A stretch of 64,000 bases of DNA from Armatimonadota bacterium (GTDB lineage: Bacteria > Armatimonadota > UBA5829), in assembly GCA_039679645.1 (NCBI GenBank), contig JBDKUO010000047.1:1-64000 (forward strand). The letters run 5' to 3'. This document shows, in pieces, positions 1 through 64,000 of this stretch (its first letter is position 1; each line of letters starts with the position of its first letter). A program made the position numbers and the translations under genes. Below the pieces are notes generated by a model. The model did no database searches. It was not told the DNA's origin and saw only the letters and a program-made list of their open reading frames with translations.

Positions 1-101
1 GCCTTGCGGATGATGTGGGCGAGCAGATAGATGGCTTCGCCGAGTCTGTTTCGTGCGGTCTGGTTGATCTTTGAGTCCGGCAGTGGCGTGGTGAACGACA
101 T
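1..101 (-). CDS. Unknown protein, N-terminal fragment cut by the window edge
   Basis: Only the first 33 residues are visible (MSFTTPLPDSKINQTARNR, then a helix-like stretch GEAIYLLAHIIRK). The ATG at 99-101 is preceded on the minus strand by a clear ribosome site (GAAGGAGG), so the start is well supported. I do not recognise the family. Its importance is its upstream region, which is nearly identical to the leader before the terminase small subunit gene at 16.4 kb. This gene may therefore share a regulator with the phage module or begin another mobile segment to the left of the window. Confidence 0.6.
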   Translation of the reverse strand, partial: MSFTTPLPDSKINQTARNRLGEAIYLLAHIIRK

Positions 102-260
102 GGGTTCCTCCTTCGCGTCAGACGCAACAAAAAAGGAGCCTGCGAAACCTCGCAGACCCCTGAAAAAAATTGCCTTCCATATTATAAGACGACAACTCGG
201 CCAAAATGTAGTTAACGGACCATGGTATTTTGGTTAAATGTTGTTCACCGGTTGTGAATG
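102..260 (-). promoter_or_regulatory. Promoter-operator-hairpin leader, copy 1
   Basis: Read on the minus strand, this holds a dyad GTTCAC-N5-GTGAAT (243-259), then CCAAAAT...ATTTTGG arms with ACCATGGT between them. A -35-like ACATTT and a perfect -10 TATAAT (181-186) follow with a 17-base spacer. Downstream is a hairpin with stem CTGCGA/TCGCAG (about 135-160) followed by a T run, then the ribosome site of the gene at 1-101. The block at 181-248 is almost identical to 16257-16335 in inverted orientation. The layout suggests repressor-controlled transcription with a terminator-like 5' leader. The regulator is not known. Confidence 0.65.
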
Positions 261-383
261 GACAATTTGGTTGGGTGTGCAGGTATCGGAAAAGGATTTT
301 TCGATACAAAGAATGCACATCAATCAGGTGCTGAAACGTATGAAAGAGTCTTAAGCCCTGGCTTGCTCGCCCTGATGATTGAT

Positions 384-650
384 TTAGTCCTGCCTGCCGG
401 GCAGCCTTACGTCGACCAGCCCTAGAAGTGTGGCGCGGTGCATCGCCTGCACGCGGTTGGAGACATTCAGCTTGTCGTAGATCCTCGAAAGGTGAAAATC
501 AACCGTTCTTTTACTACATACTAAAGCAGCAGCAGCTTCCCTGGATGACTTCCCTTCCAAAACCAGGCTCAGGACTTCAGCCTCTCTCTTCGTAAGAGAG
601 ACGACTCTATCCTCGCAGCGCGGCTCGTTTTTGCTCCTGTCCAGCTCCAT
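384..650 (-). CDS. Stand-alone LuxR/GerE-type HTH regulator
   Basis: This 88-residue protein consists almost only of a GerE helix-turn-helix domain. It has the family hallmarks LTKREAEVLSLVLEGKSS, the recognition-helix region SKRTVDFHLSRIYDKL and the tail N-RVQA. There is no receiver or ligand-binding domain, so it is either a minimal DNA-binding regulator or a truncated response regulator. The ATG at 648-650 has only a weak upstream ribosome site. It is probably a cytoplasmic transcription factor whose targets cannot be read from the sequence. The neighbouring argJ gene is on the same strand but about 270 bases upstream, with AT-rich DNA between them, so the two need not be co-transcribed. 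Confidence 0.8.
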   Translation of the reverse strand: MELDRSKNEPRCEDRVVSLTKREAEVLSLVLEGKSSREAAAALVCSKRTVDFHLSRIYDKLNVSNRVQAMHRATLLGLVDVRLPGRQD

Positions 651-924
651 AATTACAACCTACAAAAGGATTGGAAACGACCGTTAGACGCTCAACTATT
701 GACATATCGGAGTATATCAGCAGTTTTTTGTTTTGTCAAGGCACATATTGAACCTCTGCTGTGCGCATTGTTCACAATTTGTGGATGTAACGTGCAGGTG
801 TGTTAAGTGGTAAGTGGTAAGTGGAAAGCTGAAAGTGGAAAGTGGAAAGTGGAAAGTCTAAATCTTGGGTCAGGATCCGGAAATCCTGACCCAGGTAATA
901 GCTACTATTGACCGCCGACAAATA
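651..924. other. Intergenic region with short degenerate tandem repeat
   Basis: There is no gene here. At about 799-857 the sequence is a run of degenerate 7-base units of the type GTGGAAA/GTGGTAA, eight or more in a row. The first part is AT-rich and presumably carries the promoter of the LuxR-type gene on the minus strand, but I could not identify a convincing -35/-10 pair. Confidence 0.5.
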
Positions 925-2133
925 TTAGGTGTGATACTCGGCGTTGATCTTAACGTAGTCATATGAGAAGTCGCAGGTGAATGCTGTCGCGCTTTCGGTT
1001 CCCAGACCCAGATCGACTGTGATATACAGCTCTTTTTCAAGCATGGGTTTGCGTGCCGCCTCCGCGTCGAGCTTAATGGGTTCACCCTTCTCCACAATCT
1101 TTACATCGCCGAAATAGAGCGAAGTCTTGTCCGGGTCGACTTTTGCCCCCGAGCCGCCGGCAGCGCAAAGCACCCGGCCCCAGTTGGGGTCTTCGCCGAA
1201 GATGGCTGTCTTTACCAGAGGCGAATTGGCTATCTTCATAGCCACTGCCTTTGCATCGGCATAGGTCTCGGCGTTGACTGCTTTGACCTCCACATACTTG
1301 GTCGCGCCCTCGCCGTCGTGTGCTATCCGCTTCGCAAGATCTACGCAGACCTCGGCGAGCGCCTTTTCAAATATTTCATACTCAGGCGAGCCCTGTGCGA
1401 TCTTTGCGCATCCTGACTTGCCGTTTGCCAGCATAATCACGCAGTCATTTGTGCTCATGTCGCCGTCCACGCTCAGGCTGTTTAAGCTGCGGTCCACTGC
1501 TGATGAAAGGCTGCTTTGCAGGGCGGACGGATCGATGTCGACGTCCGTTGTGATGAAGCAGAGCATAGTCGCCATATTGGGACAGATCATGCCGGAACCT
1601 TTGCAGATAGCTCCAATCCGCACAGCAGCGCCGCCTATTTCGATCTCGCAGGCAGCGGTTTTAGGCTTGGTGTCGGTAGTCATGATCGCATGTGAGGCAG
1701 CAGCGCCGCCGTTTTCGTCGAGTTCGGCCACTGCGTCCATAATGCCTATCTCGTATTTGTCCATGGGCAGCATCTGGCCGATTATTCCCGTAGAAGCGCA
1801 CAAGACCATATCGACGGGCACATTGAGCAGCTCGCCCGCGAACTCGCGTATATGATCGACGTCTTTAAGGCCCTGCTCACCTGTGCAGGCATTGGCGTTA
1901 CCCGAGTTAACTACAACCGCCCTGCCTTTGCCGGATTTAACGGCCTCCATGCTCCTGACTACAGGCGCAGCCTTAAAGACGTTGGTGGTGAAGACCCCCG
2001 CCGCCGACGCCTCGGCTTCTGAATATATAATCGCAAGGTCGCTGCCCTGCTGCTTGATACCGCACCGCACCCCGGCGGCCTTAAATCCTTTCGGCGCAGT
2101 GACGGCACCGTCTATTTTCTTCATTGTAAGCAT
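925..2133 (-). CDS. argJ: Bifunctional ornithine acetyltransferase / N-acetylglutamate synthase ArgJ
   Basis: ArgJ moves the acetyl group from N-acetylornithine to glutamate, and in bifunctional forms also makes N-acetylglutamate from acetyl-CoA, in cytoplasmic arginine biosynthesis. The 402-residue length is normal. The autocleavage site is clear: KGSGMICPNMATM, with Thr189 as the nucleophile that becomes the N-terminus of the beta chain. The N-terminal segment VTAPKGFKAAGV and the C-terminal GEDPNWGRV are also typical. The start could be the ATG at 2133 or the one nine bases in. argC lies 1.1 kb upstream on the same strand, separated by a RhuM-Fic gene, so the arginine pair is interrupted. 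Confidence 0.96.
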   Translation of the reverse strand: MLTMKKIDGAVTAPKGFKAAGVRCGIKQQGSDLAIIYSEAEASAAGVFTTNVFKAAPVVRSMEAVKSGKGRAVVVNSGNANACTGEQGLKDVDHIREFAGELLNVPVDMVLCASTGIIGQMLPMDKYEIGIMDAVAELDENGGAAASHAIMTTDTKPKTAACEIEIGGAAVRIGAICKGSGMICPNMATMLCFITTDVDIDPSALQSSLSSAVDRSLNSLSVDGDMSTNDCVIMLANGKSGCAKIAQGSPEYEIFEKALAEVCVDLAKRIAHDGEGATKYVEVKAVNAETYADAKAVAMKIANSPLVKTAIFGEDPNWGRVLCAAGGSGAKVDPDKTSLYFGDVKIVEKGEPIKLDAEAARKPMLEKELYITVDLGLGTESATAFTCDFSYDYVKINAEYHT

Positions 2134-2199
2134 AACCTAGTATAGCATTTTACACTGTGCTATACAAAGATAACCTTGTTAACCGTTATGAGCCTCCTA

Positions 2200-3204
2200 T
2201 TAAGGATTATCCCTGTTGATCAGATTCACTATGATCTTGGTTATGACATCTTTGTGCTGTGGTTTGCTCTCGGCTATCATCAAAGTAAGAGCCACCAGCG
2301 CATTGTCGCCCAATCGCTTCTGGCCGCTCTCGGTGTACAACAACCCATTTGCATCCAGGAACCAAAGAAATATTGCTGCTGCAATCCGCTTGTTACCATC
2401 TGAAAAGGAATGGTTCTTTGTTATAAAGTATAGCAGGTGTGCCGCCTTTTCCTCGATGCTCGGATATAAGTCTTCGCCGCCAAAGGTCTGGTATATTGCT
2501 GCAAGCGAACTTTTGAACGATTCATCTTTCTCTCTGCCGAACAAGCCGGGTTCCTTGCCATCCTGCCTCATCCGGTCAGCCATCGCATCGACAGCTTTGC
2601 GCGCAGCCTCATAGCTTATCCTGAAGGGCTCCTTGTGGGTAGTATTTCTTATGGTGAGTTGCTGGTGATCGTAATCGTCCAGCACCGAAAGGGCATAGGT
2701 ATAATCGGTTATGACGCGGAGCAGTCCTTCGGCCTGTGGCGGATCCAGTGCCTGCTGTGTGATTACATCTCCGATAAGTCGGATAGCATTTTGAAGCTCA
2801 CGGTAATGCTCTGCCTGCTCCACAAGTCTGCGTTGATTTATGGTATAGCCCTTTGTGATGTGGTCGCGAAGAATGTTAGTCGCCCATATGCGGAAGTCCG
2901 TGCCTCGACGGGAGTTCACACGATAACCAACGCCAATAATAACGTCCAGGTCATATAAGTCCATCAGGCGAGTTTTGCCATCCTTGGCAACTTGTGCAAA
3001 TTTTGCACAGGTTGACTCTTGACTGAGTTCCCCTGTTGTATATATATTGCGTATATGTTTCAGAATGACGGTGCGATCACGCTGAAAAAGATCAGCCATC
3101 TGATGAGCATCGAGCCAAACAGTCTCATGTTCCAATCGAACCTCTACACGTGCTTCACCTTCCACTGGCTCATATATGACTATCTCGCCTCTTGGTTTTT
3201 CCAT
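2200..3204 (-). CDS. RhuM-Fic/Doc fusion protein
   Basis: The N-terminal half (about residues 1-130) matches the virulence-associated RhuM family, including the typical KFAQVAKDGKTR and DVIIGVGYRVNSRRGTDFRIW stretches. The C-terminal half carries a Fic/Doc domain with the motif HSFSDGNKR near residue 265, a GNKR variant of the Fic signature HxFxxGNxR. Fic domains usually transfer AMP or phosphate to a protein hydroxyl. Doc-type members are toxins. RhuM-Fic proteins are usually stand-alone accessory genes, and none of the short flanking frames resembles a Phd-type antitoxin. I chose the ATG at 3204 because GAGGTAAG precedes it. An ATG at 3222 is in frame upstream. The gene sits between argC and argJ, which suggests insertion. 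Confidence 0.85.
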   Translation of the reverse strand: MEKPRGEIVIYEPVEGEARVEVRLEHETVWLDAHQMADLFQRDRTVILKHIRNIYTTGELSQESTCAKFAQVAKDGKTRLMDLYDLDVIIGVGYRVNSRRGTDFRIWATNILRDHITKGYTINQRRLVEQAEHYRELQNAIRLIGDVITQQALDPPQAEGLLRVITDYTYALSVLDDYDHQQLTIRNTTHKEPFRISYEAARKAVDAMADRMRQDGKEPGLFGREKDESFKSSLAAIYQTFGGEDLYPSIEEKAAHLLYFITKNHSFSDGNKRIAAAIFLWFLDANGLLYTESGQKRLGDNALVALTLMIAESKPQHKDVITKIIVNLINRDNP

Positions 3205-3279
3205 CTGACTTACCTCAGCCATAGCCTGTCGTATTACATTGCAATACTAAGTGGTATTCATTTTCTATTCCACTCTCAA

Positions 3280-4332
3280 CTACGGATAGACCGCAGGCAT
3301 CATCAAGCCGGTTGTCTCATCCAGACCCAGCATTACGTTCATGTTCTGCACAGCCTGGCCTGCGGCGCCCTTGCCCATGTTATCGATCGCGCAGGTGATT
3401 ATCACACGGTTGGTCCTGGCGTCCGAGACTATGCCTATGTGCGCAAAGTTAGTCCCGAGGACATTCTTGGTGCACGGCTGCCGGCCCTCATCGAGCACGA
3501 CCACGAAAGTCCTGCCGGCATAAAACTCTCTATATAGGGCGATCATCTCAGAGGTCGACGGGATTTTCTTGCCCTGCCCGGCGCTCGCGTAGGCAGTCGT
3601 TAAGATACCCCGGTTCATCGGGATCAGATGAGGTGTGAAGTTTATGGTTATCTTTTCGCCCGCTACATTGGTAAGCTCCTGCTCGATCTCGGGTGTGTGC
3701 CTGTGAGTCGACACTGCGTATGCCTTAAGACCCTCGTTGACCTCGCAGAACATGCCCGGCACGGAGAGCTTCGACCGCCCTGAACCCGATACTCCCGACT
3801 TGGAGTCTACTATAATCGAGTCCAGGCATACATTCTTACTCTTTACCAGAGGCGAAAGCGCGAGTATCGAGCTTGTGGCATAGCAGCCTGAGTTGGCCAC
3901 TATCCTTGCTTCGGCTATCTTATCCGCATTCAGCTCAGGGATTCCATATACGGCCTCAGCGGCAAGTTCGGGGCAGGTGTGGTCCAATCCGTAGAACTGC
4001 TTATAGACGGCCATATCCTTGAGCCTGAAATCTGCCGGGACATCGATGAGCTTCTTGCCGTAATCCATCAGATCAGGCGCGACTTTCATGCCGTTGCCGT
4101 TGCCCTGGGCCTGGAAGAAGAAGTCGGCTTTATCCGCCGCATTTTCTATATCCCACTGTTCGCACAGCGGCAGGTCCTGGCCGAGAAAACTCGGATAGGC
4201 GTCCGAAAGCGGCCTGCCTTCATATGTGCCGGAGGCGAGATATGTAATCTCCACACCCGGATGCATAAGTAAATACCTGACTAATTCAGCCCCGGCGTAT
4301 CCCGAAGCGCCTATTATTCCAACTCTGATCAT
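3280..4332 (-). CDS. argC: N-acetyl-gamma-glutamyl-phosphate reductase ArgC
   Basis: ArgC reduces N-acetylglutamyl phosphate to the semialdehyde with NADPH in arginine biosynthesis. It begins with the Rossmann motif GIIGASGYAGAELVRYL and contains the active-site cysteine in ANSGCYATSS (about residue 150), PADFRL and a GQAVQNMN C-terminal helix. The segment FFFQAQGNGNGMK replaces the common ALPHG motif, which fits a diverged subgroup rather than loss of function because the catalytic Cys is intact. The ATG at 4332 is chosen, and a TTG two codons upstream is possible. A RhuM-Fic gene separates it from argJ. Confidence 0.95.
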   Translation of the reverse strand: MIRVGIIGASGYAGAELVRYLLMHPGVEITYLASGTYEGRPLSDAYPSFLGQDLPLCEQWDIENAADKADFFFQAQGNGNGMKVAPDLMDYGKKLIDVPADFRLKDMAVYKQFYGLDHTCPELAAEAVYGIPELNADKIAEARIVANSGCYATSSILALSPLVKSKNVCLDSIIVDSKSGVSGSGRSKLSVPGMFCEVNEGLKAYAVSTHRHTPEIEQELTNVAGEKITINFTPHLIPMNRGILTTAYASAGQGKKIPSTSEMIALYREFYAGRTFVVVLDEGRQPCTKNVLGTNFAHIGIVSDARTNRVIITCAIDNMGKGAAGQAVQNMNVMLGLDETTGLMMPAVYP

Positions 4333-4435
4333 AATCAATCAAACCTTTCGCATGCGAGCATTTTCAAGCACGATTATACCAGCGCTCGGGAGATGATAGC
4401 AAATAACCCCGGTGTTTCTTTTGTCGGCTTGAGCA

Positions 4436-4465
4436 TTGACTTATTTTAGGCATGGGCGGTAGAAT
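4436..4465 (+). promoter_or_regulatory. Sigma70-type promoter of the E1 gene
   Basis: TTGACT (4436-4441) and TAGAAT (4460-4465) are separated by 18 bases. Transcription would begin near 4472, leaving a leader of roughly 90 bases before the E1 start codon. Confidence 0.6.
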
Positions 4466-4511
4466 ACTAATTGGTTTAAAAAAAGTCGAGTTGAACCCAA
4501 AAGTGTTTAAT

Positions 4512-4542
4512 GTGACGCGGGCATAAGCCGCGTTACTTTTTT
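4512..4542 (+). terminator. Terminator-like hairpin in the leader of the E1 gene (possible attenuator)
   Basis: GTGACGCGG (4512-4520) pairs with CCGCGTTAC (4528-4536), including one G-T wobble, and is followed at once by six T residues. The T run abuts the ribosome site GAAGGAGC of the gene at 4560. A terminator in this place, downstream of the promoter and just before the gene, suggests conditional termination or occlusion of the ribosome site. No known riboswitch fold is evident in the short leader. Confidence 0.55.
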
Positions 4543-4559
4543 GAAGGAGCTACTGCGAA

Positions 4560-6770
4560 ATGCCAAAAACAGCCTCACCAAAGAAAGCCTCGAACGGGCC
4601 TTCCGAATCAAAGGACGAACTGCTTGATTATTTGCGGCAAATGCATGAAATCCGCAACTTTGAGGACACCTACTACAAAATACTCAGGGACGGAACCGTA
4701 AGAGGTGCGTCGCACCTTTATGCCGGACAGGAAGCTGTTGCAGTAGGATCAATCGTAGTTTTAGAAGACCGAGACGTAATCGCCAGCACACACCGCGGCC
4801 ACGGCCACTGCGGCGCAATCGGCGACAAGCATGCCAAAAGCGAAGCCGCCCGCCAGGAACACTGGAACCGGATGATGGCCGAGTTGATGGGTAAGTCTAC
4901 AGGTTACTGCCGCGGACGCGGCGGGTCGCTTCACATTGCCGATGTCGAGAAGGGTAACCTTGGCTCGACCGGTATTGTCGGCGGAAACATTCCGATCGGC
5001 ACAGGCGCCGCCCTGGCCGAAAAGTTGAACGGCACGGGCGCTGTGGTTCTCTGTTACTTCGGCGACGGCGCAACCAACACCGGCAGCTTCCACGAAGCCC
5101 TCAATATGGGCTCCACGATGCTCGGCGGCCTTCCTATTGTATACATTTGTGAGAACAACCTCTATGGTATGAGCGTTCCGTTCTGCCTCAAGACAGTCGA
5201 GAGCGCAGGGCAGGCCTCCTGCATAGTAAACATATCCGACAGGGCCGCTGCCTATGGAATACCTTCGACCATCTGCGACGGTATGGACGTGCTTGCTGTC
5301 AAGAGTGCAGTCCGGGAAGCCGTAGACCGCGCCCGCAGGGGCGAGGGCCCGTCCTTTGTTGAATGCAAGACCTACCGCTGGTACGGCCACTCCGCCAGTG
5401 ACCAGAAGGCCTACCGCACTCGCGAGGAAGAGGCCGAGTGGAAGAAACGCGACCCGATCATCGTGCTTAGCAACAAGCTCCTCGAGTCCGGCATAGCCAC
5501 TCAGGACGAGATCGATTCGGTCGCCAAGACAGCGGCAAAGACAATAGCGGACGCTTGCCAGTTCGGTCTTGACAGCCCGTACCCGGATGTCAGCGAGCTT
5601 TACAACGATGTCTACGTCCCGGTCGACAAGGCAAAACTCAACACCGAGATCGCCGAAGAGAAGAAAGTATTGCCTAAGATCAAACAGATCGAGGACGATA
5701 TCCGCCGGACATTCGCCACCACATTGCCCAAGCTCAAGGCCGCCGATGCTAAGTCTTTTGAGGAGAAATACGGAGTCCCGATCAAAACCTACGGCCAGGC
5801 ATTGGTAGACGCACAGCGCGAAGAGATGAAGCGCGACAAGAGCGTAGTGATCTTCGGCGAGGATGTGGGCCTTTACGGCGGAGCCTATGCGGCTACCCGC
5901 GGGCTCTACAATGAGTTCGGACCTGAGCGGGTTATGGACACAGCCATCAGCGAGGCCGCGATTGTCGGAGCGGCAGGCGGCGCTGCAATGCGCGGTATCA
6001 GGCCGATAGCTGAAATTATGTATGTCGACTTCATGACCATCGCATCCGACCAGTTGATCCACAACCTGAGCTTTAACCGATACATGTTCGGCGGCAAGAC
6101 CAAGATACCTGCAGTCGTGAGGACAGAGGGCGGCGTCGGACGAAGTATGGCGGCTCATCACTCCGAAAGCCTGGAGGCGATGTTCCTGCATATTCCCGGA
6201 CTTTATATCGTCTATCCGTCCACTCCGTATGACGCAAAGGGCCTGCTGAAGGCTGCTGTAAGAGATGACAACCCGGTGCTCTTCCTGGAGCATAAGGTCA
6301 TGTATTCCGGCGTTATGGGACCTGTGCCTGACGATGACTACGTGATCCCGCTGGGAGTTGCCGATATCAAGCGCGAAGGCACCGACGCGACCATAGTTGC
6401 ATACGGTCGAATGCTCCACTTCGCTCTTGACGCGGCTGCGCAGCTCGCAAAAGAGGGGATCAACGTCGAAGTCGTAGATCCGCGGACTCTGAACCCGCTG
6501 GATATGGGCACCATTGCCAAGTCGGTCAGAAAGACAGGCAGGCTGATCACGGTCTCCGAAGACTTCCCGCGCTGCGGAGTCGGGCCTGAGATAGTCCGCC
6601 AGTATATGGACTATAAGTTCGAAGACGGTCACAGTGGGTTCGATTACCTGGACGCCCAGCCTGTGATGCTTGCAGCCAAGGATTGCCCGGTGCCTATGAG
6701 CGCTCCTCTCGAGGAAGCCTGTGTGCCGACAGTGGCAGATATTATCGAGGCTGTGAAGGCTATTGCGTAG
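4560..6770 (+). CDS. Fused alpha-beta E1 component of a pyruvate/2-oxoacid dehydrogenase
   Basis: This thiamine-pyrophosphate enzyme decarboxylates a 2-oxoacid, probably pyruvate, and passes the acyl group to an E2 lipoyl protein. Residues about 20-340 form the alpha subunit, with RGHGHC, GRGGSLH and the TPP motif GDGATNTGSFHEALN starting near residue 168. Residues about 405-736 form the beta subunit, with FGEDVGLYGG, EGGVGRSMAAHHS and DPRTLNPLD. Most bacteria encode the two halves separately, and a single-chain form is known in some phyla. No E2, E3 or lipoylation gene is adjacent. Acetoin or branched-chain 2-oxoacids are alternative substrates. The ATG follows GAAGGAGC at good spacing. Confidence 0.92.
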   Translation: MPKTASPKKASNGPSESKDELLDYLRQMHEIRNFEDTYYKILRDGTVRGASHLYAGQEAVAVGSIVVLEDRDVIASTHRGHGHCGAIGDKHAKSEAARQEHWNRMMAELMGKSTGYCRGRGGSLHIADVEKGNLGSTGIVGGNIPIGTGAALAEKLNGTGAVVLCYFGDGATNTGSFHEALNMGSTMLGGLPIVYICENNLYGMSVPFCLKTVESAGQASCIVNISDRAAAYGIPSTICDGMDVLAVKSAVREAVDRARRGEGPSFVECKTYRWYGHSASDQKAYRTREEEAEWKKRDPIIVLSNKLLESGIATQDEIDSVAKTAAKTIADACQFGLDSPYPDVSELYNDVYVPVDKAKLNTEIAEEKKVLPKIKQIEDDIRRTFATTLPKLKAADAKSFEEKYGVPIKTYGQALVDAQREEMKRDKSVVIFGEDVGLYGGAYAATRGLYNEFGPERVMDTAISEAAIVGAAGGAAMRGIRPIAEIMYVDFMTIASDQLIHNLSFNRYMFGGKTKIPAVVRTEGGVGRSMAAHHSESLEAMFLHIPGLYIVYPSTPYDAKGLLKAAVRDDNPVLFLEHKVMYSGVMGPVPDDDYVIPLGVADIKREGTDATIVAYGRMLHFALDAAAQLAKEGINVEVVDPRTLNPLDMGTIAKSVRKTGRLITVSEDFPRCGVGPEIVRQYMDYKFEDGHSGFDYLDAQPVMLAAKDCPVPMSAPLEEACVPTVADIIEAVKAIA

Positions 6771-6798
6771 CTGAGAGCAGAATAGCAGAGAGTAAGAG

Positions 6799-6829
6799 AG
6801 CCGGCTTCCCATTGGGGGCCGGCTTTTTT
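6799..6829 (+). terminator. Intrinsic terminator after the E1 gene
   Basis: The stem AGCCGGC (6799-6805) pairs with GCCGGCT (6818-6824) and is followed by a run of T. It lies about 30 bases past the E1 stop. Read on the minus strand it also directly follows the stop of the convergent cupin gene, so it could serve both. Confidence 0.8.
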
Positions 6830-7333
6830 CTATTCCCTCGTCAGTTCCCGTATCATCTCCTCACACTCAGGACACTCGGCAATAAGAGATTCGCGGCTGC
6901 CGTGCTCGTAGTCATCATAATCGAAGGCCGGGGCAACAGTTGTGCCCATGAGAGCATACTCGCCGCCGGGCTTGAGTCGGCTTCCCTGCCATGATCCCGC
7001 CGGAACAACCACTTGCGGCGCCTCACCAGACATAATATCGCTGCCTATGGTGATGACCGAATGTGTGCCGTCTGGGTGGAGCTGAAGCATCTCTACAGGA
7101 TCGCCCGAGTAGAAGTGGAAGATTTCGTCAGTCTTCACCCTATGCATAGCCGAGTAATGGCCCGGACCGATAAGGAAGTAGATGGCTGTGCACGCTGATT
7201 TGTCGTGATCGTACTCGCCGGGCAGGACATTGCCGGGTATAGTCAGGCTGCTGCGATATGTCTCACGAAAATATCCGCCTTCCATAGGGTGCGCTTCAAG
7301 CCCCAGCTTTTCGACTATCTCATTAAAAGTCAT
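6830..7333 (-). CDS. DUF985-family cupin
   Basis: A 167-residue cupin of the Cupin_5/DUF985 type, recognisable by HPMEGGYFRETYRS near the start, AIYFLIGPGHYSAMHRVKTDEIFHFYSGD in the middle and VVVPAGSWQGSRL. Family members fold as small beta-barrels that can bind a metal and perhaps a small molecule. The reaction is unknown. The ATG at 7333 is preferred because GTGAGG precedes it, and an in-frame TTG lies six codons upstream. It converges with the E1 gene and may share its terminator. Confidence 0.85.
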   Translation of the reverse strand: MTFNEIVEKLGLEAHPMEGGYFRETYRSSLTIPGNVLPGEYDHDKSACTAIYFLIGPGHYSAMHRVKTDEIFHFYSGDPVEMLQLHPDGTHSVITIGSDIMSGEAPQVVVPAGSWQGSRLKPGGEYALMGTTVAPAFDYDDYEHGSRESLIAECPECEEMIRELTRE

Positions 7334-7374
7334 ACCCTCACCCACAACCAAATACTAAATATAAAATCTGAAAT

Positions 7375-8277
7375 CTAAAATCCCATGATGCTTCCGCTGG
7401 TCTTGGACTCGCGCTGCACGGAGAACGGCTTTTGCATATCGTAGTTAGAGACGATCTTGTCGAGAGAAGAATCAGCCGTATCTGCAGCCTTATCGATATT
7501 GCTCTGAATGGTTGGGTCACCTTTCATCTTTTCGAGAGATGCAAGCAGCTTGGACATATCCTGAGAGTTCATCACATTTGCGGCATTGAAGCTCACTGCT
7601 ATCTCGCCTATGGTTTTTGTCTCTTTGAAGATCACATCGCGATAATTGCCTGAAAACTCTCTGCACTCAGATGGGGCGGCTCTCTTATCGAGGTATTGAA
7701 GCGTGCTGATCCAGTTTTTATACTGGCGGTTAAGCTCTTTTTTTGTATCGGCCAGGGGATCGCGAGCCTTTTCGCCATCAGGATCACCGGCCATATCAAT
7801 CAAGTTGAGGAGGCTGTTGGCCGCGCCTCCGGCGGCCGCCATGCCAAGGGCAGCGGTCGTATCTTTGAGCAGCATCTGACGATGGTCTTCCACTCTCTTC
7901 ACATATGCGAGATAATCCACAACCGACTGCGGAGGCTTGGGCTTAGCCGTTGCGCTTGGATTTCCTTGACCGGTCTGAGGAGCTCCTGGAGGCGCATTAA
8001 GCACGTTGCCGCCGTTCGGCGCACCGGCAGGCGCATTAGTGACATTACCCGGTGAGACCGATCCTCCGGGGGCGTTTGTCACGTTTCCCCTGCTTGCAAG
8101 CACAGCAAATATGAGCGCTATGAGGGCAATTGCGGCCAGTCCTGCTATTACATATACTATCGGAGAGCGCTTGCGCTTTGCTTGGGGCGCCGGCGTTTCT
8201 ACATACTTACCTGCGCCGCAGTTAGGGCAGAACTTCGCTCCCTCAGGCAATTGGGTTTCACATTTTGGGCATTTCAT
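7375..8277 (-). CDS. Zinc-ribbon single-span membrane protein
   Basis: The start MKCPKCETQLPEGAKFCPNCG is a zinc ribbon with two CxxC pairs. It is followed by a basic stretch KRKR and one membrane helix (about residues 39-62, IVYVIAGLAAIALIALIFAVL). A low-complexity linker repeats GNVTNAPxGxP three times, and a helical C-terminal domain of about 190 residues follows. The ribbon should be cytoplasmic and the rest extracytoplasmic. I do not recognise the C-terminal domain. The ATG at 8277 is chosen because AAGGAG lies upstream, and a GTG seven codons earlier would include that site. No function is inferred. Confidence 0.75.
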   Translation of the reverse strand: MKCPKCETQLPEGAKFCPNCGAGKYVETPAPQAKRKRSPIVYVIAGLAAIALIALIFAVLASRGNVTNAPGGSVSPGNVTNAPAGAPNGGNVLNAPPGAPQTGQGNPSATAKPKPPQSVVDYLAYVKRVEDHRQMLLKDTTAALGMAAAGGAANSLLNLIDMAGDPDGEKARDPLADTKKELNRQYKNWISTLQYLDKRAAPSECREFSGNYRDVIFKETKTIGEIAVSFNAANVMNSQDMSKLLASLEKMKGDPTIQSNIDKAADTADSSLDKIVSNYDMQKPFSVQRESKTSGSIMGF

Positions 8278-8346
8278 GTCGATCAACTCCTTGATCACAT
8301 TATAGCACCTTATCAGGTGATGGGTGTTAGGTGTCGGGTGATAGAG

Positions 8347-8573
8347 CAGGGCTAACGCACGAGTTACAAAAATGTGAACGCCTGATAGGTGACGATCTCC
8401 GAATCGTCACCTTAATGCCGAATTGGGGTCTCCGAACCCCGTAACCTTTGCTGGAATAGCCGGATTCGGAGATCCGGCACTGGTTCCCGGGTAAGGATTC
8501 GGAGATCCTTACCCATCATACGAGTGACGTGTTTGAACATCGTCACAAAGCGTTCGTTCGTGCGTTCGCCCTG
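8347..8573. mobile_element. Non-autonomous inverted-repeat element A1 with hairpin array
   Basis: This 227-base element has 16-base terminal inverted repeats (CAGGGCTAACGCACGA at 8347-8362 and its complement at 8558-8573, one mismatch). It is flanked by a perfect 10-base direct repeat, GGTGATAGAG, at 8337-8346 and 8574-8583. Inside are four hairpins at 8388-8411, 8425-8440, 8459-8478 and 8489-8514. Their loops are all CTCCGA or its complement TCGGAG, while the stems differ. It has no coding capacity. The insertion point lies in the last codons of the FGE-domain gene. Confidence 0.82.
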
Positions 8574-9343
8574 GGTGATAGAGGCATGTCTATTACACAC
8601 CTGAATCCTATATTGTCCCGCGCACTGTTTTTTTCTTCAAAGGCTTTGAATGCGCATATAAATTGATACGGTTTGCTCTCCCTGAATGATCCGCCCTTAA
8701 TTACCATTGCCTCATCGCGGCTTGCAGACGTCCACTCCCAGACATTGCCTGCCATATCCATCACTCCGTATGGGCTGGACCCCATAGGATGAGAGTCCAC
8801 AGGGCTCAGGCTGCCCTGAGTGGAGACGCTGCATGACAGGCGTTCGGAATGCCACACCCCTCCCCATGGAAAGAGCATAGCGAACCTGCCCCGCGCGGCC
8901 TTCTCCCACTCCTGCTCAGTCGGCAGACGCTTGCCCGTCCATGCGGCATAGCCCTCTGCCATTTGGTAAGTCACATTGACTGCGGGCAGTCTCTCACAAT
9001 CCTTTGGCACCGGATTATACTTGTTATATATCCAATCGACGTTCGCCTCGATTACATATGCGTAAAACTCGGCATTAGTGACCGGGTATTTGTCTATATA
9101 AAAGTCGGGCAGTTCGAGTTCTTTCTGAGCCCACAGTGGGGGTTGCCCACTTGCGTCAATTGGAAACCGAGTTTGGTTGCGAAACGACGGTTTGTCATCA
9201 ACACTTTCACCAGGTTTCTTAGGAGGCATAGTATCGACAAGAAGCGCAGATTTTATATCAAAGCGCCTGCATATTCTCTTGACCTCGTGCTTGCTCAGCC
9301 CCATGACGAACGGGCCTGCCGGAATAAGGATCATACTGCTCAT
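8543..9343 (-). CDS. FGE-sulfatase (SUMF1/EgtB-like) domain protein with element-derived C-terminus
   Basis: The protein shows the formylglycine-generating-enzyme fold: MILIPAGPFVMG at the N-terminus, IDKYPVTNAEFYAYV, LPTEQEWEKAARG, GVMDMAGNVWEWT and GFRCV at the end. Many members are not true sulfatase activators and occur as accessory or signalling proteins, so no enzyme activity is claimed. The start at 9343 (MSSMIL) fits the domain better than the upstream ATG at 9403. The last residues, RANARTNAL, are encoded by the terminal repeat of the inserted element at 8347-8573. Joining the flanks across one target copy gives an original ending ...PLSPDT-stop, about five residues shorter. Confidence 0.85.
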   Translation of the reverse strand: MSSMILIPAGPFVMGLSKHEVKRICRRFDIKSALLVDTMPPKKPGESVDDKPSFRNQTRFPIDASGQPPLWAQKELELPDFYIDKYPVTNAEFYAYVIEANVDWIYNKYNPVPKDCERLPAVNVTYQMAEGYAAWTGKRLPTEQEWEKAARGRFAMLFPWGGVWHSERLSCSVSTQGSLSPVDSHPMGSSPYGVMDMAGNVWEWTSASRDEAMVIKGGSFRESKPYQFICAFKAFEEKNSARDNIGFRCVIDMPLSPRANARTNAL

Positions 9344-9410
9344 AATAGAGCATTCCACGGCATCCGCCCCCGCTCCTGCACGCCTGCAGGGACACCTCTG
9401 CACAAAAAAG

Positions 9411-9445
9411 CAAAAAAGAGCCCGAGGCCGTATCGGCTTCGGGCT
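9411..9445 (-). terminator. Intrinsic terminator after the PEP-CTERM gene
   Basis: On the minus strand the stem AGCCCGAAGCCG pairs with CGGCCTCGGGCT around an ATA-type loop, followed by a run of six T with one interruption. It lies about 25 bases past the stop of the PEP-CTERM gene and separates it from the FGE-domain gene downstream. Confidence 0.8.
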
Positions 9446-9470
9446 TGGATTTCAAGTATCAGCTTTAGTA

Positions 9471-10247
9471 CTACTTGCGCCGTCTGATAACAGCCAGACC
9501 GGCAAGTCCGCTCAGCAGGGCAACTATGCTGCCCGGCTCAGGAACGGATGATGTCACACCGAACCCTGTTATTGTGGTAGTAGGTGTGGTGGTGCCGGTG
9601 GACTGGCCGAATGTGATCAGCAGGCCGTCACTTGCAGCCGCTCCACCCCAGGCATACCAGTTACTGACCGTATACAGCGCATCGCCCTGAGCGCTGGCGT
9701 GCGGCGCAGTCACGGTGTCGGGGAATTCGGCAAACGGGCCATTCGCGATTGTGAGGTTTTTGACCTCGTCCCAATCTGCGGCATACCAGCCGGTGGCGGA
9801 TGTGCCTGTCCAGCCTGACTCGGCTTCAAAAACACAGAAGCTCTTGCCTAAGGTGCCGGTTAACGTCCAACCCGAGTTGGTCGCGCTGTTGTAAGATGGA
9901 GACAAAATAGCCTTCTTGCCGTTTGCATCCTGGACCATCACGTTGAAATACACATTTCCCCAGTAGCCCGCGGTCACTGTGTACGTGATGTCCTGGATAA
10001 CACTGACATTCTGACCATTAAATGCATTGGTGCTGTAGAAGGCCTTCTGGCCTGTGCGGGTCGACCAGTTGCTCTTGTTCCAGTGGTAAGTGGCATCGTT
10101 TCCGGTCACCGCCGTAATTGTGCCGGGCGCGGTGCTGCTGATTGCGCCGCCATGCACGCCCCATGCATGCCATTCGACTGCTCCGGCCATGCTTGCACTG
10201 GCAATCGCCAACGCAAACACGACAAGCCCAAACAATACTTTCTTCAT
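9471..10247 (-). CDS. PEP-CTERM sorted exported protein
   Basis: The protein starts with a signal peptide (MKKVLFGLVVFALAIASAS, cleavage near AGA-VEW) and ends with the sorting motif VPEPGSIVALLSGLAGLAVIRRRK: the PEP signal, a membrane helix and a basic tail. PEP-CTERM proteins are cleaved and sorted by an exosortase and usually end up in the extracellular matrix. No exosortase is in the window. The mature 200 residues are rich in Ser, Thr, Trp and Asn and look like a beta-rich surface domain of unknown binding specificity. The ATG at 10247 has a strong ribosome site (GGAGGAG), so the upstream in-frame ATG at 10322 is rejected. Confidence 0.9.
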   Translation of the reverse strand: MKKVLFGLVVFALAIASASMAGAVEWHAWGVHGGAISSTAPGTITAVTGNDATYHWNKSNWSTRTGQKAFYSTNAFNGQNVSVIQDITYTVTAGYWGNVYFNVMVQDANGKKAILSPSYNSATNSGWTLTGTLGKSFCVFEAESGWTGTSATGWYAADWDEVKNLTIANGPFAEFPDTVTAPHASAQGDALYTVSNWYAWGGAAASDGLLITFGQSTGTTTPTTTITGFGVTSSVPEPGSIVALLSGLAGLAVIRRRK

Positions 10248-10433
10248 AATCTCCTCCGATAAAGTAAGTGTGTGGTGCATTGTGCGCGTCTTTTCGCATT
10301 GATGCTCGCGCGCTATTATCACAATGATGTATTATAGCACAGCATATTAAATATGGCGTTACCAATATGAAAAACCGGTAGAATTACTGTATTGCGTATC
10401 CAACAGCCTTTTATGCCCGTTGAACGCGCCATC

Positions 10434-10463
10434 TTGACATAGCCTCCATTTGAGTGATAATAT
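10434..10463 (+). promoter_or_regulatory. Sigma70-type promoter before hrcA
   Basis: TTGACA (10434-10439) is followed by GATAAT (10456-10461, 16-base spacer) or TAATAT (10458-10463, 18-base spacer). A GTGGT...ACCAC dyad lies just downstream at about 10474-10491. It is not the CIRCE consensus TTAGCACTC-N9-GAGTGCTAA that HrcA normally binds. Confidence 0.55.
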
Positions 10464-10502
10464 CCAGATAGATGTGGTTCATGTGACCACGGTGGTATTT
10501 TC

Positions 10503-11537
10503 ATGAGTAGTTTGCCGATTACCCCTCTCGATTCTCGTAAGCAGGTCATACTGAAGGCTGTGGTTACGGACTATGTCCGCACAGTCGAGCCTGTCGGCTC
10601 GCATCAGCTTGTAGAAAGATATGAGTTCGGGGTCAAATCGGCTACTATCCGCAATGAAATGGCCGAACTGGCTGAGCTTGGTTATCTTCATCAGCCGCAC
10701 ACGTCCGCAGGAAGAATTCCATCAGACCTCGGCTACAGGTTCTTTGTCGACCGGCTTATGGGCCAGCTTGGCGTAAACACGCAGGAAGCTGCCCGGGCAA
10801 AGGACAAAATGGAGTCTCGGCGGGCGGAAGTCGATGTAATTATCGAGCAGAGCTGCCGGATCCTTTCGAGCCTGGCACACTACACCTCGCTGGCTACGCA
10901 CCCCGCTGTGCGCGACGCGGTTATAAGCCACGTAAGCACCGCGGATATCGGCCACAGCAAGATGCTCACGGTGATCGTGCTGGATAACGGCAGAGTGCTG
11001 CATGACATGCTCGATTTTGATAAATGCGACTGCATAAAGGCCACAAATTTCCTCTCGAGAAAGCTTGTCGGGCGCGCGCTGGCTGAAGTGACCTCCATGG
11101 AGCCTGTGGACGAAGATTCTGCTCATATGACAAAGCTGCTGGGAAAAGTGCTGAAGTTTTTGAAGCAGGAGATCGAGCCTTCGGAAGAAGTAGATGTCCA
11201 TCTGGAAGGCACCAGTTATTTCATTGCGCAGCCTGAGTTTAAGGACGCCGAGAGGCTGGAGGCGGTGCTTTCGGTCCTCGAAAAGAGAAGCGCGCTCTGT
11301 AAATTGTTTTCGGCTGTTTATCTCGGCACGGATGTCTCAGTTATAATCGGCTCGGAGAACCCGCTCGATGAGATGCGCGAGTGCAGTTTCGTCGGGGCCA
11401 CATACAGAATAGGCGGACGGACCGCAGGCACTATCGGTGTGCTCGGCCCGACTCGAATGGACTACCCGCGCGCTGTAAGCACGGTTGAGTTCATGGCGCG
11501 CAACGTAGGCGAGATGCTTACCGCACTGAGCGTGTAG
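10503..11537 (+). CDS. hrcA: Heat-inducible transcription repressor HrcA
   Basis: HrcA represses chaperone operons by binding CIRCE elements when GroEL is free. The 344-residue protein has the N-terminal winged helix (RKQVILKAVVTDYVRTVEPVGS, then FGVKSATIRNEMAELAELGYL), the HTSAGRIPSDLGYRFFVDRLM segment and the C-terminal IGVLGPTRMDYPRAVSTVEFM. These are diagnostic. The gene normally precedes grpE-dnaK-dnaJ. Here it is followed by a convergent TIM-barrel gene, so it is an orphan, and no CIRCE-like operator is visible in its own upstream region. The start follows a GGTGG ribosome site. Confidence 0.96.
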   Translation: MSSLPITPLDSRKQVILKAVVTDYVRTVEPVGSHQLVERYEFGVKSATIRNEMAELAELGYLHQPHTSAGRIPSDLGYRFFVDRLMGQLGVNTQEAARAKDKMESRRAEVDVIIEQSCRILSSLAHYTSLATHPAVRDAVISHVSTADIGHSKMLTVIVLDNGRVLHDMLDFDKCDCIKATNFLSRKLVGRALAEVTSMEPVDEDSAHMTKLLGKVLKFLKQEIEPSEEVDVHLEGTSYFIAQPEFKDAERLEAVLSVLEKRSALCKLFSAVYLGTDVSVIIGSENPLDEMRECSFVGATYRIGGRTAGTIGVLGPTRMDYPRAVSTVEFMARNVGEMLTALSV

Positions 11538-11542
11538 TTTGT

Positions 11543-12331
11543 CTATTTCTCGCCGGGCTCGGTGTGCTCCCACAGATATTTCAGCTTGTCGCGGCTCATT
11601 ACCAGGTAATCGTCATCGTCGCCAAAGACTTCTATGGTGATCGTGTCGTCGTAGTTCGCGTTTTTGAGGGCGCGCACCACTCGCAGCCAGTTAATGTTTC
11701 CCACCCCCAGCGGCAGGTGCATATCGTCCTTGCCGCCCCGGTTATCGTGCATATGCACATGCCCCAGCCTCTCACCAAAATGAGCGATAAGCTCCTCGCT
11801 GTAGTTGTGCGGGGTGTCCAGGTTGGCATGGCCCACATCCAGAAGCAGTTCAAGCTCCGGCACGGCTTCAAATATGGGTTTGAGCTGGGATACGCGGCTG
11901 AAGTGCGGCATATTCTCCATCATCACCCGCAGCCCGATCTCGCTGCCAAGGTTGGCTAAGCGCGCCAGCACTTCAATGTTCTGAGCAATCACCCAGTCTT
12001 CTTCGTGAAGCGGAATCCTGGTATACGGGTGCACATTCATTTTCTCCGCGCCCATCTCTTTGAAGACTTTCATGCACCTCTCAAGCTCTCGGATCGCCAC
12101 TTCTCTGATCTCCGGGAATGACGATGCGACCGGCAGGTACCAGGCGGTATGGCCTACGATACCGAGCTTGGCCCTGGCAAGAGCCCTGGTGACTTTCTTG
12201 ACGTTGATCGTCGCCGAGTAAGTCTCCTCAGGCTCCAGAGTGAGGTCGATGAAATCGAAGCCGAGGTCCGCCATCAACGCGATCTCCTCGATTACATCGA
12301 TCATCGGATTATTCATCCCGCCAAAGCGCAT
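11543..12331 (-). CDS. Sugar phosphate isomerase/epimerase-like TIM-barrel protein
   Basis: A 262-residue member of the AP-endonuclease-2/xylose-isomerase-like family. It shows MADLGFDFIDLTLEP near the start, the metal-binding type segments NVHPYTR, VMMENMPHFS, LLLDVGHANL and VHMHDNRGGKDDMHLPLG, and a final TIEVFGDD. The acidic residues and histidines needed for divalent metal are present. Substrates range from keto-sugars to damaged DNA, and this family assignment does not fix which applies. The start overlaps the end of the nucleotidyltransferase gene by 23 bases, so the two are probably translated as an operon. A GGAAGGAC ribosome site precedes the ATG. Confidence 0.82.
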   Translation of the reverse strand: MRFGGMNNPMIDVIEEIALMADLGFDFIDLTLEPEETYSATINVKKVTRALARAKLGIVGHTAWYLPVASSFPEIREVAIRELERCMKVFKEMGAEKMNVHPYTRIPLHEEDWVIAQNIEVLARLANLGSEIGLRVMMENMPHFSRVSQLKPIFEAVPELELLLDVGHANLDTPHNYSEELIAHFGERLGHVHMHDNRGGKDDMHLPLGVGNINWLRVVRALKNANYDDTITIEVFGDDDDYLVMSRDKLKYLWEHTEPGEK

Positions 12332-13031
12332 ATTTGTCCTTCCTGTAGTGTATCCACGGATCGAGCAAGTGCTCCCGCTCGATTCCCCTTGGAGGATTCG
12401 CTACGTATTGCCTGCGCCGGTCTGCAAGCTCATGCCTGATCCGCGCGGGCACGCAGCCGACTGAATCCGGGTGCTGCCAGTCGAACACATCTATCAGGCT
12501 CGCCAGCAGCAGCCAGTGCTCATCAAGCAGCTCAAGGAGCCTGTCCCAGTCCAAGTTACCGCACTGGGCCCTGAAAACGCGCATTACGTCCGGCCAGTCG
12601 CACCGATGACGGTTTATAACGAATGTCTTGATCCAGACTATCTCTTCCAGCGGAATGAACTTGACATCCAACCCCAGAAATCGACCAGTCGGAGCGCGAG
12701 CAAGCCAGTCTCTGGAGATATAGTTTTCCAGGTTAGCGAAGCGCCATATCACATCCACAATCACCGAATCGCAGCACGAGTGATAAATCCACTCACGGTC
12801 GCCCTCGGCCTGTTCGCCTATGTCAACAAAACCCGCCGTATCCAGCACTCGGGCAGCAGTTTGCACGTCGTCCTTGACCATATACACATCGATATCGTGA
12901 GTGTTGCGCCACCAGTTGGTGTAATAGTAAATCGCGAATGCGCCGCCGAGCATATAGTCTATGCCCGACTCACTCAGCGCCCGCAGCGCCATTACATACA
13001 TCTGCCGGTAGTGGTCTTCTGAGTTGTCCAT
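12309..13031 (-). CDS. Nucleotidyltransferase-fold protein
   Basis: A protein of about 240 residues with the signature of the MNT/AbiEii-like nucleotidyltransferases: GGAFAIYYYTNWWRNTHDIDVYM near residues 28-50. That is a glycine pair, a helix, then the DxD metal motif. Further acidic residues (VDVIWRF) follow. Such proteins transfer nucleotides to RNA, proteins or small molecules, or serve as toxins. Here it is coupled to a TIM-barrel isomerase rather than to an antitoxin, which favours a metabolic or house-cleaning role. I chose the ATG at 13031, and a TTG three codons upstream is possible. Element D1 lies just upstream. Confidence 0.75.
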   Translation of the reverse strand: MDNSEDHYRQMYVMALRALSESGIDYMLGGAFAIYYYTNWWRNTHDIDVYMVKDDVQTAARVLDTAGFVDIGEQAEGDREWIYHSCCDSVIVDVIWRFANLENYISRDWLARAPTGRFLGLDVKFIPLEEIVWIKTFVINRHRCDWPDVMRVFRAQCGNLDWDRLLELLDEHWLLLASLIDVFDWQHPDSVGCVPARIRHELADRRRQYVANPPRGIEREHLLDPWIHYRKDKYALWRDE

Positions 13032-13083
13032 ATCACCCAAAAGTTACCCCGCCGCCTGCATAGCCCAATCTTCTTTTTAATAT

Positions 13084-13278
13084 CAGGGCTTACGCATCAA
13101 AATGCTATCCACCTTGTTTTGGCCTCTGCGGTTAAAACCGCGGCTAAGAAAAACACGAAGTGTCCCTTCGGACACTGAGATTTTAGTCGGCGAAGGCCGA
13201 CTTTGTGTATTTGTAGCTGTGACTTTAGTCGCAAGGTCACCATTTTGCCAAACACAAAATTAAGATGCGTTCGCCCTG
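13084..13278. mobile_element. Non-autonomous inverted-repeat element D1 with hairpin array
   Basis: This 195-base element has 16-base terminal repeats related to those of A1 (CAGGGCTTACGCATCA at 13084-13099 and AGATGCGTTCGCCCTG at 13263-13278). It is flanked by a 10-base direct repeat with one mismatch (TTTTTAATAT at 13074-13083, TTTGTAATAT at 13279-13288). Inside, perfect hairpins have loops CTTC (stem AGTGTCC, 13159-13176) and GAAG (stem AGTCGGC, 13185-13202), plus a GCGGTT/AACCGC stem-loop near 13128. It is non-coding. Confidence 0.75.
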
Positions 13279-13322
13279 TTTGTAATATTGACTCTAGTGC
13301 GTGGTTGATATATACTTCGCAT

Positions 13323-13787
13323 ATGCAATCATTCGATAAGCAAACTAATTATGATACGGCAGCGCTGGTGGTCGAGACTGTGCTGCTGGGGATGCGCACA
13401 ATCCGCGCTCAGACGCGCAGAGGCAGGCCCGCTGACCTTACAGTGCCGCAGTTCAGGGTTCTGGCTTTTTTGAACCGTCACGAAAATGCATCGCTCACAT
13501 GCCTTGCCGGGCATATGGGTCTGGGGCTGCCGTCCATGTCGAAAACCGTGGATTTGCTGGTGCAGAGGGGTCTGGTGAAACGCGAATCGTCGGCAGACGA
13601 CCGCAGGCGCATCACTCTCAATCTTACGGACAAGGGGAAAGAAGTCTTTGGAGCCGCGGCAAAGGCGACGCGTGAGTGCATAGCTGAAAAGCTCAGCTCC
13701 TTGACGGATGGACAGCGCCAGACAGTAATTGAGGCGATGAATATCCTGACTCAGACGTTTGCGCCGACGCCGGGAGGCAAGAAGTAA
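13323..13787 (+). CDS. MarR-family transcriptional regulator
   Basis: A 154-residue winged-helix regulator. VPQFRVLAFLNRHENASLTCLAGHMGLGLPSMSKTVDLLVQRGLVKRESSADDRRRITLNLTDKG spans the helix-turn-helix, recognition helix and wing with the DDRR signature. MarR proteins sense small aromatic or oxidising compounds and usually repress exporters. The immediate downstream ABC exporter pair is its likely target. An upstream in-frame ATG (13203) lies inside element D1 and is not the real start. The chosen ATG at 13323 has only a weak ribosome site. The stop is four bases before the ABC ATPase start. Confidence 0.9.
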   Translation: MQSFDKQTNYDTAALVVETVLLGMRTIRAQTRRGRPADLTVPQFRVLAFLNRHENASLTCLAGHMGLGLPSMSKTVDLLVQRGLVKRESSADDRRRITLNLTDKGKEVFGAAAKATRECIAEKLSSLTDGQRQTVIEAMNILTQTFAPTPGGKK

Positions 13788-13791
13788 AGAT

Positions 13792-14589
13792 ATGCCAATT
13801 CTGGAAACTCATAATCTCACAAGGAAATTCGGCGATTTTGTCGCGGTAAATGATCTGAACATCTCTGTCGAAGCAAACGAGATCTTCGGCCTGCTCGGCC
13901 CCAACGGAGCAGGCAAGAGCACATCCATAAAAATGCTCACTACCCTGCTTCCGCCCACATCCGGAAGCGCAACATTGGGAGGCTTTGATATTGTACGGCA
14001 GGCACGCGACGTACGGCGGATTATAGGTTATGTGCCTCAGATGCTCTCGGCTGACGGGACCCTCACAGGCTATGAAAACCTGCTCATTTTTGCCAAGCTG
14101 TATGACATCCCTCGCGCCGAGCGGGAGTCGCGCGTTCAGGATGCTTTAGATATGATGGGCCTGGCGGATGCCGCCGGAAAGCTGGTCCGCAGCTACTCGG
14201 GCGGGATGATCCGGCGGCTTGAGATCGCACAGTCCATGCTCCACAGGCCTCGTGTGCTGTTTCTCGATGAGCCGACTATCGGCCTGGATCCGCTGGCCCG
14301 CCAGGCAGTGTGGAACCATGTGAAGACTCTTCGCACGGACTTCGGCACAACTATCTTCCTCACGACGCATTTTATGGAGGAGGCGGACAAGCTCTGCAGC
14401 AATGTCGCTATTATGCATGGGGGCAAGGTAGCCGCTGTAGGTTCACCAGCCGAGTTGAAAGAGAAAATAGGCCGCAAAAACGCGACAATGGACCAGGTTT
14501 TTATTCACTATACAGGCAGCAAGTTGGAATCCGGAGGTAGTTTCCGTGAAGTCTCAAGAACAAGACGCACGGCCCGGCGTCTGGGCTAG
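13792..14589 (+). CDS. ABC-type multidrug exporter ATP-binding subunit
   Basis: The Walker A is GPNGAGKS (residues 36-43), the ABC signature is YSGGMIRRLEIAQS, the Walker B is VLFLDEPTIGLD and the switch His is in LTTHFMEEADKLC. It resembles the DrrA/CcmA-type ATPases of drug and daunorubicin-like exporters. It powers the ABC-2 permease encoded immediately downstream, whose start lies 44 bases inside this gene. The start ATG four bases past the MarR stop uses a GGGAGG site inside the regulator gene, so the three genes form one coupled operon. Confidence 0.93.
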   Translation: MPILETHNLTRKFGDFVAVNDLNISVEANEIFGLLGPNGAGKSTSIKMLTTLLPPTSGSATLGGFDIVRQARDVRRIIGYVPQMLSADGTLTGYENLLIFAKLYDIPRAERESRVQDALDMMGLADAAGKLVRSYSGGMIRRLEIAQSMLHRPRVLFLDEPTIGLDPLARQAVWNHVKTLRTDFGTTIFLTTHFMEEADKLCSNVAIMHGGKVAAVGSPAELKEKIGRKNATMDQVFIHYTGSKLESGGSFREVSRTRRTARRLG

Positions 14590-15361
14590 TATATCGAGCT
14601 TTGTGCGCAAGACACTAGTTATAGCCGAACTTGAGCTGCGCAAGCTCAGCCATGATCCAACCGAACTTTTTACCCGCGCCGTTCAACCCGCGCTCTGGCT
14701 GCTGGTATTCGGCGAGGTTTTTTCGAGGGTGCGGGCGATTCCATCCGGCAATTTGCGCTATATCGACTTCATGGCCCCGGGAATCCTGGCTCAGAGTGTG
14801 CTCTTTATCTCGATATTCTTTGGAATAGCCATTATCTGGGAGCGCGACCTGGGGATAGTGCATAAATTCCTTGTAAGCCCTACTCCCCGCGCAGCTTTGG
14901 TGCTCGGAAAGGCAATCTCAGCCGGCATACGGGCGCTGACTCAGGCAGTGATCGTATATCTGCTTTCACTGCTGGTTGGGGTAAGAGTTGACTGGAACCC
15001 TCTGGCGCTGCTGGGAGTGCTGTCCGTAGTGCTGCTTGGAGCGGCGTTCTTCTCCACGTTCTCGCTGGTGATAGCCTGCCTGGTCAAAACGCGCGAGAGG
15101 TTTATGGGGATCGGGCAGATTCTCACCATGCCGATGTTCTTTGCCAGCAACGCGATCTACCCGATAGCTATAATGCCGCCGTGGCTGCAAGTGGTCTCGC
15201 ACATAAACCCGCTGACATACATGGTCGATGCTCTGCGCGCACTCATGCCTCTGGGCGGAACATCTGCTTTTGGGCTGGGGTTGGACTTAGCCGTGCTCAC
15301 AGTCGCGACTACTCTGTTGGTCGCTCTGGGCGGCAAGCTGTATCCTAATGTGGTGACTTAG
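14546..15361 (+). CDS. ABC-2 type exporter permease
   Basis: A 271-residue membrane protein with about six helices. It has the ABC-2 features PTELFTRAVQPALWLLVFGEVF near the start, MAPGILAQSVLF, and the late segment MFFASNAIYPIAIMPPWLQVVSHINPLTYMVDALRALM typical of DrrB-like permeases. It forms the translocation channel with the ATPase encoded by the overlapping gene. The start is a GTG preceded by GGAGG. The 44-base overlap with the ATPase gene indicates translational coupling. The substrate cannot be read from the sequence, but control by a MarR regulator suggests a toxic compound. Confidence 0.9.
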   Translation: MKSQEQDARPGVWASISSFVRKTLVIAELELRKLSHDPTELFTRAVQPALWLLVFGEVFSRVRAIPSGNLRYIDFMAPGILAQSVLFISIFFGIAIIWERDLGIVHKFLVSPTPRAALVLGKAISAGIRALTQAVIVYLLSLLVGVRVDWNPLALLGVLSVVLLGAAFFSTFSLVIACLVKTRERFMGIGQILTMPMFFASNAIYPIAIMPPWLQVVSHINPLTYMVDALRALMPLGGTSAFGLGLDLAVLTVATTLLVALGGKLYPNVVT

Positions 15362-15795
15362 CGGCGCTGGTCCTTACTGTTCGAGTCCGGCAGCACGAGA
15401 GTGATCTCGCCGGGCTTGACCCAACCGAGCTTCCTGGCAGCCTGAGCTGAGCCTTCGGCAGTTTTGAGGTATTTGATCTGGCGCTCCATAGCCGCGTTTT
15501 CTTTGCGCATGGTCTCAAGCTGAAGAGCTATCTGCCTGGTCTCACGATACTCGCGATTGTAGAGTCTGAAGGGTCTTGCGATCTTACCGATTATGAACAC
15601 GGCGAGCGCGGCGACCACGCTCACTTTAATCAGCGGCCAGACGATCTTCCTCCAAACGGAGCGTTTCGGCCTCCGCCTGCGGGGGGGAATACGTTCGGGT
15701 CTTGGTCTTGCCGAATATTGCACGCCCAACTCGCTGACCTCCTTTGTCAAATATCTGTAAGACTGATCCTTGTGTCGAACATAATACCCCTTCAC
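15358..15795 (-). CDS. FtsB/DivIC-like septum formation initiator protein
   Basis: A 145-residue bitopic protein. It has a strongly basic cytoplasmic N-terminus (PRPERIPPRRRRPKRS), one membrane helix at about residues 52-71, a coiled coil at about 80-110 (RETRQIALQLETMRKENAAMERQIKYL) and the ending AARKLGWVKPGEITLVLP that marks the DivIC/FtsB family. Such proteins link the early and late divisome through FtsL and FtsQ. It overlaps the convergent ABC permease by four bases. The N-terminus is longer than in E. coli FtsB. No other division gene is adjacent. Confidence 0.82.
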   Translation of the reverse strand: MKGYYVRHKDQSYRYLTKEVSELGVQYSARPRPERIPPRRRRPKRSVWRKIVWPLIKVSVVAALAVFIIGKIARPFRLYNREYRETRQIALQLETMRKENAAMERQIKYLKTAEGSAQAARKLGWVKPGEITLVLPDSNSKDQRR

Positions 15796-15872
15796 AGGGC
15801 GGCTGTCAATCGAACATTTGATCCATTTTCAGAAATTTATCATCAAGGTATAATGGACCGTCCGGGAGGTAA

Positions 15873-16241
15873 ATGATGAAATATAACGTGGCGATCCTTG
15901 GCGCTTCGGCAAAACCTGAACGCTATTCACACAAAGCCGTTAAGCTGCTGGCAGAGCATGGTTACGGCGTCTTTCCAGTGCACCCGTCGGGCAGACCCAT
16001 CGACGATATAAAATGTTACCCCAGCCTTGACGCAATCAGCGAGAAATTAGATACGATCACTATCTACCTCGGGCAAAACAACTCGACATCTCTTATAGAA
16101 GAGATAATAAACGCTCATCCGCGCCGAGTGATACTAAACCCAGGCGCCGAAAACGATACACTGGCGAGCAGGTGCATAGAATCAGGGATAGAGGTTCAGG
16201 AGGCGTGCACTCTGGTTTTGCTCAATACAGGGCAATTTTGA
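15873..16241 (+). CDS. CoA-binding domain protein (YccU-like)
   Basis: A 122-residue single Rossmann domain of the CoA_binding_2 family. VAILGASAKPERYSHKAVKLLAEHGYGVFPVHP is the nucleotide-binding N-terminus, and HPRRVILNPGAEN and GIEVQEACTLVLL follow in the usual order. Homologues bind CoA, sometimes as a mixed disulfide, but their cellular role is not established. GGGAGG precedes the paired ATG codons at 15873/15876. It is the last backbone gene before the phage leader and is read in the same direction. Confidence 0.9.
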   Translation: MMKYNVAILGASAKPERYSHKAVKLLAEHGYGVFPVHPSGRPIDDIKCYPSLDAISEKLDTITIYLGQNNSTSLIEEIINAHPRRVILNPGAENDTLASRCIESGIEVQEACTLVLLNTGQF

Positions 16242-16256
16242 GCTCAAAATCCATCG

Positions 16257-16420
16257 GTTCACTAATAGTGAACAACATTTAACCAAAATACCATGGTCCG
16301 TTAACCACATTTTGGCTTAGAAGTCGTCTTATAATTATGGGAGACAAATATTTGCGGAGTCTCGGGGAAAGCCCGAGGCTCCTTTTTTTCGTCTCCCAAA
16401 ATATCTCAGGGAGGCTATCC
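16257..16420 (+). promoter_or_regulatory. Promoter-operator-hairpin leader, copy 2 (phage module)
   Basis: In order: dyad GTTCAC-N5-GTGAAC (16257-16273); arms CCAAAAT (16283-16289) and ATTTTGG (16309-16315), the second overlapping the -35; ACATTT (16307-16312) and TATAAT (16330-16335), spacer 17. The leader then has a strong hairpin (GGAG-CTCGGG, GAAA loop, CCCGAG-CTCC, about 16356-16382) followed by seven T. Around it GGGAGAC (16339-16345) can pair with GTCTCCC (16390-16396). The hairpin is terminator-like and lies before the ribosome site of the terminase small subunit gene, so read-through may be controlled. Confidence 0.7.
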
Positions 16421-16789
16421 ATGAAAGCAAGAAGACATACCGCTATTGAACTCTTGATGTGCCACTCGGACAGCATAGCAGCCGAAATGCTTGGAATCAG
16501 GTTGTCCACCCTGAGGCAATGGATGCGTGAAGAGAGCTTCATGGATGCTCTGCGAGAGCGAGAAAAGGAGCAGGCCGCAGGGTTTAGAAGACTTGCCCGT
16601 CAAGCGGCTCTAAACGCTGCCTCGGCGCTGTGCCGGATGACATCAGAGTCGGCTAAGACGGACGGTAAGGTCCTGCTCGAAATACTCAAGGCAAGCGGCG
16701 CATTCGAGACCCCCGATGTCGACCCAGGTGAAGCCCTTGCCGAGATAATCAGACGCGCTTCCGAGGATGACGATGAAGATGAAGACTGA
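16421..16789 (+). CDS. Phage terminase small subunit-like DNA-binding protein
   Basis: A 122-residue protein whose N-terminal third is a helix-turn-helix: AIELLMCHSDSIAAEMLGIRLSTLRQWMREESF. The helical middle AAGFRRLARQAALNAASALCRMT and an acidic tail (EDDDEDED) follow. This layout and its position directly before the large subunit fit a terminase small subunit that recognises the packaging site. The chosen ATG follows GGGAGG. A longer frame starting at 16337 would translate through the leader hairpin and is rejected. It overlaps the large subunit gene by 23 bases. Confidence 0.75.
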   Translation: MKARRHTAIELLMCHSDSIAAEMLGIRLSTLRQWMREESFMDALREREKEQAAGFRRLARQAALNAASALCRMTSESAKTDGKVLLEILKASGAFETPDVDPGEALAEIIRRASEDDDEDED

Positions 16790-18092
16790 CGCATCGAAAA
16801 GGCTCCGGCTGGCAAAGATACTTTGGGGCTGGAAGCCGCACAAGACCCAAAGACAGTGGATGCTCAACGAGGCAGAGGTCAAAGTCGCATCATGCGGCAG
16901 GCGCTGGGGCAAGACCGAGTCCGCCGCCATTGACGCCGCCACCATGGCTGTTTTCCATCCGGGCAGCGTGCAGATGATCGTCTCGGCTACTTATGACCAG
17001 GCCCGGTTGATATTCGACAGCGTAGAGCGGCTCGTCACCGGTTCGGAGCTTCTCAGACATGCCGCAAAAGTCGTGCGGACGCCGTACCCCAGGCTGACAT
17101 TGGGCAGGAGTATAATCACTGCGCGCACAGCCGACGAGGACGGCAGAAACCTGCGCGGCAACTCGGCGGATCGAATTATAGTAGATGAGGCGGCGTATGT
17201 GCGTGACTGCGTGATCCACGAAGTGATCTCGCCGATGCTTGCAGACCGTGACGGACGTCTGGTGATGATTTCGACCCCTTTCGGCAAGAATCACTTTTAC
17301 AGGGCATTCATGAGGGGAGCGGATGGATCAGGCAGCAAAAGGCATGCGTCATTCAGCTTTCCGTCCTGGGCAAACCCGCATATCAGCCGCGAGTATATAG
17401 ATCAGCAGAGACTCGAGATAAGCCCGAGGCAGTTCGCTGTCGAGTATGAGGCTGCTTTTATTGACGACCAGTGCAGCGTGTTCTCTTGGAAAGATATCGA
17501 GTCTGCCTCAACGCAGTCTGATACCGCGTCCACAAATATCGATTATGTGGTAGCCGGTATTGACTGGGCGCGCTATTCGGACTACACGGCGGTTGTCGCC
17601 ATGAGCGTGGGCGAGTCCGGCTGCGAGGTGATTGGTATCGACCGATTCAATTCTATGAGCTGGAGCAGCCAGATAGAGCGTGTTGTCGACTTTCTGAAGC
17701 GATATAGAGTCGGTTCGGCGCTTACGGACCAGACTTCTGTCGGCGACCCGCTCCTCGAACAGCTCAAATCCAGGCTCTGGGAGTGCGGCGCGGATATATC
17801 CGTGGAGGGTTACACTTTCACGAACCAGTCAAAGCGCGATTTGATTGAGAACCTCTCGCTTCAGTTTGCCCATAATGCAATCAAAATCCCGCGCGATGAG
17901 GCTCTTATGCGCGAGTTGCAATACTACGAATACGAGCTTACAGACTCGGGCAATGTGCGCATGAACGCTCGATCCGGCCACCACGATGACCTGGTGATTG
18001 CCATTGCTCTTGCCTGCCTGCAGGCAAAGTCATCCGGCTTTTCCGGAAGGTATCTGAGCAGGAACGGGAGGGTTGCTGTGGGGGGATGGTAA
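16767..18092 (+). CDS. Phage terminase large subunit (ATPase-nuclease)
   Basis: The motor that packages DNA into the prohead. The ATPase domain has the Walker A-like CGRRWGKT (about residues 43-50), the Walker B RIIVDEAAY (about 136-144) and the coupling segment MISTPFG. The nuclease domain has GIDWARYSDYTAVV with its first metal-binding Asp, LTDQTS, and GHHDDLVIAIALA near the end. At 441 residues it is close to the length of Mu gp28-like large subunits. All key acidic residues appear intact, so the gene is not obviously decayed. The start is one of several clustered ATG codons. Confidence 0.92.
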   Translation: MTMKMKTDASKRLRLAKILWGWKPHKTQRQWMLNEAEVKVASCGRRWGKTESAAIDAATMAVFHPGSVQMIVSATYDQARLIFDSVERLVTGSELLRHAAKVVRTPYPRLTLGRSIITARTADEDGRNLRGNSADRIIVDEAAYVRDCVIHEVISPMLADRDGRLVMISTPFGKNHFYRAFMRGADGSGSKRHASFSFPSWANPHISREYIDQQRLEISPRQFAVEYEAAFIDDQCSVFSWKDIESASTQSDTASTNIDYVVAGIDWARYSDYTAVVAMSVGESGCEVIGIDRFNSMSWSSQIERVVDFLKRYRVGSALTDQTSVGDPLLEQLKSRLWECGADISVEGYTFTNQSKRDLIENLSLQFAHNAIKIPRDEALMRELQYYEYELTDSGNVRMNARSGHHDDLVIAIALACLQAKSSGFSGRYLSRNGRVAVGGW

Positions 18093-18162
18093 CCTCGCTC
18101 TGCTATTGTTCCTTCCCAGAGTAGGTATAAGTAATACAACATAACTCTAGGAGGATCATATT

Positions 18163-18936
18163 ATGCCGAGCAACAATACTTCAAGCGCAGACAACATGAT
18201 GCGCGCAAGCGTGGCAGAGTTTATCGGGACTTTTATTCTAGTATTTGCAGGCACATCCGTAGCGACCTCAGCCATACTGGGTCGACCTATCGCGGGAGTG
18301 CCGCTCAACTCACTATCGGTAGGGCTTACATTCGGGCTGGTGCTGGTGGTGCTCGTAAGTACACTAGGCCACATATCGGGCGCGCACTTTAATCCCGCAG
18401 TCACTATCGGGCTGTACAGCATCGGGCGGTTTCCGGGAAAGTATGTCATAAGCTATATAATCGCACAGATTGCAGGAGCGATTGCTGCATCGCTGGCTGT
18501 GTGGGCTACCTTTGGAGACGCGGCCAGAAGCACAGCGTTTCTCGCAGCCACATACCCTACCGCCACAGCAAGCGAACTGCAGGCATTTCTGATGGAGGTG
18601 ATTATAGCATTCATCCTGCTCTTTACTATTGTCTCGATCTCGACAGACGAGCGGGCAAACGTGACTACAGCCAGTCTTGCAATTGGTTTCGCGCTGGGAG
18701 TCGGCGTGTTGATCGGCGGGCCGGTGAGTGGAGGGTCTGTGAACCCTGCTCGCACACTCGGCCCGATGATTGTATCAGGCAACTTCACCAGTGTATGGGT
18801 CTATCTGGTCGGCCCGATCGTCGGTGCTATCGTTGCGGCTCTGATCTATCACTACTTCATATTTGCCGCAAAGGCCCCTTTGCCTGAGGAGAGGACAGGC
18901 GTGATCGGCAGGACCGGGGAAGCGGGCGCTGCATAG
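18163..18936 (+). CDS. Aquaporin/glycerol facilitator (MIP family)
   Basis: A 257-residue six-helix channel protein with both NPA boxes intact: GAHFNPAVT (NPA at about residues 77-79) and GGSVNPARTLGP near residue 195. MIP channels conduct water, glycerol or small neutral solutes through the inner membrane. The gene has its own ribosome site (AGGAGG) and its own intrinsic terminator just downstream. It lies between the terminase and portal genes of a phage head module, an unusual place for an aquaporin. It may be cargo acquired by the phage or a later insertion. The coding sequence looks functional. Confidence 0.93.
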   Translation: MPSNNTSSADNMMRASVAEFIGTFILVFAGTSVATSAILGRPIAGVPLNSLSVGLTFGLVLVVLVSTLGHISGAHFNPAVTIGLYSIGRFPGKYVISYIIAQIAGAIAASLAVWATFGDAARSTAFLAATYPTATASELQAFLMEVIIAFILLFTIVSISTDERANVTTASLAIGFALGVGVLIGGPVSGGSVNPARTLGPMIVSGNFTSVWVYLVGPIVGAIVAALIYHYFIFAAKAPLPEERTGVIGRTGEAGAA

Positions 18937-18964
18937 CGCAAACAATTTTACAGTAATATTTGGC

Positions 18965-19001
18965 AAGCGCTCTTGTAGTCTATCTGCAGGGGCGCTTTTT
19001 T
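18965..19001 (+). terminator. Intrinsic terminator after the aquaporin gene
   Basis: AAGCGCTCTTG pairs with CAGGGGCGCTT (wobbles included) and is followed by six T. It lies about 30 bases past the aquaporin stop and upstream of the portal ribosome site, so the aquaporin would normally end the transcript coming from the terminase genes. Confidence 0.7.
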
Positions 19002-19043
19002 GTGCCTGATTTTAGCGTCAAATTTCCAAACAGGAGGCAGTGT

Positions 19044-20291
19044 ATGTCAAAATCGGTTCTAACCAAATTCAAGGATAAGCTCCGCTCCCGGAAGCCGCCG
19101 CCCTTAAACGAACTCGCATCAGCCAGAGGATCGATCACATCTGCTCTGGGTTCCATCTTGCCGTATAACCCCGATGACCTGATAGGCAAGCGCGGCTATG
19201 GCATCTACGATCAGATGCAGCGCGATGCCCAGGTGCAGGCGTGCCTGATGATCAAGAAGTTTGCCGTGCTCTCGCATGGCTGGGAAGTTCACCCGGCATC
19301 CAGCGACCTAAAGGACATTCGTGTAGCAGACTTCGTGCGCTGGGCGCTGGAGGATATGCGCGGCTCGATATTAGACGTGCTCTACAACGTCCTCGATGCG
19401 CTGGCAAAGGGCTTCAGTGTGATGGAGATCAACTATCGCGTGATCGAGGACTCGTCGTATGCTGGGATGATCGGACTCGCCTCGATCAAGAGCAAGGACC
19501 CGTCTACATTCACCTTCGATACAGACGAGTTCATGAATGTGCGGTCTCTTCACAGAAACAGTGGGTTCATTTCGGGAACAAGTTCCCGAAATACCGAGGG
19601 CAGGGGTGAGGGGTCACTTCCGCCGGAGAAGTTTGCGATCTACTCGTATCTGCCCAGGTATGAATCGCCTTATGGAACGTCGGACCTGCGCGCAGCCTAC
19701 AAGCACTTCTGGAGCAAGGACGTGCTGATGCGGTTCCTGAATGTCTATCTGGAAAAATACGGCTCGCCTACAGCTAAGGGCAGCTACAAAAGAGGCACAC
19801 CCAAGACGGCTCAGGATGACCTGCTGAAAATACTTGATAAGATTCAGCAGCAGACCGCTATCGTTATACCAGAGGACGTGCAGGTCGAGCTTATGGAGGC
19901 TCAACGCGGCGGCGAGGCGGGTTACCTGGACGCGATAGAGTTCCACGACAAGCAGATAGCCAAAGCAATTCTTGCTCAGACAATGGTGACTGACGAGGGC
20001 GCTCGCACCGGCTCATACGCTATGGCGAAAGTTCATCTGGACGTGCTCAAAATGTGCCTGCAAAAGCTCAAGCGTGACCTGGAAGAGAGCGTGATGCGCG
20101 AGCAGGTGATCAGGCGCTTGGTGGATTACAACTTCAACGTCAGCGCATACCCGACATTCAGCCTGGGGCCGCTGGAGGATAAAGACCTGGAATCGCTGTC
20201 GAATGCAGTCACAAAGCTTATTTCAGGCGAGGTGATCCGACCTAATGAGAGCTGGATACGGGAGTATCTGGGGCTGCCCACTGCGGCATAG
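19044..20291 (+). CDS. DUF935-type (Mu gp29-like) phage portal protein
   Basis: The portal forms the dodecameric ring through which DNA enters the capsid. Characteristic stretches include YGIYDQMQRDAQVQACLMIKKFAVLSHGWEVHP, LDALAKGFSVMEINYRV, LPPEKFAIYSYLPRYESPYGTSDLRAAY, KYGSPTAKGSYKRG and DEGARTGSYAMAKVHLDV. AGGAGG precedes the ATG at 19044. An upstream in-frame ATG at 18960 lies in the aquaporin terminator and is rejected. Near residue 180 a perfect hairpin repeat (19569-19592) encodes an extra segment GFISGTSSRNTEGRGEG that looks like an insertion in frame. The protein otherwise appears complete. Confidence 0.9.
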   Translation: MSKSVLTKFKDKLRSRKPPPLNELASARGSITSALGSILPYNPDDLIGKRGYGIYDQMQRDAQVQACLMIKKFAVLSHGWEVHPASSDLKDIRVADFVRWALEDMRGSILDVLYNVLDALAKGFSVMEINYRVIEDSSYAGMIGLASIKSKDPSTFTFDTDEFMNVRSLHRNSGFISGTSSRNTEGRGEGSLPPEKFAIYSYLPRYESPYGTSDLRAAYKHFWSKDVLMRFLNVYLEKYGSPTAKGSYKRGTPKTAQDDLLKILDKIQQQTAIVIPEDVQVELMEAQRGGEAGYLDAIEFHDKQIAKAILAQTMVTDEGARTGSYAMAKVHLDVLKMCLQKLKRDLEESVMREQVIRRLVDYNFNVSAYPTFSLGPLEDKDLESLSNAVTKLISGEVIRPNESWIREYLGLPTAA

Positions 20292-20317
20292 GCAGTAAAG
20301 GCTGAGAAAAATAGAGG

Positions 20318-20345
20318 TTGACATACTGATTTTTTGTGGTATATT
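20318..20345 (+). promoter_or_regulatory. Strong promoter of DUF3800-associated RNA 1
   Basis: A consensus TTGACA (20318-20323) and TATATT (20340-20345) are separated by 16 bases ending in GTGG. Transcription would begin near 20352, at the start of the hairpin-rich sequence and not at any coding frame. The promoter of the second cassette at 22037 has the same spacing and the same TGG-TATA junction. Confidence 0.75.
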
Positions 20346-20351
20346 AGTTTT

Positions 20352-20441
20352 GGCGACGTAAGTCCTACGTAAAGCGTGCCACCGGAAGGGTGTGCATAAG
20401 CTAGATGCAAGCTAGTCGCTCGTAGGAAGTCGCTGTTTTAT
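20352..20441 (+). ncRNA. Candidate structured RNA, DUF3800-associated, copy 1
   Basis: An RNA of about 90 bases is predicted. GCGAC (20353-20357) pairs with GTCGC (20429-20433) and TCCTACG (20363-20369) pairs with CGTAGGA (20421-20427), closing a multi-branched core. The core holds an imperfect GTGCCACC/GGGTGTGC hairpin and an AGCT/AGCT hairpin near 20399-20413. The closing helix is followed by TGTTTTATT, so it can double as its own terminator. That tail overlaps the stop codon of the DUF3800 gene on the other strand. Published comparative work described DUF3800-I to -XI RNA motifs near such genes. Whether this belongs to one of them needs a covariance-model search. Confidence 0.65.
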
Positions 20442-21088
20442 TGTACCACTGCAAAAAACAACCTCGTGCCGTTACCCAGAATTGGTTCCAAAGCTTTGTA
20501 ACCCTTGGAATCGCCACGTTCGTAGTGTCTGAAAATTGCATTCGCTACAAAATCTGCCACTTGAATGCCTAATGACTGCCGTGAATCTGGAAATGCCAAC
20601 TTAACACTAACCTGTGAGTTCATCTCGCACCAAAGCTTAATCCGCAGATACTCACACAGACTATTGCCGGATGCTACTTTTATGGTTCTGCAATCAAGGT
20701 GCACGTCAGCTTGATGAAGGGGACAGAGGAGAGGCGTTAGCAAAAGCCCGGTGACATAGTTATAAAGAATGTTTGTGTCCCGGCGCAACTCTGCTTTAAC
20801 TCTATTCTTATTAATCACAATATAGTGAACTGAGCAATTGAGCGACGAAAGCTTCTTGCAAAACAAATTTCTATCAGTTATTTTGCTTGAATTCGCTTTC
20901 AGTTCTGCTTCAAAAGGAATGTCGCGACTCGACTTGAAGCGGCGGACTAAGCGTTTCAAATGTTTTTGATCTCCATGATCTACACATACTGCAGCAATTA
21001 CGAAGTAGTGAGACGATCCATTACTGAAACCAAGATCGCCGGACTCGTCCAAGTAGAAAATGCAGTCATTTGAGTAATTGTTCAGCAT
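20438..21088 (-). CDS. DUF3800 protein, copy 1
   Basis: The 216-residue protein has the DUF3800 signature: FYLDESGDLGF near the start, the acidic segment FEAELKANS and the late motif SRQSLGIQVADFVANAIFRHY. The biochemical function is unknown, and the conserved acidic residues suggest a metal-dependent enzyme, which is inference. The gene is antisense to the phage head operon, between portal and protease genes, and is tail-to-tail with candidate RNA 1. Its codon use is AT-richer than the flanking phage genes, consistent with separate acquisition. No clear ribosome site precedes the ATG at 21088. Confidence 0.88.
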   Translation of the reverse strand: MLNNYSNDCIFYLDESGDLGFSNGSSHYFVIAAVCVDHGDQKHLKRLVRRFKSSRDIPFEAELKANSSKITDRNLFCKKLSSLNCSVHYIVINKNRVKAELRRDTNILYNYVTGLLLTPLLCPLHQADVHLDCRTIKVASGNSLCEYLRIKLWCEMNSQVSVKLAFPDSRQSLGIQVADFVANAIFRHYERGDSKGYKALEPILGNGTRLFFAVVQ

Positions 21089-21186
21089 GATGAGATTTTA
21101 TCACCATGAACAGTCACGTAGCAAGCAAACTTAATGAACCACCCATCATATTCTGACACGTAAACAGACTTTGAAAGGAGAAAAAT

Positions 21187-21936
21187 ATGACCACTAATAC
21201 AATCGAACGTGAAGCCAAGCTTTTTGAAGCCGGCGCGTACCCGGACAGGGGTATCGAAATTACAGAGGAGGACCTTGATTCGCTGATAGAAGGCACATGC
21301 AACGCACCGGTTCGGATCGAGCATACATCTACCCCGTTTGACGGCGCAATCGGTATGCTAAAGTCTGTCTATCGCAAGGGAAAGGAGCTTTTCGGCAAGC
21401 TGTGTTTTACGCGCGCTGCATGGGAACTTATCAAAGAGGCAAACGCAAAGCGGCTGTCTGTTGCGATCAAAAAGGACAAGAGCGGGATAGCCGAGGTGTC
21501 GCTCGTGCGTGAGCCGAGGATATCGGACGCAGCAGTCTTCAGCGCGGATGATACCGTTCGGATCGATGAGAGCGAGATTGCCGTAGATGCAGAATTTAGC
21601 TCTAGTTCTGATGATCCCGAGGTAGACAGACTCAGAGCTGAGCTTGCAGACAAGAATGCTCAGAGCAATATTGACGATCTAAAACGAGCTGGAAAGCTTA
21701 CACCTGCGTCCGAAGTCTTCGCAAAAGCCTTGCTTCGCTCAGAGGATTCTAATGTCATCACATTCGGCGGTTCGGCCACGCCTGTGAGCCAGGTCTTCAG
21801 ATGGTTTCTGGAGTCTCAGCCCAAGGGGATCGAGTTTTCAGAATTGGCCACTGCTGAGGCTGATGTCGATGAGCCTGAGATATTCGCGAAGCTGGGGGTT
21901 ACCAGCGGGCAGGTGGAGAGGTATCGGGGTAGATAG
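21187..21936 (+). CDS. Mu I-like prohead protease/scaffold protein
   Basis: A 249-residue protein resembling the Mu gpI-type protease: KLFEAGAYPDRGIEITEEDLDSLI, then PVRIEHTSTPFDGAIGML with a likely catalytic His in the first third, and a helical, acidic C-terminal scaffold region (SSDDPEVDRLRAELADKNAQSN). In this family the N-terminal protease matures the head and the C-terminal part acts as internal scaffold. The position before decoration and capsid genes agrees. It begins after TTTGAAAGGAG, a ribosome site repeated before the decoration and capsid genes. DUF3800 cassettes flank it on both sides. Confidence 0.8.
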   Translation: MTTNTIEREAKLFEAGAYPDRGIEITEEDLDSLIEGTCNAPVRIEHTSTPFDGAIGMLKSVYRKGKELFGKLCFTRAAWELIKEANAKRLSVAIKKDKSGIAEVSLVREPRISDAAVFSADDTVRIDESEIAVDAEFSSSSDDPEVDRLRAELADKNAQSNIDDLKRAGKLTPASEVFAKALLRSEDSNVITFGGSATPVSQVFRWFLESQPKGIEFSELATAEADVDEPEIFAKLGVTSGQVERYRGR

Positions 21937-22036
21937 CAAGCATACGCTTACCTCCTCGCCAATAGGCAGAAGTGCTTGTATGACGACATCGCGCGAAGGA
22001 TTGTTCAATTGTGGGTTGATACTCTCAAGATTAGGG

Positions 22037-22064
22037 TTGACTGCACAGATAATTATGGTATACT
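22037..22064 (+). promoter_or_regulatory. Strong promoter of DUF3800-associated RNA 2
   Basis: TTGACT (22037-22042) and TATACT (22059-22064) are separated by 16 bases ending in ATGG. It lies about 100 bases after the protease stop and directly before the hairpin-rich sequence. It has the same geometry as the promoter at 20318. Confidence 0.72.
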
Positions 22065-22175
22065 ACTATTGACAGTTGACAAAACTCGGCTCCATGCCGT
22101 GAGGTCCCGGTCTCCGGGAGACCCTATATCTACTGTCAATAGTGATGTATTGAAGCCGCGTCAAGCGGCTTTTCT
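22065..22175 (+). ncRNA. Candidate structured RNA, DUF3800-associated, copy 2
   Basis: A perfect 12-base inverted repeat, ACTATTGACAGT (22065-22076) and ACTGTCAATAGT (22132-22143), encloses an imperfect CTCGGC/GCCG-GAG hairpin (22085-22103) and a TCCCGG-TCT-CCGGGA hairpin (22105-22119), which can alternatively fold as GGTCTCC/GGAGACC. Transcription probably starts inside the left arm, near 22071. A terminator follows: AGCCGC-GTCAA-GCGGCT then TTTTCTTTT (22154-22177). The terminator lies inside the last codons of the opposite-strand DUF3800 gene. The primary sequence differs from copy 1, but the promoter, tail-to-tail layout and branched fold are alike. Confidence 0.65.
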
Positions 22176-22945
22176 TTTGTGTAGCGCACCCCTGTCTTGC
22201 CTTCTCGCGTATCATCGTAATCCCAGACGCAGTGGATTTGCGGCCACATCAATTGCGCATAACGGTCCTCGCCTTTTTCGTAGGCACGTTGAACAGCCCA
22301 AAGGAAGTAATCGGCAGCCTGTAGTTCAATCCGGTCTTTGGGGAAAGCCGCATGCACCTTGATGGAAGCGGATGGAACTATGCTGTTCTTTTTGCAATAC
22401 CTGCTTCTTGCTGCCTCAAGCGCAGACTGCAAGGCTCTGGTCCTGTCAGCTTTGCCTCTTCTGGCAAAAACAATCGAGTAGGCATCTTCACGATGCAGTT
22501 TATCGTGAAACAGGCTGCGAGTCAGACTATCGTATAGCTGGTTCTGGTTGTAAACATAATTAGGATGCAGCGATCTCCATTCGCTTACAATCCGCACGAC
22601 TTCGCGCTTGACTCGAACCACGGCATGAAACTTGATGTCGTGCTGCATTAGCAACTTAAAGAAATCACGCCTGACCTCACTTGGGTCATCTTTCGCGTGA
22701 AATGCGACAGCAGTCCTGCACTTAACAGGATCCAAGGAGGGCACACCTCGAAAGTATGGGTCTTCAAGTATCTGCTGTCGCAGCTCTTGTGCCTGCAGCG
22801 CAAGTCTCTTCGGGTCTTTCACGTGAACCATTCCAAGAATAAAGTACTTGGAGCAGCCTTCAGTTCCGACCAAGAGCTTACCGCGTCTTCCCCACAAGAC
22901 GCTGTCACCCGCTTCGTCAACGCAGTATTCGATCAAGGCAATCAA
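22136..22945 (-). CDS. DUF3800 protein, copy 2
   Basis: A 269-residue DUF3800 protein, only distantly similar to copy 1 but with the same hallmarks: IEYCVDEAGDSVLWG at the start, VAFHAKDDPSEVRRDFF in the middle and IELQAADYFLWAVQRAYE near the end. It extends about 35 residues past that motif, and the extension overlaps the terminator of candidate RNA 2. It probably starts at a TTG after GGAAAGG. Like copy 1 it is antisense to the phage operon, this time between protease and decoration protein genes. Function unknown. Confidence 0.86.
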   Translation of the reverse strand: MIALIEYCVDEAGDSVLWGRRGKLLVGTEGCSKYFILGMVHVKDPKRLALQAQELRQQILEDPYFRGVPSLDPVKCRTAVAFHAKDDPSEVRRDFFKLLMQHDIKFHAVVRVKREVVRIVSEWRSLHPNYVYNQNQLYDSLTRSLFHDKLHREDAYSIVFARRGKADRTRALQSALEAARSRYCKKNSIVPSASIKVHAAFPKDRIELQAADYFLWAVQRAYEKGEDRYAQLMWPQIHCVWDYDDTREGKTGVRYTKEKPLDAASIHHY

Positions 22946-23012
22946 CCTTTCCGTCAGGGGTATCAGAGGTAATCACCTCTCCCATATTCTATCACTTTGA
23001 AAGGAGCATACC

Positions 23013-23429
23013 ATGACAGCAACAACAACCGCAAGAGAAGCAAAGAGAAAGGACGGCGAGGTCATCTCATACCCGATGGCAGCCGTCAATATCCCCAAAG
23101 GAGCGCTGGTAAACATCAACGCAGCGGGCTACGCCACCAACTCGACCGACACAGCCGGTGAGACCTTCGCAGGTGTCGCTTATGAGACCGTGGACAACTC
23201 AGCAGGCACTGCAGGAGCGCTCAGCATCAGAGTCGAGACCGCAGGTACGTTTGTCTTCGTCGACGGTGGAGCCAACGGCGCTCAGACGGATGTCGGGGTC
23301 ACCTTCAAGGTTCAGGACAATCAGACCGTCACAGACGCCGCAACAACCAACAACATAGTAGCCGGGGTCGCGGTCGAGTCCATCTCGACAACCAGCGTCA
23401 GGGTCAGGATCGACCGTTACGCGAGTTAA
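23013..23429 (+). CDS. DUF2190-type capsid decoration protein
   Basis: A 138-residue, Ala/Thr/Val-rich protein. The pattern REAKRKDGEVISYPMAAVNIPKGALVNINAAGYATNSTDTAG...FAGVAYETVDNSAG is typical of the DUF2190/phage head stabilisation family that decorates the capsid surface. It lies directly before the major capsid gene, the usual place, and starts after TTTGAAAGGAG. No Cys and few bulky residues fit a small beta-rich structural protein. Confidence 0.82.
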   Translation: MTATTTAREAKRKDGEVISYPMAAVNIPKGALVNINAAGYATNSTDTAGETFAGVAYETVDNSAGTAGALSIRVETAGTFVFVDGGANGAQTDVGVTFKVQDNQTVTDAATTNNIVAGVAVESISTTSVRVRIDRYAS

Positions 23430-23434
23430 GAACC

Positions 23435-23532
23435 GTTATGTGTTATGAGTTCTGAGTTGTGTGTTCCTGGAGATACCACGCTTCCATAACACTCAGCACT
23501 TAACTCATAACTCGTAACCCACAACACATAAC
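23435..23532. repeat. Structured intergenic sequence before the capsid gene
   Basis: GTTATGTGTT (23435-23444) pairs perfectly with AACACATAAC (23523-23532). Inside, TTATGAGTT and AACTCATAA form a second pairing, with several near-repeats of CTCATAACTC. It fills the gap between the decoration and capsid genes and ends just before the capsid ribosome site. It could be a small inverted-repeat insertion or an mRNA processing/stability structure. Confidence 0.6.
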
Positions 23533-23553
23533 TTATTTTGAAAGGAGAACAAA

Positions 23554-24450
23554 ATGCCGCTTACAAAATCAGACATGCCCAATCTGCTTGAGGACGGGCT
23601 GAAAACAGTATTCTTCGAAGCAATGGACAACACAGTTGCCAACTACGAGCGCATCGCAACCATAGTGCCTTCCGAATCCGACGAGGAGGCTTACCCCTGG
23701 CTGGGAGCAGTTCCAAACATGCGGGAGTTCAAAGACGAGAGAATGCCCCTGGGACTGCTGGAGCACAGTTACTCCATCAAGAACAAGACCTGGGAGTCCT
23801 CCATCGCTGTCGAGCGAGAGGCCATTGAGGACGACAAGTTCGGCCAGATCAGACTGCGCGTTCAGTCCCTGGCTCGTGAGGCCAAGCGCCATATCGATGA
23901 GCTGGTCTTCACACTTCTGAAGAACGGTTTCAGCGCGGCCTGCTATGACGGCCAGTATTTCTTCGATACCGATCATTCCGAAGGCGAGAGCGGCACGCAG
24001 TCCAACAAAGGCACTACAGCTCTCGACGCGACAGCTCTGCAGGCAGCGATCACGGCTATGATGAAATATAAGGACGACCGCGGCAAGTTCCTCGGAATAG
24101 TGCCGGACCTGCTGGTCGTGCCGCCGGACCTGCAGTGGACAGCCATGGAGCTGCTGGAATCGACTTACTGGCCGACCGACAACACAAAGCAGGCTTCCAA
24201 TGTCCTTAAGGGCAAGCTCGATCTGCTGGTATCGCCGTACCTGACGGACACCAACGACTGGTTTGTCCTTTCGACCAAGGGTATAGTGAAGCCTGTGATC
24301 CTGCAGTCCAGGATGCCTATCGAGTTCGCAGCGCTCGAGGCCGACTCAGAGAGCGGCTTTATGCGCGATGAGTATATTTACGGCGTCCGCGCCCGCTACA
24401 ACGCAGGCTACGGACTCTGGCAGATGGCCTACGGAAGCCAAGCCTCCTAA
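23554..24450 (+). CDS. Mu gpT-like major capsid protein
   Basis: A 298-residue HK97-fold capsid protein of the Mu gpT type. Diagnostic segments: FFEAMDNTVANYERIATIVPSESDEEAYPWLGAVPNMREFKDERMP, WESSIAVEREAIEDDKFGQIRLRVQSLAREAKRHIDELVF, YDGQYFFDTDHSEGESGTQSNKGT and the C-terminal YGVRARYNAGYGLWQMAYGS. The full length and absence of frameshifts suggest it can still build shells. A terminator-like hairpin follows 45 bases downstream. Confidence 0.93.
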   Translation: MPLTKSDMPNLLEDGLKTVFFEAMDNTVANYERIATIVPSESDEEAYPWLGAVPNMREFKDERMPLGLLEHSYSIKNKTWESSIAVEREAIEDDKFGQIRLRVQSLAREAKRHIDELVFTLLKNGFSAACYDGQYFFDTDHSEGESGTQSNKGTTALDATALQAAITAMMKYKDDRGKFLGIVPDLLVVPPDLQWTAMELLESTYWPTDNTKQASNVLKGKLDLLVSPYLTDTNDWFVLSTKGIVKPVILQSRMPIEFAALEADSESGFMRDEYIYGVRARYNAGYGLWQMAYGSQAS

Positions 24451-24494
24451 TTTAGTAATGAGTATTTGAGATTTAGTATTTGATGATATTTACT

Positions 24495-24528
24495 ATGCCT
24501 CCAGGTATCCTGCCTGGAGGCATTTTTG
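24495..24528 (+). terminator. Terminator-like hairpin after the capsid gene
   Basis: ATGCCTCCAGG (24495-24505) pairs perfectly with CCTGGAGGCAT (24513-24523) around a TATCCTG loop and is followed by a five-T run (24523-24527). It is immediately followed by the GGAGGTGA ribosome site of the next gene. It may reduce expression downstream of the abundant capsid protein. Confidence 0.7.
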
Positions 24529-24536
24529 GAGGTGAA

Positions 24537-24977
24537 ATGAGAATGATAACAGCTCTAAATGAAGATACGAACCTCGTGCAGGACCTTACCACCACAGGCG
24601 AAGGCAGGCTGTGCGTAGAGCATTCTCCCAGGTATCTTGACCTTGGACAGGTCCTTGACGCGACAGTTGCCGCATATGCCGAGGTGCTGGCGACACCTGT
24701 TGATGGTATCGACTGGGTCAGGCATGTAATCCTGCGCACTGTCTACTCAAATCATTTGGATGAGACATTGACTATGCGGCTATATCGGCGAACGCCAATC
24801 GGAGATGCGGGAGCCGCACCGGTCGCTTTGGCAACAGTCACCGGTGTAGAGGTCCCTGTGTATACGGCCGACTGCAGCGTCGTCGATGTAATTCCGGGCT
24901 ACGGTGCGCAGATGGCTGTAAAGAACAATGACGCTCACTCCGCCACTGTCGCACTCTCGGTTCAACTGCTCGGATAG
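24537..24977 (+). CDS. Phage structural protein of unknown family
   Basis: A 146-residue protein with no domain I recognise. It has an N-terminal helix, then alternating short beta-like segments (VLDATVAAYAEVLATPVDGIDWVRHVILRTVYSN; SATVALSVQLLG at the end). The composition is that of a soluble beta-rich structural protein. It sits between the major capsid and the head-connector genes. The ATG at 24537 with GGAGGTGA is preferred over an ATG at 24480 that would translate through the terminator hairpin. A head or neck component is plausible. Confidence 0.65.
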   Translation: MRMITALNEDTNLVQDLTTTGEGRLCVEHSPRYLDLGQVLDATVAAYAEVLATPVDGIDWVRHVILRTVYSNHLDETLTMRLYRRTPIGDAGAAPVALATVTGVEVPVYTADCSVVDVIPGYGAQMAVKNNDAHSATVALSVQLLG

Positions 24978-24986
24978 GAGGTTTCG

Positions 24987-25208
24987 ATGGAAATATTGCT
25001 CGCTAGTCTAACCAATGCCGGGCTGATCACCGGCAACTACATCACTCTAGACGCTCTTCAGAGGGTCGCCATCACCGATTTCGAGACGCTCTTCGGTTCC
25101 ACAGACGGCAGCTACGACCAACTCTGCGCCGCCGACAACAACGGCGACGGCACGACCAAGGGCTACAAACGGTTCTTCGACGCATGGCGCGCGGTGGGCA
25201 TACTGTAG
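24987..25208 (+). CDS. Small dockerin-like phage protein
   Basis: A 73-residue protein with the EF-hand-like loop CAADNNGDGTTKGYKRFFDAW near the C-terminus and a helical N-terminal half. The loop resembles the calcium-binding repeat of dockerins, but only one copy is present, so a cohesin-binding role is not supported. It starts ten bases after the previous stop with an AGGAGG site and probably belongs to the head operon. Function unknown. Confidence 0.55.
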   Translation: MEILLASLTNAGLITGNYITLDALQRVAITDFETLFGSTDGSYDQLCAADNNGDGTTKGYKRFFDAWRAVGIL

Positions 25209-25220
25209 AGCTTACCATTC

Positions 25221-25245
25221 CCCTCCAGGTAAGATACCTGGAGGG
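25221..25245. repeat. Perfect hairpin with AGA loop
   Basis: CCCTCCAGGTA (25221-25231) and TACCTGGAGGG (25235-25245) enclose AGA. It has no T run, so it is a weak terminator candidate at best. The apical GGTA-AGA-TACC resembles the hairpins at 24495 (minus strand) and 63881. Confidence 0.6.
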
Positions 25246-25340
25246 ATATAAGAGTGAACTCTTACCAACAGACAGAGCGGCGACTGGTCCGGCTCTATGC
25301 CCTCTGCTCTCCGCTCTCAACTATCTAAGGAGGGCCACAT

Positions 25341-25769
25341 ATGGCAATCACAATAACTGCCGCTGACGTCAAGCGCAAGGCCATGATCGACTCGACGACT
25401 TACGACACATCCATTACCTCGCTCATTACAGAGATGCAGCCCGCGCTGCAATACTCCATTGCGGATGTCTATCTTAACAATACTGCGGACGCCAATCTTC
25501 AGGCCACCCTTAAGCTGGGAATACTCGAGATCATCACCGGCGAGCTTCTCGAGCAGCTTCGCAGGGAAGCGGGCGCATCTGAGGAGTTTTCGGCAGGTGG
25601 AATCTCAATAGGCTCATCGTCTCTACGCGGGGTCGATCTTCTGCAGCAGGGAGCATCACGCCTCTCGCCTTATCTGAAGGGCACGCTGCCGATGATGTCC
25701 GAAAGTACAGCCGATTCCACGACTATCGACACTGATACCTGCTTTTCAATGGATGAGGAGGTGTGGTAG
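25341..25769 (+). CDS. Phage head-tail connector, gp6-like
   Basis: A 142-residue helical protein. Its first part, TAADVKRKAMIDSTTYDTSITSLITEMQPALQYSIADVYL, resembles gp6/DUF1320-type head-completion proteins, and the Ser/Gly-rich central and C-terminal part is variable. In phages of this type it assembles under the portal as the first neck ring. It ends exactly where the next gene begins, and the pair matches the usual connector order. The family assignment is by pattern only. Confidence 0.65.
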   Translation: MAITITAADVKRKAMIDSTTYDTSITSLITEMQPALQYSIADVYLNNTADANLQATLKLGILEIITGELLEQLRREAGASEEFSAGGISIGSSSLRGVDLLQQGASRLSPYLKGTLPMMSESTADSTTIDTDTCFSMDEEVW

Positions 25770-26072
25770 ATGCCTTTTGCGGAACGCGTCAAAAAGAGAC
25801 TAGCCAAATACGGCGAATCGTTTACAGTGACCGGGGGGACATATCGCGGCATCTTTAGCATGCTCAGCAGCTCCATGATGAACACATATCTCGATGATGT
25901 TGAGATAATGGGCGTCACGCATCCGGGGCTGCTGTTGATGACTCAGGGAGACGCGAATATCAACGTCGATGACACACTCACTCGCGATGGATTTACATAC
26001 ACAGTCATGCGCACTTCCGAACACCATATCGGAGATGACTCGGTGGTTAAGCTGGCAATTCTTTGCAGGTGA
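25770..26072 (+). CDS. Probable head-tail joining protein (FII/gp37-like)
   Basis: A 100-residue, beta-rich protein: MPFAERVKKRLAKYGESFTVTGGTYRGIFSML, then GVTHPGLLLMTQGDANINVDDTLTRDGFTYTVMRTSEHH. The turn-rich pattern and size fit small head-tail joining proteins that cap the connector. It starts one base after the preceding stop. It is the last gene in the module that looks like a virion component. The tail genes expected next are missing and lysis-type genes follow. Confidence 0.6.
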   Translation: MPFAERVKKRLAKYGESFTVTGGTYRGIFSMLSSSMMNTYLDDVEIMGVTHPGLLLMTQGDANINVDDTLTRDGFTYTVMRTSEHHIGDDSVVKLAILCR

Positions 26073-26096
26073 GCTTGTGTCAAAGGAAGCGTTCAT

Positions 26097-26378
26097 ATGA
26101 CTGCGGACGAAAGAATGAAACAATTATCGCGGATGTCGGACCATGAGCTGCTGATAATCGCGGCAAATGATATCGCTCATATAAAAGAAGAGATCTCGCA
26201 GATTGCGCAGGGCAATACGGCAAACTGTGCAGCGGAGCATGCGCGTATAGAATGCGCCGAAGCCCAGATCGAAAAACTCTGGAAGACTCGCGCCTCGGCG
26301 ATCAGCCTTAACCTGCTCTGGAGTATATCGGCAACCGTATACGGCGCTCTCATCTTGTATCTGGTGACCCGCTTTTAG
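26097..26378 (+). CDS. XhlA-like small membrane protein
   Basis: A 93-residue protein with a polar coiled-coil region (about residues 1-62) and one C-terminal membrane helix (SLNLLWSISATVYGALILYLV) ending TRF. The layout is that of hemolysin XhlA/holin accessory proteins in phage lysis cassettes. It is followed by a second small membrane protein and an amidase, which supports a lysis role. Confidence 0.65.
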   Translation: MTADERMKQLSRMSDHELLIIAANDIAHIKEEISQIAQGNTANCAAEHARIECAEAQIEKLWKTRASAISLNLLWSISATVYGALILYLVTRF

Positions 26379-26446
26379 CAACCCGCGCAATTTATGCTGA
26401 CTGCCTTTATTGTGAGGCGGGCTATTTTTGTGTGTAGGAGAATAAC

Positions 26447-26776
26447 ATGGACTCGCAGACAATCCACATCATAATCACCGCATTAGGCTATATCGTGCCT
26501 ATCGTCATTGCCTATCTGCTCAAGTCGCCGCTGGGGACATATATCCCGGCGGCGGTTGCTGAGGCGCTTGAAAGACTCGACACAAGCTCTATACGCGAGC
26601 TTTATGATGCAGTCGACACTGCCTCCGACTGCCGCAAGAGCGCAATAAGCGCGATTATCACGATCAGCGCAAAATACGGTGTGAGCATAAGCTGCAGGAC
26701 CGCCGCAGCAATCGTTGACTACATAGCCGCGCGTATTGAGAGACTTGCTAAACAGGAGGGCGCGAACAATGGTTAA
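26447..26776 (+). CDS. Holin-like small membrane protein
   Basis: A 109-residue protein with one clear N-terminal membrane helix (IHIIITALGYIVPIVIAYLL) and a helical cytoplasmic part carrying paired repeats of the type SAIITISAKYGVSIS. This resembles the LL-H family of holins. It would make pores or anchor an endolysin in concert with the XhlA-like protein. The last eight bases overlap the YHS-domain gene. Low sequence conservation keeps the confidence moderate. Confidence 0.6.
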   Translation: MDSQTIHIIITALGYIVPIVIAYLLKSPLGTYIPAAVAEALERLDTSSIRELYDAVDTASDCRKSAISAIITISAKYGVSISCRTAAAIVDYIAARIERLAKQEGANNG

Positions 26777-26954
26777 GTGTCCTGTTTGTAAAGTCGAGCT
26801 ATCGGGGGACGGCAAGGTCTTGTATACAATCAGCGGAGCCAAACCTATTGAAGGATACACTGTGTTTCGTAATGGCGAGACATACAGGTTCTGCTCACAA
26901 GAGTGCCGGGCAGAATTTGAGGCTGAACCGGAAAAATACTCGGGTGGAGGTTAG
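26769..26954 (+). CDS. Small YHS/TRASH-type zinc-binding protein
   Basis: A 61-residue protein: MVKCPVCKVELSG, then YTVFRNGETYRFCSQECRAEFEAEPEKY. The CxxC pair and CSQEC match the YHS/TRASH metal-binding fold, which binds zinc or copper in metal sensors and transporters. A stand-alone copy inside a phage lysis cassette is unusual. It starts inside the holin-like gene and ends three bases before the amidase start, so all three are translated together. Confidence 0.75.
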   Translation: MVKCPVCKVELSGDGKVLYTISGAKPIEGYTVFRNGETYRFCSQECRAEFEAEPEKYSGGG

Positions 26955-26956
26955 CA

Positions 26957-27532
26957 GTGGAAAAAGGCGCGGCATTAAAAGTTGCTCTGGATGCAGGACA
27001 CGGCTCTCGCGGAAAGTCATCACACACAGGCGCGGCGGCAAACGGGCTTATTGAGGACGAGATTGCGCTCGACCTTGTGAAGCGAATAGGCCATCACATA
27101 AGGCTCGCCGGATATCAGACACTCTTAACTCGAGCAGACGAGAAGATGACTGCTCTGTCGGCGCGCGGAAAGATGGCTGTTGTCGATAATTGCGATCTGT
27201 TCGTTTCGATACACTGCAATGCAGGGCCTTCGATTGCGCAAGGCGTTGAAGCTTTTGTGGCTGAGGGAGATACTCGCAGCGCCGAAGTCGCCAAGGTTTT
27301 AGCAGGCTGCGTGGCTGCGAAGGGTATGGTCAATCGAGGTGTGAAGTGGGACTCGCAGAGCCAGCACTCGAACCTGAGAGTGCTGAGGGACACCTATAAG
27401 CACATGCCCGCAATGCTGCTCGAGATCGGATTTCTGACAAATGCCAGGGACGCCCTGCATCTGAAGGACAAGTTCTTCAGAGAGGCCGTATCGATTGAGA
27501 TCGCAAAAGCATGCATCAAATGCATAAAATAG
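26957..27532 (+). CDS. N-acetylmuramoyl-L-alanine amidase (Amidase_3, endolysin)
   Basis: The enzyme cuts the bond between muramic acid and the stem peptide of peptidoglycan. The zinc site is complete: ALDAGHGS (first His), IEDEIALDL (Glu), VSIHCNAG (second His), and the catalytic Glu in LEIGFLTN. The 191-residue protein is only the catalytic domain with no cell-wall-binding repeat and no signal peptide, as expected for a phage endolysin released through holins. It starts with GTG three bases after the previous stop. Confidence 0.9.
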   Translation: MEKGAALKVALDAGHGSRGKSSHTGAAANGLIEDEIALDLVKRIGHHIRLAGYQTLLTRADEKMTALSARGKMAVVDNCDLFVSIHCNAGPSIAQGVEAFVAEGDTRSAEVAKVLAGCVAAKGMVNRGVKWDSQSQHSNLRVLRDTYKHMPAMLLEIGFLTNARDALHLKDKFFREAVSIEIAKACIKCIK

Positions 27533-27537
27533 AAGGA

Positions 27538-27559
27538 GGCCCGGGTTTTATTCCGGGCC
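27538..27559. terminator. Hairpin at the end of the phage module
   Basis: GGCCCGG (27538-27544) pairs with CCGGGCC (27553-27559) around GTTTTATT. There is no strong T run after it. It lies five bases past the amidase stop and probably closes the operon. Confidence 0.5.
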
Positions 27560-27628
27560 CCAACAAATAATTACTCACGCCTGATGCGAATTAAAATACG
27601 GATAATATCCTCAAAAGACATAACACTC

Positions 27629-27706
27629 GTCATTTCGAGCGCAGCGAGAAATCTGCTTTTACAACGTCAGGTTCAAAGCAGATTCCTCACATTCGTTCGG
27701 AATGAC
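27629..27706. repeat. Long imperfect palindromic repeat
   Basis: About 31 bases starting GTCATTTCGAGCG are mirrored by the complement ending TTCGGAATGAC. Most positions pair over the outer and inner parts. Sequences of this type are dispersed in many bacterial genomes. It lies in the 245-base gap between the phage amidase and the polysaccharide gene. The remainder of the gap is AT-rich without genes. Confidence 0.65.
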
Positions 27707-27778
27707 TAAACCTACAACATCTGCAGTTTTGCAACCGACTCACAAAAAAATACTCAATATAAAATACTAATTACTAAA

Positions 27779-29701
27779 TCATTTGGCTTCTGCCAGAAGG
27801 GTGTTGGTGGCGAAGCCGGGCACTACTTCTTCCAGCAGATTGCGCATCTCTACGGTATCACCGGAGTTTATGAGTTTGCGCAGCCGCTTGATGACCTCAC
27901 TCATCTCCTCACCGATGAAGTATTGCGGCCTTCGCACTGCGAATATACCCTCGCTGCTGGAAGGCTCCATAATCTCATCGGGTGTAGTAAGAGCCTCATG
28001 CAGCTTCTCGCCCGGCCTAAGCCCGGTGTATATAACCGGAATTTCAACGTTGGGCTCATATCCGCACAGCCGGATCATATCGCAAGCAAGATCCGTTATC
28101 CGCACCGGCTCTCCCATATCCAGCACATAAAGCTCTCCCGAATCGCCCGTGGCGCTGGCCTGCAGCACAAGCTGCACTGCTTCGGGTATGGACATAAAGA
28201 AGCGGGTCATATCAGGATGCGTAACACAAAGCGGTCCTTTGTGCATAATCGCCTCATGAAAGATCGGCACAACACTGCCCCTGCTGCCCAGAACATTACC
28301 AAAGCGCACAGTTACAAAGTGTGTGGACGGATACCGTGTCTTTGCCGATCTGACGACTTCCTCACATAGCCACTTCGTAGCCCCCATTACGCTTGACGGC
28401 GATACTGCCTTGTCGGTGGATATCAAGACCATCTTCCGCGCGCCGTAAAGCCCGCAGCACTCGGCCACTACGCTGGTCCCCAATACATTGTTTTGCACTG
28501 CCTCCAGAAGATTGCTCTCCATGATCGGCACGTGCTTGTGCGCAGCGGCATGAAAGACCACATGCGGGCGATAGGTCTGAAAGACCTGATCCATACGAAT
28601 GTCATCGGACACGGACGCTATTACAACACGCAGCTTATCAACTTTGTCCGGGTAAGTGCGTGATAGCTCCTGAAATATCTGATGAATGGAGTTTTCTCCA
28701 TGGCCAAGCAGCACGATAGTGGCAGGATTGTGTTTCATAATCTGCCGGCAAAGCTCAGAGCCAATGGACCCGCCTGCGCCGGTTATCAAGACCCGCGCGC
28801 CGGTTATGCATTCATCGATACTATCCAGATTGATTTTTACTGGTGGACGTCGCAGCAGATCATCGACACTGATCTCCTCCATACGCACTGGCGCCTTGCC
28901 GTTAAGGACTTCATCCATGCCCGGGATTATCTTCACAGGGACTTTTTTCTTGCGGCAGGCCATTACATATTCGCGTATCTTGGACCCGCTTGCGCCCGGC
29001 ATTGCAATCAGGACTTCATCAACGGAGCGCTCTTCGAGCATGCGGTGCAGGTGCTTCAATGGACCAAGCACACGCGCTTTTCTGATATATAGTCCCCTTC
29101 TTTCAGGGCGGTCGTCCAGAAAGCCGACTACATCATACTGGACGCTGACTTCATCTCTGAGCGCGTTAAATAATCTTGCTCCTGCCGGTCCGCCGCCGAG
29201 TATGACCACCCTGCGTGGGCGGGTATCCTGAGGGATAACCTGAAACATGCCCCTGCCGTAATTGGCGCTGAGGCTGGCCATACGAAGCAGCACCCTCACG
29301 GTGCCCACCAGAGCAATACTTATCATCCAAAAGATTACAATTACCGAAAGCGGAAATATTTTTCCGTCAAATGCATATTGCACGCCCAGCATTGCGACAA
29401 GCCCGACAGTATTTGCTCCTACAACACTGGATATAGTCTCGATACTGGCAAAACGCCAGGCATACTTATATAGCCGGAAAGCATGAAAAGTCAGGGAGTA
29501 AAAGCACAGGACTAGAACAAAGCAAGCAGGGTGCCCGTCAAAGAGCTTACCGATCACCTGCGAAAAGCTGAGGGTGTCGTAACGAAGCCAAAGCGACAGG
29601 ATTAACGCCGCACTTAGAGCCAGCAGATCGCCACAAATCAGCATCAGTAGTCCTGCACGAGAACGAATGCGTCGAAATACACGAGCTGTTGCTTCGTTCA
29701 T
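27779..29701 (-). CDS. Membrane NDP-sugar 4,6-dehydratase/epimerase (CapD/WbpM type)
   Basis: A 640-residue polysaccharide-biosynthesis protein. Four membrane helices lie within residues 15-140. A first nucleotide-binding domain has VVILGGGPAGARLF near 166. The catalytic short-chain dehydrogenase domain has ITGAGGSIGSELCRQI (about 306-321) and STDKAVSPSSVMGATKW as the active-site segment, in which Met and Lys replace the classic YxxxK Tyr as in inverting or membrane-bound family members. It probably converts UDP-N-acetylglucosamine to a 4-keto-6-deoxy sugar for surface polysaccharide at the inner membrane. It stands alone and immediately follows the phage module. Confidence 0.92.
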   Translation of the reverse strand: MNEATARVFRRIRSRAGLLMLICGDLLALSAALILSLWLRYDTLSFSQVIGKLFDGHPACFVLVLCFYSLTFHAFRLYKYAWRFASIETISSVVGANTVGLVAMLGVQYAFDGKIFPLSVIVIFWMISIALVGTVRVLLRMASLSANYGRGMFQVIPQDTRPRRVVILGGGPAGARLFNALRDEVSVQYDVVGFLDDRPERRGLYIRKARVLGPLKHLHRMLEERSVDEVLIAMPGASGSKIREYVMACRKKKVPVKIIPGMDEVLNGKAPVRMEEISVDDLLRRPPVKINLDSIDECITGARVLITGAGGSIGSELCRQIMKHNPATIVLLGHGENSIHQIFQELSRTYPDKVDKLRVVIASVSDDIRMDQVFQTYRPHVVFHAAAHKHVPIMESNLLEAVQNNVLGTSVVAECCGLYGARKMVLISTDKAVSPSSVMGATKWLCEEVVRSAKTRYPSTHFVTVRFGNVLGSRGSVVPIFHEAIMHKGPLCVTHPDMTRFFMSIPEAVQLVLQASATGDSGELYVLDMGEPVRITDLACDMIRLCGYEPNVEIPVIYTGLRPGEKLHEALTTPDEIMEPSSSEGIFAVRRPQYFIGEEMSEVIKRLRKLINSGDTVEMRNLLEEVVPGFATNTLLAEAK

Positions 29702-29891
29702 CCTAGCTACTGCTCCCCCCTACCCCTTAATCTTTGTGGCGATAAGGCGCGCCATTTGCATGCCAAGTAACGGCCAAATACGGACATCTTCCTTGAGACC
29801 GCTTGCCCGACAGACATATCTGGTATTCTAGCACCATGATTTCCGGATTGTCAATACGAAAGCAAGCTTGAAACCGATATCTGATATCGAT

Positions 29892-31001
29892 TCAATCCGC
29901 AGTCAATCGGGCCTGCATAAAGGTTTTTGTGTAGTTCTCAATCTTTATACCGAGTCTTTTGCCCGCAGCGCTGTTTTCAATCAGCGCCGGCAGGTCTTCT
30001 TTGTAATCAGACTTTATATAAAGGTTGAGTTCCAAAACGCCATTGGTATAACGTCTGCGCTTGAGTTGAGTCACCCCCGGCAGATCACGCATCGCATCCT
30101 CTAGGCGTTTCGCAGCCATGATACCCTTGAAACCCTTGATTTTCACGCTTATAAACGGCATCATATCGGCTGGAGCCACTAAGAGGTCCTCCGCGAATAT
30201 GGCGCCGATCCTGGCTCCGACTTTATTGAGCCCCGCCTCCGCGGACAGGCTCTTCGTCTGGTCGAGACCGTCGGCGGATGCGCTGGTCGAGGTTAGCAGT
30301 TCTCCCGTATCGGTATAATATGCCTTTGCATCCATGCGACCCCGACTGCGATAGAGTGTCACCCCGCCGTAATCGTCCTGATCGACATAATCGGCTTGCG
30401 CCCGGCCGGTCACCAGTATGTCTACATCAAACTCGCCGCCCAGGGCTCGCAGGGAGTCCCCGTCGCCATTGGCTGCGCGAGCAGCAGAGGCGTCTTTCTC
30501 AAGGCGCTTTCGCCGGTTTTCGTCGATCACGCTGAAACCCGCCGAAACCAATTGCTGGCTGATCGCGGATTCGACGGTCGAATCGGACACAAGCACACCA
30601 ACCCGCCACTGCCGAGTGAGCCCGAGCGCTTTCAGCCGCTCAGCCAAAGGCCGGTTACTGACTGTCGCTTTTATACGGACTTTATACAGCCCATCTGCCG
30701 TTGACGACGAAAGCACCTGATCGCAGGTAGCGAAACCGCTCGGCTTGAGAAGTATGTCGTCGCGCACGACAGTGTAGTTCCGGCCGACCGTCACCGAGTC
30801 TATGTATGTTCCAAGCCCTTTCATTATGGCGTTTCGCATAGCGTCGGCAATGGCCTTCTCTCTGGCGTTCGGCAAATCGGCAGGCGCTTCGCCGTCGGCC
30901 ACAACGGTCGCGGTCCCCGCAGGGTGTTTTTCAGTCGGTTCGCAGCGCACTGCGCAACATATTAACATCCCTAGCATGACAAAGCAGAGCAAGCGTCTCA
31001 T
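29892..31001 (-). CDS. Secreted FlgT-like/LPP20-like protein
   Basis: A 369-residue protein with an N-terminal signal sequence (LLCFVMLGMLICCAVRC; the Cys cluster could form a lipobox). A domain follows beginning ATVVADGEAPADLPNAREKAIADAMRNAIMKGLGTYIDS, a pattern seen in FlgT/LPP20 envelope proteins. A middle domain has WRVGVLVSDSTVESAISQQLVSAGFSVID and LGGEFDVDILVTGRAQAD. It is therefore an envelope protein of uncertain role. Its start overlaps the end of the upstream gene by four bases, so they form one operon. No flagellar genes are nearby. Confidence 0.65.
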   Translation of the reverse strand: MRRLLCFVMLGMLICCAVRCEPTEKHPAGTATVVADGEAPADLPNAREKAIADAMRNAIMKGLGTYIDSVTVGRNYTVVRDDILLKPSGFATCDQVLSSSTADGLYKVRIKATVSNRPLAERLKALGLTRQWRVGVLVSDSTVESAISQQLVSAGFSVIDENRRKRLEKDASAARAANGDGDSLRALGGEFDVDILVTGRAQADYVDQDDYGGVTLYRSRGRMDAKAYYTDTGELLTSTSASADGLDQTKSLSAEAGLNKVGARIGAIFAEDLLVAPADMMPFISVKIKGFKGIMAAKRLEDAMRDLPGVTQLKRRRYTNGVLELNLYIKSDYKEDLPALIENSAAGKRLGIKIENYTKTFMQARLTAD

Positions 31002-32836
31002 GGAGCACTCACGCTCCCTTCAGCCACCACGTCAAATGTATCCATCGGCAGTATTGCGCGCGCTAAGAGATCACCGACCGCATCGGCGCAGGCATTGCCG
31101 AACGCTTCGGAAGCAACAGTCTGATCAAGAATATACGTTGTCGACTGCGGCGCGCTTGGCAAAGACGGCTGGTTTTGTTCACCCTGGACCTTTACATGAT
31201 CCGACCAGTAGACGCCGCTTCGCGACCCGACACCGCCGAGAGGGCATGAAAAAATCACCTTGCCCGCACAGTCGGATTCGAGCTCGCCGATATCATAAAT
31301 CCTGAGGTTGCCGGAAACTCGCACGGTCTGGGTGGAGTTTATCGATACTTCCCAGTCCATCTGATGGTATAACCGGGCATCCTCATAGTCGCGTTTGCGG
31401 CGCTCCCAGCGTTCATGATCGCGGCGATAATCGTGCATATCTTCTTCCCAGCGCCTGTGATCGCGTATGAAATCCGGGTCGTTGGACCGGCTGCCGTCCA
31501 CCTCATCATATTTGTGAGCGCCAAAGATGCCGAGCTTGCGCTCGTTTGGATCAGGCTCATGCGGTCGGCTGGGCTCGGACTCGCTAAAAGACGCCAAAGG
31601 TGAAGTGCAGCATCGAGGTGAATTGGCGCTGTAGTCCGTCTGAGTCGTATATGCCGCTACATCCACTACCGCCAGGGCGCGCGCTCCATCGGCTGCTTTG
31701 CGAATCTTTACTATATCGTTGCTGTCCAGGTTGCCTTCTTTTTGATGCAGCAGAGCCATATATACGAGTTCCTTGAGGTCCTGACGGCCTACACATTCAA
31801 AGCCGGTCTGTGCAGCCAGTGCCGAAGTCATCTTGCCCGCCAGATCGTCGATAGCCGCAGTAGGTATCTTGTCGCCACGGTCTCCGGCGCGGGCAATCAC
31901 AATCATCTGGCGATACTTACCCAGATCGGTAAGGTTTGTCGTAGACAGGGCTTGGGGCATTGAATCGACCGACGGGTATTCGGCAAGAAAACTCTTCAAC
32001 TGCCGCGCACATGGAGCGATGACTGCGCTTACCGTGCGCGTACTGCCGGTCTCTTTTACAATAGATTGCTTTTCAGCCCCACACTCGTCGCTGCTTTCAT
32101 CCGAGTCAAGCCAGGAGCGCATTGCCGCAGGTAAATCCGGTAAGACCGGCTTGCCGTTTTCGCCGAGAGCGGCTTTGTTGATGATATACAACAGGTCCAT
32201 GTCCGGGTCGATACTCTCCGTGCCCGAGCCAAGTGAAACAAACTGCCAGTCGATAGTGTCGCAGCCCGGCCTTAATTGGCGCGATATCCAGTCTTCCGCA
32301 AGCTGCTTACCCGCGTTCGAGATTACACAGAGCCTTTTTACCTGAAATCTGTCCAGTATGCTGCCGCGTTCTTCCAGGCGCATCGAGTCCAGATCGGATT
32401 TGCAGAGCCTGTCGAGTTCCCAATCCAGCCACTTCTCATTGGGAGCGCTTACTATTATATCCCAGCCGTTTCGCCCCGAAGCTTTAGCGGCATAAAGCAG
32501 CACCTCAGCCGAATCGACCGCTGCAGGCGGGCAAGGCAACAGCTTCTTCTCTTCGTCTATCAATCGCCGGGCCTTCTCGCGGTCGACCACAAAGAGCAGG
32601 CTGTCTTTATCCTTGAGGCGGCTTTTCTCGATCAGCAGGTTAGTGGTCGCCATATAGGTCTCGTTGCGCACGCCGAGCCTGAATACATACTTGCTTATTG
32701 ATTCCGACTTCTCGGTGGTGACGACACTGATCCGGTGCTCACGCAGGATTCGCGAGACAGTTACTTTCGACGCATACGCGCCAGGCAGCGCCGACACCAG
32801 GACCATTATTGATATTATTAAATAACGACAGCGCAT
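30998..32836 (-). CDS. Secreted CsgG/FlgT-like envelope protein
   Basis: A 612-residue exported protein (signal MRCRYLIISIMVLVSALPGAYAS). The central part, IPTAAIDDLAGKMTSALAAQTGFECVGRQDLKELVYMALLHQKEGNLDSNDIVKIRKAADGARALAVVDVA, resembles the CsgG/LpoB-type domain in which a family of secreted proteins assesses a named factor. A charged Asp/Arg/Tyr-rich insert (about residues 420-480, with HKYDEVDGS and HERWERRKRDYED) follows. The ATG at 32836 has GGAGGG upstream, and an earlier in-frame ATG at 32935 lies before it. Coupled to the FlgT-like gene. Function unresolved. Confidence 0.6.
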   Translation of the reverse strand: MRCRYLIISIMVLVSALPGAYASKVTVSRILREHRISVVTTEKSESISKYVFRLGVRNETYMATTNLLIEKSRLKDKDSLLFVVDREKARRLIDEEKKLLPCPPAAVDSAEVLLYAAKASGRNGWDIIVSAPNEKWLDWELDRLCKSDLDSMRLEERGSILDRFQVKRLCVISNAGKQLAEDWISRQLRPGCDTIDWQFVSLGSGTESIDPDMDLLYIINKAALGENGKPVLPDLPAAMRSWLDSDESSDECGAEKQSIVKETGSTRTVSAVIAPCARQLKSFLAEYPSVDSMPQALSTTNLTDLGKYRQMIVIARAGDRGDKIPTAAIDDLAGKMTSALAAQTGFECVGRQDLKELVYMALLHQKEGNLDSNDIVKIRKAADGARALAVVDVAAYTTQTDYSANSPRCCTSPLASFSESEPSRPHEPDPNERKLGIFGAHKYDEVDGSRSNDPDFIRDHRRWEEDMHDYRRDHERWERRKRDYEDARLYHQMDWEVSINSTQTVRVSGNLRIYDIGELESDCAGKVIFSCPLGGVGSRSGVYWSDHVKVQGEQNQPSLPSAPQSTTYILDQTVASEAFGNACADAVGDLLARAILPMDTFDVVAEGSVSAP

Positions 32837-32933
32837 CGCCTTGCCCTCCCTCAGAAACAGTTGAGAGCGGAGAGTGGAGAGCCAAGAGCCCGGAACTACT
32901 ACCGCTCGGTTAGTGATCGAGTGCGATATTCGC

Positions 32934-33066
32934 AAGAGAGTTCAGTTCTCCGGGAAACAAGCTTTATACTTCGCGGGCGAATGCCCCGAAGGTTGGTCTT
33001 CTTTCGAGGCTGCTTCGGCACAATCGTATCCGAAGCATATTTGTGCGGAGAGAACTGAACTCATTC
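32934..33066. mobile_element. Short inverted-repeat element C1
   Basis: This 133-base element is bounded by AGAGTTCAGTTCTCCG-type terminal repeats (left 32937-32952, right complement 33047-33063 with a 2-base insertion). It is flanked by an 8-base direct repeat ATATTCGC (32926-32933, 33067-33074). Inside, CTTCGCGGGC/GCCCCGAAG and GCTTCGG/CCGAAGC stems are visible. A second copy with its own target duplication is at 40087-40214. No coding frame. Confidence 0.7.
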
Positions 33067-33183
33067 ATATTCGCGTTATGTCTATATGTAATGATAGACG
33101 CGCTCACTTTTGATTTCTTTCCAATAGCTTTCATGGTTTCGACCGGCCAGCGGTAAAACTTATACACTGCGTTGGCACATTGT

Positions 33184-33246
33184 GGGTGAAGCATTTGCTG
33201 CGAGATTTGAAAAGCCGGCCTAATGCGACCGGCAAATGCTTCACCC
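33184..33246. repeat. Long perfect hairpin upstream of paaK
   Basis: GGGTGAAGCATTTGC (33184-33198) and its exact complement (33232-33246) enclose an inner GCCGG/CCGGC hairpin. It is in the 540-base gap between the secreted-protein operon and paaK. Apart from C1 and this hairpin I see no further feature in that gap. Confidence 0.65.
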
Positions 33247-33377
33247 CTACATTGCAACCTGCCTGTTTCGGTCATGGAGGGAGGAACGATATAAAACGAG
33301 AAGAAGTCCATGTATGTTTGTCCTGACTTATATTAGTCGTAGAGGCACAAATTGCTTTTTATACAGAGGAAATCATT

Positions 33378-34685
33378 ATGATTGATCTATCAGAACGAAT
33401 CGGTGAGAGGTTCGTAAAAATGTCACGCGACCAGATCGAGGCGTTTCAGTCCGAAGCGCTGCCCAGGACGGTCGCGCAGGCGGCAAAGTCGCCGTGGTAT
33501 GCATCCAAATTCAAAGAAATTGGGCTCGAGCCCGGCGATATAAAGTCCAGAGACGATATTTCCCGCCTGCCTTTTACTTCAAAAGACGACTTGCGCAAGA
33601 GCTATCCGACCGGGCTGCTGACGGTGGACCCGCTGGATATTATCCGAATGCACACATCCAGCGGGACCACGGGCAAACCCACCGCCATCTGCCATACGGC
33701 GCAGGATGTCGCGAACTGGGCGGAATTGATGGCTCGCTCACTCTACATCGGCGGCGCAAGGCCCAATGATGTGTTCCAGAACATGTCCGGCTATGGCCTC
33801 TTTTCCGGCGGCCTGGGTCTGCACTACGGCGCCGAGAGGCTGGGCATGTGGGTAATCCCGGCGGGGCCTGGAAACACCGCTCGCCAGATAATGCTCATCC
33901 GTGATTTTCATGTTACAGTGATCCACGCGACTCCCAGCTACGCAATGCACGTAGCCGAGCGGATGATCGCCGAAGGTGACGACCCGAAGAGCCTTGGGAT
34001 AAAGGTCGCGGCTCTGGGAGCCGAGCCGTATACAGAAGAGATGCGCCTCAAACTCCAGGACCTCTACGGCTTCAAGGCTATGAACAGCTACGGCCTGAGC
34101 GAAATGAACGGCCCTGGCGTCGCGTTTGAGTGCAAGTATCAAAACGGCATGCACGTCTGGGAGGACTCCTACCTGGTCGAGATCATCAACCCGGAGACTT
34201 TGCAGCCGGTTGCCGAAGGCGAGGTCGGAGAGGTTGTCCTGACTAACCTGCGCCGCACCGGAATGCCCATTATCAGATACCGCACGCGGGACCTCACGCG
34301 TCTGATCACCGAGGACTGCCCGTGCGGAGTCAAACACGCACGCATGGCCAGGATGGTCGGCAGGTCGGACGACATGCTCATCATCCGCGGCGTAAATGTC
34401 TTCCCGAGCCAGATCGAAGAAGTGCTGATGCGGCACAAGTGGCTGGGCGGCAACTATGTGATAGAGCTGACCAAATCAGCCGCTCTCGACCAGATGACGA
34501 TCAAAGTCGAGCTAGCCAAGGACGGTTTCGACGGGACTGTCGAGACACTGCGCAAGCTGCGCGGCCAGCTTCAGAGTCGGCTCAAGGAGCAGATAGGCTT
34601 TACGGCGGCAGTGGAAGTGGTCGAGCCCGGAAGCCTGCCCGCAAGCGAAGGCAAAGCCAAAAGAGTCGTGGATTTGAGATTGTAA
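33378..34685 (+). CDS. paaK: Phenylacetate-CoA ligase PaaK-like enzyme
   Basis: An acyl-adenylate-forming ligase that activates phenylacetate, or a related aromatic acid, with ATP and CoA. Length 435 is standard. The P-loop is MHTSSGTTGKPTAICHT, the adenylate-binding motif SYGLSEMNGPG, and the C-terminal RSDDMLIIRGVNVFPSQIEEVL with the lysine-bearing tail EGKAKRVVDLRL. Paralogues serve indole pyruvate or fermentation pathways, and no paa catabolic genes are adjacent. The downstream ACT-domain gene is its usual partner. AGAGGAAAT precedes the ATG. Confidence 0.93.
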   Translation: MIDLSERIGERFVKMSRDQIEAFQSEALPRTVAQAAKSPWYASKFKEIGLEPGDIKSRDDISRLPFTSKDDLRKSYPTGLLTVDPLDIIRMHTSSGTTGKPTAICHTAQDVANWAELMARSLYIGGARPNDVFQNMSGYGLFSGGLGLHYGAERLGMWVIPAGPGNTARQIMLIRDFHVTVIHATPSYAMHVAERMIAEGDDPKSLGIKVAALGAEPYTEEMRLKLQDLYGFKAMNSYGLSEMNGPGVAFECKYQNGMHVWEDSYLVEIINPETLQPVAEGEVGEVVLTNLRRTGMPIIRYRTRDLTRLITEDCPCGVKHARMARMVGRSDDMLIIRGVNVFPSQIEEVLMRHKWLGGNYVIELTKSAALDQMTIKVELAKDGFDGTVETLRKLRGQLQSRLKEQIGFTAAVEVVEPGSLPASEGKAKRVVDLRL

Positions 34686-34734
34686 ATATTATATTGAGTA
34701 TTCATCAGGCTAACCTGTTGGGAGAGGTAGGCAT

Positions 34735-35151
34735 ATGTATAACGAAATCAGAGTATTTGTAGAAAACAAGTCCGGCAAGCTGGCGAAGGTGGCCGGTGCG
34801 CTCGGCGATGCGGGAATTGATATCATAAACCTTGAACTTGCTGACGAAGGGCAGTTCGGCGTGTTCAAGCTCCTTACTGCCGACCCTGAAAAAGCAAAGC
34901 AGGCTCTTTCGGACGCGGGGATGACCGTCGCGTTCAACAAAGTGGCCGTTATTGAAATTGCCGATCAGCCCGGCGGGCTGGTAAAGCTGGCGAAGGCGTT
35001 GGAAAATGAGGGGATGAGCGTGCAGGATGCTTACGGATGCATCCTCGACCGGGGCAAGCGCGCGATATTCGTCATAAAGGGCGAGAACCTGGAAGCGATA
35101 GAGTCAGCCGCAAAAGGCGCGGGGCTGAAGGCTTTGGATTCGCTGCAGTAA
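34735..35151 (+). CDS. Tandem ACT-domain protein
   Basis: Two ACT domains in 138 residues. The first is EIRVFVENKSGKLAKVAGALGDAGIDIINLELAD, and the second is VIEIADQPGGLVKLAKALENEGMSVQDAYGCI. ACT domains bind amino acids at subunit interfaces. This two-domain, stand-alone type commonly follows paaK and is thought to regulate it by sensing an aromatic amino acid, an inference from gene order. A GGGAGAGG ribosome site precedes the start, 50 bases after paaK, so the pair is one operon. Confidence 0.88.
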   Translation: MYNEIRVFVENKSGKLAKVAGALGDAGIDIINLELADEGQFGVFKLLTADPEKAKQALSDAGMTVAFNKVAVIEIADQPGGLVKLAKALENEGMSVQDAYGCILDRGKRAIFVIKGENLEAIESAAKGAGLKALDSLQ

Positions 35152-35163
35152 GAGGCTACTGGT

Positions 35164-35310
35164 GTGACCAACGATATCAGATTCCAGGAAACAAAAGATG
35201 TTCCTATAGCAAAGCTGCGCTCACTCTTCTTGAGCGAGCAGTGGTGCGACTATTCGGTTTCCATAAGATGCATGAGTATACAAAAATGGAACTCGCCAAT
35301 TCCAAGCTGA
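35164..35310 (+). pseudogene. Truncated GNAT-like acetyltransferase remnant
   Basis: A GTG-started frame encodes NDIRFQETKDVPIAKLRSLFLSEQWCDY, which is like the first helix pair of GNAT N-acetyltransferases. The similarity then stops abruptly and the frame ends. The catalytic domain is missing. A truncated hairpin-array element begins 25 bases later. The frame starts 13 bases after the ACT gene. It is best seen as a broken third gene of the paaK operon. Confidence 0.4.
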
Positions 35311-35335
35311 CCCGCAAAATCTCTGAAGTTCGGGC

Positions 35336-35508
35336 TTTGTTCGGGCAGATTTAAAATCTGCGCCGAAAAGGGCCAAATGGCATCTCTGATGTCACTGCCT
35401 AACGCTTATATGCAGGCTTAGCGTTTAGCGGGATCATAGATCCCGAGATTGCCCTATAGGGGCCAGATTGCAAATCTGCCCCAACAGAGATTAGATGCGT
35501 TAGCCCTG
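35336..35508. mobile_element. Hairpin-array element B1, left end truncated
   Basis: The right terminal repeat AGATGCGTTAGCCCTG (35493-35508) matches elements A1, B2 and D1. Inside are GGGCAGATT-TA-AAATCTGC, GGCATC-TCT-GATG, GGGATC-ATA-GATCCC and CAGATT-GC-AAATCTG hairpins. The whole interior is the inverted counterpart of element B2 at 50 kb. The left terminal repeat is absent. Confidence 0.7.
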
Positions 35509-35555
35509 AGTTGAGAATGCTCTATTCTGATTCCCGTATACTGCTGGAGGCACAA

Positions 35556-35948
35556 ATGCACTACACGCTTGATGCATCTGATCTGGAGCTTATAGCAAGA
35601 GCACACGAGACGCTGAAGCGCTGCTATTGTGATCCCCGGCACACAGTGGGCGCGGCAGTCCTATGTGGTTCTGGGAATACATACACTGGTGTGAACATCG
35701 AAGCCTGTGCATATGGGCCGTGCGCTGAGCCGATCGCTTTGGGCGCTGCGTTTACCAATGCGGAAAAAGAGATCAAGACTATTGTCGCAGTCAGCTACAG
35801 CGGAAATGTTCTCTCGCCCTGCGGGAATTGTCGGCAGCTTCTTTTCGACTATGCTCCTGATGCAATGGTGATTTTCAACAACGCAGGTGAGTTTGTGAAG
35901 ACCCAGGTCCGTAACCTGTTGCCTGGATCATATTCTTCAGAGCTGTAG
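35556..35948 (+). CDS. Cytidine deaminase-family enzyme
   Basis: A 130-residue zinc hydrolase. The first motif is CAYGPCAEPIALG (ligand Cys56 and proton-shuttle Glu58). The second is LSPCGNCRQ (Cys89, Cys92). Cytidine deaminase or the blasticidin-S deaminase branch are both possible. The first zinc ligand is Cys, as in the homotetrameric CDA group. CTGGAGG precedes the ATG at 35556. An earlier in-frame ATG at 35511 lies just downstream of element B1 and is rejected. Confidence 0.88.
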   Translation: MHYTLDASDLELIARAHETLKRCYCDPRHTVGAAVLCGSGNTYTGVNIEACAYGPCAEPIALGAAFTNAEKEIKTIVAVSYSGNVLSPCGNCRQLLFDYAPDAMVIFNNAGEFVKTQVRNLLPGSYSSEL

Positions 35949-36062
35949 AGAGGGTGTGCCAGACCATTTCTGGTGCTTTCAGCATGGTCAACTTCATTTA
36001 TCGACATATGGCGCAGTGCCCAAGCTGACAGGTTCAGCCGAAGTGTCGTTACCGGCTGATCC

Positions 36063-36404
36063 TCATCGGTCTAAATACTCTTTTAGGACAACTGCTGCGT
36101 TGTGTTCAGTATCCCTTGCGGCATAGACGAGAGTGACATCCCCTTTGTCGATAAGGCCCTGCAGCTGCACCAGAGCGTCTTGATTGTCATTTAGTTCATC
36201 CATATAACGCAGACGGAATTCCTCCCATTTTTCGGGGTCATGCCCAAACCAGATTCGCAGATCAGGGCTTGGAGCCGCATCTTTCAACCAAAGAGTCAGA
36301 GCGGCTCTCTGTTTGCTGATTCCCCTTGGCCAGAGCCGCTCAACCAGCACTCGGCAGCCATCATCCGGGCTTACCGGCTCATAGACTCGCTTAAGTTTGA
36401 CCAT
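36063..36404 (-). CDS. DUF488-family protein
   Basis: A 113-residue protein with the family hallmarks RVLVERLWPRGISKQ near the start, FGHDPEKWEEFRLRYMDEL in the centre and VTLVYAARDTEHNAAVVLKEYL at the end. DUF488 members are small cytoplasmic proteins of unknown biochemistry. The conserved Arg/Trp and His/Asp residues suggest a ligand site. It is a single gene. Its stop is about 115 bases from the cytidine deaminase stop, with which it converges. Confidence 0.88.
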   Translation of the reverse strand: MVKLKRVYEPVSPDDGCRVLVERLWPRGISKQRAALTLWLKDAAPSPDLRIWFGHDPEKWEEFRLRYMDELNDNQDALVQLQGLIDKGDVTLVYAARDTEHNAAVVLKEYLDR

Positions 36405-36750
36405 GGAATCCTCCTTCGCTTATTAAGGCGAGTTTACCCACAGTTTTGCTGACAATTCACCAGGGTAACAAAGTCAAAGAGCTGGTTTTGTCATGGTTCA
36501 AAAAGGGCGGCATGCATGGCGCTGAGATGGAAGAGACTGAAGCTGGTGAGATGACAGAAGAATAGGGCGTTTGTTAAGTCAGAGTTGCCACTCATTTTGT
36601 ATCAAACGCTAATCGGCAGCTTAAGGCGTGAATAGAGCTCGATTCACGCTCAGATGAGGCAAAAAAGCTGGTAAATAAAAATGGAGCGGGAGACGAGGAA
36701 CGAGATGACCGACACCAAATCCGTTCCTCGCCTGAGCATGCTTTTAAGAA
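36405..36750. other. Intergenic region with tRNA-Gly 3' end copy
   Basis: No gene is convincing here. At 36678-36698 a 21-base stretch is identical to the 3' end of tRNA-Gly at 40281-40301. It is followed by a 9-base inverted repeat CGAGGAACG/CGTTCCTCG (about 36694-36730). An open frame ending at 36565 has protein-like composition but no start I can defend. Confidence 0.45.
36678..36698. repeat. Copy of tRNA-Gly 3' end (possible attachment site scar)
   Basis: Twenty-one bases identical to 40281-40301, which covers the 3' CCA, discriminator and acceptor/T-stem side of tRNA-Gly (minus strand). A duplicated tRNA 3' end is the usual mark left by tRNA-specific integrases. No integrase gene is present between the copies. 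Confidence 0.55.
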
Positions 36751-38985
36751 TTATTGAACATCCGCAATGCCGATATCAACAGGCTTGTCGCCCGCGCGCC
36801 GACAGTGAACAGCAATTATATGCTTTCCGGGTGTAAGAGCCGATGATGCGCAGGTGAATGCCGGAAGCAGCACACACTGCCCATAAACACCGCCAACTGC
36901 TCCGCCAACCAATTGACCATCTATATATATCTCGGTTTGGCCGCTATTAGAAATAGCAAAATATGGGTTCTTAACGGCATCTTTAATCTCGAAGCTCTGT
37001 CGCATCCAGATATCGGAGCCGGTAAAACCGGTGCGCCCTCCGTTTTCTCCAAATGGCGCCGTACCCGCTGCCCACGATGAATCGTCAAACTCCGGTTTGG
37101 ACCAGTCGTCGGACGGTTTTTCCGCAACATATCGCCAGTTGCTCCCGCTTTTGGCCAGCACATATGAGACTTTGGATGAAGCATAACCATACACGCTGTT
37201 GTTGATGATGCTTGCCCACTCCGGCGGAATCTTGAAGACCTTTCTGTCATAGGTGATCAGCCCGTTTTCCTCGATTTCAACATCATAAGGCTGGGTATAT
37301 ATTGCGCCGCACAGACCTGAAACAATCATCGGCTTCAATCGATTTATTATGTCCTGATATGTAAAGGCAAAGTCGGCCGAATTGACTTTGCCATGCCCCC
37401 ACTGCGTACCCGCCTGCCACTCATGGCCGCGAACCAAAACATTTACACCGCCAAACTCGCCGACTACGCTCGCTTTTCCCTCCTGCCTGCCGGGCAGACC
37501 CGCATAACAGTATACGTGCGCATCCGAGATGTCACCAGCGCCTTCGTCGTTGCCGCCGGTGTGCGCATTCAAAAGTCTGGACGGATCGAGGTCTTTCATC
37601 CATGTCGCGATTCGCTTCGTGTCATACATCCCCCAGCTTTCGTTGAAAAGCACCCACATTATAATCGACGGATGATTGGAATAGCTGTCGATCATCGCCT
37701 TGATTTCGGATTCAAACTGCTTGTCATATTCCGGCTGGTCGGTCTCTTTTTTGAGTATGACTGTTCGTGAGACAACATCCTGCCACACCAGCATCCCAAG
37801 CTTATCGCAGTAGTAATACCATCTGTCCGGCTCGACTTTGACGTGCTTGCGAATGGTGTTAAACCCCATTTTCTTGACTGCCTCTATGTCAAATCGAAGA
37901 GCTTCGTCGGTAGGAGCAGTGTATATGCCGTCGGGCCAAAAGCCCTGGTCAAGCACACCCAAATTGAACGTAGATTTGCCGTTGAGCATAATGCGGTCGT
38001 ATCCCGAAGCATCTTTTGCTATCTGAATACTGCGCATTCCGAAGTAGCTCTTAACTGAGTCTACTGTTTTGCCGTTGCGACGCATAACCACGTTGAGGTC
38101 ATAAAGGAACGGATCATCAGGCGACCATAGCCGGGCATTCGGCACCTTCAGCAGCAGCAGCTTATCGGCCGGACCGGTCACGCTGCCGACCTTGACGCCG
38201 CCTGCCAGCGCAGTGGCCTCTATTTGGTAACCTTCAGATGATCCCTCTACATTCACTTTGAGATTCAAGGCCCCGGCGGCAATATCAGGAACCATTTTGA
38301 TGTCTGAAATATAGGTCTTGGGGAGAGGTTCCAGCCAGGCAGTTTGCCAGATCCCGCTTGTGCTGGTATACTTGGCGCCCGAAGGAACTAAAGCCTGTTT
38401 GCCGAGCGCGGCATATACGGAATTTGTCGGGTCCCAGACGCTGAGCTTTATCTCGTTGTTACCCGGCTTGACGGCATCCGTAATATCAAATGTAAACGGA
38501 TCGTAGCCGCCTTTGTGCTCACCAATGAGCTTATTATTAATGTATACCTGGCACTGCCAATCAACTGCTCCAAAGTGCAAAAGCAGACGGTGTTTGCCAT
38601 CCAGCCATGCCGATTTGGCCTCAATATCTCGTCGATACCAGAGGCGCTGATCGGGCTGCAATGCCTTTTTTACACCGGACAGGGACGATTCTATTCCAAA
38701 CGGCACGAGGATCTTGCCGTCCCAGTTCTGAGGGCATGGCGCATCTTTTGCCGTTTCCGAATAGTCCCAAAGCCCGTTCAGATTTTGCCAGTCTGTTCTC
38801 TCCATCTGCGGACGAGGATACTCCGGCAGAGTGTTCGCCGGGTCTACCTTATCTGACCATGGGGTTGGAATATTGCAAGGAGCCGGCTTCCAAGCGCTTT
38901 GAGCCGGATAACCAGGCGCTGCACTAAGAAGAGTTGCGGCTATTATGCCGATCTGACCATACATTAAAATGTTCATTCTCCGCAT
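36751..38985 (-). CDS. Exported glycoside hydrolase family 2 enzyme
   Basis: A 744-residue GH2-type beta-galactosidase/glucuronidase/mannosidase. It has a signal peptide (cleavage near PGYPAQS), the sugar-binding jelly roll (about 60-220), an Ig-like domain and the TIM barrel from about 330. WVLFNES provides the acid/base Glu (about E449) and SVVGEFGG the nucleophile (about E510). A C-terminal jelly-roll-like segment (WRYVAEKPSDDWSKPEFDDSSW) probably binds carbohydrate. Substrate cannot be fixed. Export suggests polymer degradation in the periplasm or outside. It lies inside the possible tRNA-bounded island. Confidence 0.92.
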   Translation of the reverse strand: MRRMNILMYGQIGIIAATLLSAAPGYPAQSAWKPAPCNIPTPWSDKVDPANTLPEYPRPQMERTDWQNLNGLWDYSETAKDAPCPQNWDGKILVPFGIESSLSGVKKALQPDQRLWYRRDIEAKSAWLDGKHRLLLHFGAVDWQCQVYINNKLIGEHKGGYDPFTFDITDAVKPGNNEIKLSVWDPTNSVYAALGKQALVPSGAKYTSTSGIWQTAWLEPLPKTYISDIKMVPDIAAGALNLKVNVEGSSEGYQIEATALAGGVKVGSVTGPADKLLLLKVPNARLWSPDDPFLYDLNVVMRRNGKTVDSVKSYFGMRSIQIAKDASGYDRIMLNGKSTFNLGVLDQGFWPDGIYTAPTDEALRFDIEAVKKMGFNTIRKHVKVEPDRWYYYCDKLGMLVWQDVVSRTVILKKETDQPEYDKQFESEIKAMIDSYSNHPSIIMWVLFNESWGMYDTKRIATWMKDLDPSRLLNAHTGGNDEGAGDISDAHVYCYAGLPGRQEGKASVVGEFGGVNVLVRGHEWQAGTQWGHGKVNSADFAFTYQDIINRLKPMIVSGLCGAIYTQPYDVEIEENGLITYDRKVFKIPPEWASIINNSVYGYASSKVSYVLAKSGSNWRYVAEKPSDDWSKPEFDDSSWAAGTAPFGENGGRTGFTGSDIWMRQSFEIKDAVKNPYFAISNSGQTEIYIDGQLVGGAVGGVYGQCVLLPAFTCASSALTPGKHIIAVHCRRAGDKPVDIGIADVQ

Positions 38986-39115
38986 TTACCCTCGTTTCAT
39001 AACATGAGCTGCACGATTATAGCAGCGCGGCAGTAATGCCGCAATGTTCAAAATTGCTATTTTGCTGCTCTCTCAGGCGCAACCTGAAACCTGGTCGTAA
39101 CCGGATAAAGCAAAG

Positions 39116-39240
39116 CTCCGGAAACAAGCTTTATACTTCGCGGGCGAATGCCCCGAATGTTGGTCTTCTTGAGTTATTTCGGGAGACCCTCCCCCGAAAC
39201 GCCTCTGGTGCAGCAAGGTATCGGGGCAGGGCAAAACGCG
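39116..39240. repeat. Compound hairpin repeat: truncated C element joined to E-type hairpins
   Basis: 39116-39169 matches the first half of elements C1/C2 (CTCCGGAAACAAGC... to TTGGTCTTCTT). It then switches to GAGTTATTTCGGGAGA...CCCCGAAAC and GCAAGGTATCGGGGCAGGG, which match 39980-40052. It ends in a CGCGCCCTCACCC-ACAA-GGGTAAGAGCGCG hairpin. It fills the gap between the GH2 and acetyltransferase genes. Confidence 0.55.
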
Positions 39241-39292
39241 CCCTCACCCACAAGGGTAAGAGCGCGTATGGATAGTGCAAGTCAAAGAAAGA

Positions 39293-39853
39293 CTAATCAT
39301 TTGTTAGTGTGCGGATTACTTTGCAGGGATTGCCGACAGCTAAACTATTGGGAGGAATGTCTTTTGTAACGACACTGCCTGCGCCGATTACACAATTATC
39401 ACCGATAGTTACCCCCGGCAATATAATAGCTCCTGCGCAAATCCACACATTGTCACCAATATTTACCGGGTGGGTATACTCCAATCCTGCCAAACGTTGT
39501 TTAACACCCATCGCATGTTCTTCTGTTATAATGCAGACATTTGGTGCAATGAATACGTTATTTCCAATTGTAATCTTACCACTGTCCATAAGCTTGCAAT
39601 TGACATTGAGAAAAAAATTATCGCCCACCGTCGTATTGTATCCATAAGTGCAAAAAAGCGGTTGCTCCACAACGCAGTTATCTCCAGTCTTGCCTAACAA
39701 CTCGCGTATAGCAATTTGCCGCGCATCGCGGTCTAGTGGATTTAATTTGTTGTAAGCATATAACTTTTTAATGGTAATATCGCGATCTGATACAAGCTCA
39801 GGGTCACCGGGCTGATATAACATTCCTGCATGCGATTTTTCTTTTTCCGTCAC
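39293..39853 (-). CDS. Maltose/galactoside O-acetyltransferase family enzyme
   Basis: A 186-residue left-handed beta-helix acetyltransferase. It has the N-terminal Mac domain (EKEKSHAGMLYQPGDPELVSDR), the hexapeptide coils (YNTTVGDNFFLNVNCKLMDSGKITIGNNVFIAPNVCI) and the catalytic His in ITEEHAMG. The LPGVTIGDNCVIGAGSVVTKDIPPNSLAVGNPCKVI ending is typical. It transfers acetyl from acetyl-CoA to a sugar hydroxyl. It starts with GTG after GAGGAG. It is AT-richer than its neighbours and lies inside the putative tRNA-bounded island, so horizontal acquisition is plausible. Confidence 0.93.
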   Translation of the reverse strand: MTEKEKSHAGMLYQPGDPELVSDRDITIKKLYAYNKLNPLDRDARQIAIRELLGKTGDNCVVEQPLFCTYGYNTTVGDNFFLNVNCKLMDSGKITIGNNVFIAPNVCIITEEHAMGVKQRLAGLEYTHPVNIGDNVWICAGAIILPGVTIGDNCVIGAGSVVTKDIPPNSLAVGNPCKVIRTLTND

Positions 39854-39979
39854 AATGAACTCTCCTCACACACACAAACTAATTAATCAATATTCAATAT
39901 AAAGTTCAGCTCAATGCAATTTATCTCAAAATTCCCGCGTTGTCAATGTTCCTCGACGGTTTAGCAGGAGTATCGGTTT

Positions 39980-40052
39980 GAGTTATTTCGGGAGAGAATC
40001 TCCCGAAATAACTCTAGTGCAGCAAGGTATCGGGACAGGGGTGTCCCGATAC
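39980..40052. repeat. Two perfect E-type hairpins
   Basis: GAGTTATTTCGGGAGA and its exact complement (39980-39995, 39999-40014) enclose GAA. GTATCGGGACA and its complement (40027-40037, 40042-40052) enclose GGGG. The 16-base stem is the longest perfect one in the window. Related versions occur at 39170 and, shortened, inside the portal gene. Confidence 0.7.
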
Positions 40053-40086
40053 AACGGGGCTTATTCCGTGCACCCAAAGCAGAGAG

Positions 40087-40214
40087 AGTTCAGTGTTCCG
40101 GGAAACAAGATTTATACTTCGCGGGCGGATGCCCCGAAGGTTAGTCTTCTATGAAGGCTGCTTCGGCACAATCGTATCCGAAGCATATTCGTGCGCAGAG
40201 AATTGAACTGATTC
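40087..40214. mobile_element. Short inverted-repeat element C2
   Basis: About 128 bases, roughly 85% identical by eye to C1. It is flanked by the direct repeat AAAGCAGAGAG (40076-40086 and 40215-40225). The outermost repeat bases overlap the element ends, so the true duplication may be 8 bases. Inverted ends are AGTTCAGTGTTCCG and the diverged complement near 40196-40210. Confidence 0.68.
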
Positions 40215-40280
40215 AAAGCAGAGAGTGTAGTTGACGTTGGGAATTCAGAGGTGTTAACATTGAGCAAAAGCACGTACATT

Positions 40281-40301
40281 AAAATGGAGCGGGAGACGAG
40301 G
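40281..40301. repeat. tRNA-Gly 3' end, partner of the copy at 36678
   Basis: This stretch is identical to 36678-36698 and contains the tRNA-Gly 3' terminus. If the two are attachment sites they bound a 3.6-kb segment holding a GH2 enzyme, an acetyltransferase and several hairpin repeats. Confidence 0.5.
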
Positions 40302-40360
40302 CTCGAACTCGCGACATCCAGCTTGGAAGGCTAGCGCTCTACCAACTGAGCTACTCCCGC
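40285..40360 (-). tRNA. tRNA-Gly (anticodon TCC)
   Basis: On the minus strand GCGGGAG opens the acceptor stem, with TAGCTCAGTTGGTAGAGC as D arm, CTAGC-CTTCCAA-GCTGG as anticodon arm (TCC, reading GGA), GCGAG-TTCGAGC-CTCGT as T arm and CTCCCGC-T closing the acceptor. The CCA end is encoded (40285-40287). Body length is 73 bases, standard for this isoacceptor. Confidence 0.95.
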
Positions 40361-40373
40361 ACCAACCAATGAG

Positions 40374-40402
40374 ATTTTATCATCGGATGCAGCGGATGTC
40401 AA
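40374..40402 (-). promoter_or_regulatory. Promoter of tRNA-Gly
   Basis: On the minus strand TTGACA (40397-40402) and TAAAAT (40374-40379) are separated by 17 bases, with the tRNA beginning 14 bases downstream. Confidence 0.75.
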
Positions 40403-40490
40403 TATTACATTGAAGCTCGGAGTTGATAGGTACGACTGTCCGGCGGCTTCGGCAGCAAGGTCAGTCAAAATCATAACGTTGAATAAACGA

Positions 40491-40633
40491 ACCCTGATAG
40501 GTGGCGATCTCCGAATCGTCACCTTAATGCCAAATCGGGGTCTCCGAACCCCACAACCTTTGCTTGCAATAGCCGGATTCGGAGATCCGGCACTGGTTCT
40601 CGGATAAGGATTCGGAGATCCTTACCCATCATA
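40491..40633. repeat. Hairpin array A2 (interior of element A)
   Basis: The four hairpins of element A1 recur in the same order with loops CTCCGA, CTCCGA, TCGGAG, TCGGAG (first at 40500-40523). Stem changes keep pairing or give a wobble (an A-T pair in A1 is G-T here). Terminal repeats are not recognisable, so this copy is internal or decayed. The rest of the 40403-40719 gap shows nothing else. Confidence 0.75.
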
Positions 40634-40719
40634 GCTTCGCTGATAGTTTGTTCGTCCTGTATTAGCATTCGTGGTATCATGTGTCACACATTACCCGTGC
40701 AAATAGAGGCATCACATAA

Positions 40720-41919
40720 GTGGACACACACAGACTCGCCGGATATCGCATCATATCATTCTCTGAAGCAAGCAAAAGCTCTCTTCAGGAGATTGCCGAA
40801 CAATTGCTGCCAATGCGCGATAGAATCCTCGACGAATGGCTGCGCCTGCAGAGCCGTGCGTGGGAGCCGCCCGGATTCACCCAGGACGAATTAAGGGAGT
40901 TTTTCGGCAGGATCCTGAATATTATACTTACACGCATGGCCAGCCGTGAAATTGAGCTGTGTATAGCCGAGCTTGAAGAGATCGGCACAAGCCTGGCAAA
41001 ACGCAGTTACCCCTTCCAGGGGCTGATCGTCAGCATACACTTCCTGGAACAGAGCTATACGCCTTTTCTGCTGGCAGGGCGCTGCGAGAAGACGCAGGCA
41101 TGGTTCATAGCGATAGACGAATTCCTGCACGCCGCGCTGGCGGCTATGGCCACCTCTTACTTTGAATCATATAGAAAAGAACTCCTAGAAGAGGCCGAGG
41201 TCGGCCGTATTGTGCAAGAGGGGCTGCTGGCGGATATTCCGAAAAAGATATTCGACCTTGAAGTGGCTCATGTATATATTTCAGCGCGCGAAAAGGCGCG
41301 ACTGGGCGGCGACTTTCTGGACTTCTTTACCCTTAACGGCGGTGGAGCCGCATTCATAATAGGCGATCTGGCAGGTCATGGCCTGGATGCGGCGGCGGAT
41401 TCGGTGATGCTGCGGTCACTCTTCAGGGGTTTTGTGCGCGAAAATGACGACTTGGCGGACGCTATGACCCGCGTCAACCGCGTTGCCGATTCCGAGCTTA
41501 AGTCGGGACTTTTCGCGACGGCTCTGGCAGCCAAGTATGAACCGTGCGGGCACATGTCTCTGGTGAACGCAGGTCACTGCCACCCCATTGTCTGCGACGG
41601 CAGGTGCAGACTATTGGAACTCGAAGGCAGCGCGCTTGCTATAAGGGACGACACCGAATACGGCATCACGGGGTTTGATCTAAAGCCGGGCGGGGTGTTT
41701 GTAGCCTACACAGACGGCTTGATAGAGGCGCGCAATAAGAATGGCGATTTTTTCGGAGAGGACGGGATGATGGCGGCTTTGTGCGAGGCTCACGATGCAT
41801 CTGCTAGGGCTATCGCCGAGCACATCATTGACAGGTCGCTCTCGCATGCGGGAGGAAAGTTTGCAGACGATGTCGCGATACTGGTCCTGAAAAGGCGGAA
41901 GGATAGCAATTGTGGATAG
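40720..41919 (+). CDS. SpoIIE/RsbU-type PP2C serine phosphatase
   Basis: A 399-residue cytoplasmic phosphatase. A helical N-terminal sensor region (about 1-165, RsbR/RsbU-like) is followed by the PP2C-SpoIIE domain with GGDFLDFF (196-203), IGDLAGHGLDAA, NAGHCHP, AYTDGLIEA and DDVAILVLK. All metal-binding aspartates are present. Such phosphatases dephosphorylate an anti-sigma-factor antagonist to release a sigma factor. No such partner is adjacent. It starts with GTG after AGAGG. The next gene overlaps by eight bases. Confidence 0.9.
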   Translation: MDTHRLAGYRIISFSEASKSSLQEIAEQLLPMRDRILDEWLRLQSRAWEPPGFTQDELREFFGRILNIILTRMASREIELCIAELEEIGTSLAKRSYPFQGLIVSIHFLEQSYTPFLLAGRCEKTQAWFIAIDEFLHAALAAMATSYFESYRKELLEEAEVGRIVQEGLLADIPKKIFDLEVAHVYISAREKARLGGDFLDFFTLNGGGAAFIIGDLAGHGLDAAADSVMLRSLFRGFVRENDDLADAMTRVNRVADSELKSGLFATALAAKYEPCGHMSLVNAGHCHPIVCDGRCRLLELEGSALAIRDDTEYGITGFDLKPGGVFVAYTDGLIEARNKNGDFFGEDGMMAALCEAHDASARAIAEHIIDRSLSHAGGKFADDVAILVLKRRKDSNCG

Positions 41920-42442
41920 AGATGTGGAGATCATACGTTCTTCAGATATACACGATATCGAAAGGCGAATAGGCGCTGCCACTGAAGAAGGCAGGCCCTG
42001 GATCTACCGTGAGGTCCAAAACCCGATCTGGATAAACTGTATTATCGCTGTGACTATCATCGTGTTTTATGTCGGTGCGATCCTTACCCCTGAAAAGGTG
42101 GTACCTTTTATAATCGGATCATTTTGCGTTGTGCTGCTGGGCGGGTTGAGAATGTCCGTAGGCCCTCAAAGTGTTCAGGTGAGGCTGGGAATATTTGATA
42201 TCCCGGTGCTCACACTCAAGATGGAAGATATCGAGCAGGTCAGTGTGCATCAGTTCTCACCGCTCGCCTATTTCGGCGGTTATGGAATCGGGTTCAACAT
42301 ACAGATGAAAGCCTATTACTTCCGTGGAAACCGTGGAGTCAAACTCACATCCAAGCGCTCCAAACAATATCTGGTCGGCTCAGACAACCCGGAGGTATTG
42401 GCTGAAGTTATACGGATCGCGCGGCGGACGGCTGGGTATTGA
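41912..42442 (+). CDS. Two-helix membrane protein with PH-like domain
   Basis: A 176-residue protein. The N-terminus is polar, and two membrane helices follow (about 42-60 and 68-82, IWINCIIAVTIIVFYVGAIL and PFIIGSFCVVLLGGL). The C-terminal part, VQVRLGIFDIPVLTLKMEDIEQVSVHQF...GVKLTSKRSKQYLVGSDNP, resembles the bacterial PH-like membrane proteins. The GTG start is eight bases inside the phosphatase gene, so they are coupled, and it may be its membrane partner. Its last 35 bases overlap the convergent PEP-synthase-like gene. Confidence 0.7.
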   Translation: MDRDVEIIRSSDIHDIERRIGAATEEGRPWIYREVQNPIWINCIIAVTIIVFYVGAILTPEKVVPFIIGSFCVVLLGGLRMSVGPQSVQVRLGIFDIPVLTLKMEDIEQVSVHQFSPLAYFGGYGIGFNIQMKAYYFRGNRGVKLTSKRSKQYLVGSDNPEVLAEVIRIARRTAGY

Positions 42443-44702
42443 TCTCTACCACACCCGCCGAGGCGTCCAGAGCTACATGGCTGCCGTTTTGAAGGGCGTC
42501 TAGCGCTCCCCTGCATCCGGTGATAGCCGGTATGCCGTAGGTGCGTATTATCGACTCAACTCCCGGCTGCAGGCACTCCCCCTGAGCAATGAACCCTGCC
42601 GCAGTTGCCAGAAACGGAGTCCAGGCCAGGCTCGGCGATTCGACTACAAGCACCTCGCCGCACTCGATCTCACCCGCATCCTCAACGCTCCGAGCTGCTC
42701 TTATCCTACCGGAAACTGAACCCGGACAGACGCTCCTTCCGGTGAGCGCCAAACCTCCAGGGGTCTGAGATGAAACCGTTGCCAAGCCATTTTGCAGGAC
42801 ATCAGGCGGGCAGAGCCGAGCTTCCAGCCAAATTTCATGCTTGCGCTGAGCCACGAGAGCTGCTATCTCTCTTTCGCGGCTTGCGCCCGGCTGATCGACA
42901 AGTTCGGCAATTTCCGATAAGGCAAGATGAAATGCGTCATGCTTGTCTGCAATCATATTTGCGTTTGCCAATTTGCGACCAAGCTCGATAATAGCCAGTC
43001 TTAACTGCGCGGACGCGTTTGCAAGCGCGATCTCGCACTCATTTCCGAGTGAAAGCCACCCTCTGGCAAACCGGAGGGTCTTTTCAAAACCGGCCTTTTT
43101 CGCCGGTCCTACGGCTTTCTCCGTATCCATTACTGCCGGATGATAATCATCTTCGGCTGCGCAGTGAAGCGTTATCAGGCCGGCAATACTCTGCCGACGG
43201 TTGATGGCCGCTATCATTCTGAAGACCGTATCGCTGTTTTCGACCCAGCTCTCCCAGGCAGCGGGGTCATACATATCATCGAGACGAATAAACGAGTGGC
43301 CGTATTCCTGGGCAAACTTCTCGACATCCGCTTTGTAGCTCCTGCGCCAAGCCGGATCATCTATCCTGCCCGACTTTTCGGCTGAGCAAAACTGGTCGGC
43401 AAGCTCCTGCAGATGCGCATCACGCATTATTGCGCCTCCCGGCAGCCACCCAAACAGCTTATTAATATCACATTGATCGGTTATCCGGCGGAGCTGATCG
43501 GTAAACAGATACCCATAATGCCTTGCATATTCCATCCACTTGAGCAGGCTTGTAACGTCACCGGCCAGCTTTTGGGCGCTTGCAACCATATCGGCGACGC
43601 CGGCCGGGTCCGGGCTCTCGAGGTCGGTCTTAAGCGACTTGCCTGTCTTGGTCTGCCAGTCTTCCAGAAGTCTGAAGCCCTCGGCCATCTGTTTGGAGGT
43701 GTTTTCAAGTTCGGTGCGCTGCAGTTCGTACGCATATCCATTGACGACACGGACTCGATCCGACTCAAGCAGGCTCTGTCTTGAAAAATAAGAAACAGGG
43801 AAAGATGTCAGTCTTTTCCAGACGCCGTCATCACCATTATCAGGGAAATACGCGGGAATATCGCTCATAGGCCTTGCCTGGAGGAACCACAATCGGTCCA
43901 GGTCGTATGTCCACTCAAGCTCGACAGGCCCGCCGAGAGTCTTTTCTACTACAATCGCCTTCTCCGCAAGCAGCGTTATCACGCTTTCTCCAGGGGAGTC
44001 TGCCGGGTCATCGCCACTCGCCACTGCGGACGGATTTTGCAAATCCACCACGAAACACGATAGATCGCTCCCATTCGCCGATGAAGAGCAGGAGACCATG
44101 ATCCTGTTCCGGTTGCCGGTCACAGGGTCGGCAGTAAGGACCGTGCCAGACCATTTGCCTTCCATCATCTGCTGGATGATGATCGCCATGGCCGGTTCGG
44201 CTGTGATCGAGTAGCGCGCCCGATACGCGGCTGCCTTGCCGCTCCACAACGAGGCCCACACACGCTTGATCGCTGCCTTTAGAGCGTCCCGGCCTGACAC
44301 GTTCAAGATGCTCTCATATGCGCCTGGGAAGCCGACCTGCGCCAGACCGTCCTCAATCGCCGAGGACCTGACTGCGACCGTCGGGTTTTCAAACCCCAAC
44401 TGCAGAGACAATCGCTGATAGGCATCCGCAATCGCCTGCCACACATCTTCGGGGATTTCGGCTGAGATTATGGCCTCGCGGATTTTTTCTCTGTCTTCGG
44501 CTTCGGCGGCTGTAGAGGCTGTTTGCCGCGCTCCGCTTGCCCAGAGGTGGCAGCGATATGCGTCCGCGCTGATGACGAACCCCCTGGGGACGACAAAATG
44601 CGCGCCGACCAGCCTTGACAGGTCGGTCGCTTTTCTGCCTGCCCTGCGGAGGGGCCCTGCTTCAACGAGCGGTATGATTAGTGAAACGTTGGATGATGCC
44701 AT
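42408..44702 (-). CDS. PEP synthase/rifampicin phosphotransferase-like protein lacking the swivel histidine
   Basis: A 764-residue protein. The N-terminal half is the PPDK/PEP-synthase ATP-grasp domain (GRKATDLSRLVGAHFVVPRGFVISADAY; AVRSSAIEDGLAQVGFPGAYESILNV). A long helical linker follows, then a C-terminal swivelling domain (about 665-755). In active enzymes that domain carries the phosphohistidine motif GGxxSHxAIVARE-GIPA. Here the region reads AAGFIAQGECLQPGVESIIRTYGIPAITGC, so the SH is replaced and no histidine is in place. It may have lost phosphotransfer through the swivel domain and kept only ATP binding, or have another role. Substrate unknown. Confidence 0.75.
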   Translation of the reverse strand: MASSNVSLIIPLVEAGPLRRAGRKATDLSRLVGAHFVVPRGFVISADAYRCHLWASGARQTASTAAEAEDREKIREAIISAEIPEDVWQAIADAYQRLSLQLGFENPTVAVRSSAIEDGLAQVGFPGAYESILNVSGRDALKAAIKRVWASLWSGKAAAYRARYSITAEPAMAIIIQQMMEGKWSGTVLTADPVTGNRNRIMVSCSSSANGSDLSCFVVDLQNPSAVASGDDPADSPGESVITLLAEKAIVVEKTLGGPVELEWTYDLDRLWFLQARPMSDIPAYFPDNGDDGVWKRLTSFPVSYFSRQSLLESDRVRVVNGYAYELQRTELENTSKQMAEGFRLLEDWQTKTGKSLKTDLESPDPAGVADMVASAQKLAGDVTSLLKWMEYARHYGYLFTDQLRRITDQCDINKLFGWLPGGAIMRDAHLQELADQFCSAEKSGRIDDPAWRRSYKADVEKFAQEYGHSFIRLDDMYDPAAWESWVENSDTVFRMIAAINRRQSIAGLITLHCAAEDDYHPAVMDTEKAVGPAKKAGFEKTLRFARGWLSLGNECEIALANASAQLRLAIIELGRKLANANMIADKHDAFHLALSEIAELVDQPGASREREIAALVAQRKHEIWLEARLCPPDVLQNGLATVSSQTPGGLALTGRSVCPGSVSGRIRAARSVEDAGEIECGEVLVVESPSLAWTPFLATAAGFIAQGECLQPGVESIIRTYGIPAITGCRGALDALQNGSHVALDASAGVVEINTQPSAARSV

Positions 44703-44807
44703 ATGACGCTCAGTAATTATAGGAGCGGCAGCGCCGAGGTGTCAAATATATATACTTTCGTTTGATCGTTGATCGTGTATCGTTACAGAGGCTTGCTTAC
44801 CTTATTA

Positions 44808-44937
44808 TGCGTCTGACAAAACAGTGCCTCTGCGACTAAAGTCACGGCTGTAACAACACAAAGTCGGCCTTCGCCGACTGAAACCTCAGTGTTAGAAGGG
44901 ACACTTTGCGGTTTTTCGGGAACTTGGTCCCGAAACG
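44808..44937. repeat. Hairpin array D2, decayed
   Basis: The order matches element D1: GCGACT-AA-AGTC, then AGTCGGC-CTTC-GCCGACT (44862-44879), then AGTGT...ACACT around GAAG, and finally TTTCGGGAAC-TTG-GTCCCGAAA near 44914. Stems differ from D1 but pairing is kept. The left end ATGCGTC may be a relic of the terminal repeat. Nothing else is seen in the gap before 44972. Confidence 0.6.
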
Positions 44938-44971
44938 GGCAGTTTATCAGTAGAAAGAACGACCGGACCGA

Positions 44972-46975
44972 TTACAGCCCCAACCCGCCAAGCGCGTCGC
45001 TTGCGGCTGACTCCGTGGATGAATTGCCGGTGCCTTCGGAACTGCCCCGCCCGGCGTTTGTTACTTCACCGGTTTCAAGGTCCGTTGTTCTTGCAGTGAC
45101 CATAGTCTCATCGCCGCACTGCTGGACAGATCCAAACAAAATCTTCTTCGGGCTCTCCATGGAACCCTCTGAAGCGCTGCCGTCCGCGATCGCCTGCTGT
45201 GCGCACGCCAGTGTGGGCAGCGGCTTATTTCCGTCATCCAGCGGCACGTGGAAGCGAATAATCGTGCAGTCACCGAACCCGCTCTCGCGAATGTCCAGGT
45301 TCTCGTCACCTACATCGATGCCGTTCTTCTTAAGCGCTCGCTTTAGAGCGTCCCCCGCATCGCCGCCCTCGCCCGAGCCGCCGCACGGCCGTTTTGGTCG
45401 GCCGGACTGGCCCAGTCTCTGCTGAGCCGTATCGCCGGGTGCGGCTACACCGCCTCCCGGGCTGAACCCTGCTCCACCACCTGCTCCGCCGCCTGAACCG
45501 CCGGGACCGTCAGAGCCGCGGGATGATACGGCTCCGATCAGGCCGATAAGCGCACTCGGAAGCGCCGCTACCTGCACAGCGCTGACCCTCTGCTTGAAAG
45601 AACTCTGCCAGGCGTTAGTGATTCTATCGAGCATATGGGCGGTCCATATATCGCTCGCGGCCTCATCGCCTATTACAGCGCAAAGAGCGGTATGCAGATG
45701 GCTCAGGTCTATCATCTCCTGAAGGCTCGCACTCTTTGAGGCTGCACCATTACTGCCGCACGCCTTGAGTGTACGGGAGGCGGCATCTTCAAACCCCTGG
45801 GCAAGCTTTTGGGCTTTCGCGTATCGCTTCTCCCAGCCTGCAAACTCCTTTGCCCCGGACACCTCACTCGCTTTACCGGATGGAACCCCTATAAAAGCCC
45901 AACCGGTATCCGCCCAAACGCGCTGCCTATCATTTTCAGGCTTGCTTGCGGGCAGGTGCTCAATCAACTTCACGGATTTGAAAGCGTATGCTGTAACCCG
46001 AGAATCGTCACTGCAGACGAGAGGTTGAACGCCGTCATCATATGTAAGCTCAATCTTTGCGCCGCTGCGGTCCGCAACCGAGATGATACGGCTCTTGTCA
46101 TCACGCTCTATCGTGAACAGCTCCGGCACGTATATTTCGATGTGAGTCGTCGTATACCCATCGGGAATGTAGCGCACGAAGCAGCCCTGGGGATCATACG
46201 ACCAGCGGCCCACGGGCACGTCCCGGCTGCCTTTGCCTTTTTCATGATCACTCTTGAGCACAGCAATATCAGCGAGTTCGTCATAAGTGGCTGTGGAGTC
46301 CGTGAGCTTGCACCTAAGGTTGTTCTCCGCCTCCAGAACTCTCCTTACAGGCTCCGTAACCTCACTGAAGACGCTGTCGAGATCGTCCTCAGGGACCACG
46401 TCCAGAGCTGAACCCTGAATGCTCTTGATCTCATCGTCTGTAAGCAGCTTGGACGCGGCTGCGCGAGATTCGCCGGACATATCACTTACCTTCGTTCGAG
46501 CCAAGACCGCCCATATCAGCGTTTGAATATCTTCTTGCGGGATCCGGGTATGATTTGCCGACCGCTTCAAAATTGAATTGATGACTCCGCTCCTCGATCC
46601 TTTGAGAGGCGCATACAGATAACCGTCGCCTCTGCTCGGACCGTAGGTGCCGGGCTGAAGGCAGTAGCTTTGACAGTCGAACTCATACGCGCCGGGAGGA
46701 AGATGAAATGTGCCGTCCTTTGCAGGTCTGAGCACATCCAGAGGGATCGGCTGTTTGGGATTATAATTATCCAGATAAGCAATCTCGGTCTGCGCATCCG
46801 CAATGCCGGTGGAAACGACGGGGTCGTCTTCTCCCGTCAAGGCCTTGATCTCAGGAACCTTCACATTCGGGACCTTGGGCAATTTGAGCTTGTCCAGAGG
46901 GCCTGCCTCGGTAACGGGCGGTATCAGGAGGATGAGTAGAAGAAGAGGGAGAGCGATGAGTCTTCTGTGAACCAC
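44972..46975 (-). CDS. Large secreted protein of unknown family
   Basis: A 667-residue exported protein (signal LIALPLLLLILLIPPVTEAG). There is a helical middle, a beta segment reminiscent of an RHS-like sheet (FTIERDDKSRIISVADRSGAKIELTYDDG), and a Gly-rich linker near residue 500 (GGSGGGAGGGAGFSPGGG). A small C-terminal domain ends in a Ser/Thr/Gly-rich tail. I do not recognise the overall architecture. It starts with GTG after AAGGAG. Neighbours give no functional clue. Confidence 0.6.
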   Translation of the reverse strand: MVHRRLIALPLLLLILLIPPVTEAGPLDKLKLPKVPNVKVPEIKALTGEDDPVVSTGIADAQTEIAYLDNYNPKQPIPLDVLRPAKDGTFHLPPGAYEFDCQSYCLQPGTYGPSRGDGYLYAPLKGSRSGVINSILKRSANHTRIPQEDIQTLIWAVLARTKVSDMSGESRAAASKLLTDDEIKSIQGSALDVVPEDDLDSVFSEVTEPVRRVLEAENNLRCKLTDSTATYDELADIAVLKSDHEKGKGSRDVPVGRWSYDPQGCFVRYIPDGYTTTHIEIYVPELFTIERDDKSRIISVADRSGAKIELTYDDGVQPLVCSDDSRVTAYAFKSVKLIEHLPASKPENDRQRVWADTGWAFIGVPSGKASEVSGAKEFAGWEKRYAKAQKLAQGFEDAASRTLKACGSNGAASKSASLQEMIDLSHLHTALCAVIGDEAASDIWTAHMLDRITNAWQSSFKQRVSAVQVAALPSALIGLIGAVSSRGSDGPGGSGGGAGGGAGFSPGGGVAAPGDTAQQRLGQSGRPKRPCGGSGEGGDAGDALKRALKKNGIDVGDENLDIRESGFGDCTIIRFHVPLDDGNKPLPTLACAQQAIADGSASEGSMESPKKILFGSVQQCGDETMVTARTTDLETGEVTNAGRGSSEGTGNSSTESAASDALGGLGL

Positions 46976-47030
46976 GTGGTTGTCTCCTTCGAAATAGATC
47001 GTTTTAATTCGTGCTCAACACAATATTCAA

Positions 47031-47771
47031 TTATTCACGGGGCTTTGAGGCCTTCTCGATCAGCCAGTCGAAGAAACGCTGGAAGAGCGGATAATCGGAT
47101 GCTATCTCTTCCGGGTGGCACTGCATGGCAAGTATCGGCTTATCCTCGTCGGACTCGATGCCTTCGATCACGCCGTCGGCTGCGCGGCAGTTGACCTTCA
47201 GCCCCCTGCCTATCTCTTTTACGGACTGGTGGTGCCAACTGTTTACCGACATAGATGTGGAGCCGACTATACCCGCCAAAAGCGAACCGGGCACAACCTC
47301 AACATCGTGCAGCAGCATTGGGGCAAGCCCCGCCGAATAATGCTTGACCGCATCGGGGACTTGAGAGGAAATATCCTGGACAAGCGAGCCGCCCAGAGCA
47401 ACGTTGATGACCTGGATCCCACGGCAGATGCCCAGAATAGGCAGACCCATCTCTATGGCCGTCCTAACCGCCTCGAACTCCATTTCGTCTCTGGCCGGGT
47501 CCTGCAGGGCGCTCTTAGGATGAGGCTGCTCGCCATACGCCATGGATATGACGTCTCCGCCGCCGGTGAAAATTATTCCGTCCGCCGCACTAAGCGCCGC
47601 GTGGACCGAGTCCTTGTCGGCGATATGGGGCATGAGCACGGGAGCGCCGCCTGAGCGCAGCACGGCCTTGATGTAGTCGACATCGCAGCCGGCCCATATG
47701 GTCTGGACCTCTCTGCGCGGAGTATATAGATTCTGCCTTCCGGCTGTCAGGAGAATGATCGGTTTGGACAT
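47031..47771 (-). CDS. Gamma-glutamyl-gamma-aminobutyrate hydrolase-like class I amidotransferase (PuuD type)
   Basis: A 246-residue glutamine-amidotransferase-like hydrolase with the nucleophile in LGICRGIQVINVALGGSL (Cys116) and the catalytic His in MQCHPEEIASDYPLFQRF. PuuD-type enzymes release GABA from gamma-glutamyl-GABA in polyamine breakdown. Other members act on folate or related gamma-glutamyl compounds. No puu genes accompany it. Downstream are a secreted protein and, upstream, a uroporphyrinogen-decarboxylase-like gene. Confidence 0.85.
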   Translation of the reverse strand: MSKPIILLTAGRQNLYTPRREVQTIWAGCDVDYIKAVLRSGGAPVLMPHIADKDSVHAALSAADGIIFTGGGDVISMAYGEQPHPKSALQDPARDEMEFEAVRTAIEMGLPILGICRGIQVINVALGGSLVQDISSQVPDAVKHYSAGLAPMLLHDVEVVPGSLLAGIVGSTSMSVNSWHHQSVKEIGRGLKVNCRAADGVIEGIESDEDKPILAMQCHPEEIASDYPLFQRFFDWLIEKASKPRE

Positions 47772-47839
47772 TGCTGGACCTCTTTATATTGTTAATTTAG
47801 TATCTCACAGATGGGCCGCTCTAGTCCAGCGCAGAAAGA

Positions 47840-48823
47840 TCAGTAAACGCACTTCTTGATCTCATCGACCATCGCGTCCAGGTTTTCCTGAGGGCAATGG
47901 CCGGGTATATCGTGGGTCGAAAATATATATCCGCCACCAGACCCGGCTGTCTCGAACCGGCTGCGCACGTGCTCTCTCACCTGCTCCACCGTTCCATCAG
48001 GAATCACGCCGCAATTGTCCCCGCCGCCATAGAGCATCAGCTTGTCGCCGAATGTGTCCGCAAATGTTTGCAAATCATTATAGCGAGGCTCCAGGGGGTT
48101 ACAGCCGTCGATACCATACTCGACATAGATATCGAGTACGGGCAGGATATAGCCGTCGGAATGATAGAAGACCTTTTTGCCCGCTTCATGCGCTATGTCG
48201 ATAATCGGTTTCATGTAGTCGAAATGAAACTCTCGAAGATGCCTGGGAGATATCATGGCTCCATCGCGGCTGCAGATATCGTGGGCAAGGTAGAGCGCGT
48301 CGATGTCGGACGCGCATACTCGCTTTGCCGCTTCCACTATCACAGGCGTCGCTCGGCTAAGTATATGATGAATCTCGTCGGCGCTGTCGTAGAGTTCCAA
48401 AAACAGGTTTTCCGGCATACGCAGAGGCTCAAGGATGGCAAACGGAGGCAGCATCATCGCAAATATCGCTTTGTCGGGATAGGCGGCGCGCTTGGCCCGG
48501 ATATCATCCAGCAGGTTCACTGCCGACAGGTCGGGCATCGGATAATCGGTCACTTCCTTGAGTGAACCGACCATCGGCTCCAACTGCCAGGTTGTCTTTC
48601 CGTCGAAATGGGTCTTCATGGGAATGCCTGAAAAGAAAGGCACCCATGCAAAAGCTTCGATGACATCGGCGCCGTAGTGAGTCAGTCTGAAATCCGCAGA
48701 CCACTTCTCGTCCAGCTCCGCCATTTTGTCACGGTCCATCCAGAAATTAAAAGGCAGCCGGTCAGGAATCTCACCGCGCAATACCGACCTCACGCGCTCT
48801 CGCGAACTCATCGAATTTTTCAT
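47840..48823 (-). CDS. Uroporphyrinogen decarboxylase-family protein
   Basis: A 327-residue TIM-barrel protein with the superfamily start RERVRSVLRGEIPDRLPF. It has LYLAHDICSRDGAMISPRHLREF, KVFYHSDGYILPVLDIYVEYGIDGCNPLEP and FSTHDIPGHCPQENLDAMVDEI. The pattern is closer to the uncharacterised UroD-like and methyltransferase (MtaA/CmuA-type) branch than to HemE, because the heme-pathway substrate arginines at the N-terminus are not evident. A cobalamin- or corrinoid-linked methyl transfer is an inference only. No heme or corrinoid genes are nearby. Confidence 0.8.
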   Translation of the reverse strand: MKNSMSSRERVRSVLRGEIPDRLPFNFWMDRDKMAELDEKWSADFRLTHYGADVIEAFAWVPFFSGIPMKTHFDGKTTWQLEPMVGSLKEVTDYPMPDLSAVNLLDDIRAKRAAYPDKAIFAMMLPPFAILEPLRMPENLFLELYDSADEIHHILSRATPVIVEAAKRVCASDIDALYLAHDICSRDGAMISPRHLREFHFDYMKPIIDIAHEAGKKVFYHSDGYILPVLDIYVEYGIDGCNPLEPRYNDLQTFADTFGDKLMLYGGGDNCGVIPDGTVEQVREHVRSRFETAGSGGGYIFSTHDIPGHCPQENLDAMVDEIKKCVY

Positions 48824-48913
48824 TTTGCTAAATTGCTTACCTCAATAATTGTTCAACACCAGAATATCGCGAAGTTTGGTTGCCGTCAACCTTTTCTTGG
48901 CTAATTTTCTTGG

Positions 48914-49345
48914 CTAATGCCTGACCAGCATAGCCACAAATATAGCTGCCAGGCTGAGATTGATGGCATGGGCAGTGAAACAAAGCGGGCACAGGATTTG
49001 TATTTGAAAGATTAGAGTATACGCAAGATACAGGCTTATAACCGCTGCCGCCACCGACACCGCAGCCAATATTTGCGGCAAAGGCCAGAACCCGAACACA
49101 AGCCTCATCCCCGCCGCGGCAAGGACCGCTCCATAGAACGCCAGCCCGAACAAGCAGCTCGGCACACCGAAAAACTCCGCCTGAGGAGAACGCGCCACGG
49201 TTGCGCAAGTGCCATGCCCATTTACAGGACACATCGGAATCTCCGGGGGTTCGTCATTAGTGAGCCCATAATGCACCATCGCAAAATACAGGCTGTCTCC
49301 AAAGCCGACCAGAGCCAGGATAATGACCAGGATTATAATTGCCAT
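48914..49345 (-). CDS. Vitamin K epoxide reductase-family membrane protein
   Basis: A 143-residue, four-helix protein. It retains the four redox cysteines: Cys39 and Cys47 on the loop (PMCPVNGHGTCATV), and the active CxxC at 119-122 (ILCPLCF). GVPSCLFGLAFYG is also conserved. Bacterial VKOR reoxidises a DsbA-like thioredoxin and passes electrons to quinone, driving disulfide formation. No fused thioredoxin domain and no neighbouring DsbA-like gene are seen. Confidence 0.9.
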   Translation of the reverse strand: MAIIILVIILALVGFGDSLYFAMVHYGLTNDEPPEIPMCPVNGHGTCATVARSPQAEFFGVPSCLFGLAFYGAVLAAAGMRLVFGFWPLPQILAAVSVAAAVISLYLAYTLIFQIQILCPLCFTAHAINLSLAAIFVAMLVRH

Positions 49346-49422
49346 TTTGCCCCTCCACTACATGCATAGTTTACCCGTGAATACATATATCATTCACACG
49401 GTAAATGCATATTGTGCAGGAG

Positions 49423-50097
49423 TTAATCCATTCCCTCGATTGCGATCATGCGTATAGGGGAGCCGTCCAGCCCTGCCAGAGGCAGCCCAAGTGCGGCTAT
49501 ATAGACTCTTTCTTGAGTGATTTGATCCATATTGGCCGCCGATTCGATCAGGACAACTCCGTTTGAAAGCAGTGTTTTATGGATCTCTATATGATTCTCG
49601 CGATGCACAGACGGCTGCTCAAGAGCAAGCAGCGCAATCTTTCTCTTGGTCAGCCACAGCGCAGCGCCCGCGCTCAAACCCGGAAACCCGGTGAAAAAGC
49701 TCGGGTCACCGAAACGTTTGCCCCAACCGGTCTTAATAAGCACCCTGGATCCTTCGCTGACCCTGCCCGCAAATGCGTCCAGATCGGCGGATGTTATCTC
49801 AGAGCAGTCGGTCTTCTCGCCCACATCCAGAACCTCCGCCCAACCGACCATAGCCTCAAGCTTGAGCGAATCAGTTCCACGGTCGGTGTGGATGCAGTGG
49901 CAAGGCGCATCAACGTGCGTGCCGGTATGTGTCCCCATAATAATCTCTGTCACGTTGTAGCCGCCGTCCTTGATAGCCTGAACCCGGTTAAATTGGACCT
50001 GGGGGTCGCCCGGGTAAACCGGCATACCGGCTGTTATTTTGTATGAAAGATCGATTATTCGTTTCAAAGCGCTCACTTCCTTCGGCATATGTGGCAA
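49423..50097 (-). CDS. Cyclase-family metal hydrolase (KynB-like)
   Basis: A protein of about 215-224 residues with the family core RIIDLSYKITAGMPVYPGDPQV and the metal-binding signature GTHTGTHVDAPCHC, the HxGTHxDxPxH pattern. HRENHIEIHKTLLSNGVVLIE follows. Members include kynurenine formamidase and polyketide or isatin hydrolases. This one cannot be assigned a substrate. The start is uncertain: ATG at 50097 or a TTG at about 50067, which has AAGGAAG ideally placed. Confidence 0.82.
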   Translation of the reverse strand: MPHMPKEVSALKRIIDLSYKITAGMPVYPGDPQVQFNRVQAIKDGGYNVTEIIMGTHTGTHVDAPCHCIHTDRGTDSLKLEAMVGWAEVLDVGEKTDCSEITSADLDAFAGRVSEGSRVLIKTGWGKRFGDPSFFTGFPGLSAGAALWLTKRKIALLALEQPSVHRENHIEIHKTLLSNGVVLIESAANMDQITQERVYIAALGLPLAGLDGSPIRMIAIEGMD

Positions 50098-50143
50098 ATA
50101 TAGTCAAGTATACCCGGAAAGGCGGGCGCTTGTCATATCTACG

Positions 50144-50351
50144 CAGGACTAACGCATCTAATCTCTGTTGGGGCAGATTTGCAATCTGGCCCCTTTGCGG
50201 CAATCTCGGGATCTGTGATCCCGTTAACCGCTAAGCCTGCATATAAGTATTAGGTAGTGGCATCAGAGATGCCATTTGGCCCTTTTCGGCGCAGATTTTA
50301 AATCTGCCCGAACAAAGCTGAGACATATTTCTTAAGATGCGGTTGCCCTGA
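50144..50351. mobile_element. Hairpin-array element B2
   Basis: Terminal repeats CAGGACTAACGCATCT (50144-50159) and AGATGCGGTTGCCCTG (50336-50351) match 13 of 16 positions. Inside are GGGGCAGATT-TGC-AATCTGGCCCC, CGGGATC-TGT-GATCCCG, TGGCATC-AGA-GATGCCA and GGCGCAGATT-TTA-AATCTGCCC, the inverted counterpart of B1. No target duplication is recognisable. The rest of the gap (to 50514) has no gene and no other clear feature. Confidence 0.7.
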
Positions 50352-50514
50352 ATAAGCCCTGTTGGGGGCGTTTCGTGAGAAAGGTCTGCCGGACAACTCT
50401 TTTCGGCAAATATACAGGTTTTGAGAATTAGCAGGCTCTATTGCACTACAGGAGAGAGCCGAACTCGCCGAAATATAGTATGAGTCGATAGTTTTCAGCG
50501 GAGGTAGCTCAGTA

Positions 50515-51909
50515 ATGGCCTCTGATAAAGGCGTTCCCAAGGATGGTATGGACGAACGCCTCGCCCAGGCGCGCGACGCCGCGCTGCAGGACGGGGAAGC
50601 AATTGTCGCCCAGGAGACTGGCGATCAAGGCCAGGCCATCGTAATTACAAATTCCCGAATCCTTATAATCAAGACGGGACTGACCGCCACAGGCACCCTC
50701 AACGGCCTGAGTGTCGGCGCGTTTGCTTACGCCGATATTTCGGCAGTCAATGTCCGTAAAGGCCCTATGGGCGCGGTCATTCAAATACAGACAAACGGCG
50801 CACCAAAGACAGCCGCATCCGGACCGCCGGATAACGTGATTGTTTTCAGCGGCGATCAGAGAGTAGCGAAATGCGACACCATAGCCCAAAAGATAGAGTC
50901 CGCGCTTGGAAAAAAGGCAGAGCGTTTCGAGCCGAAAACCGGTAATGCCGCTCCGGCTGCCAAAGAACAACCTGCCGAACAAGCCGTAGAAATCGAAGGG
51001 TCAAATGACGACACCGAACAGGCGCCGAAGCCGATGAAAGGCGGTCGCCAGGCAAAGTCGCTGGCTGAGGAAATGTTTGAGGAGATGACCAGCTCCGAGC
51101 CGGAAGCTCCTAAGCCTGAGCCGACGGCTGCCGAGCCTGTGATAGAACAGGTTGCCAAACCCGCACTTGAGCCGCCGGTCAAAGTGGAAGCAGAGTCAAA
51201 CGTAACAGAAACCCCGGCTGCCGAAGAGGCGGCCTATAGATCAATTGAAGAACTCGGCTATGAAGATGAGGAAGAGGACGAACAGACCGACGAGCCGGCT
51301 GAAAGCTTCCGTCCAAACCCTAACCTGCCGAAACCGGTGAGAAAGAAAAACAGTTCAAAGAACTCTTTTGTTCTTATCGGAGGCCTGATGGCGCTTGTGC
51401 TCATCGGAATGGCTGTAACTACGCCGCTGAGAAATCCGAAGCCGGTGCCGAAGGTCGAGATCAATGTCGATAAGCTCACACGCAACGCCAAGACTGTGCG
51501 CCTGCAGATTAGCGAGATAGGCAATTACCGCAATGAGGTTGTAAAAGCGCTTGCCGCCTCCGATAAGGAGACAGCAGCGCTTAGCCTGGCGGTCCATTCA
51601 GGACGTAAAGCGATTGTCGGGGCAGCCGGTAAAAATTCTTCGGAGGCTGCCTGGCAGGATCTCACCATACTCAAGGCGCCATCGGGGCTGGCTGATGCGC
51701 AGGAAAATATAGTTCTTGGAGCGTTCACGCGCAAGAACGCCGTTGCAAACGCGCTGAGTGTGGGGCCAATCGATGCGACCAATATACTGAAACGTCTCAG
51801 CGAAGCCGACAGCCTGATTAAGAAAGGGCTCGGCGACATCGACAAGATGGAAGCTGGTCTCAAGAAGCAATGGCAGCCCGTGCAGGCAAAACCGGCTGCC
51901 GGCAAGTAA
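50515..51909 (+). CDS. PH-like membrane protein with acidic linker
   Basis: A 464-residue protein. An N-terminal PH-like domain (about 25-130, TNSRILIIKTGLTATGTLNGLSVGAFAYADISAVNVRKG) is followed by a long acidic, Pro/Glu-rich linker (about 140-270) and one membrane helix at about 284-303 (FVLIGGLMALVLIGMAVTT). A C-terminal helical region of about 150 residues follows. The start uses GCGGAGGTAG. I do not recognise the helical domain. The gene converges with the O-antigen ligase gene. Function unknown. Confidence 0.65.
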   Translation: MASDKGVPKDGMDERLAQARDAALQDGEAIVAQETGDQGQAIVITNSRILIIKTGLTATGTLNGLSVGAFAYADISAVNVRKGPMGAVIQIQTNGAPKTAASGPPDNVIVFSGDQRVAKCDTIAQKIESALGKKAERFEPKTGNAAPAAKEQPAEQAVEIEGSNDDTEQAPKPMKGGRQAKSLAEEMFEEMTSSEPEAPKPEPTAAEPVIEQVAKPALEPPVKVEAESNVTETPAAEEAAYRSIEELGYEDEEEDEQTDEPAESFRPNPNLPKPVRKKNSSKNSFVLIGGLMALVLIGMAVTTPLRNPKPVPKVEINVDKLTRNAKTVRLQISEIGNYRNEVVKALAASDKETAALSLAVHSGRKAIVGAAGKNSSEAAWQDLTILKAPSGLADAQENIVLGAFTRKNAVANALSVGPIDATNILKRLSEADSLIKKGLGDIDKMEAGLKKQWQPVQAKPAAGK

Positions 51910-51914
51910 ACAAT

Positions 51915-53690
51915 CTACTTGCGAAACAGGCTCCTCAAATAATCGAGCCGCGCGCGGCTGTCGGGCAGAGCGTCCTGCTCATGGGCGATTGTCATCTCGC
52001 GCTCGGCTTCGATATATCTGCCGAGGTTGAAAAGGCTTGTGGCCCTGTTGAAATGCACGCGACCGTAATCGGGAGATAGCTTTTCTACGACATCGTAGGC
52101 GTCTATGGCCTCATGATGTCTGCCCGACACTGCCAGGGCGTTAGCAAGCTCGTACCGGGCACCCGGGTCGCCGGGTGTCAGTCTGCAGGCTGTTTTGAAC
52201 TCCTCGACTGCCGCGGCAGCTCCGAATACGTTATATGGGTCAGTAAGCAGCGACTCGCCTCCGGCAAGGTATATACTCGACCTTAACTCAACCAGGCTCG
52301 ACCATCCGATTATCATCAGCAGCGCACATGCTGCCGATGCCGCCATGAGCCGGACTGTCCGTCCGGAGCGCTTCAACGGAAGCCATGTCCCTTTTTGCGC
52401 CTGTATCGAGCTCAGGACTGCAAGCAAGACATAATAATACGCCATTTCACCCGGCACTCTCGCCGACCTGCCGACCATGTTCGCGGCAAGAAATCCGACC
52501 ATTGCCGCCATAAGCGCGACCGCAAACCGTTTGTCGTTGAGCGAATCATCTTTTCGTTTGTGCAGGAGACGTACGGACCATGCGGCAGCAAGCGGTATCG
52601 ACAAAAATGCAGCCAGCCCTATCAAGCCCAGCTCGGCAAATACTTCAAGAAACTCGTTGTGAGCATGCGCTATAATGACCGAGCCATTTTCTGACGGATC
52701 GCTGAGGATATTTGCGTAGCAGGCATGGGGCGCATGCCCGGGCGCGTAGACACCGAAAGTCCCCGCTCCTTTTCCTATTATTGGGCTGCTGAGACCTATG
52801 CGCACGGCAGTCGTCATCAGGCCAAGGCGTTCGCTGTTGCTTGCATCCGACCCGGAAAAAGCCCTCGCGACCATACGAGTGGGTGAGAGATGCGGTAACA
52901 ATCTGAATGAAGCTGACTGATATACTCCGATAAGAACAATACACAGCGCCGCGAGCTTTGCAAGCCGCTTTTTCTTATCGACAGCAAGCAGGGGCCACGC
53001 TCCGGCCAGCGCGACCGCAAGCATGGGCGCTATGCCCAGCCAAGCGATAGTAGCAGAGGTAAAGATCAACGCGGGTATTCCAGTCAGCAAAGTCGCCAGC
53101 CCTGCAGCACGAAACGCCGTTCTGCGATCCGCAGCCGCCCAGACAGCAATTGGGATTATGGTCAGCAGATATGCCGCCAGGTATGTGCGATTAAACCATG
53201 TCGATGAGACAGCAGCGGGGTTACCCCACGGCAGGCCGCCGAAGCGCTCATACACACCCGCAAGCGAGACCGCCGCGCAGCTCCAGAGCAGCGCCAGTGT
53301 AAGCCGGACCCGCGCACGCTCGTCTGTGACAACGAGCCTTGCGGCAAAGTAGAGCAGCGAGTATGTGATGCTTATTCGCATGGCGGCCATGGTTGCGCCG
53401 GGGTAGTCGGAGTATATCCATGAAACGCATAAAACAAGCGTATAAAGGACGACGCAGAGGTCTATCGCATTCCAACCGAAATATATATGTTCGCCTCCGG
53501 CAGCTCTTGCCATAAGCAGGCAGTTTATCACTATCAGCCCGGCAATGAGCAGGATCGGCTTTGCAAGGTTTGCATCGTTTGCAGCAGGCCAGAAGACGAG
53601 CGCGAGCACACCGGCTGTGAGCGCGAGAGCCCAACCGCACATCCGCTGATATATACTTTCGTCTGGTATCGGCTTGATTTTGCGTCGCAT
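51915..53690 (-). CDS. O-antigen ligase-like membrane protein with TPR tail
   Basis: A 591-residue protein with about 11 membrane helices and the Wzy_C/O-antigen ligase features: a large periplasmic loop after NRTYLAAYLLTI, and the conserved SSPIIGKGAGTFGVYAPGH...AHNEFLEVFAELGLIGL segment with its His and Glu. The final 100 residues form two TPR repeats (GDPGARYELANALAVSGRHHEAIDAYDVVEKLSPDYGRVHFNRATSLFNLGRYIEAE). It would join polysaccharide to a lipid or protein acceptor at the periplasmic face. It has no neighbouring glycosyltransferases. Confidence 0.88.
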   Translation of the reverse strand: MRRKIKPIPDESIYQRMCGWALALTAGVLALVFWPAANDANLAKPILLIAGLIVINCLLMARAAGGEHIYFGWNAIDLCVVLYTLVLCVSWIYSDYPGATMAAMRISITYSLLYFAARLVVTDERARVRLTLALLWSCAAVSLAGVYERFGGLPWGNPAAVSSTWFNRTYLAAYLLTIIPIAVWAAADRRTAFRAAGLATLLTGIPALIFTSATIAWLGIAPMLAVALAGAWPLLAVDKKKRLAKLAALCIVLIGVYQSASFRLLPHLSPTRMVARAFSGSDASNSERLGLMTTAVRIGLSSPIIGKGAGTFGVYAPGHAPHACYANILSDPSENGSVIIAHAHNEFLEVFAELGLIGLAAFLSIPLAAAWSVRLLHKRKDDSLNDKRFAVALMAAMVGFLAANMVGRSARVPGEMAYYYVLLAVLSSIQAQKGTWLPLKRSGRTVRLMAASAACALLMIIGWSSLVELRSSIYLAGGESLLTDPYNVFGAAAAVEEFKTACRLTPGDPGARYELANALAVSGRHHEAIDAYDVVEKLSPDYGRVHFNRATSLFNLGRYIEAEREMTIAHEQDALPDSRARLDYLRSLFRK

Positions 53691-53781
53691 TTCGGATCAA
53701 TAAACAGCGCCCGCATGCATAAGCACACGAGCACTATGTTATATCCAATAGCAGCGCCTATTAACCATGCGCCTAAGATTG

Positions 53782-55929
53782 CTATTTTCGTTCAAATGGA
53801 GTCTTGAGCCTCTCCTCGACCCACTTCTTGTCGAGGACCATTTTGTACTGATCATGACGAATATTGTTGTCGCCGATGTCTATCTTTGATGCCAGAGTAT
53901 AGCGTTCCAAAGCCTCTTCACGCCGACCCAGAAGGTCTAAAATCTGCCCCTGCCATACATATGAGATGAACAGATAGACGTCTTTGCATTTCTTGGATGC
54001 GGATATTCGCGAGAAAACATCAAGCGCCTCCGAATAGTACTTGCCGTCATAAAGGGCCATTCCAAGCCTAAACCATACGCTATTATCGATGAGATTGCAC
54101 TCTTTTGCCTCGGCATAAAGATCAAGAGCCTTTTTGCCGGAGCCGGTCACCGGAAGTGACTTGATTTTGCGGGCAATCGGCGGAATGTAGGTTGGGGTTA
54201 AAAACTTCCACTCCATGGGAGAACTGCTGTCGGCGCTGGTCACCTTAAAGTCGTATTCGAGCAGTTTCTCATTCACGCTCCGCGTTCCCGTCAGTATTAT
54301 CTGCGCATCCGGGTTCTTCAATAAGGCAGGGTTTCCACCGACGAGTTTCTCCACCTCCGCCCACTGCCTGGAACCAAGCGATTTCAAATTCAAACCCAGG
54401 GGTGTAAAGATAATCTGCTGCTGTTGAGAATTGAGCAAGCCGTATAGTCTCAATAAGCTGCCATCCAAAGCTATAAGTTGGGCAAGGTCGCGGGTTCCGA
54501 GAGTCTCATCGGGCAGGATGTTGGACCAGAATTGTTTTTCATCCAATGCCGCGATTTGCGATAGATCGTTGAGATCAAGTGTTCCCTGCTTCCTAAAGTT
54601 CTCACGCCATGGCTCAAGCCAGGCCTCAGGTATCTGAACCGCCCGCTTTCTGAACCAGTCCCTGTCGCGAAACTCAAGCATTTTGCCATGCTTTTCCCAG
54701 TTATAGTGACACTGTGATTCTATCTTGTCCAAAACTGTTTTGACGGCGGTTTCCTGATCGGAAAAGCTGAGCCCCCAGTAACTTCTATCGAAACTATCCG
54801 ATACAACAGCCCAACCCGACGCATCCGCTAAGGCCGACAGCGCATCATCGAAATCCTCTCCGCCCATATGCATCGTTATTTTAGTCATAAGCTCCGGATC
54901 GTCGGGATGCTCGACTACCGGCTCACCAATGTTGGTCGGCTGCGCCTGTATTGCCGAAAGGTGTCCCTGGTTCATACTTCCCTGATCCATATTTGCTGCA
55001 TACTTGCCACCTTCCAGTAGATCTATGTAATCCACAGATGACCGCCTGGAAGCTTCGGTGTTAGGATCAGAAAATGCAGTTTGAAGTTTGCCTCTGCCGT
55101 TTTGGGGACAAACAGTGACATCTACAAAAAACGGCTCACCCTTCTGACCTACAAACTTACGAGCACCATTAATAAATATCTTTACGCCGTCCACACTGTC
55201 GGTCGCGCTGTCATAGGCGTATTCCGGACCGTCTACTTTTGAAAGGAAATCACCTGAAATCGAAAGCCACTGCAAAACGCTCTGTTTGGCTGCAGGCGAC
55301 AGATTTGCAACGTCTATTTCAAGTTCGTCTCCCGACATCCATGCCTGCTTTGCCATCGGAACTTCGGCCAGCAGAGTTGGGATCAACACAGGCCAGCCTA
55401 TCTTAGAGTATATATAAAGGCATGGATCTTCCGTTTTGAGTTTTTCAAGTTCTTCATCCGTCATCGTAGAGGCTGTTTTAAGACTCTCCAGAAGAAACGT
55501 GCGCTGATCTTGCTCCCACTGGTTGATCAGGTTCTCTTCAAGCAGCCTGTTGCGCTCTGCGCTGACAAGAGTTTTTCTGTCCATATAGAGCCTGTATGTA
55601 TAAACTCCGTCTTTCCGGGAGTGAGACCATTTGAACTTCATTACTCGGGCGACCGAGGTCATCAAATCACCCAGAGGAGCATTTGTGGCAAAGATGTTCA
55701 TCTTGCGGTCGCGGACCTGCCAGTCTTTGTTGTTATAGCCCGCATAGAGCACAACGCCCGTCTGAGCCGACAGATCGGCGAGAATCGAGCTTACCGTTTT
55801 GCCTTCGGCGGTATAAGTAATCTTTTGCGAAAGCCGCGCATCCGGCTTTTCAGCATCATCCGAGGCCGCCGCATTTGTAACTGAAAGCGTCAAAGCAATA
55901 AATACTATAACCGGCATAATCTTATTCAT
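53782..55929 (-). CDS. Secreted STN-domain protein with repeats (secretin N-domain-like)
   Basis: A 715-residue exported protein (signal PVIVFIALTLSVTNAAA). The first 60 mature residues form an STN domain (ITYTAEGKTVSSILADLSAQTGVVLYAGYNNKDW) and a second STN-like block is at about 355-420. The rest is helical, with TPR-like repeats near the C-terminus (WFRLGMALYDGKYYSEALDVFSRI). STN domains bind partner proteins in TonB receptors and secretins. No secretin barrel is present. Its start overlaps the preceding STN gene by eight bases. Confidence 0.75.
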   Translation of the reverse strand: MNKIMPVIVFIALTLSVTNAAASDDAEKPDARLSQKITYTAEGKTVSSILADLSAQTGVVLYAGYNNKDWQVRDRKMNIFATNAPLGDLMTSVARVMKFKWSHSRKDGVYTYRLYMDRKTLVSAERNRLLEENLINQWEQDQRTFLLESLKTASTMTDEELEKLKTEDPCLYIYSKIGWPVLIPTLLAEVPMAKQAWMSGDELEIDVANLSPAAKQSVLQWLSISGDFLSKVDGPEYAYDSATDSVDGVKIFINGARKFVGQKGEPFFVDVTVCPQNGRGKLQTAFSDPNTEASRRSSVDYIDLLEGGKYAANMDQGSMNQGHLSAIQAQPTNIGEPVVEHPDDPELMTKITMHMGGEDFDDALSALADASGWAVVSDSFDRSYWGLSFSDQETAVKTVLDKIESQCHYNWEKHGKMLEFRDRDWFRKRAVQIPEAWLEPWRENFRKQGTLDLNDLSQIAALDEKQFWSNILPDETLGTRDLAQLIALDGSLLRLYGLLNSQQQQIIFTPLGLNLKSLGSRQWAEVEKLVGGNPALLKNPDAQIILTGTRSVNEKLLEYDFKVTSADSSSPMEWKFLTPTYIPPIARKIKSLPVTGSGKKALDLYAEAKECNLIDNSVWFRLGMALYDGKYYSEALDVFSRISASKKCKDVYLFISYVWQGQILDLLGRREEALERYTLASKIDIGDNNIRHDQYKMVLDKKWVEERLKTPFERK

Positions 55930-56920
55930 TTTTATCCCCCAGTTGTAAGCCGATGTAGTCTTCTATCACGTAGGTCGGATTGGTCCGGCTGCCATCTTTG
56001 TGAAACTTAATGCCCAATGGGTCGAGAACAGCCTTTAAGGCGTCGTCGAGTGTCGCATTGACAAGGCGCATAGTGACCAGTCTGCTTGCCATTGATCCGA
56101 CATTAGCCACAGTATGCCCGCTGCCCGGTTCCAAAATGTTATAGTTGGCCCCGCTGGTAGTCAGCAGTTTTTTGACCAGATCATCCCCCGGCGAACCGTT
56201 TGCCAAAATGGTAAAGAGCCACGCATCAGAGCCTTGAGGCTTGTAGGCGGCTACTGAAATGCTACCCGGCTGCGATTGCCCGTCGTTCGGCATCAAATCG
56301 ACCAGCGCCACCTTCCCTTTACTTGCAATGCTCCTGTCCGTCCCCACGGGCGGCACAAGGCCGGAAGCGGCAATTACAATAACGCCTGCCGAACTCAAGG
56401 AAAAATTGCTGAACCTCGCACCCGGAAATGGAGTGTTGCCTAGAGCGCCCTTGAACTTCCAAGGGCCGGCAGCTCCACACTTCGAATACAACTGCCGCAA
56501 CGCCTGATCGACATGCATGGCAGGAATGTTAACAGTTACCGTTTTGTTATAGGGCGAATCGGCATTCTGAGACCATGGGCTCTCGAAGCCGTCTTTCTCG
56601 GTGATAACATACACACCATTTTGCCGCTTGAAAGTCATTTCCACCGTTCCAAGCACGGCATTCAAAGCCTGCTCAAGAGATGCATGGTCGATCTTCAGTG
56701 TAACCTTAAATTCATTAAACAACTCGCTCATGGGAAAGCTCAGGATGTATGATTTCCCGGTGCCCTTGAATATCTGATCGAGCGCCTGCTTCATAGTCGA
56801 ATTTTTCAAGTCGGCTGAGACCAAGGCTTGCTTAGTAAGGATCGGTTCTCGCGGTTTGGCCTCGACTTGAACGCAGGTGGCCGCAACCAGGCACATTATC
56901 GCTAATATCGCGCTTCTCAC
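55922..56920 (-). CDS. Secreted double STN-like domain protein
   Basis: A protein of about 332 residues with a signal sequence (AILAIMCLVAATCVQVEA). An STN domain (KNSTMKQALDQIFKGTGKSYILSFPMSELFNEFKVTLKIDHASLEQALNAVLGTVEMTFKRQNGVYVIT) and a second near the end (VTMRLVNATLDDALKAVLDPLGIKFHKDG) are visible. The GTG start at 56920 overlaps the anti-sigma stop by four bases (GTGA) with GGAGG upstream, so an upstream TTG is rejected. It may be the extracytoplasmic sensor arm of the sigma/anti-sigma system. Confidence 0.75.
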   Translation of the reverse strand: MRSAILAIMCLVAATCVQVEAKPREPILTKQALVSADLKNSTMKQALDQIFKGTGKSYILSFPMSELFNEFKVTLKIDHASLEQALNAVLGTVEMTFKRQNGVYVITEKDGFESPWSQNADSPYNKTVTVNIPAMHVDQALRQLYSKCGAAGPWKFKGALGNTPFPGARFSNFSLSSAGVIVIAASGLVPPVGTDRSIASKGKVALVDLMPNDGQSQPGSISVAAYKPQGSDAWLFTILANGSPGDDLVKKLLTTSGANYNILEPGSGHTVANVGSMASRLVTMRLVNATLDDALKAVLDPLGIKFHKDGSRTNPTYVIEDYIGLQLGDKNE

Positions 56921-57717
56921 AAATCTATCCTCCAATTATGCTCTGCAGGCTCGCTTTCGGCCACTTCCTTGAAAACGGCATCATAGGCTCTCTTCCGACT
57001 ATCTGAGCTATGGCCGGTCGTGTTAACCTCCGCGGTGTCCGCATTCGCAACAGGCTCGGCCTTAACGGGAACAGATACGACAACCACCCATTCTGATGTG
57101 GGCGCTTTTGTTTCCGCGACTTGATCCGGCGGTGCGCTCTCGGGCTTATAGGCGCTTTTCGGCAACAAAGGCTTGCTGATGATATTGCCAATCCGACGCT
57201 TAACCAGCCGGTCCGGTTTTGGCAGTGCCGCCGTAAATTGAACGGGCTTTGATTTCATCGGCGCAACAGTCTGTTGTCCCGAAGCAGGCGGCTTTGGAAT
57301 TGCCTTTGTTACCGGCGCTTTTGCCGGAGGGAGTACTGTAATCATAACAGGCGAACGCTCCGAACGATTTGACCTGGAGACCACCAACATCGAGCAGATA
57401 AGCACAACCATTACCGCAGCGGCGGTTACCCGCCTGCCCGCCCATTTACGGCCGGGTCGTATCGCCTCGATGTCTGTTTGCCGGGACGTTTCGACATCAC
57501 CCGACAAGCGGCTCATAACAAGGTCAGTCAAGTCCGGAGCGTCGCCAGGCTCGGACAATGCCCGAACAGTCTGCAACTGCAACAGCCGGATAAGGGCAAG
57601 TTTTTTCGTGCAGTTATTGCACCGGGCAATGTGAAACCATATTTTTGCGCGCTTGCACATACCGAGTTCGCCGTCAGCGTAGGCGGAAAGACAAGCGCAT
57701 ACTTCAACACACCGCAT
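56917..57717 (-). CDS. Anti-sigma factor with zinc-binding domain and one membrane helix
   Basis: A 266-residue protein with an N-terminal ZAS-type zinc motif (CACLSAYADGELGMCKRAKIWFHIARCNNC; the HxxxCxxC pair is in HIARCNNC). A linker with Pro/Lys-rich repeats and one membrane helix (about residues 97-114, RVTAAAVMVVLICSMLVVS) follow. The cytoplasmic N-terminus would hold the sigma factor and the extracytoplasmic C-terminus would sense a signal. The ATG is 14 bases before the sigma gene stop, giving translational coupling. The long C-terminal region is low in complexity. Confidence 0.8.
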   Translation of the reverse strand: MRCVEVCACLSAYADGELGMCKRAKIWFHIARCNNCTKKLALIRLLQLQTVRALSEPGDAPDLTDLVMSRLSGDVETSRQTDIEAIRPGRKWAGRRVTAAAVMVVLICSMLVVSRSNRSERSPVMITVLPPAKAPVTKAIPKPPASGQQTVAPMKSKPVQFTAALPKPDRLVKRRIGNIISKPLLPKSAYKPESAPPDQVAETKAPTSEWVVVVSVPVKAEPVANADTAEVNTTGHSSDSRKRAYDAVFKEVAESEPAEHNWRIDL

Positions 57718-58252
57718 CTTCAAACACCACCAATCTTTCGGCAAGTATCTTCTTGGCGCGATGCAGCCGCGCCGCCACAGTGTGAGGCTGTGTATCTATA
57801 AGACCGGCGATTTCCTTATATGAAAGGTCCTCTATATATCTGAGGACAATGACCACCCGATAAGCTTCGGGCAATCCCGCAATCATTTTTTTTACCTCGG
57901 CAGTCTGGACCTTTTGCAGAACCTCGGTTTGAACAGGGTCGCCTGACGGCCAATCAGTTTCACATAAATTATCTATCTCGTCTGTCGGAGTCTCGCGCGA
58001 GAATCTTCTGACACAGGCATTTACGGTAATCTTTCGGACCCACGGCCAGAACTTGCCCGGCTCCCGGCAGTCCGCAAGCTTGCTGTAAGCCTTTATAAAT
58101 ACTTCCTGGACTGCATCTTCCGCATCCTCGCGTCTGTTAAGAATGCGGTAGGCCAAATAAAACACTGCGCTCTGATATCTGTCCATTAGCGCGCGATAGT
58201 CATCTATACAGCCGTCAAGCACCCGCCTGATTATTTGCTCGTCAGTGCACAA
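57704..58252 (-). CDS. ECF-family RNA polymerase sigma factor
   Basis: A 182-residue sigma factor. Region 2 is ALMDRYQSAVFYLAYRILNRREDAEDAVQEVFIKAYSKL and region 4 LPEAYRVVIVLRYIEDLSYKEIAGLIDTQPHTVAARLHRAKKIL, both complete. It would direct RNA polymerase to envelope-stress-type promoters and be held by the anti-sigma encoded next. The most likely start is a TTG at 58252, since the next ATG is inside region 2. The upstream gap holds strong palindromes but no autoregulatory promoter I can identify. Confidence 0.93.
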   Translation of the reverse strand: MCTDEQIIRRVLDGCIDDYRALMDRYQSAVFYLAYRILNRREDAEDAVQEVFIKAYSKLADCREPGKFWPWVRKITVNACVRRFSRETPTDEIDNLCETDWPSGDPVQTEVLQKVQTAEVKKMIAGLPEAYRVVIVLRYIEDLSYKEIAGLIDTQPHTVAARLHRAKKILAERLVVFEDAVC

Positions 58253-58418
58253 TTATTGTTCCAGTCCGCCCATTACAGGAGCATATGCATCTATCATGAC
58301 GGGCCGACATCAACATTTAATACTTTTTTTGCGGTTATGTATCCGCAAACACGATAGCGGCCGCTGTTTCAACTGTAGTTATACAACATTATTTGTGGAA
58401 AAGGAGTGGTGGTTATCT

Positions 58419-58500
58419 CTTAACCCGCATTATTCACGAGGAGCGTGAATAATGCTCTCGGAGGCCCGTATTATGCGGGAAGCGCATAATACGGGTTAAG
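58419..58500. repeat. Double perfect hairpin with shared outer stem
   Basis: GCATTATTCACG-AGGAG-CGTGAATAATGC (12-base stem) is followed by CCCGTATTATGCG-GGAAG-CGCATAATACGGG (13-base stem). CTTAACCCG at the left end also pairs with CGGGTTAAG at the right end, so the block could form one cruciform. It lies between the sigma gene and the DUF2267-BON gene. The rest of that gap holds nothing else apart from the terminator at 58530. Confidence 0.75.
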
Positions 58501-58529
58501 ATACTGAAATAGTGGTGATTGTATAATTA

Positions 58530-58553
58530 AGGGCCGGCGTATATACCGGCCCT
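58530..58553 (-). terminator. Hairpin after the DUF2267-BON gene
   Basis: AGGGCCGG (58530-58537) pairs with CCGGCCCT (58546-58553) around CGTATATA. Read on the minus strand it follows the stop of the gene at 58560. The following T content is modest. Confidence 0.6.
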
Positions 58554-58559
58554 ACTTAC

Positions 58560-59396
58560 TTATCTGCCGCCGGTCGTTTTCTCGCTTACTACCTCAAGCT
58601 CGCTGCGGATCTCGCCGACACCCAGCGCCTCCGAAGCTATTTCAATCGCGACCTCGCGCTCCTGAGGAGTCTTCACGCTGCCGCGCAGAGTGACATTGCC
58701 CCTCTCGACAAAGACCTCGATATGCTCAGGGTCCAGCTCATCGCTTTCCGAGAGCATTTCTTCAATCTCTACGGCAAGCTGCGCGTCCGAACGATAATAC
58801 TCAGCGCTTGCAGGCCCTTCAATACCTGCATGCTCCGAAGCCATTGTCACCCTGTCCATAGACGGCGGATGCACCGCAGGAGTAGTTTCCTGCTTGGCCT
58901 TTATTTCTTCCTCGGTCTCAGCAAAAGTTATTGTCTCCTGCTCCATCGTCTCTACAGGCGCTTCCCATTCGTAAGGAAAGGTCTGCTCGGCAGTGGAGGA
59001 CTCCCAAAACTCGCGTATATCCTGCGGAAGCTGATGAGATACGGACTGGACCGCGCCCTGCGTAATCTGCTCGTGGAGCGACATGAAGACGGCTCTTGTC
59101 ACGGTCTCGGCCTGAGAAATATCGTCAAGACCGAGTTTCCGGGCGACTCCGGCTAAAAACCCGCCCAAGTCAAAGCGTTCGCCGCCCATAACCTTTCGCT
59201 GCACATGCTCGAACACACTGCTTTCCCAAAGGTCTTTGAGTTCCTTCGGCAATTGCGCAGCCACATTATCGCCGCCTTCGTGCGAGATGCGCACCCTCAA
59301 AGTCTCGAATACCGCTTTGCTTGCGCGTTTGGCGCTCTCATTGTCCACAAGACCGGCTCTCTGCTTTATTTTTTTCAAAAATTCCTCTGTCTGCAT
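58560..59396 (-). CDS. DUF2267-BON domain protein
   Basis: A 278-residue protein. Two DUF2267 repeats (about 1-70 and 75-135) show NESAKRASKAVFETLRVRISHEGGDNVAAQLPKELKDLWES and its second version QAETVTRAVFMSLHEQITQGAVQSVSHQLPQDIREFWES. A polar linker leads to a BON domain (about 205-270, LDPEHIEVFVERGNVTLRGSVKTPQEREVAIEIASEALGV). BON domains bind phospholipid or envelope partners. There is no signal peptide, so it is probably cytoplasmic. CAGGAGAG precedes the ATG. Stress-protection roles are suggested for the family but not shown. Confidence 0.85.
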   Translation of the reverse strand: MQTEEFLKKIKQRAGLVDNESAKRASKAVFETLRVRISHEGGDNVAAQLPKELKDLWESSVFEHVQRKVMGGERFDLGGFLAGVARKLGLDDISQAETVTRAVFMSLHEQITQGAVQSVSHQLPQDIREFWESSTAEQTFPYEWEAPVETMEQETITFAETEEEIKAKQETTPAVHPPSMDRVTMASEHAGIEGPASAEYYRSDAQLAVEIEEMLSESDELDPEHIEVFVERGNVTLRGSVKTPQEREVAIEIASEALGVGEIRSELEVVSEKTTGGR

Positions 59397-59483
59397 AAAT
59401 CTCTCCTGTTACCTATCCGGGTATTACAGCATAACGTTTACTGTTTTACAATCAATTGTCTGTCACCCAACACCCAACACCTG

Positions 59484-60455
59484 TTACCTGATTGTGATAC
59501 CCAGATCAGCGAGCCAATAGTCCGTGGTGGTTATGCCCCTGAGCCTGACCGCTCCCCTGCCGCCGCCGAACCTGAGCTCGCCTGAATATGCGGGCCTGCT
59601 GACAACGCCGAGTGCGCCGAAATCGTTGATGTATGCCGGAATATAGCCGGCGGACATTGAAAAGCGTTTGAACGGCCTCACGGTCAGACCGTATTCCATG
59701 CCTTTGAGCAGAACGGTTCCCGCTTCATTATCCGATTTTGCTGTATACTTTGTGCCGTTTAAGTGGTCCACTAATGTATCCCATCTCTCGTCGTCACCAC
59801 GGGCCTCATTCCAGCGATAACCGGTGTAGACCGCGAAGCCTTTGCTCAGATCGATACGCAGGCGGCCGTTTAGGTTCTTTATGAGCTGATCGGCATTTAC
59901 TTCATCGCCGCTCTTGCTGTCCAGATTACCGACTCCGGTCACTCCGCCGTCCAGTTCGAGCGAAACAGCCTTATAGAGCCTGACCGAACGCTCGTAGCCC
60001 AATCCGAATGCACCGTAGCCGACAGTCTGGCCCGCGGCATAGTAGTAGAGCTTCAGGTCCTGGTCGGAGGGCGGTTTATAGAATGGAGCGGGTTCAACTG
60101 CCGCTGGAGGATCGATGCTGCTGGGAGCGGCACCCGCATTTATAGAGTTTACGTAGACTTTCTTGCCCGCGGCGACGGCAACCGCGTCCATCGTGAAATA
60201 GAGTGTCCCCGTCACTTGGTAAGGAGGAGCATCGCCGCTGCATTTTTGGGCGATTGCCAGACCGGCTACGCTGTCACCATCACCTTTAAGGACGGTCATC
60301 AGCGCTCGCGGATGAATGGGGACAGGAAAGCCGGCGACTATTACGTCGTTGTTGACCTGGTATACCTCGCCCATCACTCTCTCGGCATCAGCCGGGCAAT
60401 ATGGGGCAACCAAAACGACGGTCAGAAACATTGCAAAAATTACACAGTGGCGCAT
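59484..60455 (-). CDS. Exported outer-membrane beta-barrel-like protein
   Basis: A 323-residue protein with a signal peptide (CVIFAMFLTVVLVAPYCPADA) and an N-terminal Val/Gly-rich domain with a proline-rich linker. The C-terminal half shows alternating hydrophobic/aromatic strands (LKLYYYAAGQTVGYGAFGLGYERSVRLYKAVSLELDGGVTG; GRLRIDLSKGFAVYTGYRW; MEYGLTVRPFKRFSMSAGYIPAY) typical of a small outer-membrane barrel. The final residues ADLGITIR lack a terminal Phe/Trp. The ATG at 60455 has GGAGGG, so the ATG at 60485 is rejected. Confidence 0.7.
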   Translation of the reverse strand: MRHCVIFAMFLTVVLVAPYCPADAERVMGEVYQVNNDVIVAGFPVPIHPRALMTVLKGDGDSVAGLAIAQKCSGDAPPYQVTGTLYFTMDAVAVAAGKKVYVNSINAGAAPSSIDPPAAVEPAPFYKPPSDQDLKLYYYAAGQTVGYGAFGLGYERSVRLYKAVSLELDGGVTGVGNLDSKSGDEVNADQLIKNLNGRLRIDLSKGFAVYTGYRWNEARGDDERWDTLVDHLNGTKYTAKSDNEAGTVLLKGMEYGLTVRPFKRFSMSAGYIPAYINDFGALGVVSRPAYSGELRFGGGRGAVRLRGITTTDYWLADLGITIR

Positions 60456-60614
60456 GTTTATCCCTCCAACTGATAATGCGCCCACGGTGAGATTGCCGAC
60501 CGGACTCGCCCTCTACTCGCCCTCTACTCGCCCATCACTCGCTCATCACTCGCTCACTCACCCCTTGCCGGCAGCCAACGCTTACTTGTTCCCGCTGTCA
60601 GGAGAGGCTAAACT

Positions 60615-60743
60615 TGGTTGCTGCAATAGCCGGATTCGGAGATCCGGCACTGGTTCTCGGGTAAGGATTCGGAGATCCTTACCCATCATACGGGTGATGT
60701 GTTTGGACCTCGTCATAAAACGTTCATTAGCGCGTTCGCCCCG
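60615..60743. repeat. Hairpin array A3 (3' part of element A)
   Basis: The GCCGGAT-TCGGAG-ATCCGGC (60629-60648) and GGGTAAGGAT-TCGGAG-ATCCTTACCC (60659-60684) hairpins are identical to those of A1. They continue through CGTTCATTAGCGCGTTCGCCCCG, which resembles the A1 right terminal repeat. The first two hairpins and the left repeat are missing. It ends one base before the phosphatase stop codon. Confidence 0.7.
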
Positions 60744-60744
60744 G

Positions 60745-62010
60745 CTATGACACGGGCATGAAGTGGACAGCAACCATGGTGATATCATCTACATGCTGGG
60801 GTTCGCTTATGTGTTCCATCAAGCGTTCTTTCCAGCCCGATATATCGCTTCCGGCCATCTCATGCAGAAACCTCTTTAGCATCTCCAAGCCATTGGTCCC
60901 GGAAAATGCATCGGTGACTCCGTCGCTGTAAAGGACAAGCACGTCCCCCGGCTCAAGGGTGATAGTCTGCTGCGTATATTCGGCAGGTTCCATCACACCC
61001 AATGGAATATCGGCGTGCGTTCCACTAATTATACTTCCATCACTTTTGATCACCATTGCGGGCATGTGCCCTGCGTTGAAGTAGCGGAACCTGCCCGTTT
61101 TTGTGTTTAGGAGGCCATAGGTCATGGTCACAAATGTCTCGCTGGTGGTGACAGAGAGCAGATGGCGATTAAGATCGGCAGCCATGCGTCCGAGGTTTTC
61201 GTTGTAATGCTCGTAGATGCCGTATTTGGCGCTGGAGATCATTAGAGCGGCAGGCACGCCCTTGCCCGCCACATCCGCAACGCAGACCCCGAGCCGGTCT
61301 TCTTCGACCGGATAGAACTCATATAAATCTCCCCCAACCTCTCTTGCGGGGCTATAGACTACTGAAATTTCAAAACCCTCGATGTTGGGTATTTCCTGAG
61401 GGAGCTGTGCCTTTTGCACCTGCCTGGCCACTTCCATCTCACGGTCCATGGCCGCTTGCTGCGCTCTGAGTGTCGAAGCAGTATCATCGAGAGCTTGAAT
61501 GCGGTCGCGCAGCGTGCCTGTGATCAGAGCGATCAGGAGCAGATATGGAAAAGTCTGTGTAAAATCATCAACCAGCAGAATATCGGAGGGTTCCCAGTGC
61601 TTGAGCGACGCCTGGATCAGCAACGAAATGAGGCCTATTACCAACGCAGTCAGCAGCGCACCCCTGGTGCCGAATGTGACGGCTGCCGTGATAAGCGTAA
61701 CATAATACAGCGGGTAGAACGGGCTTGCAAGCCCTCCGCTATAGTAGACGACCACAGTGACAAACAAAATGTCGGCTATTGTAATTGCGGCTGCCGATAT
61801 GCGCCTGAAGCGCTTTCCAACGATAAGTGGAAAGATGAGAGTGCCTATAGCAACTGCTGCCACCGCCCATACTATCTCGGTGCGTTCAATGCGTATGGTG
61901 GTGAACTGAAGCTGAGACTCGAGAAGGACGCCGATGATGACCAGCCACCTTACGACATAAAGGCCTATTCTCGTCCGCATGGGGACTGTTTCCAAGCTCT
62001 CCTCAATCAC
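60745..62010 (-). CDS. Membrane SpoIIE/RsbU-type PP2C phosphatase
   Basis: A 421-residue protein. It has about six N-terminal membrane helices (residues 15-180, a histidine-kinase-like sensor region), a coiled-coil linker (DRIQALDDTASTLRAQQAAMDREMEVARQVQKAQLPQEIP) and a complete PP2C-SpoIIE domain (VGGDLYEFYP, VADVAGKGVPAALMISS, NAGHMPAM, LYSDGVTDA, DDITMVAVHF). It probably senses a membrane or extracellular signal and dephosphorylates an antagonist protein. It starts with GTG after CAGGAG and is transcribed away from dnaA. Confidence 0.92.
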   Translation of the reverse strand: MIEESLETVPMRTRIGLYVVRWLVIIGVLLESQLQFTTIRIERTEIVWAVAAVAIGTLIFPLIVGKRFRRISAAAITIADILFVTVVVYYSGGLASPFYPLYYVTLITAAVTFGTRGALLTALVIGLISLLIQASLKHWEPSDILLVDDFTQTFPYLLLIALITGTLRDRIQALDDTASTLRAQQAAMDREMEVARQVQKAQLPQEIPNIEGFEISVVYSPAREVGGDLYEFYPVEEDRLGVCVADVAGKGVPAALMISSAKYGIYEHYNENLGRMAADLNRHLLSVTTSETFVTMTYGLLNTKTGRFRYFNAGHMPAMVIKSDGSIISGTHADIPLGVMEPAEYTQQTITLEPGDVLVLYSDGVTDAFSGTNGLEMLKRFLHEMAGSDISGWKERLMEHISEPQHVDDITMVAVHFMPVS

Positions 62011-62152
62011 GTCGTATGACTCCTGCGCAAGATATTGTTAAATCCATTCTTCCCATAATAACGACTATACTCTATATCTACGCAATTTTATGCTTACAAG
62101 TTCATGCATATATTCTGGGTAATTTTGGGCCAATAAAATTCGGCTCATGGAG

Positions 62153-62182
62153 TTGAATGATTACCTGGCCGAGTGCTATAAT
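62153..62182 (+). promoter_or_regulatory. dnaA promoter
   Basis: TTGAAT (62153-62158) and TATAAT (62177-62182) are separated by 18 bases, about 50 bases upstream of the dnaA GTG. No DnaA-box-like sequence is seen between the promoter and the gene. Confidence 0.65.
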
Positions 62183-62232
62183 CCCTGATACTACAGACCT
62201 CGTTTCTTTCTACTTTTTAGCTCACACGACGG

Positions 62233-63636
62233 GTGAATGGTTTGACCGATAAACAGCTTCAACTAGGTGAAGACGACGCTTTTCTTGCACTGCAGCACGC
62301 ATGGCAGCATGCTCTGGAAGTGCTGGAGGAGCAGGTCAACAGGCCGTCGTTCGAAAGCTGGATAAAGACGGCCCGCCCCCTGTCCATAGACGGGAGCCTG
62401 GTAAAGATAGCTACAAACAGCCGGTTTGCAAAACACTGGCTGGAGAGCAAGCATATTGGGCTCATCAAAGAAATTCTCGAGGCCGACATGGGCACAAGCC
62501 TCAGTGTGCGTGTAGAGCTTGTTGAGAGCAACGAGCCTGTCCTGTTGGCTGAGAAACTCCCCACCAAACCAAAGCCGCATCCCAAAGAAGAAGACGAGCC
62601 TATATCACTGCCGATCAACAATCAATACAATTTCGAAAACTTTGTGGTCGGCCCGACAAACAGGCTGGCGCATGCATGCGCGATGGCGATTGCCGAAAGC
62701 CCCGGCAGGACATACAACCCGCTTTTCGTATATGGCGGACCGGGGTTGGGCAAAACGCATCTGATGCACGCTCTGGGCCAGGCGGCTATGACCAACTTCC
62801 CCGGTATGAAGGTAGCGTATGTCTCCGGCGAGGCATTTACTTACCACTATGTAAACTCGCTTCGTGAGCACAAGGCGGCTGAGTTCAGGCGCAGGTATCG
62901 CAGCATAGACTTATGGCTGGTGGACGATATTCAGTTCTTGGTGGGCAAAGAACGCACCGAGGAAGAGTTTTTCCACACGTACAATGCTATCTATGAGATG
63001 GGCAATCAGATCGTGCTCACCAGCGACCGCGCCCCCAAGGACCTGAAACTCGACACAAGGCTCCTTTCGCGGTTCGAGTGCGGAATGATCGCGGATATAG
63101 CTCCGCCGGACCTCGAGACTCGAATGGCAATTTTGGAGACAAAAGCCGAGTATGAGCATATTGCTCTTTCCAACGATGTGATCTTGTATATAGCCAAACT
63201 TATAACCTCCAACGTGCGAAGGCTCGAAAGCGCGCTTATACAGCTTCATGCCTATGCGTCACTTATGAAGACATCGGTCACCCCCACTCTGGCAGAGGAG
63301 GTGCTGAGCAAGCACTTCGGGGAGACGGCGGCGCCCGTTATAGATGCTCAGAAGGTGCAGCTTGAAGTAGTAAACAAGTTCAATGTCGATTTGAGTGATC
63401 TCAAAGGCAAATGCCGGAGCGCGGACATAGTTTTACCCAGGCAGATCGCGATGTATCTTATGCGTGAGCTTACCGATTATTCTCTTCCATCGATAGGAAA
63501 AGCTTTCGGCGGACGTGACCACTCTACCGTGCTTCATGCATGCAAGAAAATAGAGGAAAAGATGGCTGAGGATAAAAACTTCAATATGCTTGTTACGGAA
63601 CTTGCGCGCCAAATCAAGATGGGGAAAAGCTGTTAA
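62233..63636 (+). CDS. dnaA: Chromosomal replication initiator protein DnaA
   Basis: A 467-residue AAA+ initiator. Domain I is at about residues 20-100 (FESWIKTARPLSI). The AAA+ core has Walker A GGPGLGKT (168-175), LWLVDDIQFLVGKE as Walker B and sensor regions TSDRAPKDL and LLSRFECG. The domain IV DNA-binding signature is GGRDHSTVLHACKKI near the end. It opens the origin by binding 9-base boxes. The GTG start is assigned. The promoter lies just upstream and the origin-like region follows downstream. Confidence 0.97.
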   Translation: MNGLTDKQLQLGEDDAFLALQHAWQHALEVLEEQVNRPSFESWIKTARPLSIDGSLVKIATNSRFAKHWLESKHIGLIKEILEADMGTSLSVRVELVESNEPVLLAEKLPTKPKPHPKEEDEPISLPINNQYNFENFVVGPTNRLAHACAMAIAESPGRTYNPLFVYGGPGLGKTHLMHALGQAAMTNFPGMKVAYVSGEAFTYHYVNSLREHKAAEFRRRYRSIDLWLVDDIQFLVGKERTEEEFFHTYNAIYEMGNQIVLTSDRAPKDLKLDTRLLSRFECGMIADIAPPDLETRMAILETKAEYEHIALSNDVILYIAKLITSNVRRLESALIQLHAYASLMKTSVTPTLAEEVLSKHFGETAAPVIDAQKVQLEVVNKFNVDLSDLKGKCRSADIVLPRQIAMYLMRELTDYSLPSIGKAFGGRDHSTVLHACKKIEEKMAEDKNFNMLVTELARQIKMGKSC

Positions 63637-63870
63637 CTCTACCATTAAACAAGCTGTGGAAAAAGCTGTTGATGAGTTTGTGGACTACTCAAGTGTTGGT
63701 AACTAAGCGGTTTTCCCCGTTTTCGGCATTTTGAAACCGCTGCCCGGCACTTTCTTTCCACAGGAGGCAATGAGCACAAAACCAGCACGAAAAAATTCGT
63801 TTTCCACAGTATCCACAGCCTCTATTACAACCACAACAAATTCTTATATAATTAAAGGGTAATAAGAAGA
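63637..63870. other. Probable chromosomal origin of replication (oriC)
   Basis: Directly after dnaA are five near-matches to the DnaA box TTATCCACA or its complement: TGTGGAAAA (63655-63663), TGTGGACTA (63679-63687), CTTTCCACA (63754-63762), TTTTCCACA (63800-63808) and GTATCCACA (63809-63817). A run of AT-rich DNA (about 63821-63870, ATATAATTAAAG) could be the unwinding element. None of the boxes is the perfect consensus. dnaN, the usual next gene, is not reached within the window. Confidence 0.75.
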
Positions 63871-63880
63871 TAGTGGGCTG

Positions 63881-63897
63881 CCGGGTAGGATACCCGG
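63881..63897. repeat. Hairpin with GGA loop at the right edge
   Basis: CCGGGTA and TACCCGG enclose GGA. It lies between the origin-like region and the window end. The apical GGTA-GGA-TACC is shared with the hairpins at 24495 (minus strand) and 25221. The remaining sequence to 64000 shows no gene start. Confidence 0.55.
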
Positions 63898-64000
63898 AGA
63901 GATTTAAGATAACCTTTAGCCGAGAAAAAGCCCATATGTCATTAGCTTGACTGGGAATCCAGGAATTGGCGCTTATATGAAAGTCAGGTGTCTGGATTCC

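Follow-up and report, generated by a model that had tools for sequence, protein, structure and literature searches.

Structured RNAs convergent with two DUF3800 genes in a phage-like head gene cluster, and an uncatalogued RNA family that also occurs as lone copies in genomes and phages

The window, i.e., the 64,000-nucleotide stretch of an Armatimonadota contig analyzed here, carries a phage-like head gene cluster with genes for a terminase, a Mu-type portal, a protease-like protein, a cement-like protein and a Mu gpT-type capsid protein. Two minus-strand DUF3800 genes are located within this cluster, gene A between the portal and protease genes and gene B between the protease and cement genes, and each is faced by a structured RNA that is preceded by its own plus-strand promoter and runs into the 3' end of the gene. 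The question raised by this locus is what such RNAs do in relation to the DUF3800 proteins next to which they are encoded. The relevant features are as follows.

20292..21170, no strand assigned: insert A (approximate ends), between the portal and protease-like genes
20318..20345, plus strand: predicted RNA1 promoter, TTGACA-16-TATATT, with TG before the -10 box, 11/12 consensus matches
about 20352..20441, plus strand: RNA1, a self-closed branched RNA, ends placed from sequence
20438..21088, minus strand: DUF3800 gene A, 216 aa, Pfam DUF3800 match
22037..22064, plus strand: predicted RNA2 promoter, TTGACT-16-TATACT, with TG before the -10 box, 10/12 consensus matches
22071..22141, plus strand: RNA2 core, a three-way junction (P1-P2-P3) with ACAAAACTCGGCTCCATGCCGTG and CCTATA, predicted start
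22136..22945, minus strand: DUF3800 gene B, 269 aa, RNase HII-like, Pfam DUF3800 match
22152..22178, plus strand: RNA2 terminator hairpin and U-rich tail, within the last codons of gene B

The initial annotation, which described two DUF3800 genes tail-to-tail with promoter-driven, self-closed RNAs, is borne out by these data. Both products match Pfam DUF3800 (PF12686; curated cut-off 21), gene A with an E-value of 1.8e-17 (64.8 bits) and gene B with one of 3.8e-8 (34.6 bits), while both RNAs fold beyond their shuffled counterparts (RNA1, z -2.4 for 20350-20440; RNA2, z -5.1 for 22062-22155). The predicted terminators lie at the last codons of the DUF3800 genes, as had been proposed, and take two forms. 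RNA2 as a whole spans about 22071-22178 and consists of the three-way junction and, beyond it, a terminator hairpin of its own (22152-22172, an 8-pair stem followed by TCTTTTG), while the terminator-like part of RNA1 is its own closing stem plus a U-run, touching the stop codon of gene A. The transcript ends were placed from the promoter and the U-run for RNA1, and the start likewise from sequence for RNA2.

The two promoters named in the initial annotation are the two top-scoring promoter-like sites of the region. Among RNA2 homologues, a promoter is present at a fixed distance in 67% of linked copies (8% of shuffles), and terminator-like hairpins follow 41/76 linked copies (13% of shuffles). 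The geometry that had been taken as a shared hallmark fares less well: the 16-base spacer and the TG are indeed present in both cassettes, but among 71 promoters of RNA2 homologues 45 have a 17-base spacer and only four have TGG before the -10 box, so the common geometry merely reflects two good sigma-70-type promoters. Of note, the P1 inverted repeat of RNA2 (ACTATTGACAGT / ACTGTCAATAGT; window 22060-22145) reaches toward the -10 box, past the predicted transcript start; this extension is possibly an operator, or incidental.

Comparison with same-genus relatives, which possess the same head genes (portal 75-90% identical), revealed no match to the proteins of genes A and B, and both cassettes are inserts. 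At the site of insert A, the portal and protease genes of two relatives (L315 and L317) are separated by merely 30 and 28 nt, respectively, while the site of insert B is occupied in relatives by various other stretches, including a remnant of the N-terminal part of gene B in L322. Insert A is bracketed by a 10-nt direct repeat, GAGAAAAATA, at window positions 20304-20313 and 21178-21187, the latter copy being located just right of the approximate end of the insert, in the ribosome-binding region of the next gene; the repeat could be a target-site duplication or due to chance. Such observations would be expected of a selfish mobile insert whose nuclease aids moves into spacers between conserved genes and whose RNA is needed for movement, and the occurrence of inserts between restriction-modification genes also agrees with this. 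We nevertheless consider it improbable: the inserts showed neither a common target site nor a guide, RNA2 typically occurs as one copy per genome, and movement alone does not explain why structure is kept in the RNA-only copies described below.

The spacer between the protease-like and cement genes (window 21937-23012) carries opposite-strand cargo that differs between relatives and resembles an insert hot spot. The head cluster itself (window 16337-24450) looks vertically inherited. Its portal gene is present in one copy in each of the four same-genus genomes searched (75-90% identity) and, across the phylum, occurs in 126 of 291 genomes, mostly in single copy, a distribution that would fit a gene transfer agent or a domesticated phage.

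The RNA2 core was first recognized as an element common to homologues of gene B. Searches with a DNA pattern of the core alone, i.e., not requiring a DUF3800 gene, returned at least 121 genomic copies in at least 119 loci and a further 17 loci in viruses. In an alignment of 89 non-redundant sequences, all 14 P1/P3 pairs (nine in P1 and five in P3) have changed on both sides and 84% of the cells are paired, while double-change cells number 318, compared to 125 +/- 12 in shuffled and at most 119 in slid controls. The covariation that the initial annotation had proposed as a check is thus present in RNA2. P2 and CCTATA were set by the search pattern, so their constancy is uninformative, and the score of 66.7 bits that model R1 gives to the RNA2 core of the window is high by construction. 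The notion that RNA2 is a multi-copy repeat was rejected, as it is typically present as a single copy per genome.

For RNA1, the closest gene A homologue found (L011, 38% protein identity) is accompanied by a homologous RNA at 1386-1474, in the same convergent position. The two RNAs have 28 common pairs, of which seven are compensatory and none is broken. A model built on both copies (R2) returned only the same two copies, and none further, from 291 genomes, and a pattern search for RNA1 in viral contigs yielded no copies. The 14 covarying P1/P3 pairs of RNA2, together with the seven compensatory pairs of RNA1, indicate that the cassettes are more than a chance arrangement, as had been argued at the outset from their shared architecture.

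Like the window RNAs, the Rfam families DUF3800-VI (RF02915), DUF3800-VII (RF02967) and DUF3800-IX (RF02968) are small, self-closed, branched RNAs beside DUF3800 genes, and the proposal that the window RNAs are independent, promoter-driven transcripts of this same kind is supported, with transcription predicted from sequence. The families are nevertheless distinct: scanning RNA1 and RNA2 against Rfam, which had been suggested for the DUF3800 motifs, gave no match at the gathering score nor at an E-value of 10, and the RNA1 model misses the DUF3800-IX copies. RNA1 contains a hairpin resembling DUF3800-IX, and membership in that family was rejected since, although the hairpins are alike, the model match fails in both directions. 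As judged from these sequence comparisons, RNA2 is an uncatalogued RNA family conserved by structure and not by complementarity, and RNA1 is a second uncatalogued RNA type, whose structure is conserved with one other genome.

The association of RNA2 with DUF3800 follows a fixed layout. Among the genomic matches listed, 74 of 121 RNA2 copies abut a DUF3800 frame, with its end anywhere from 88 nt before to 121 nt after CCTATA, and one further listed copy has a DUF3800 fragment farther away. All 82 DUF3800 matches by RNA2 copies, again among the matches listed, are on the opposite strand. By the tabulated distances, the CTA of CCTATA constitutes the DUF3800 stop codon in 32 listed copies. Homologues of gene A are associated with DUF3800-IX (six loci) or DUF3800-VII (three loci) in the same convergent position as in the window; a search of the same phylum with the DUF3800-IX model retrieved exactly the same six loci, and in genomes from a second phylum four of seven DUF3800-IX copies have a convergent gene, while none is present in the fetched stretch for the other three. 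The agreement between the DUF3800-IX, DUF3800-VII and RNA2 layouts indicates that convergent order is a general rule for these families and not a coincidence of the window. The expectation that related DUF3800 genes have such RNAs beside them holds for these relatives of gene A, but not for many proteobacterial phage DUF3800 genes, alongside which no such RNA was seen; the DUF3800 protein therefore does not always need an RNA. In three phage loci (L277, L283 and L284), another convergent, similar-looking stretch, TACCGAATGACCTT...GTGGTGAA.GTACC, lies close to where the DUF3800 gene ends, downstream of a promoter-like site, and is perhaps a further RNA type.

In many loci, those of the window included, the RNA gene overlaps DUF3800 at its 3' end, which lends itself to the reading offered by the initial annotation, i.e., regulation of DUF3800 through base-pairing of the RNA with the 3' end of its mRNA. 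This function is very improbable in view of the data: the RNA structure is conserved by compensatory changes, the stop codon is located 11-24 nt beyond the junction in many loci, which places the folded core outside the coding region, and RNA-only copies with retained pairing occur where there is no DUF3800 gene to pair with.

The protein encoded by gene B (DUF3800-B) was modeled with a pLDDT of 93, and the nearest solved folds to this model are those of RNase HII and RNase H2A, with Z-scores of up to 10.5 (1eke_B: Z 10.5 over 170 residues, 4.3 A, 14% identity). A profile of 35 DUF3800-B sequences found no sequence match among solved chains at an E-value of 1. Residues D10, E11, G13, D14 and D212 are invariant in these 35 sequences, and the gene A product has the pattern DESGD...D132...D179, which is kept among its homologues. 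DUF3800-B and RNase HII have the DEAG motif start in common, the full motif being DEAGRG in RNase HII and DEAGD in DUF3800-B. The modeled fold is like that of RNase HII, a likeness that does not imply the same function; in combination with the invariant acidic residues, it indicates that DUF3800-B is probably active as a nuclease of the RNase H type. Published work already describes an RNase H fold in DUF3800 and places DUF3800 proteins among the accessory genes of some CRISPR loci (PMC10910872, PMC12669027).

These CRISPR loci (PMC10910872, PMC12669027), the fixed linkage of RNA and protein, and the fact that the RNase H-type fold is common to RNA-using nucleases such as Argonaute favor the main rival explanation, namely a ribonucleoprotein nuclease in which DUF3800 depends on the RNA, as scaffold or cofactor, for locating or cleaving its target. 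In OMEGA-type systems (IscB, TnpB) the RNA runs into the flanking DNA, which provides the guide. The RNA2 cassette, with its RNA ends placed from sequence, contains both a predicted promoter and a predicted terminator. The variable parts of RNA2 are covarying helices, with no variable unpaired guide stretch, and genomes and phages that do not encode the protein retain structure-keeping copies of the RNA; on these two grounds, a cofactor role is considered less likely than the antidote role described below.

Additional context is provided by the neighboring genes. Type I or III restriction-modification-like genes are located within 3.5 kb of 23/76 linked RNA2 cassettes and of 8/46 lone genomic copies, both being raw counts rather than enrichments. 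For example, in L119 the gene order is hsdS, DUF3800, RNA, hsdR. This setting resembles that of PrrC, a suicide RNase encoded within a type IC restriction operon (PMC3874165), and the anticodon nucleases PrrC and RloC have in common with the DUF3800 cassettes the presence of a nuclease gene in type I or III restriction operons. PrrC differs in possessing an ABC-ATPase domain and in being kept silent by the restriction enzyme to which it is linked (PMC2610378), while the DUF3800 protein resembles RNase H and is accompanied by an RNA.

The RNA-only copies are central to the interpretation. Among the matches listed, 36 lone genomic RNA2 copies whose 3' flank exceeds 800 nt have no DUF3800 gene; ten listed lone copies with 800 nt or less were left out of this count. 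A genome-wide search for a DUF3800 protein of the gene B type found none in 25 of 32 genomes with lone RNA2. Pairing is nevertheless kept, at 0.83 in lone genomic and 0.83 in lone viral copies compared to 0.86 in linked copies and about 0.57-0.63 in shuffled sequences, and the lone copies therefore are apparently under selection for structure; that they are decayed relics only was rejected on this basis. Part of them may be recent losses, as several lone genomic copies are flanked by DUF3800 scraps, corresponding to the C-terminus in L046, L061, L073 and L078, and in L083, L089 and L151 at contig ends, and to an internal portion in L158. No common partner gene was found beside the lone copies.

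In viruses, 15 of 16 records with RNA2 are devoid of DUF3800, although such records may be incomplete. One phage contig (L023:9952-10163, minus strand) carries an RNA2-type RNA, a so-called CCGAAC RNA and Rfam DUF3800-VI in tandem, and another (L041:3364-3558, minus strand) carries an RNA2-type and a CCGAAC RNA side by side, neither being associated with a DUF3800 gene. The CCGAAC RNA of both contigs is structured-looking and closed by GGGCCGGCCC, while DUF3800-VI is classed as Cis-reg by Rfam; the DUF3800-VII model gave no match in viral contigs. Elsewhere in phage, the RNA2-type RNA is preceded by a tRNA-Pro gene and by a tmRNA-like match that does not reach the gathering score (L026:520-793, with the same stretch in L038), or by a tRNA-Leu gene (L030), and two contigs with a lone RNA2-type RNA also carry type II hammerhead ribozyme matches (L028:1376-1434 and L037:8942-9008).

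The explanation that best fits these observations, held tentatively and at somewhat less than an even chance, is that a trans-acting RNA restrains an RNase HII-like DUF3800 protein and that phages carry the RNA as an antidote. The cassette would then be a two-gene module, comprising a DUF3800 nuclease and a convergent small RNA with a transcription unit of its own, in which the folded RNA may act in trans by binding the nuclease. The RNA would be an antidote that inhibits, rather than activates, a toxic nuclease, and the pair would constitute a defense or addiction module that enters phage-like and restriction-modification clusters, while phages possessing the RNA alone would use it as their own antidote. 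Inhibition is the best fit, given that genomes and phages devoid of the nuclease retain the RNA alone, which is expected of an antidote and not of a cofactor or a cis-antisense RNA. The array of different DUF3800-type RNAs in a phage, the restriction-modification neighbors with their resemblance to the PrrC setting, and the precedent of ToxIN were likewise counted in favor of this explanation. Alternatively, a lone phage RNA2 might help a DUF3800 protein of the host rather than inhibit it.

Type III toxin-antitoxin systems such as ToxIN offer an analogy, as they likewise pair a nuclease with a folded RNA. The ToxN fold is not of the RNase H type, unlike that of DUF3800-B. The RNA of ToxIN, ToxI, consists of tandem repeats and is encoded upstream of the toxin within the same operon (PMC5086642), whereas RNA2 is single and is encoded opposite its DUF3800 gene, at the 3' end of the latter, and a ToxIN-sensitive phage is known to escape through a pseudo-antitoxin RNA of its own (PMC5086642). 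A broader reading, in which dedicated folded RNAs keep RNase H-type effectors of the DUF3800 family in check and phages carry lone copies and rows of different DUF3800-type RNAs as counter-defense, is more doubtful than the antidote explanation for RNA2; that such modules would form a toxin-antidote class of their own, set apart from type III by fold, RNA and gene order, is part of this same reading and just as speculative.

DUF3800-linked RNAs as a kind are already known. Apparently new, relative to the literature compared, are the RNA2 family with its covariation and the RNA1 type, the recurrence in many loci of a convergent layout that overlaps the stop codon, the nesting in restriction-modification operons, and the RNA-only copies and the array in phages. 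The finding adds an uncatalogued and widely spread RNA family tied to a protein that resembles RNase HII and is encoded repeatedly within restriction-modification operons. If DUF3800 proteins are indeed effectors held by RNA, the DUF3800 RNA motifs would gain a common role. The question of what these RNAs do becomes testable, i.e., whether the RNA silences the nuclease and whether a phage-borne RNA defeats it.
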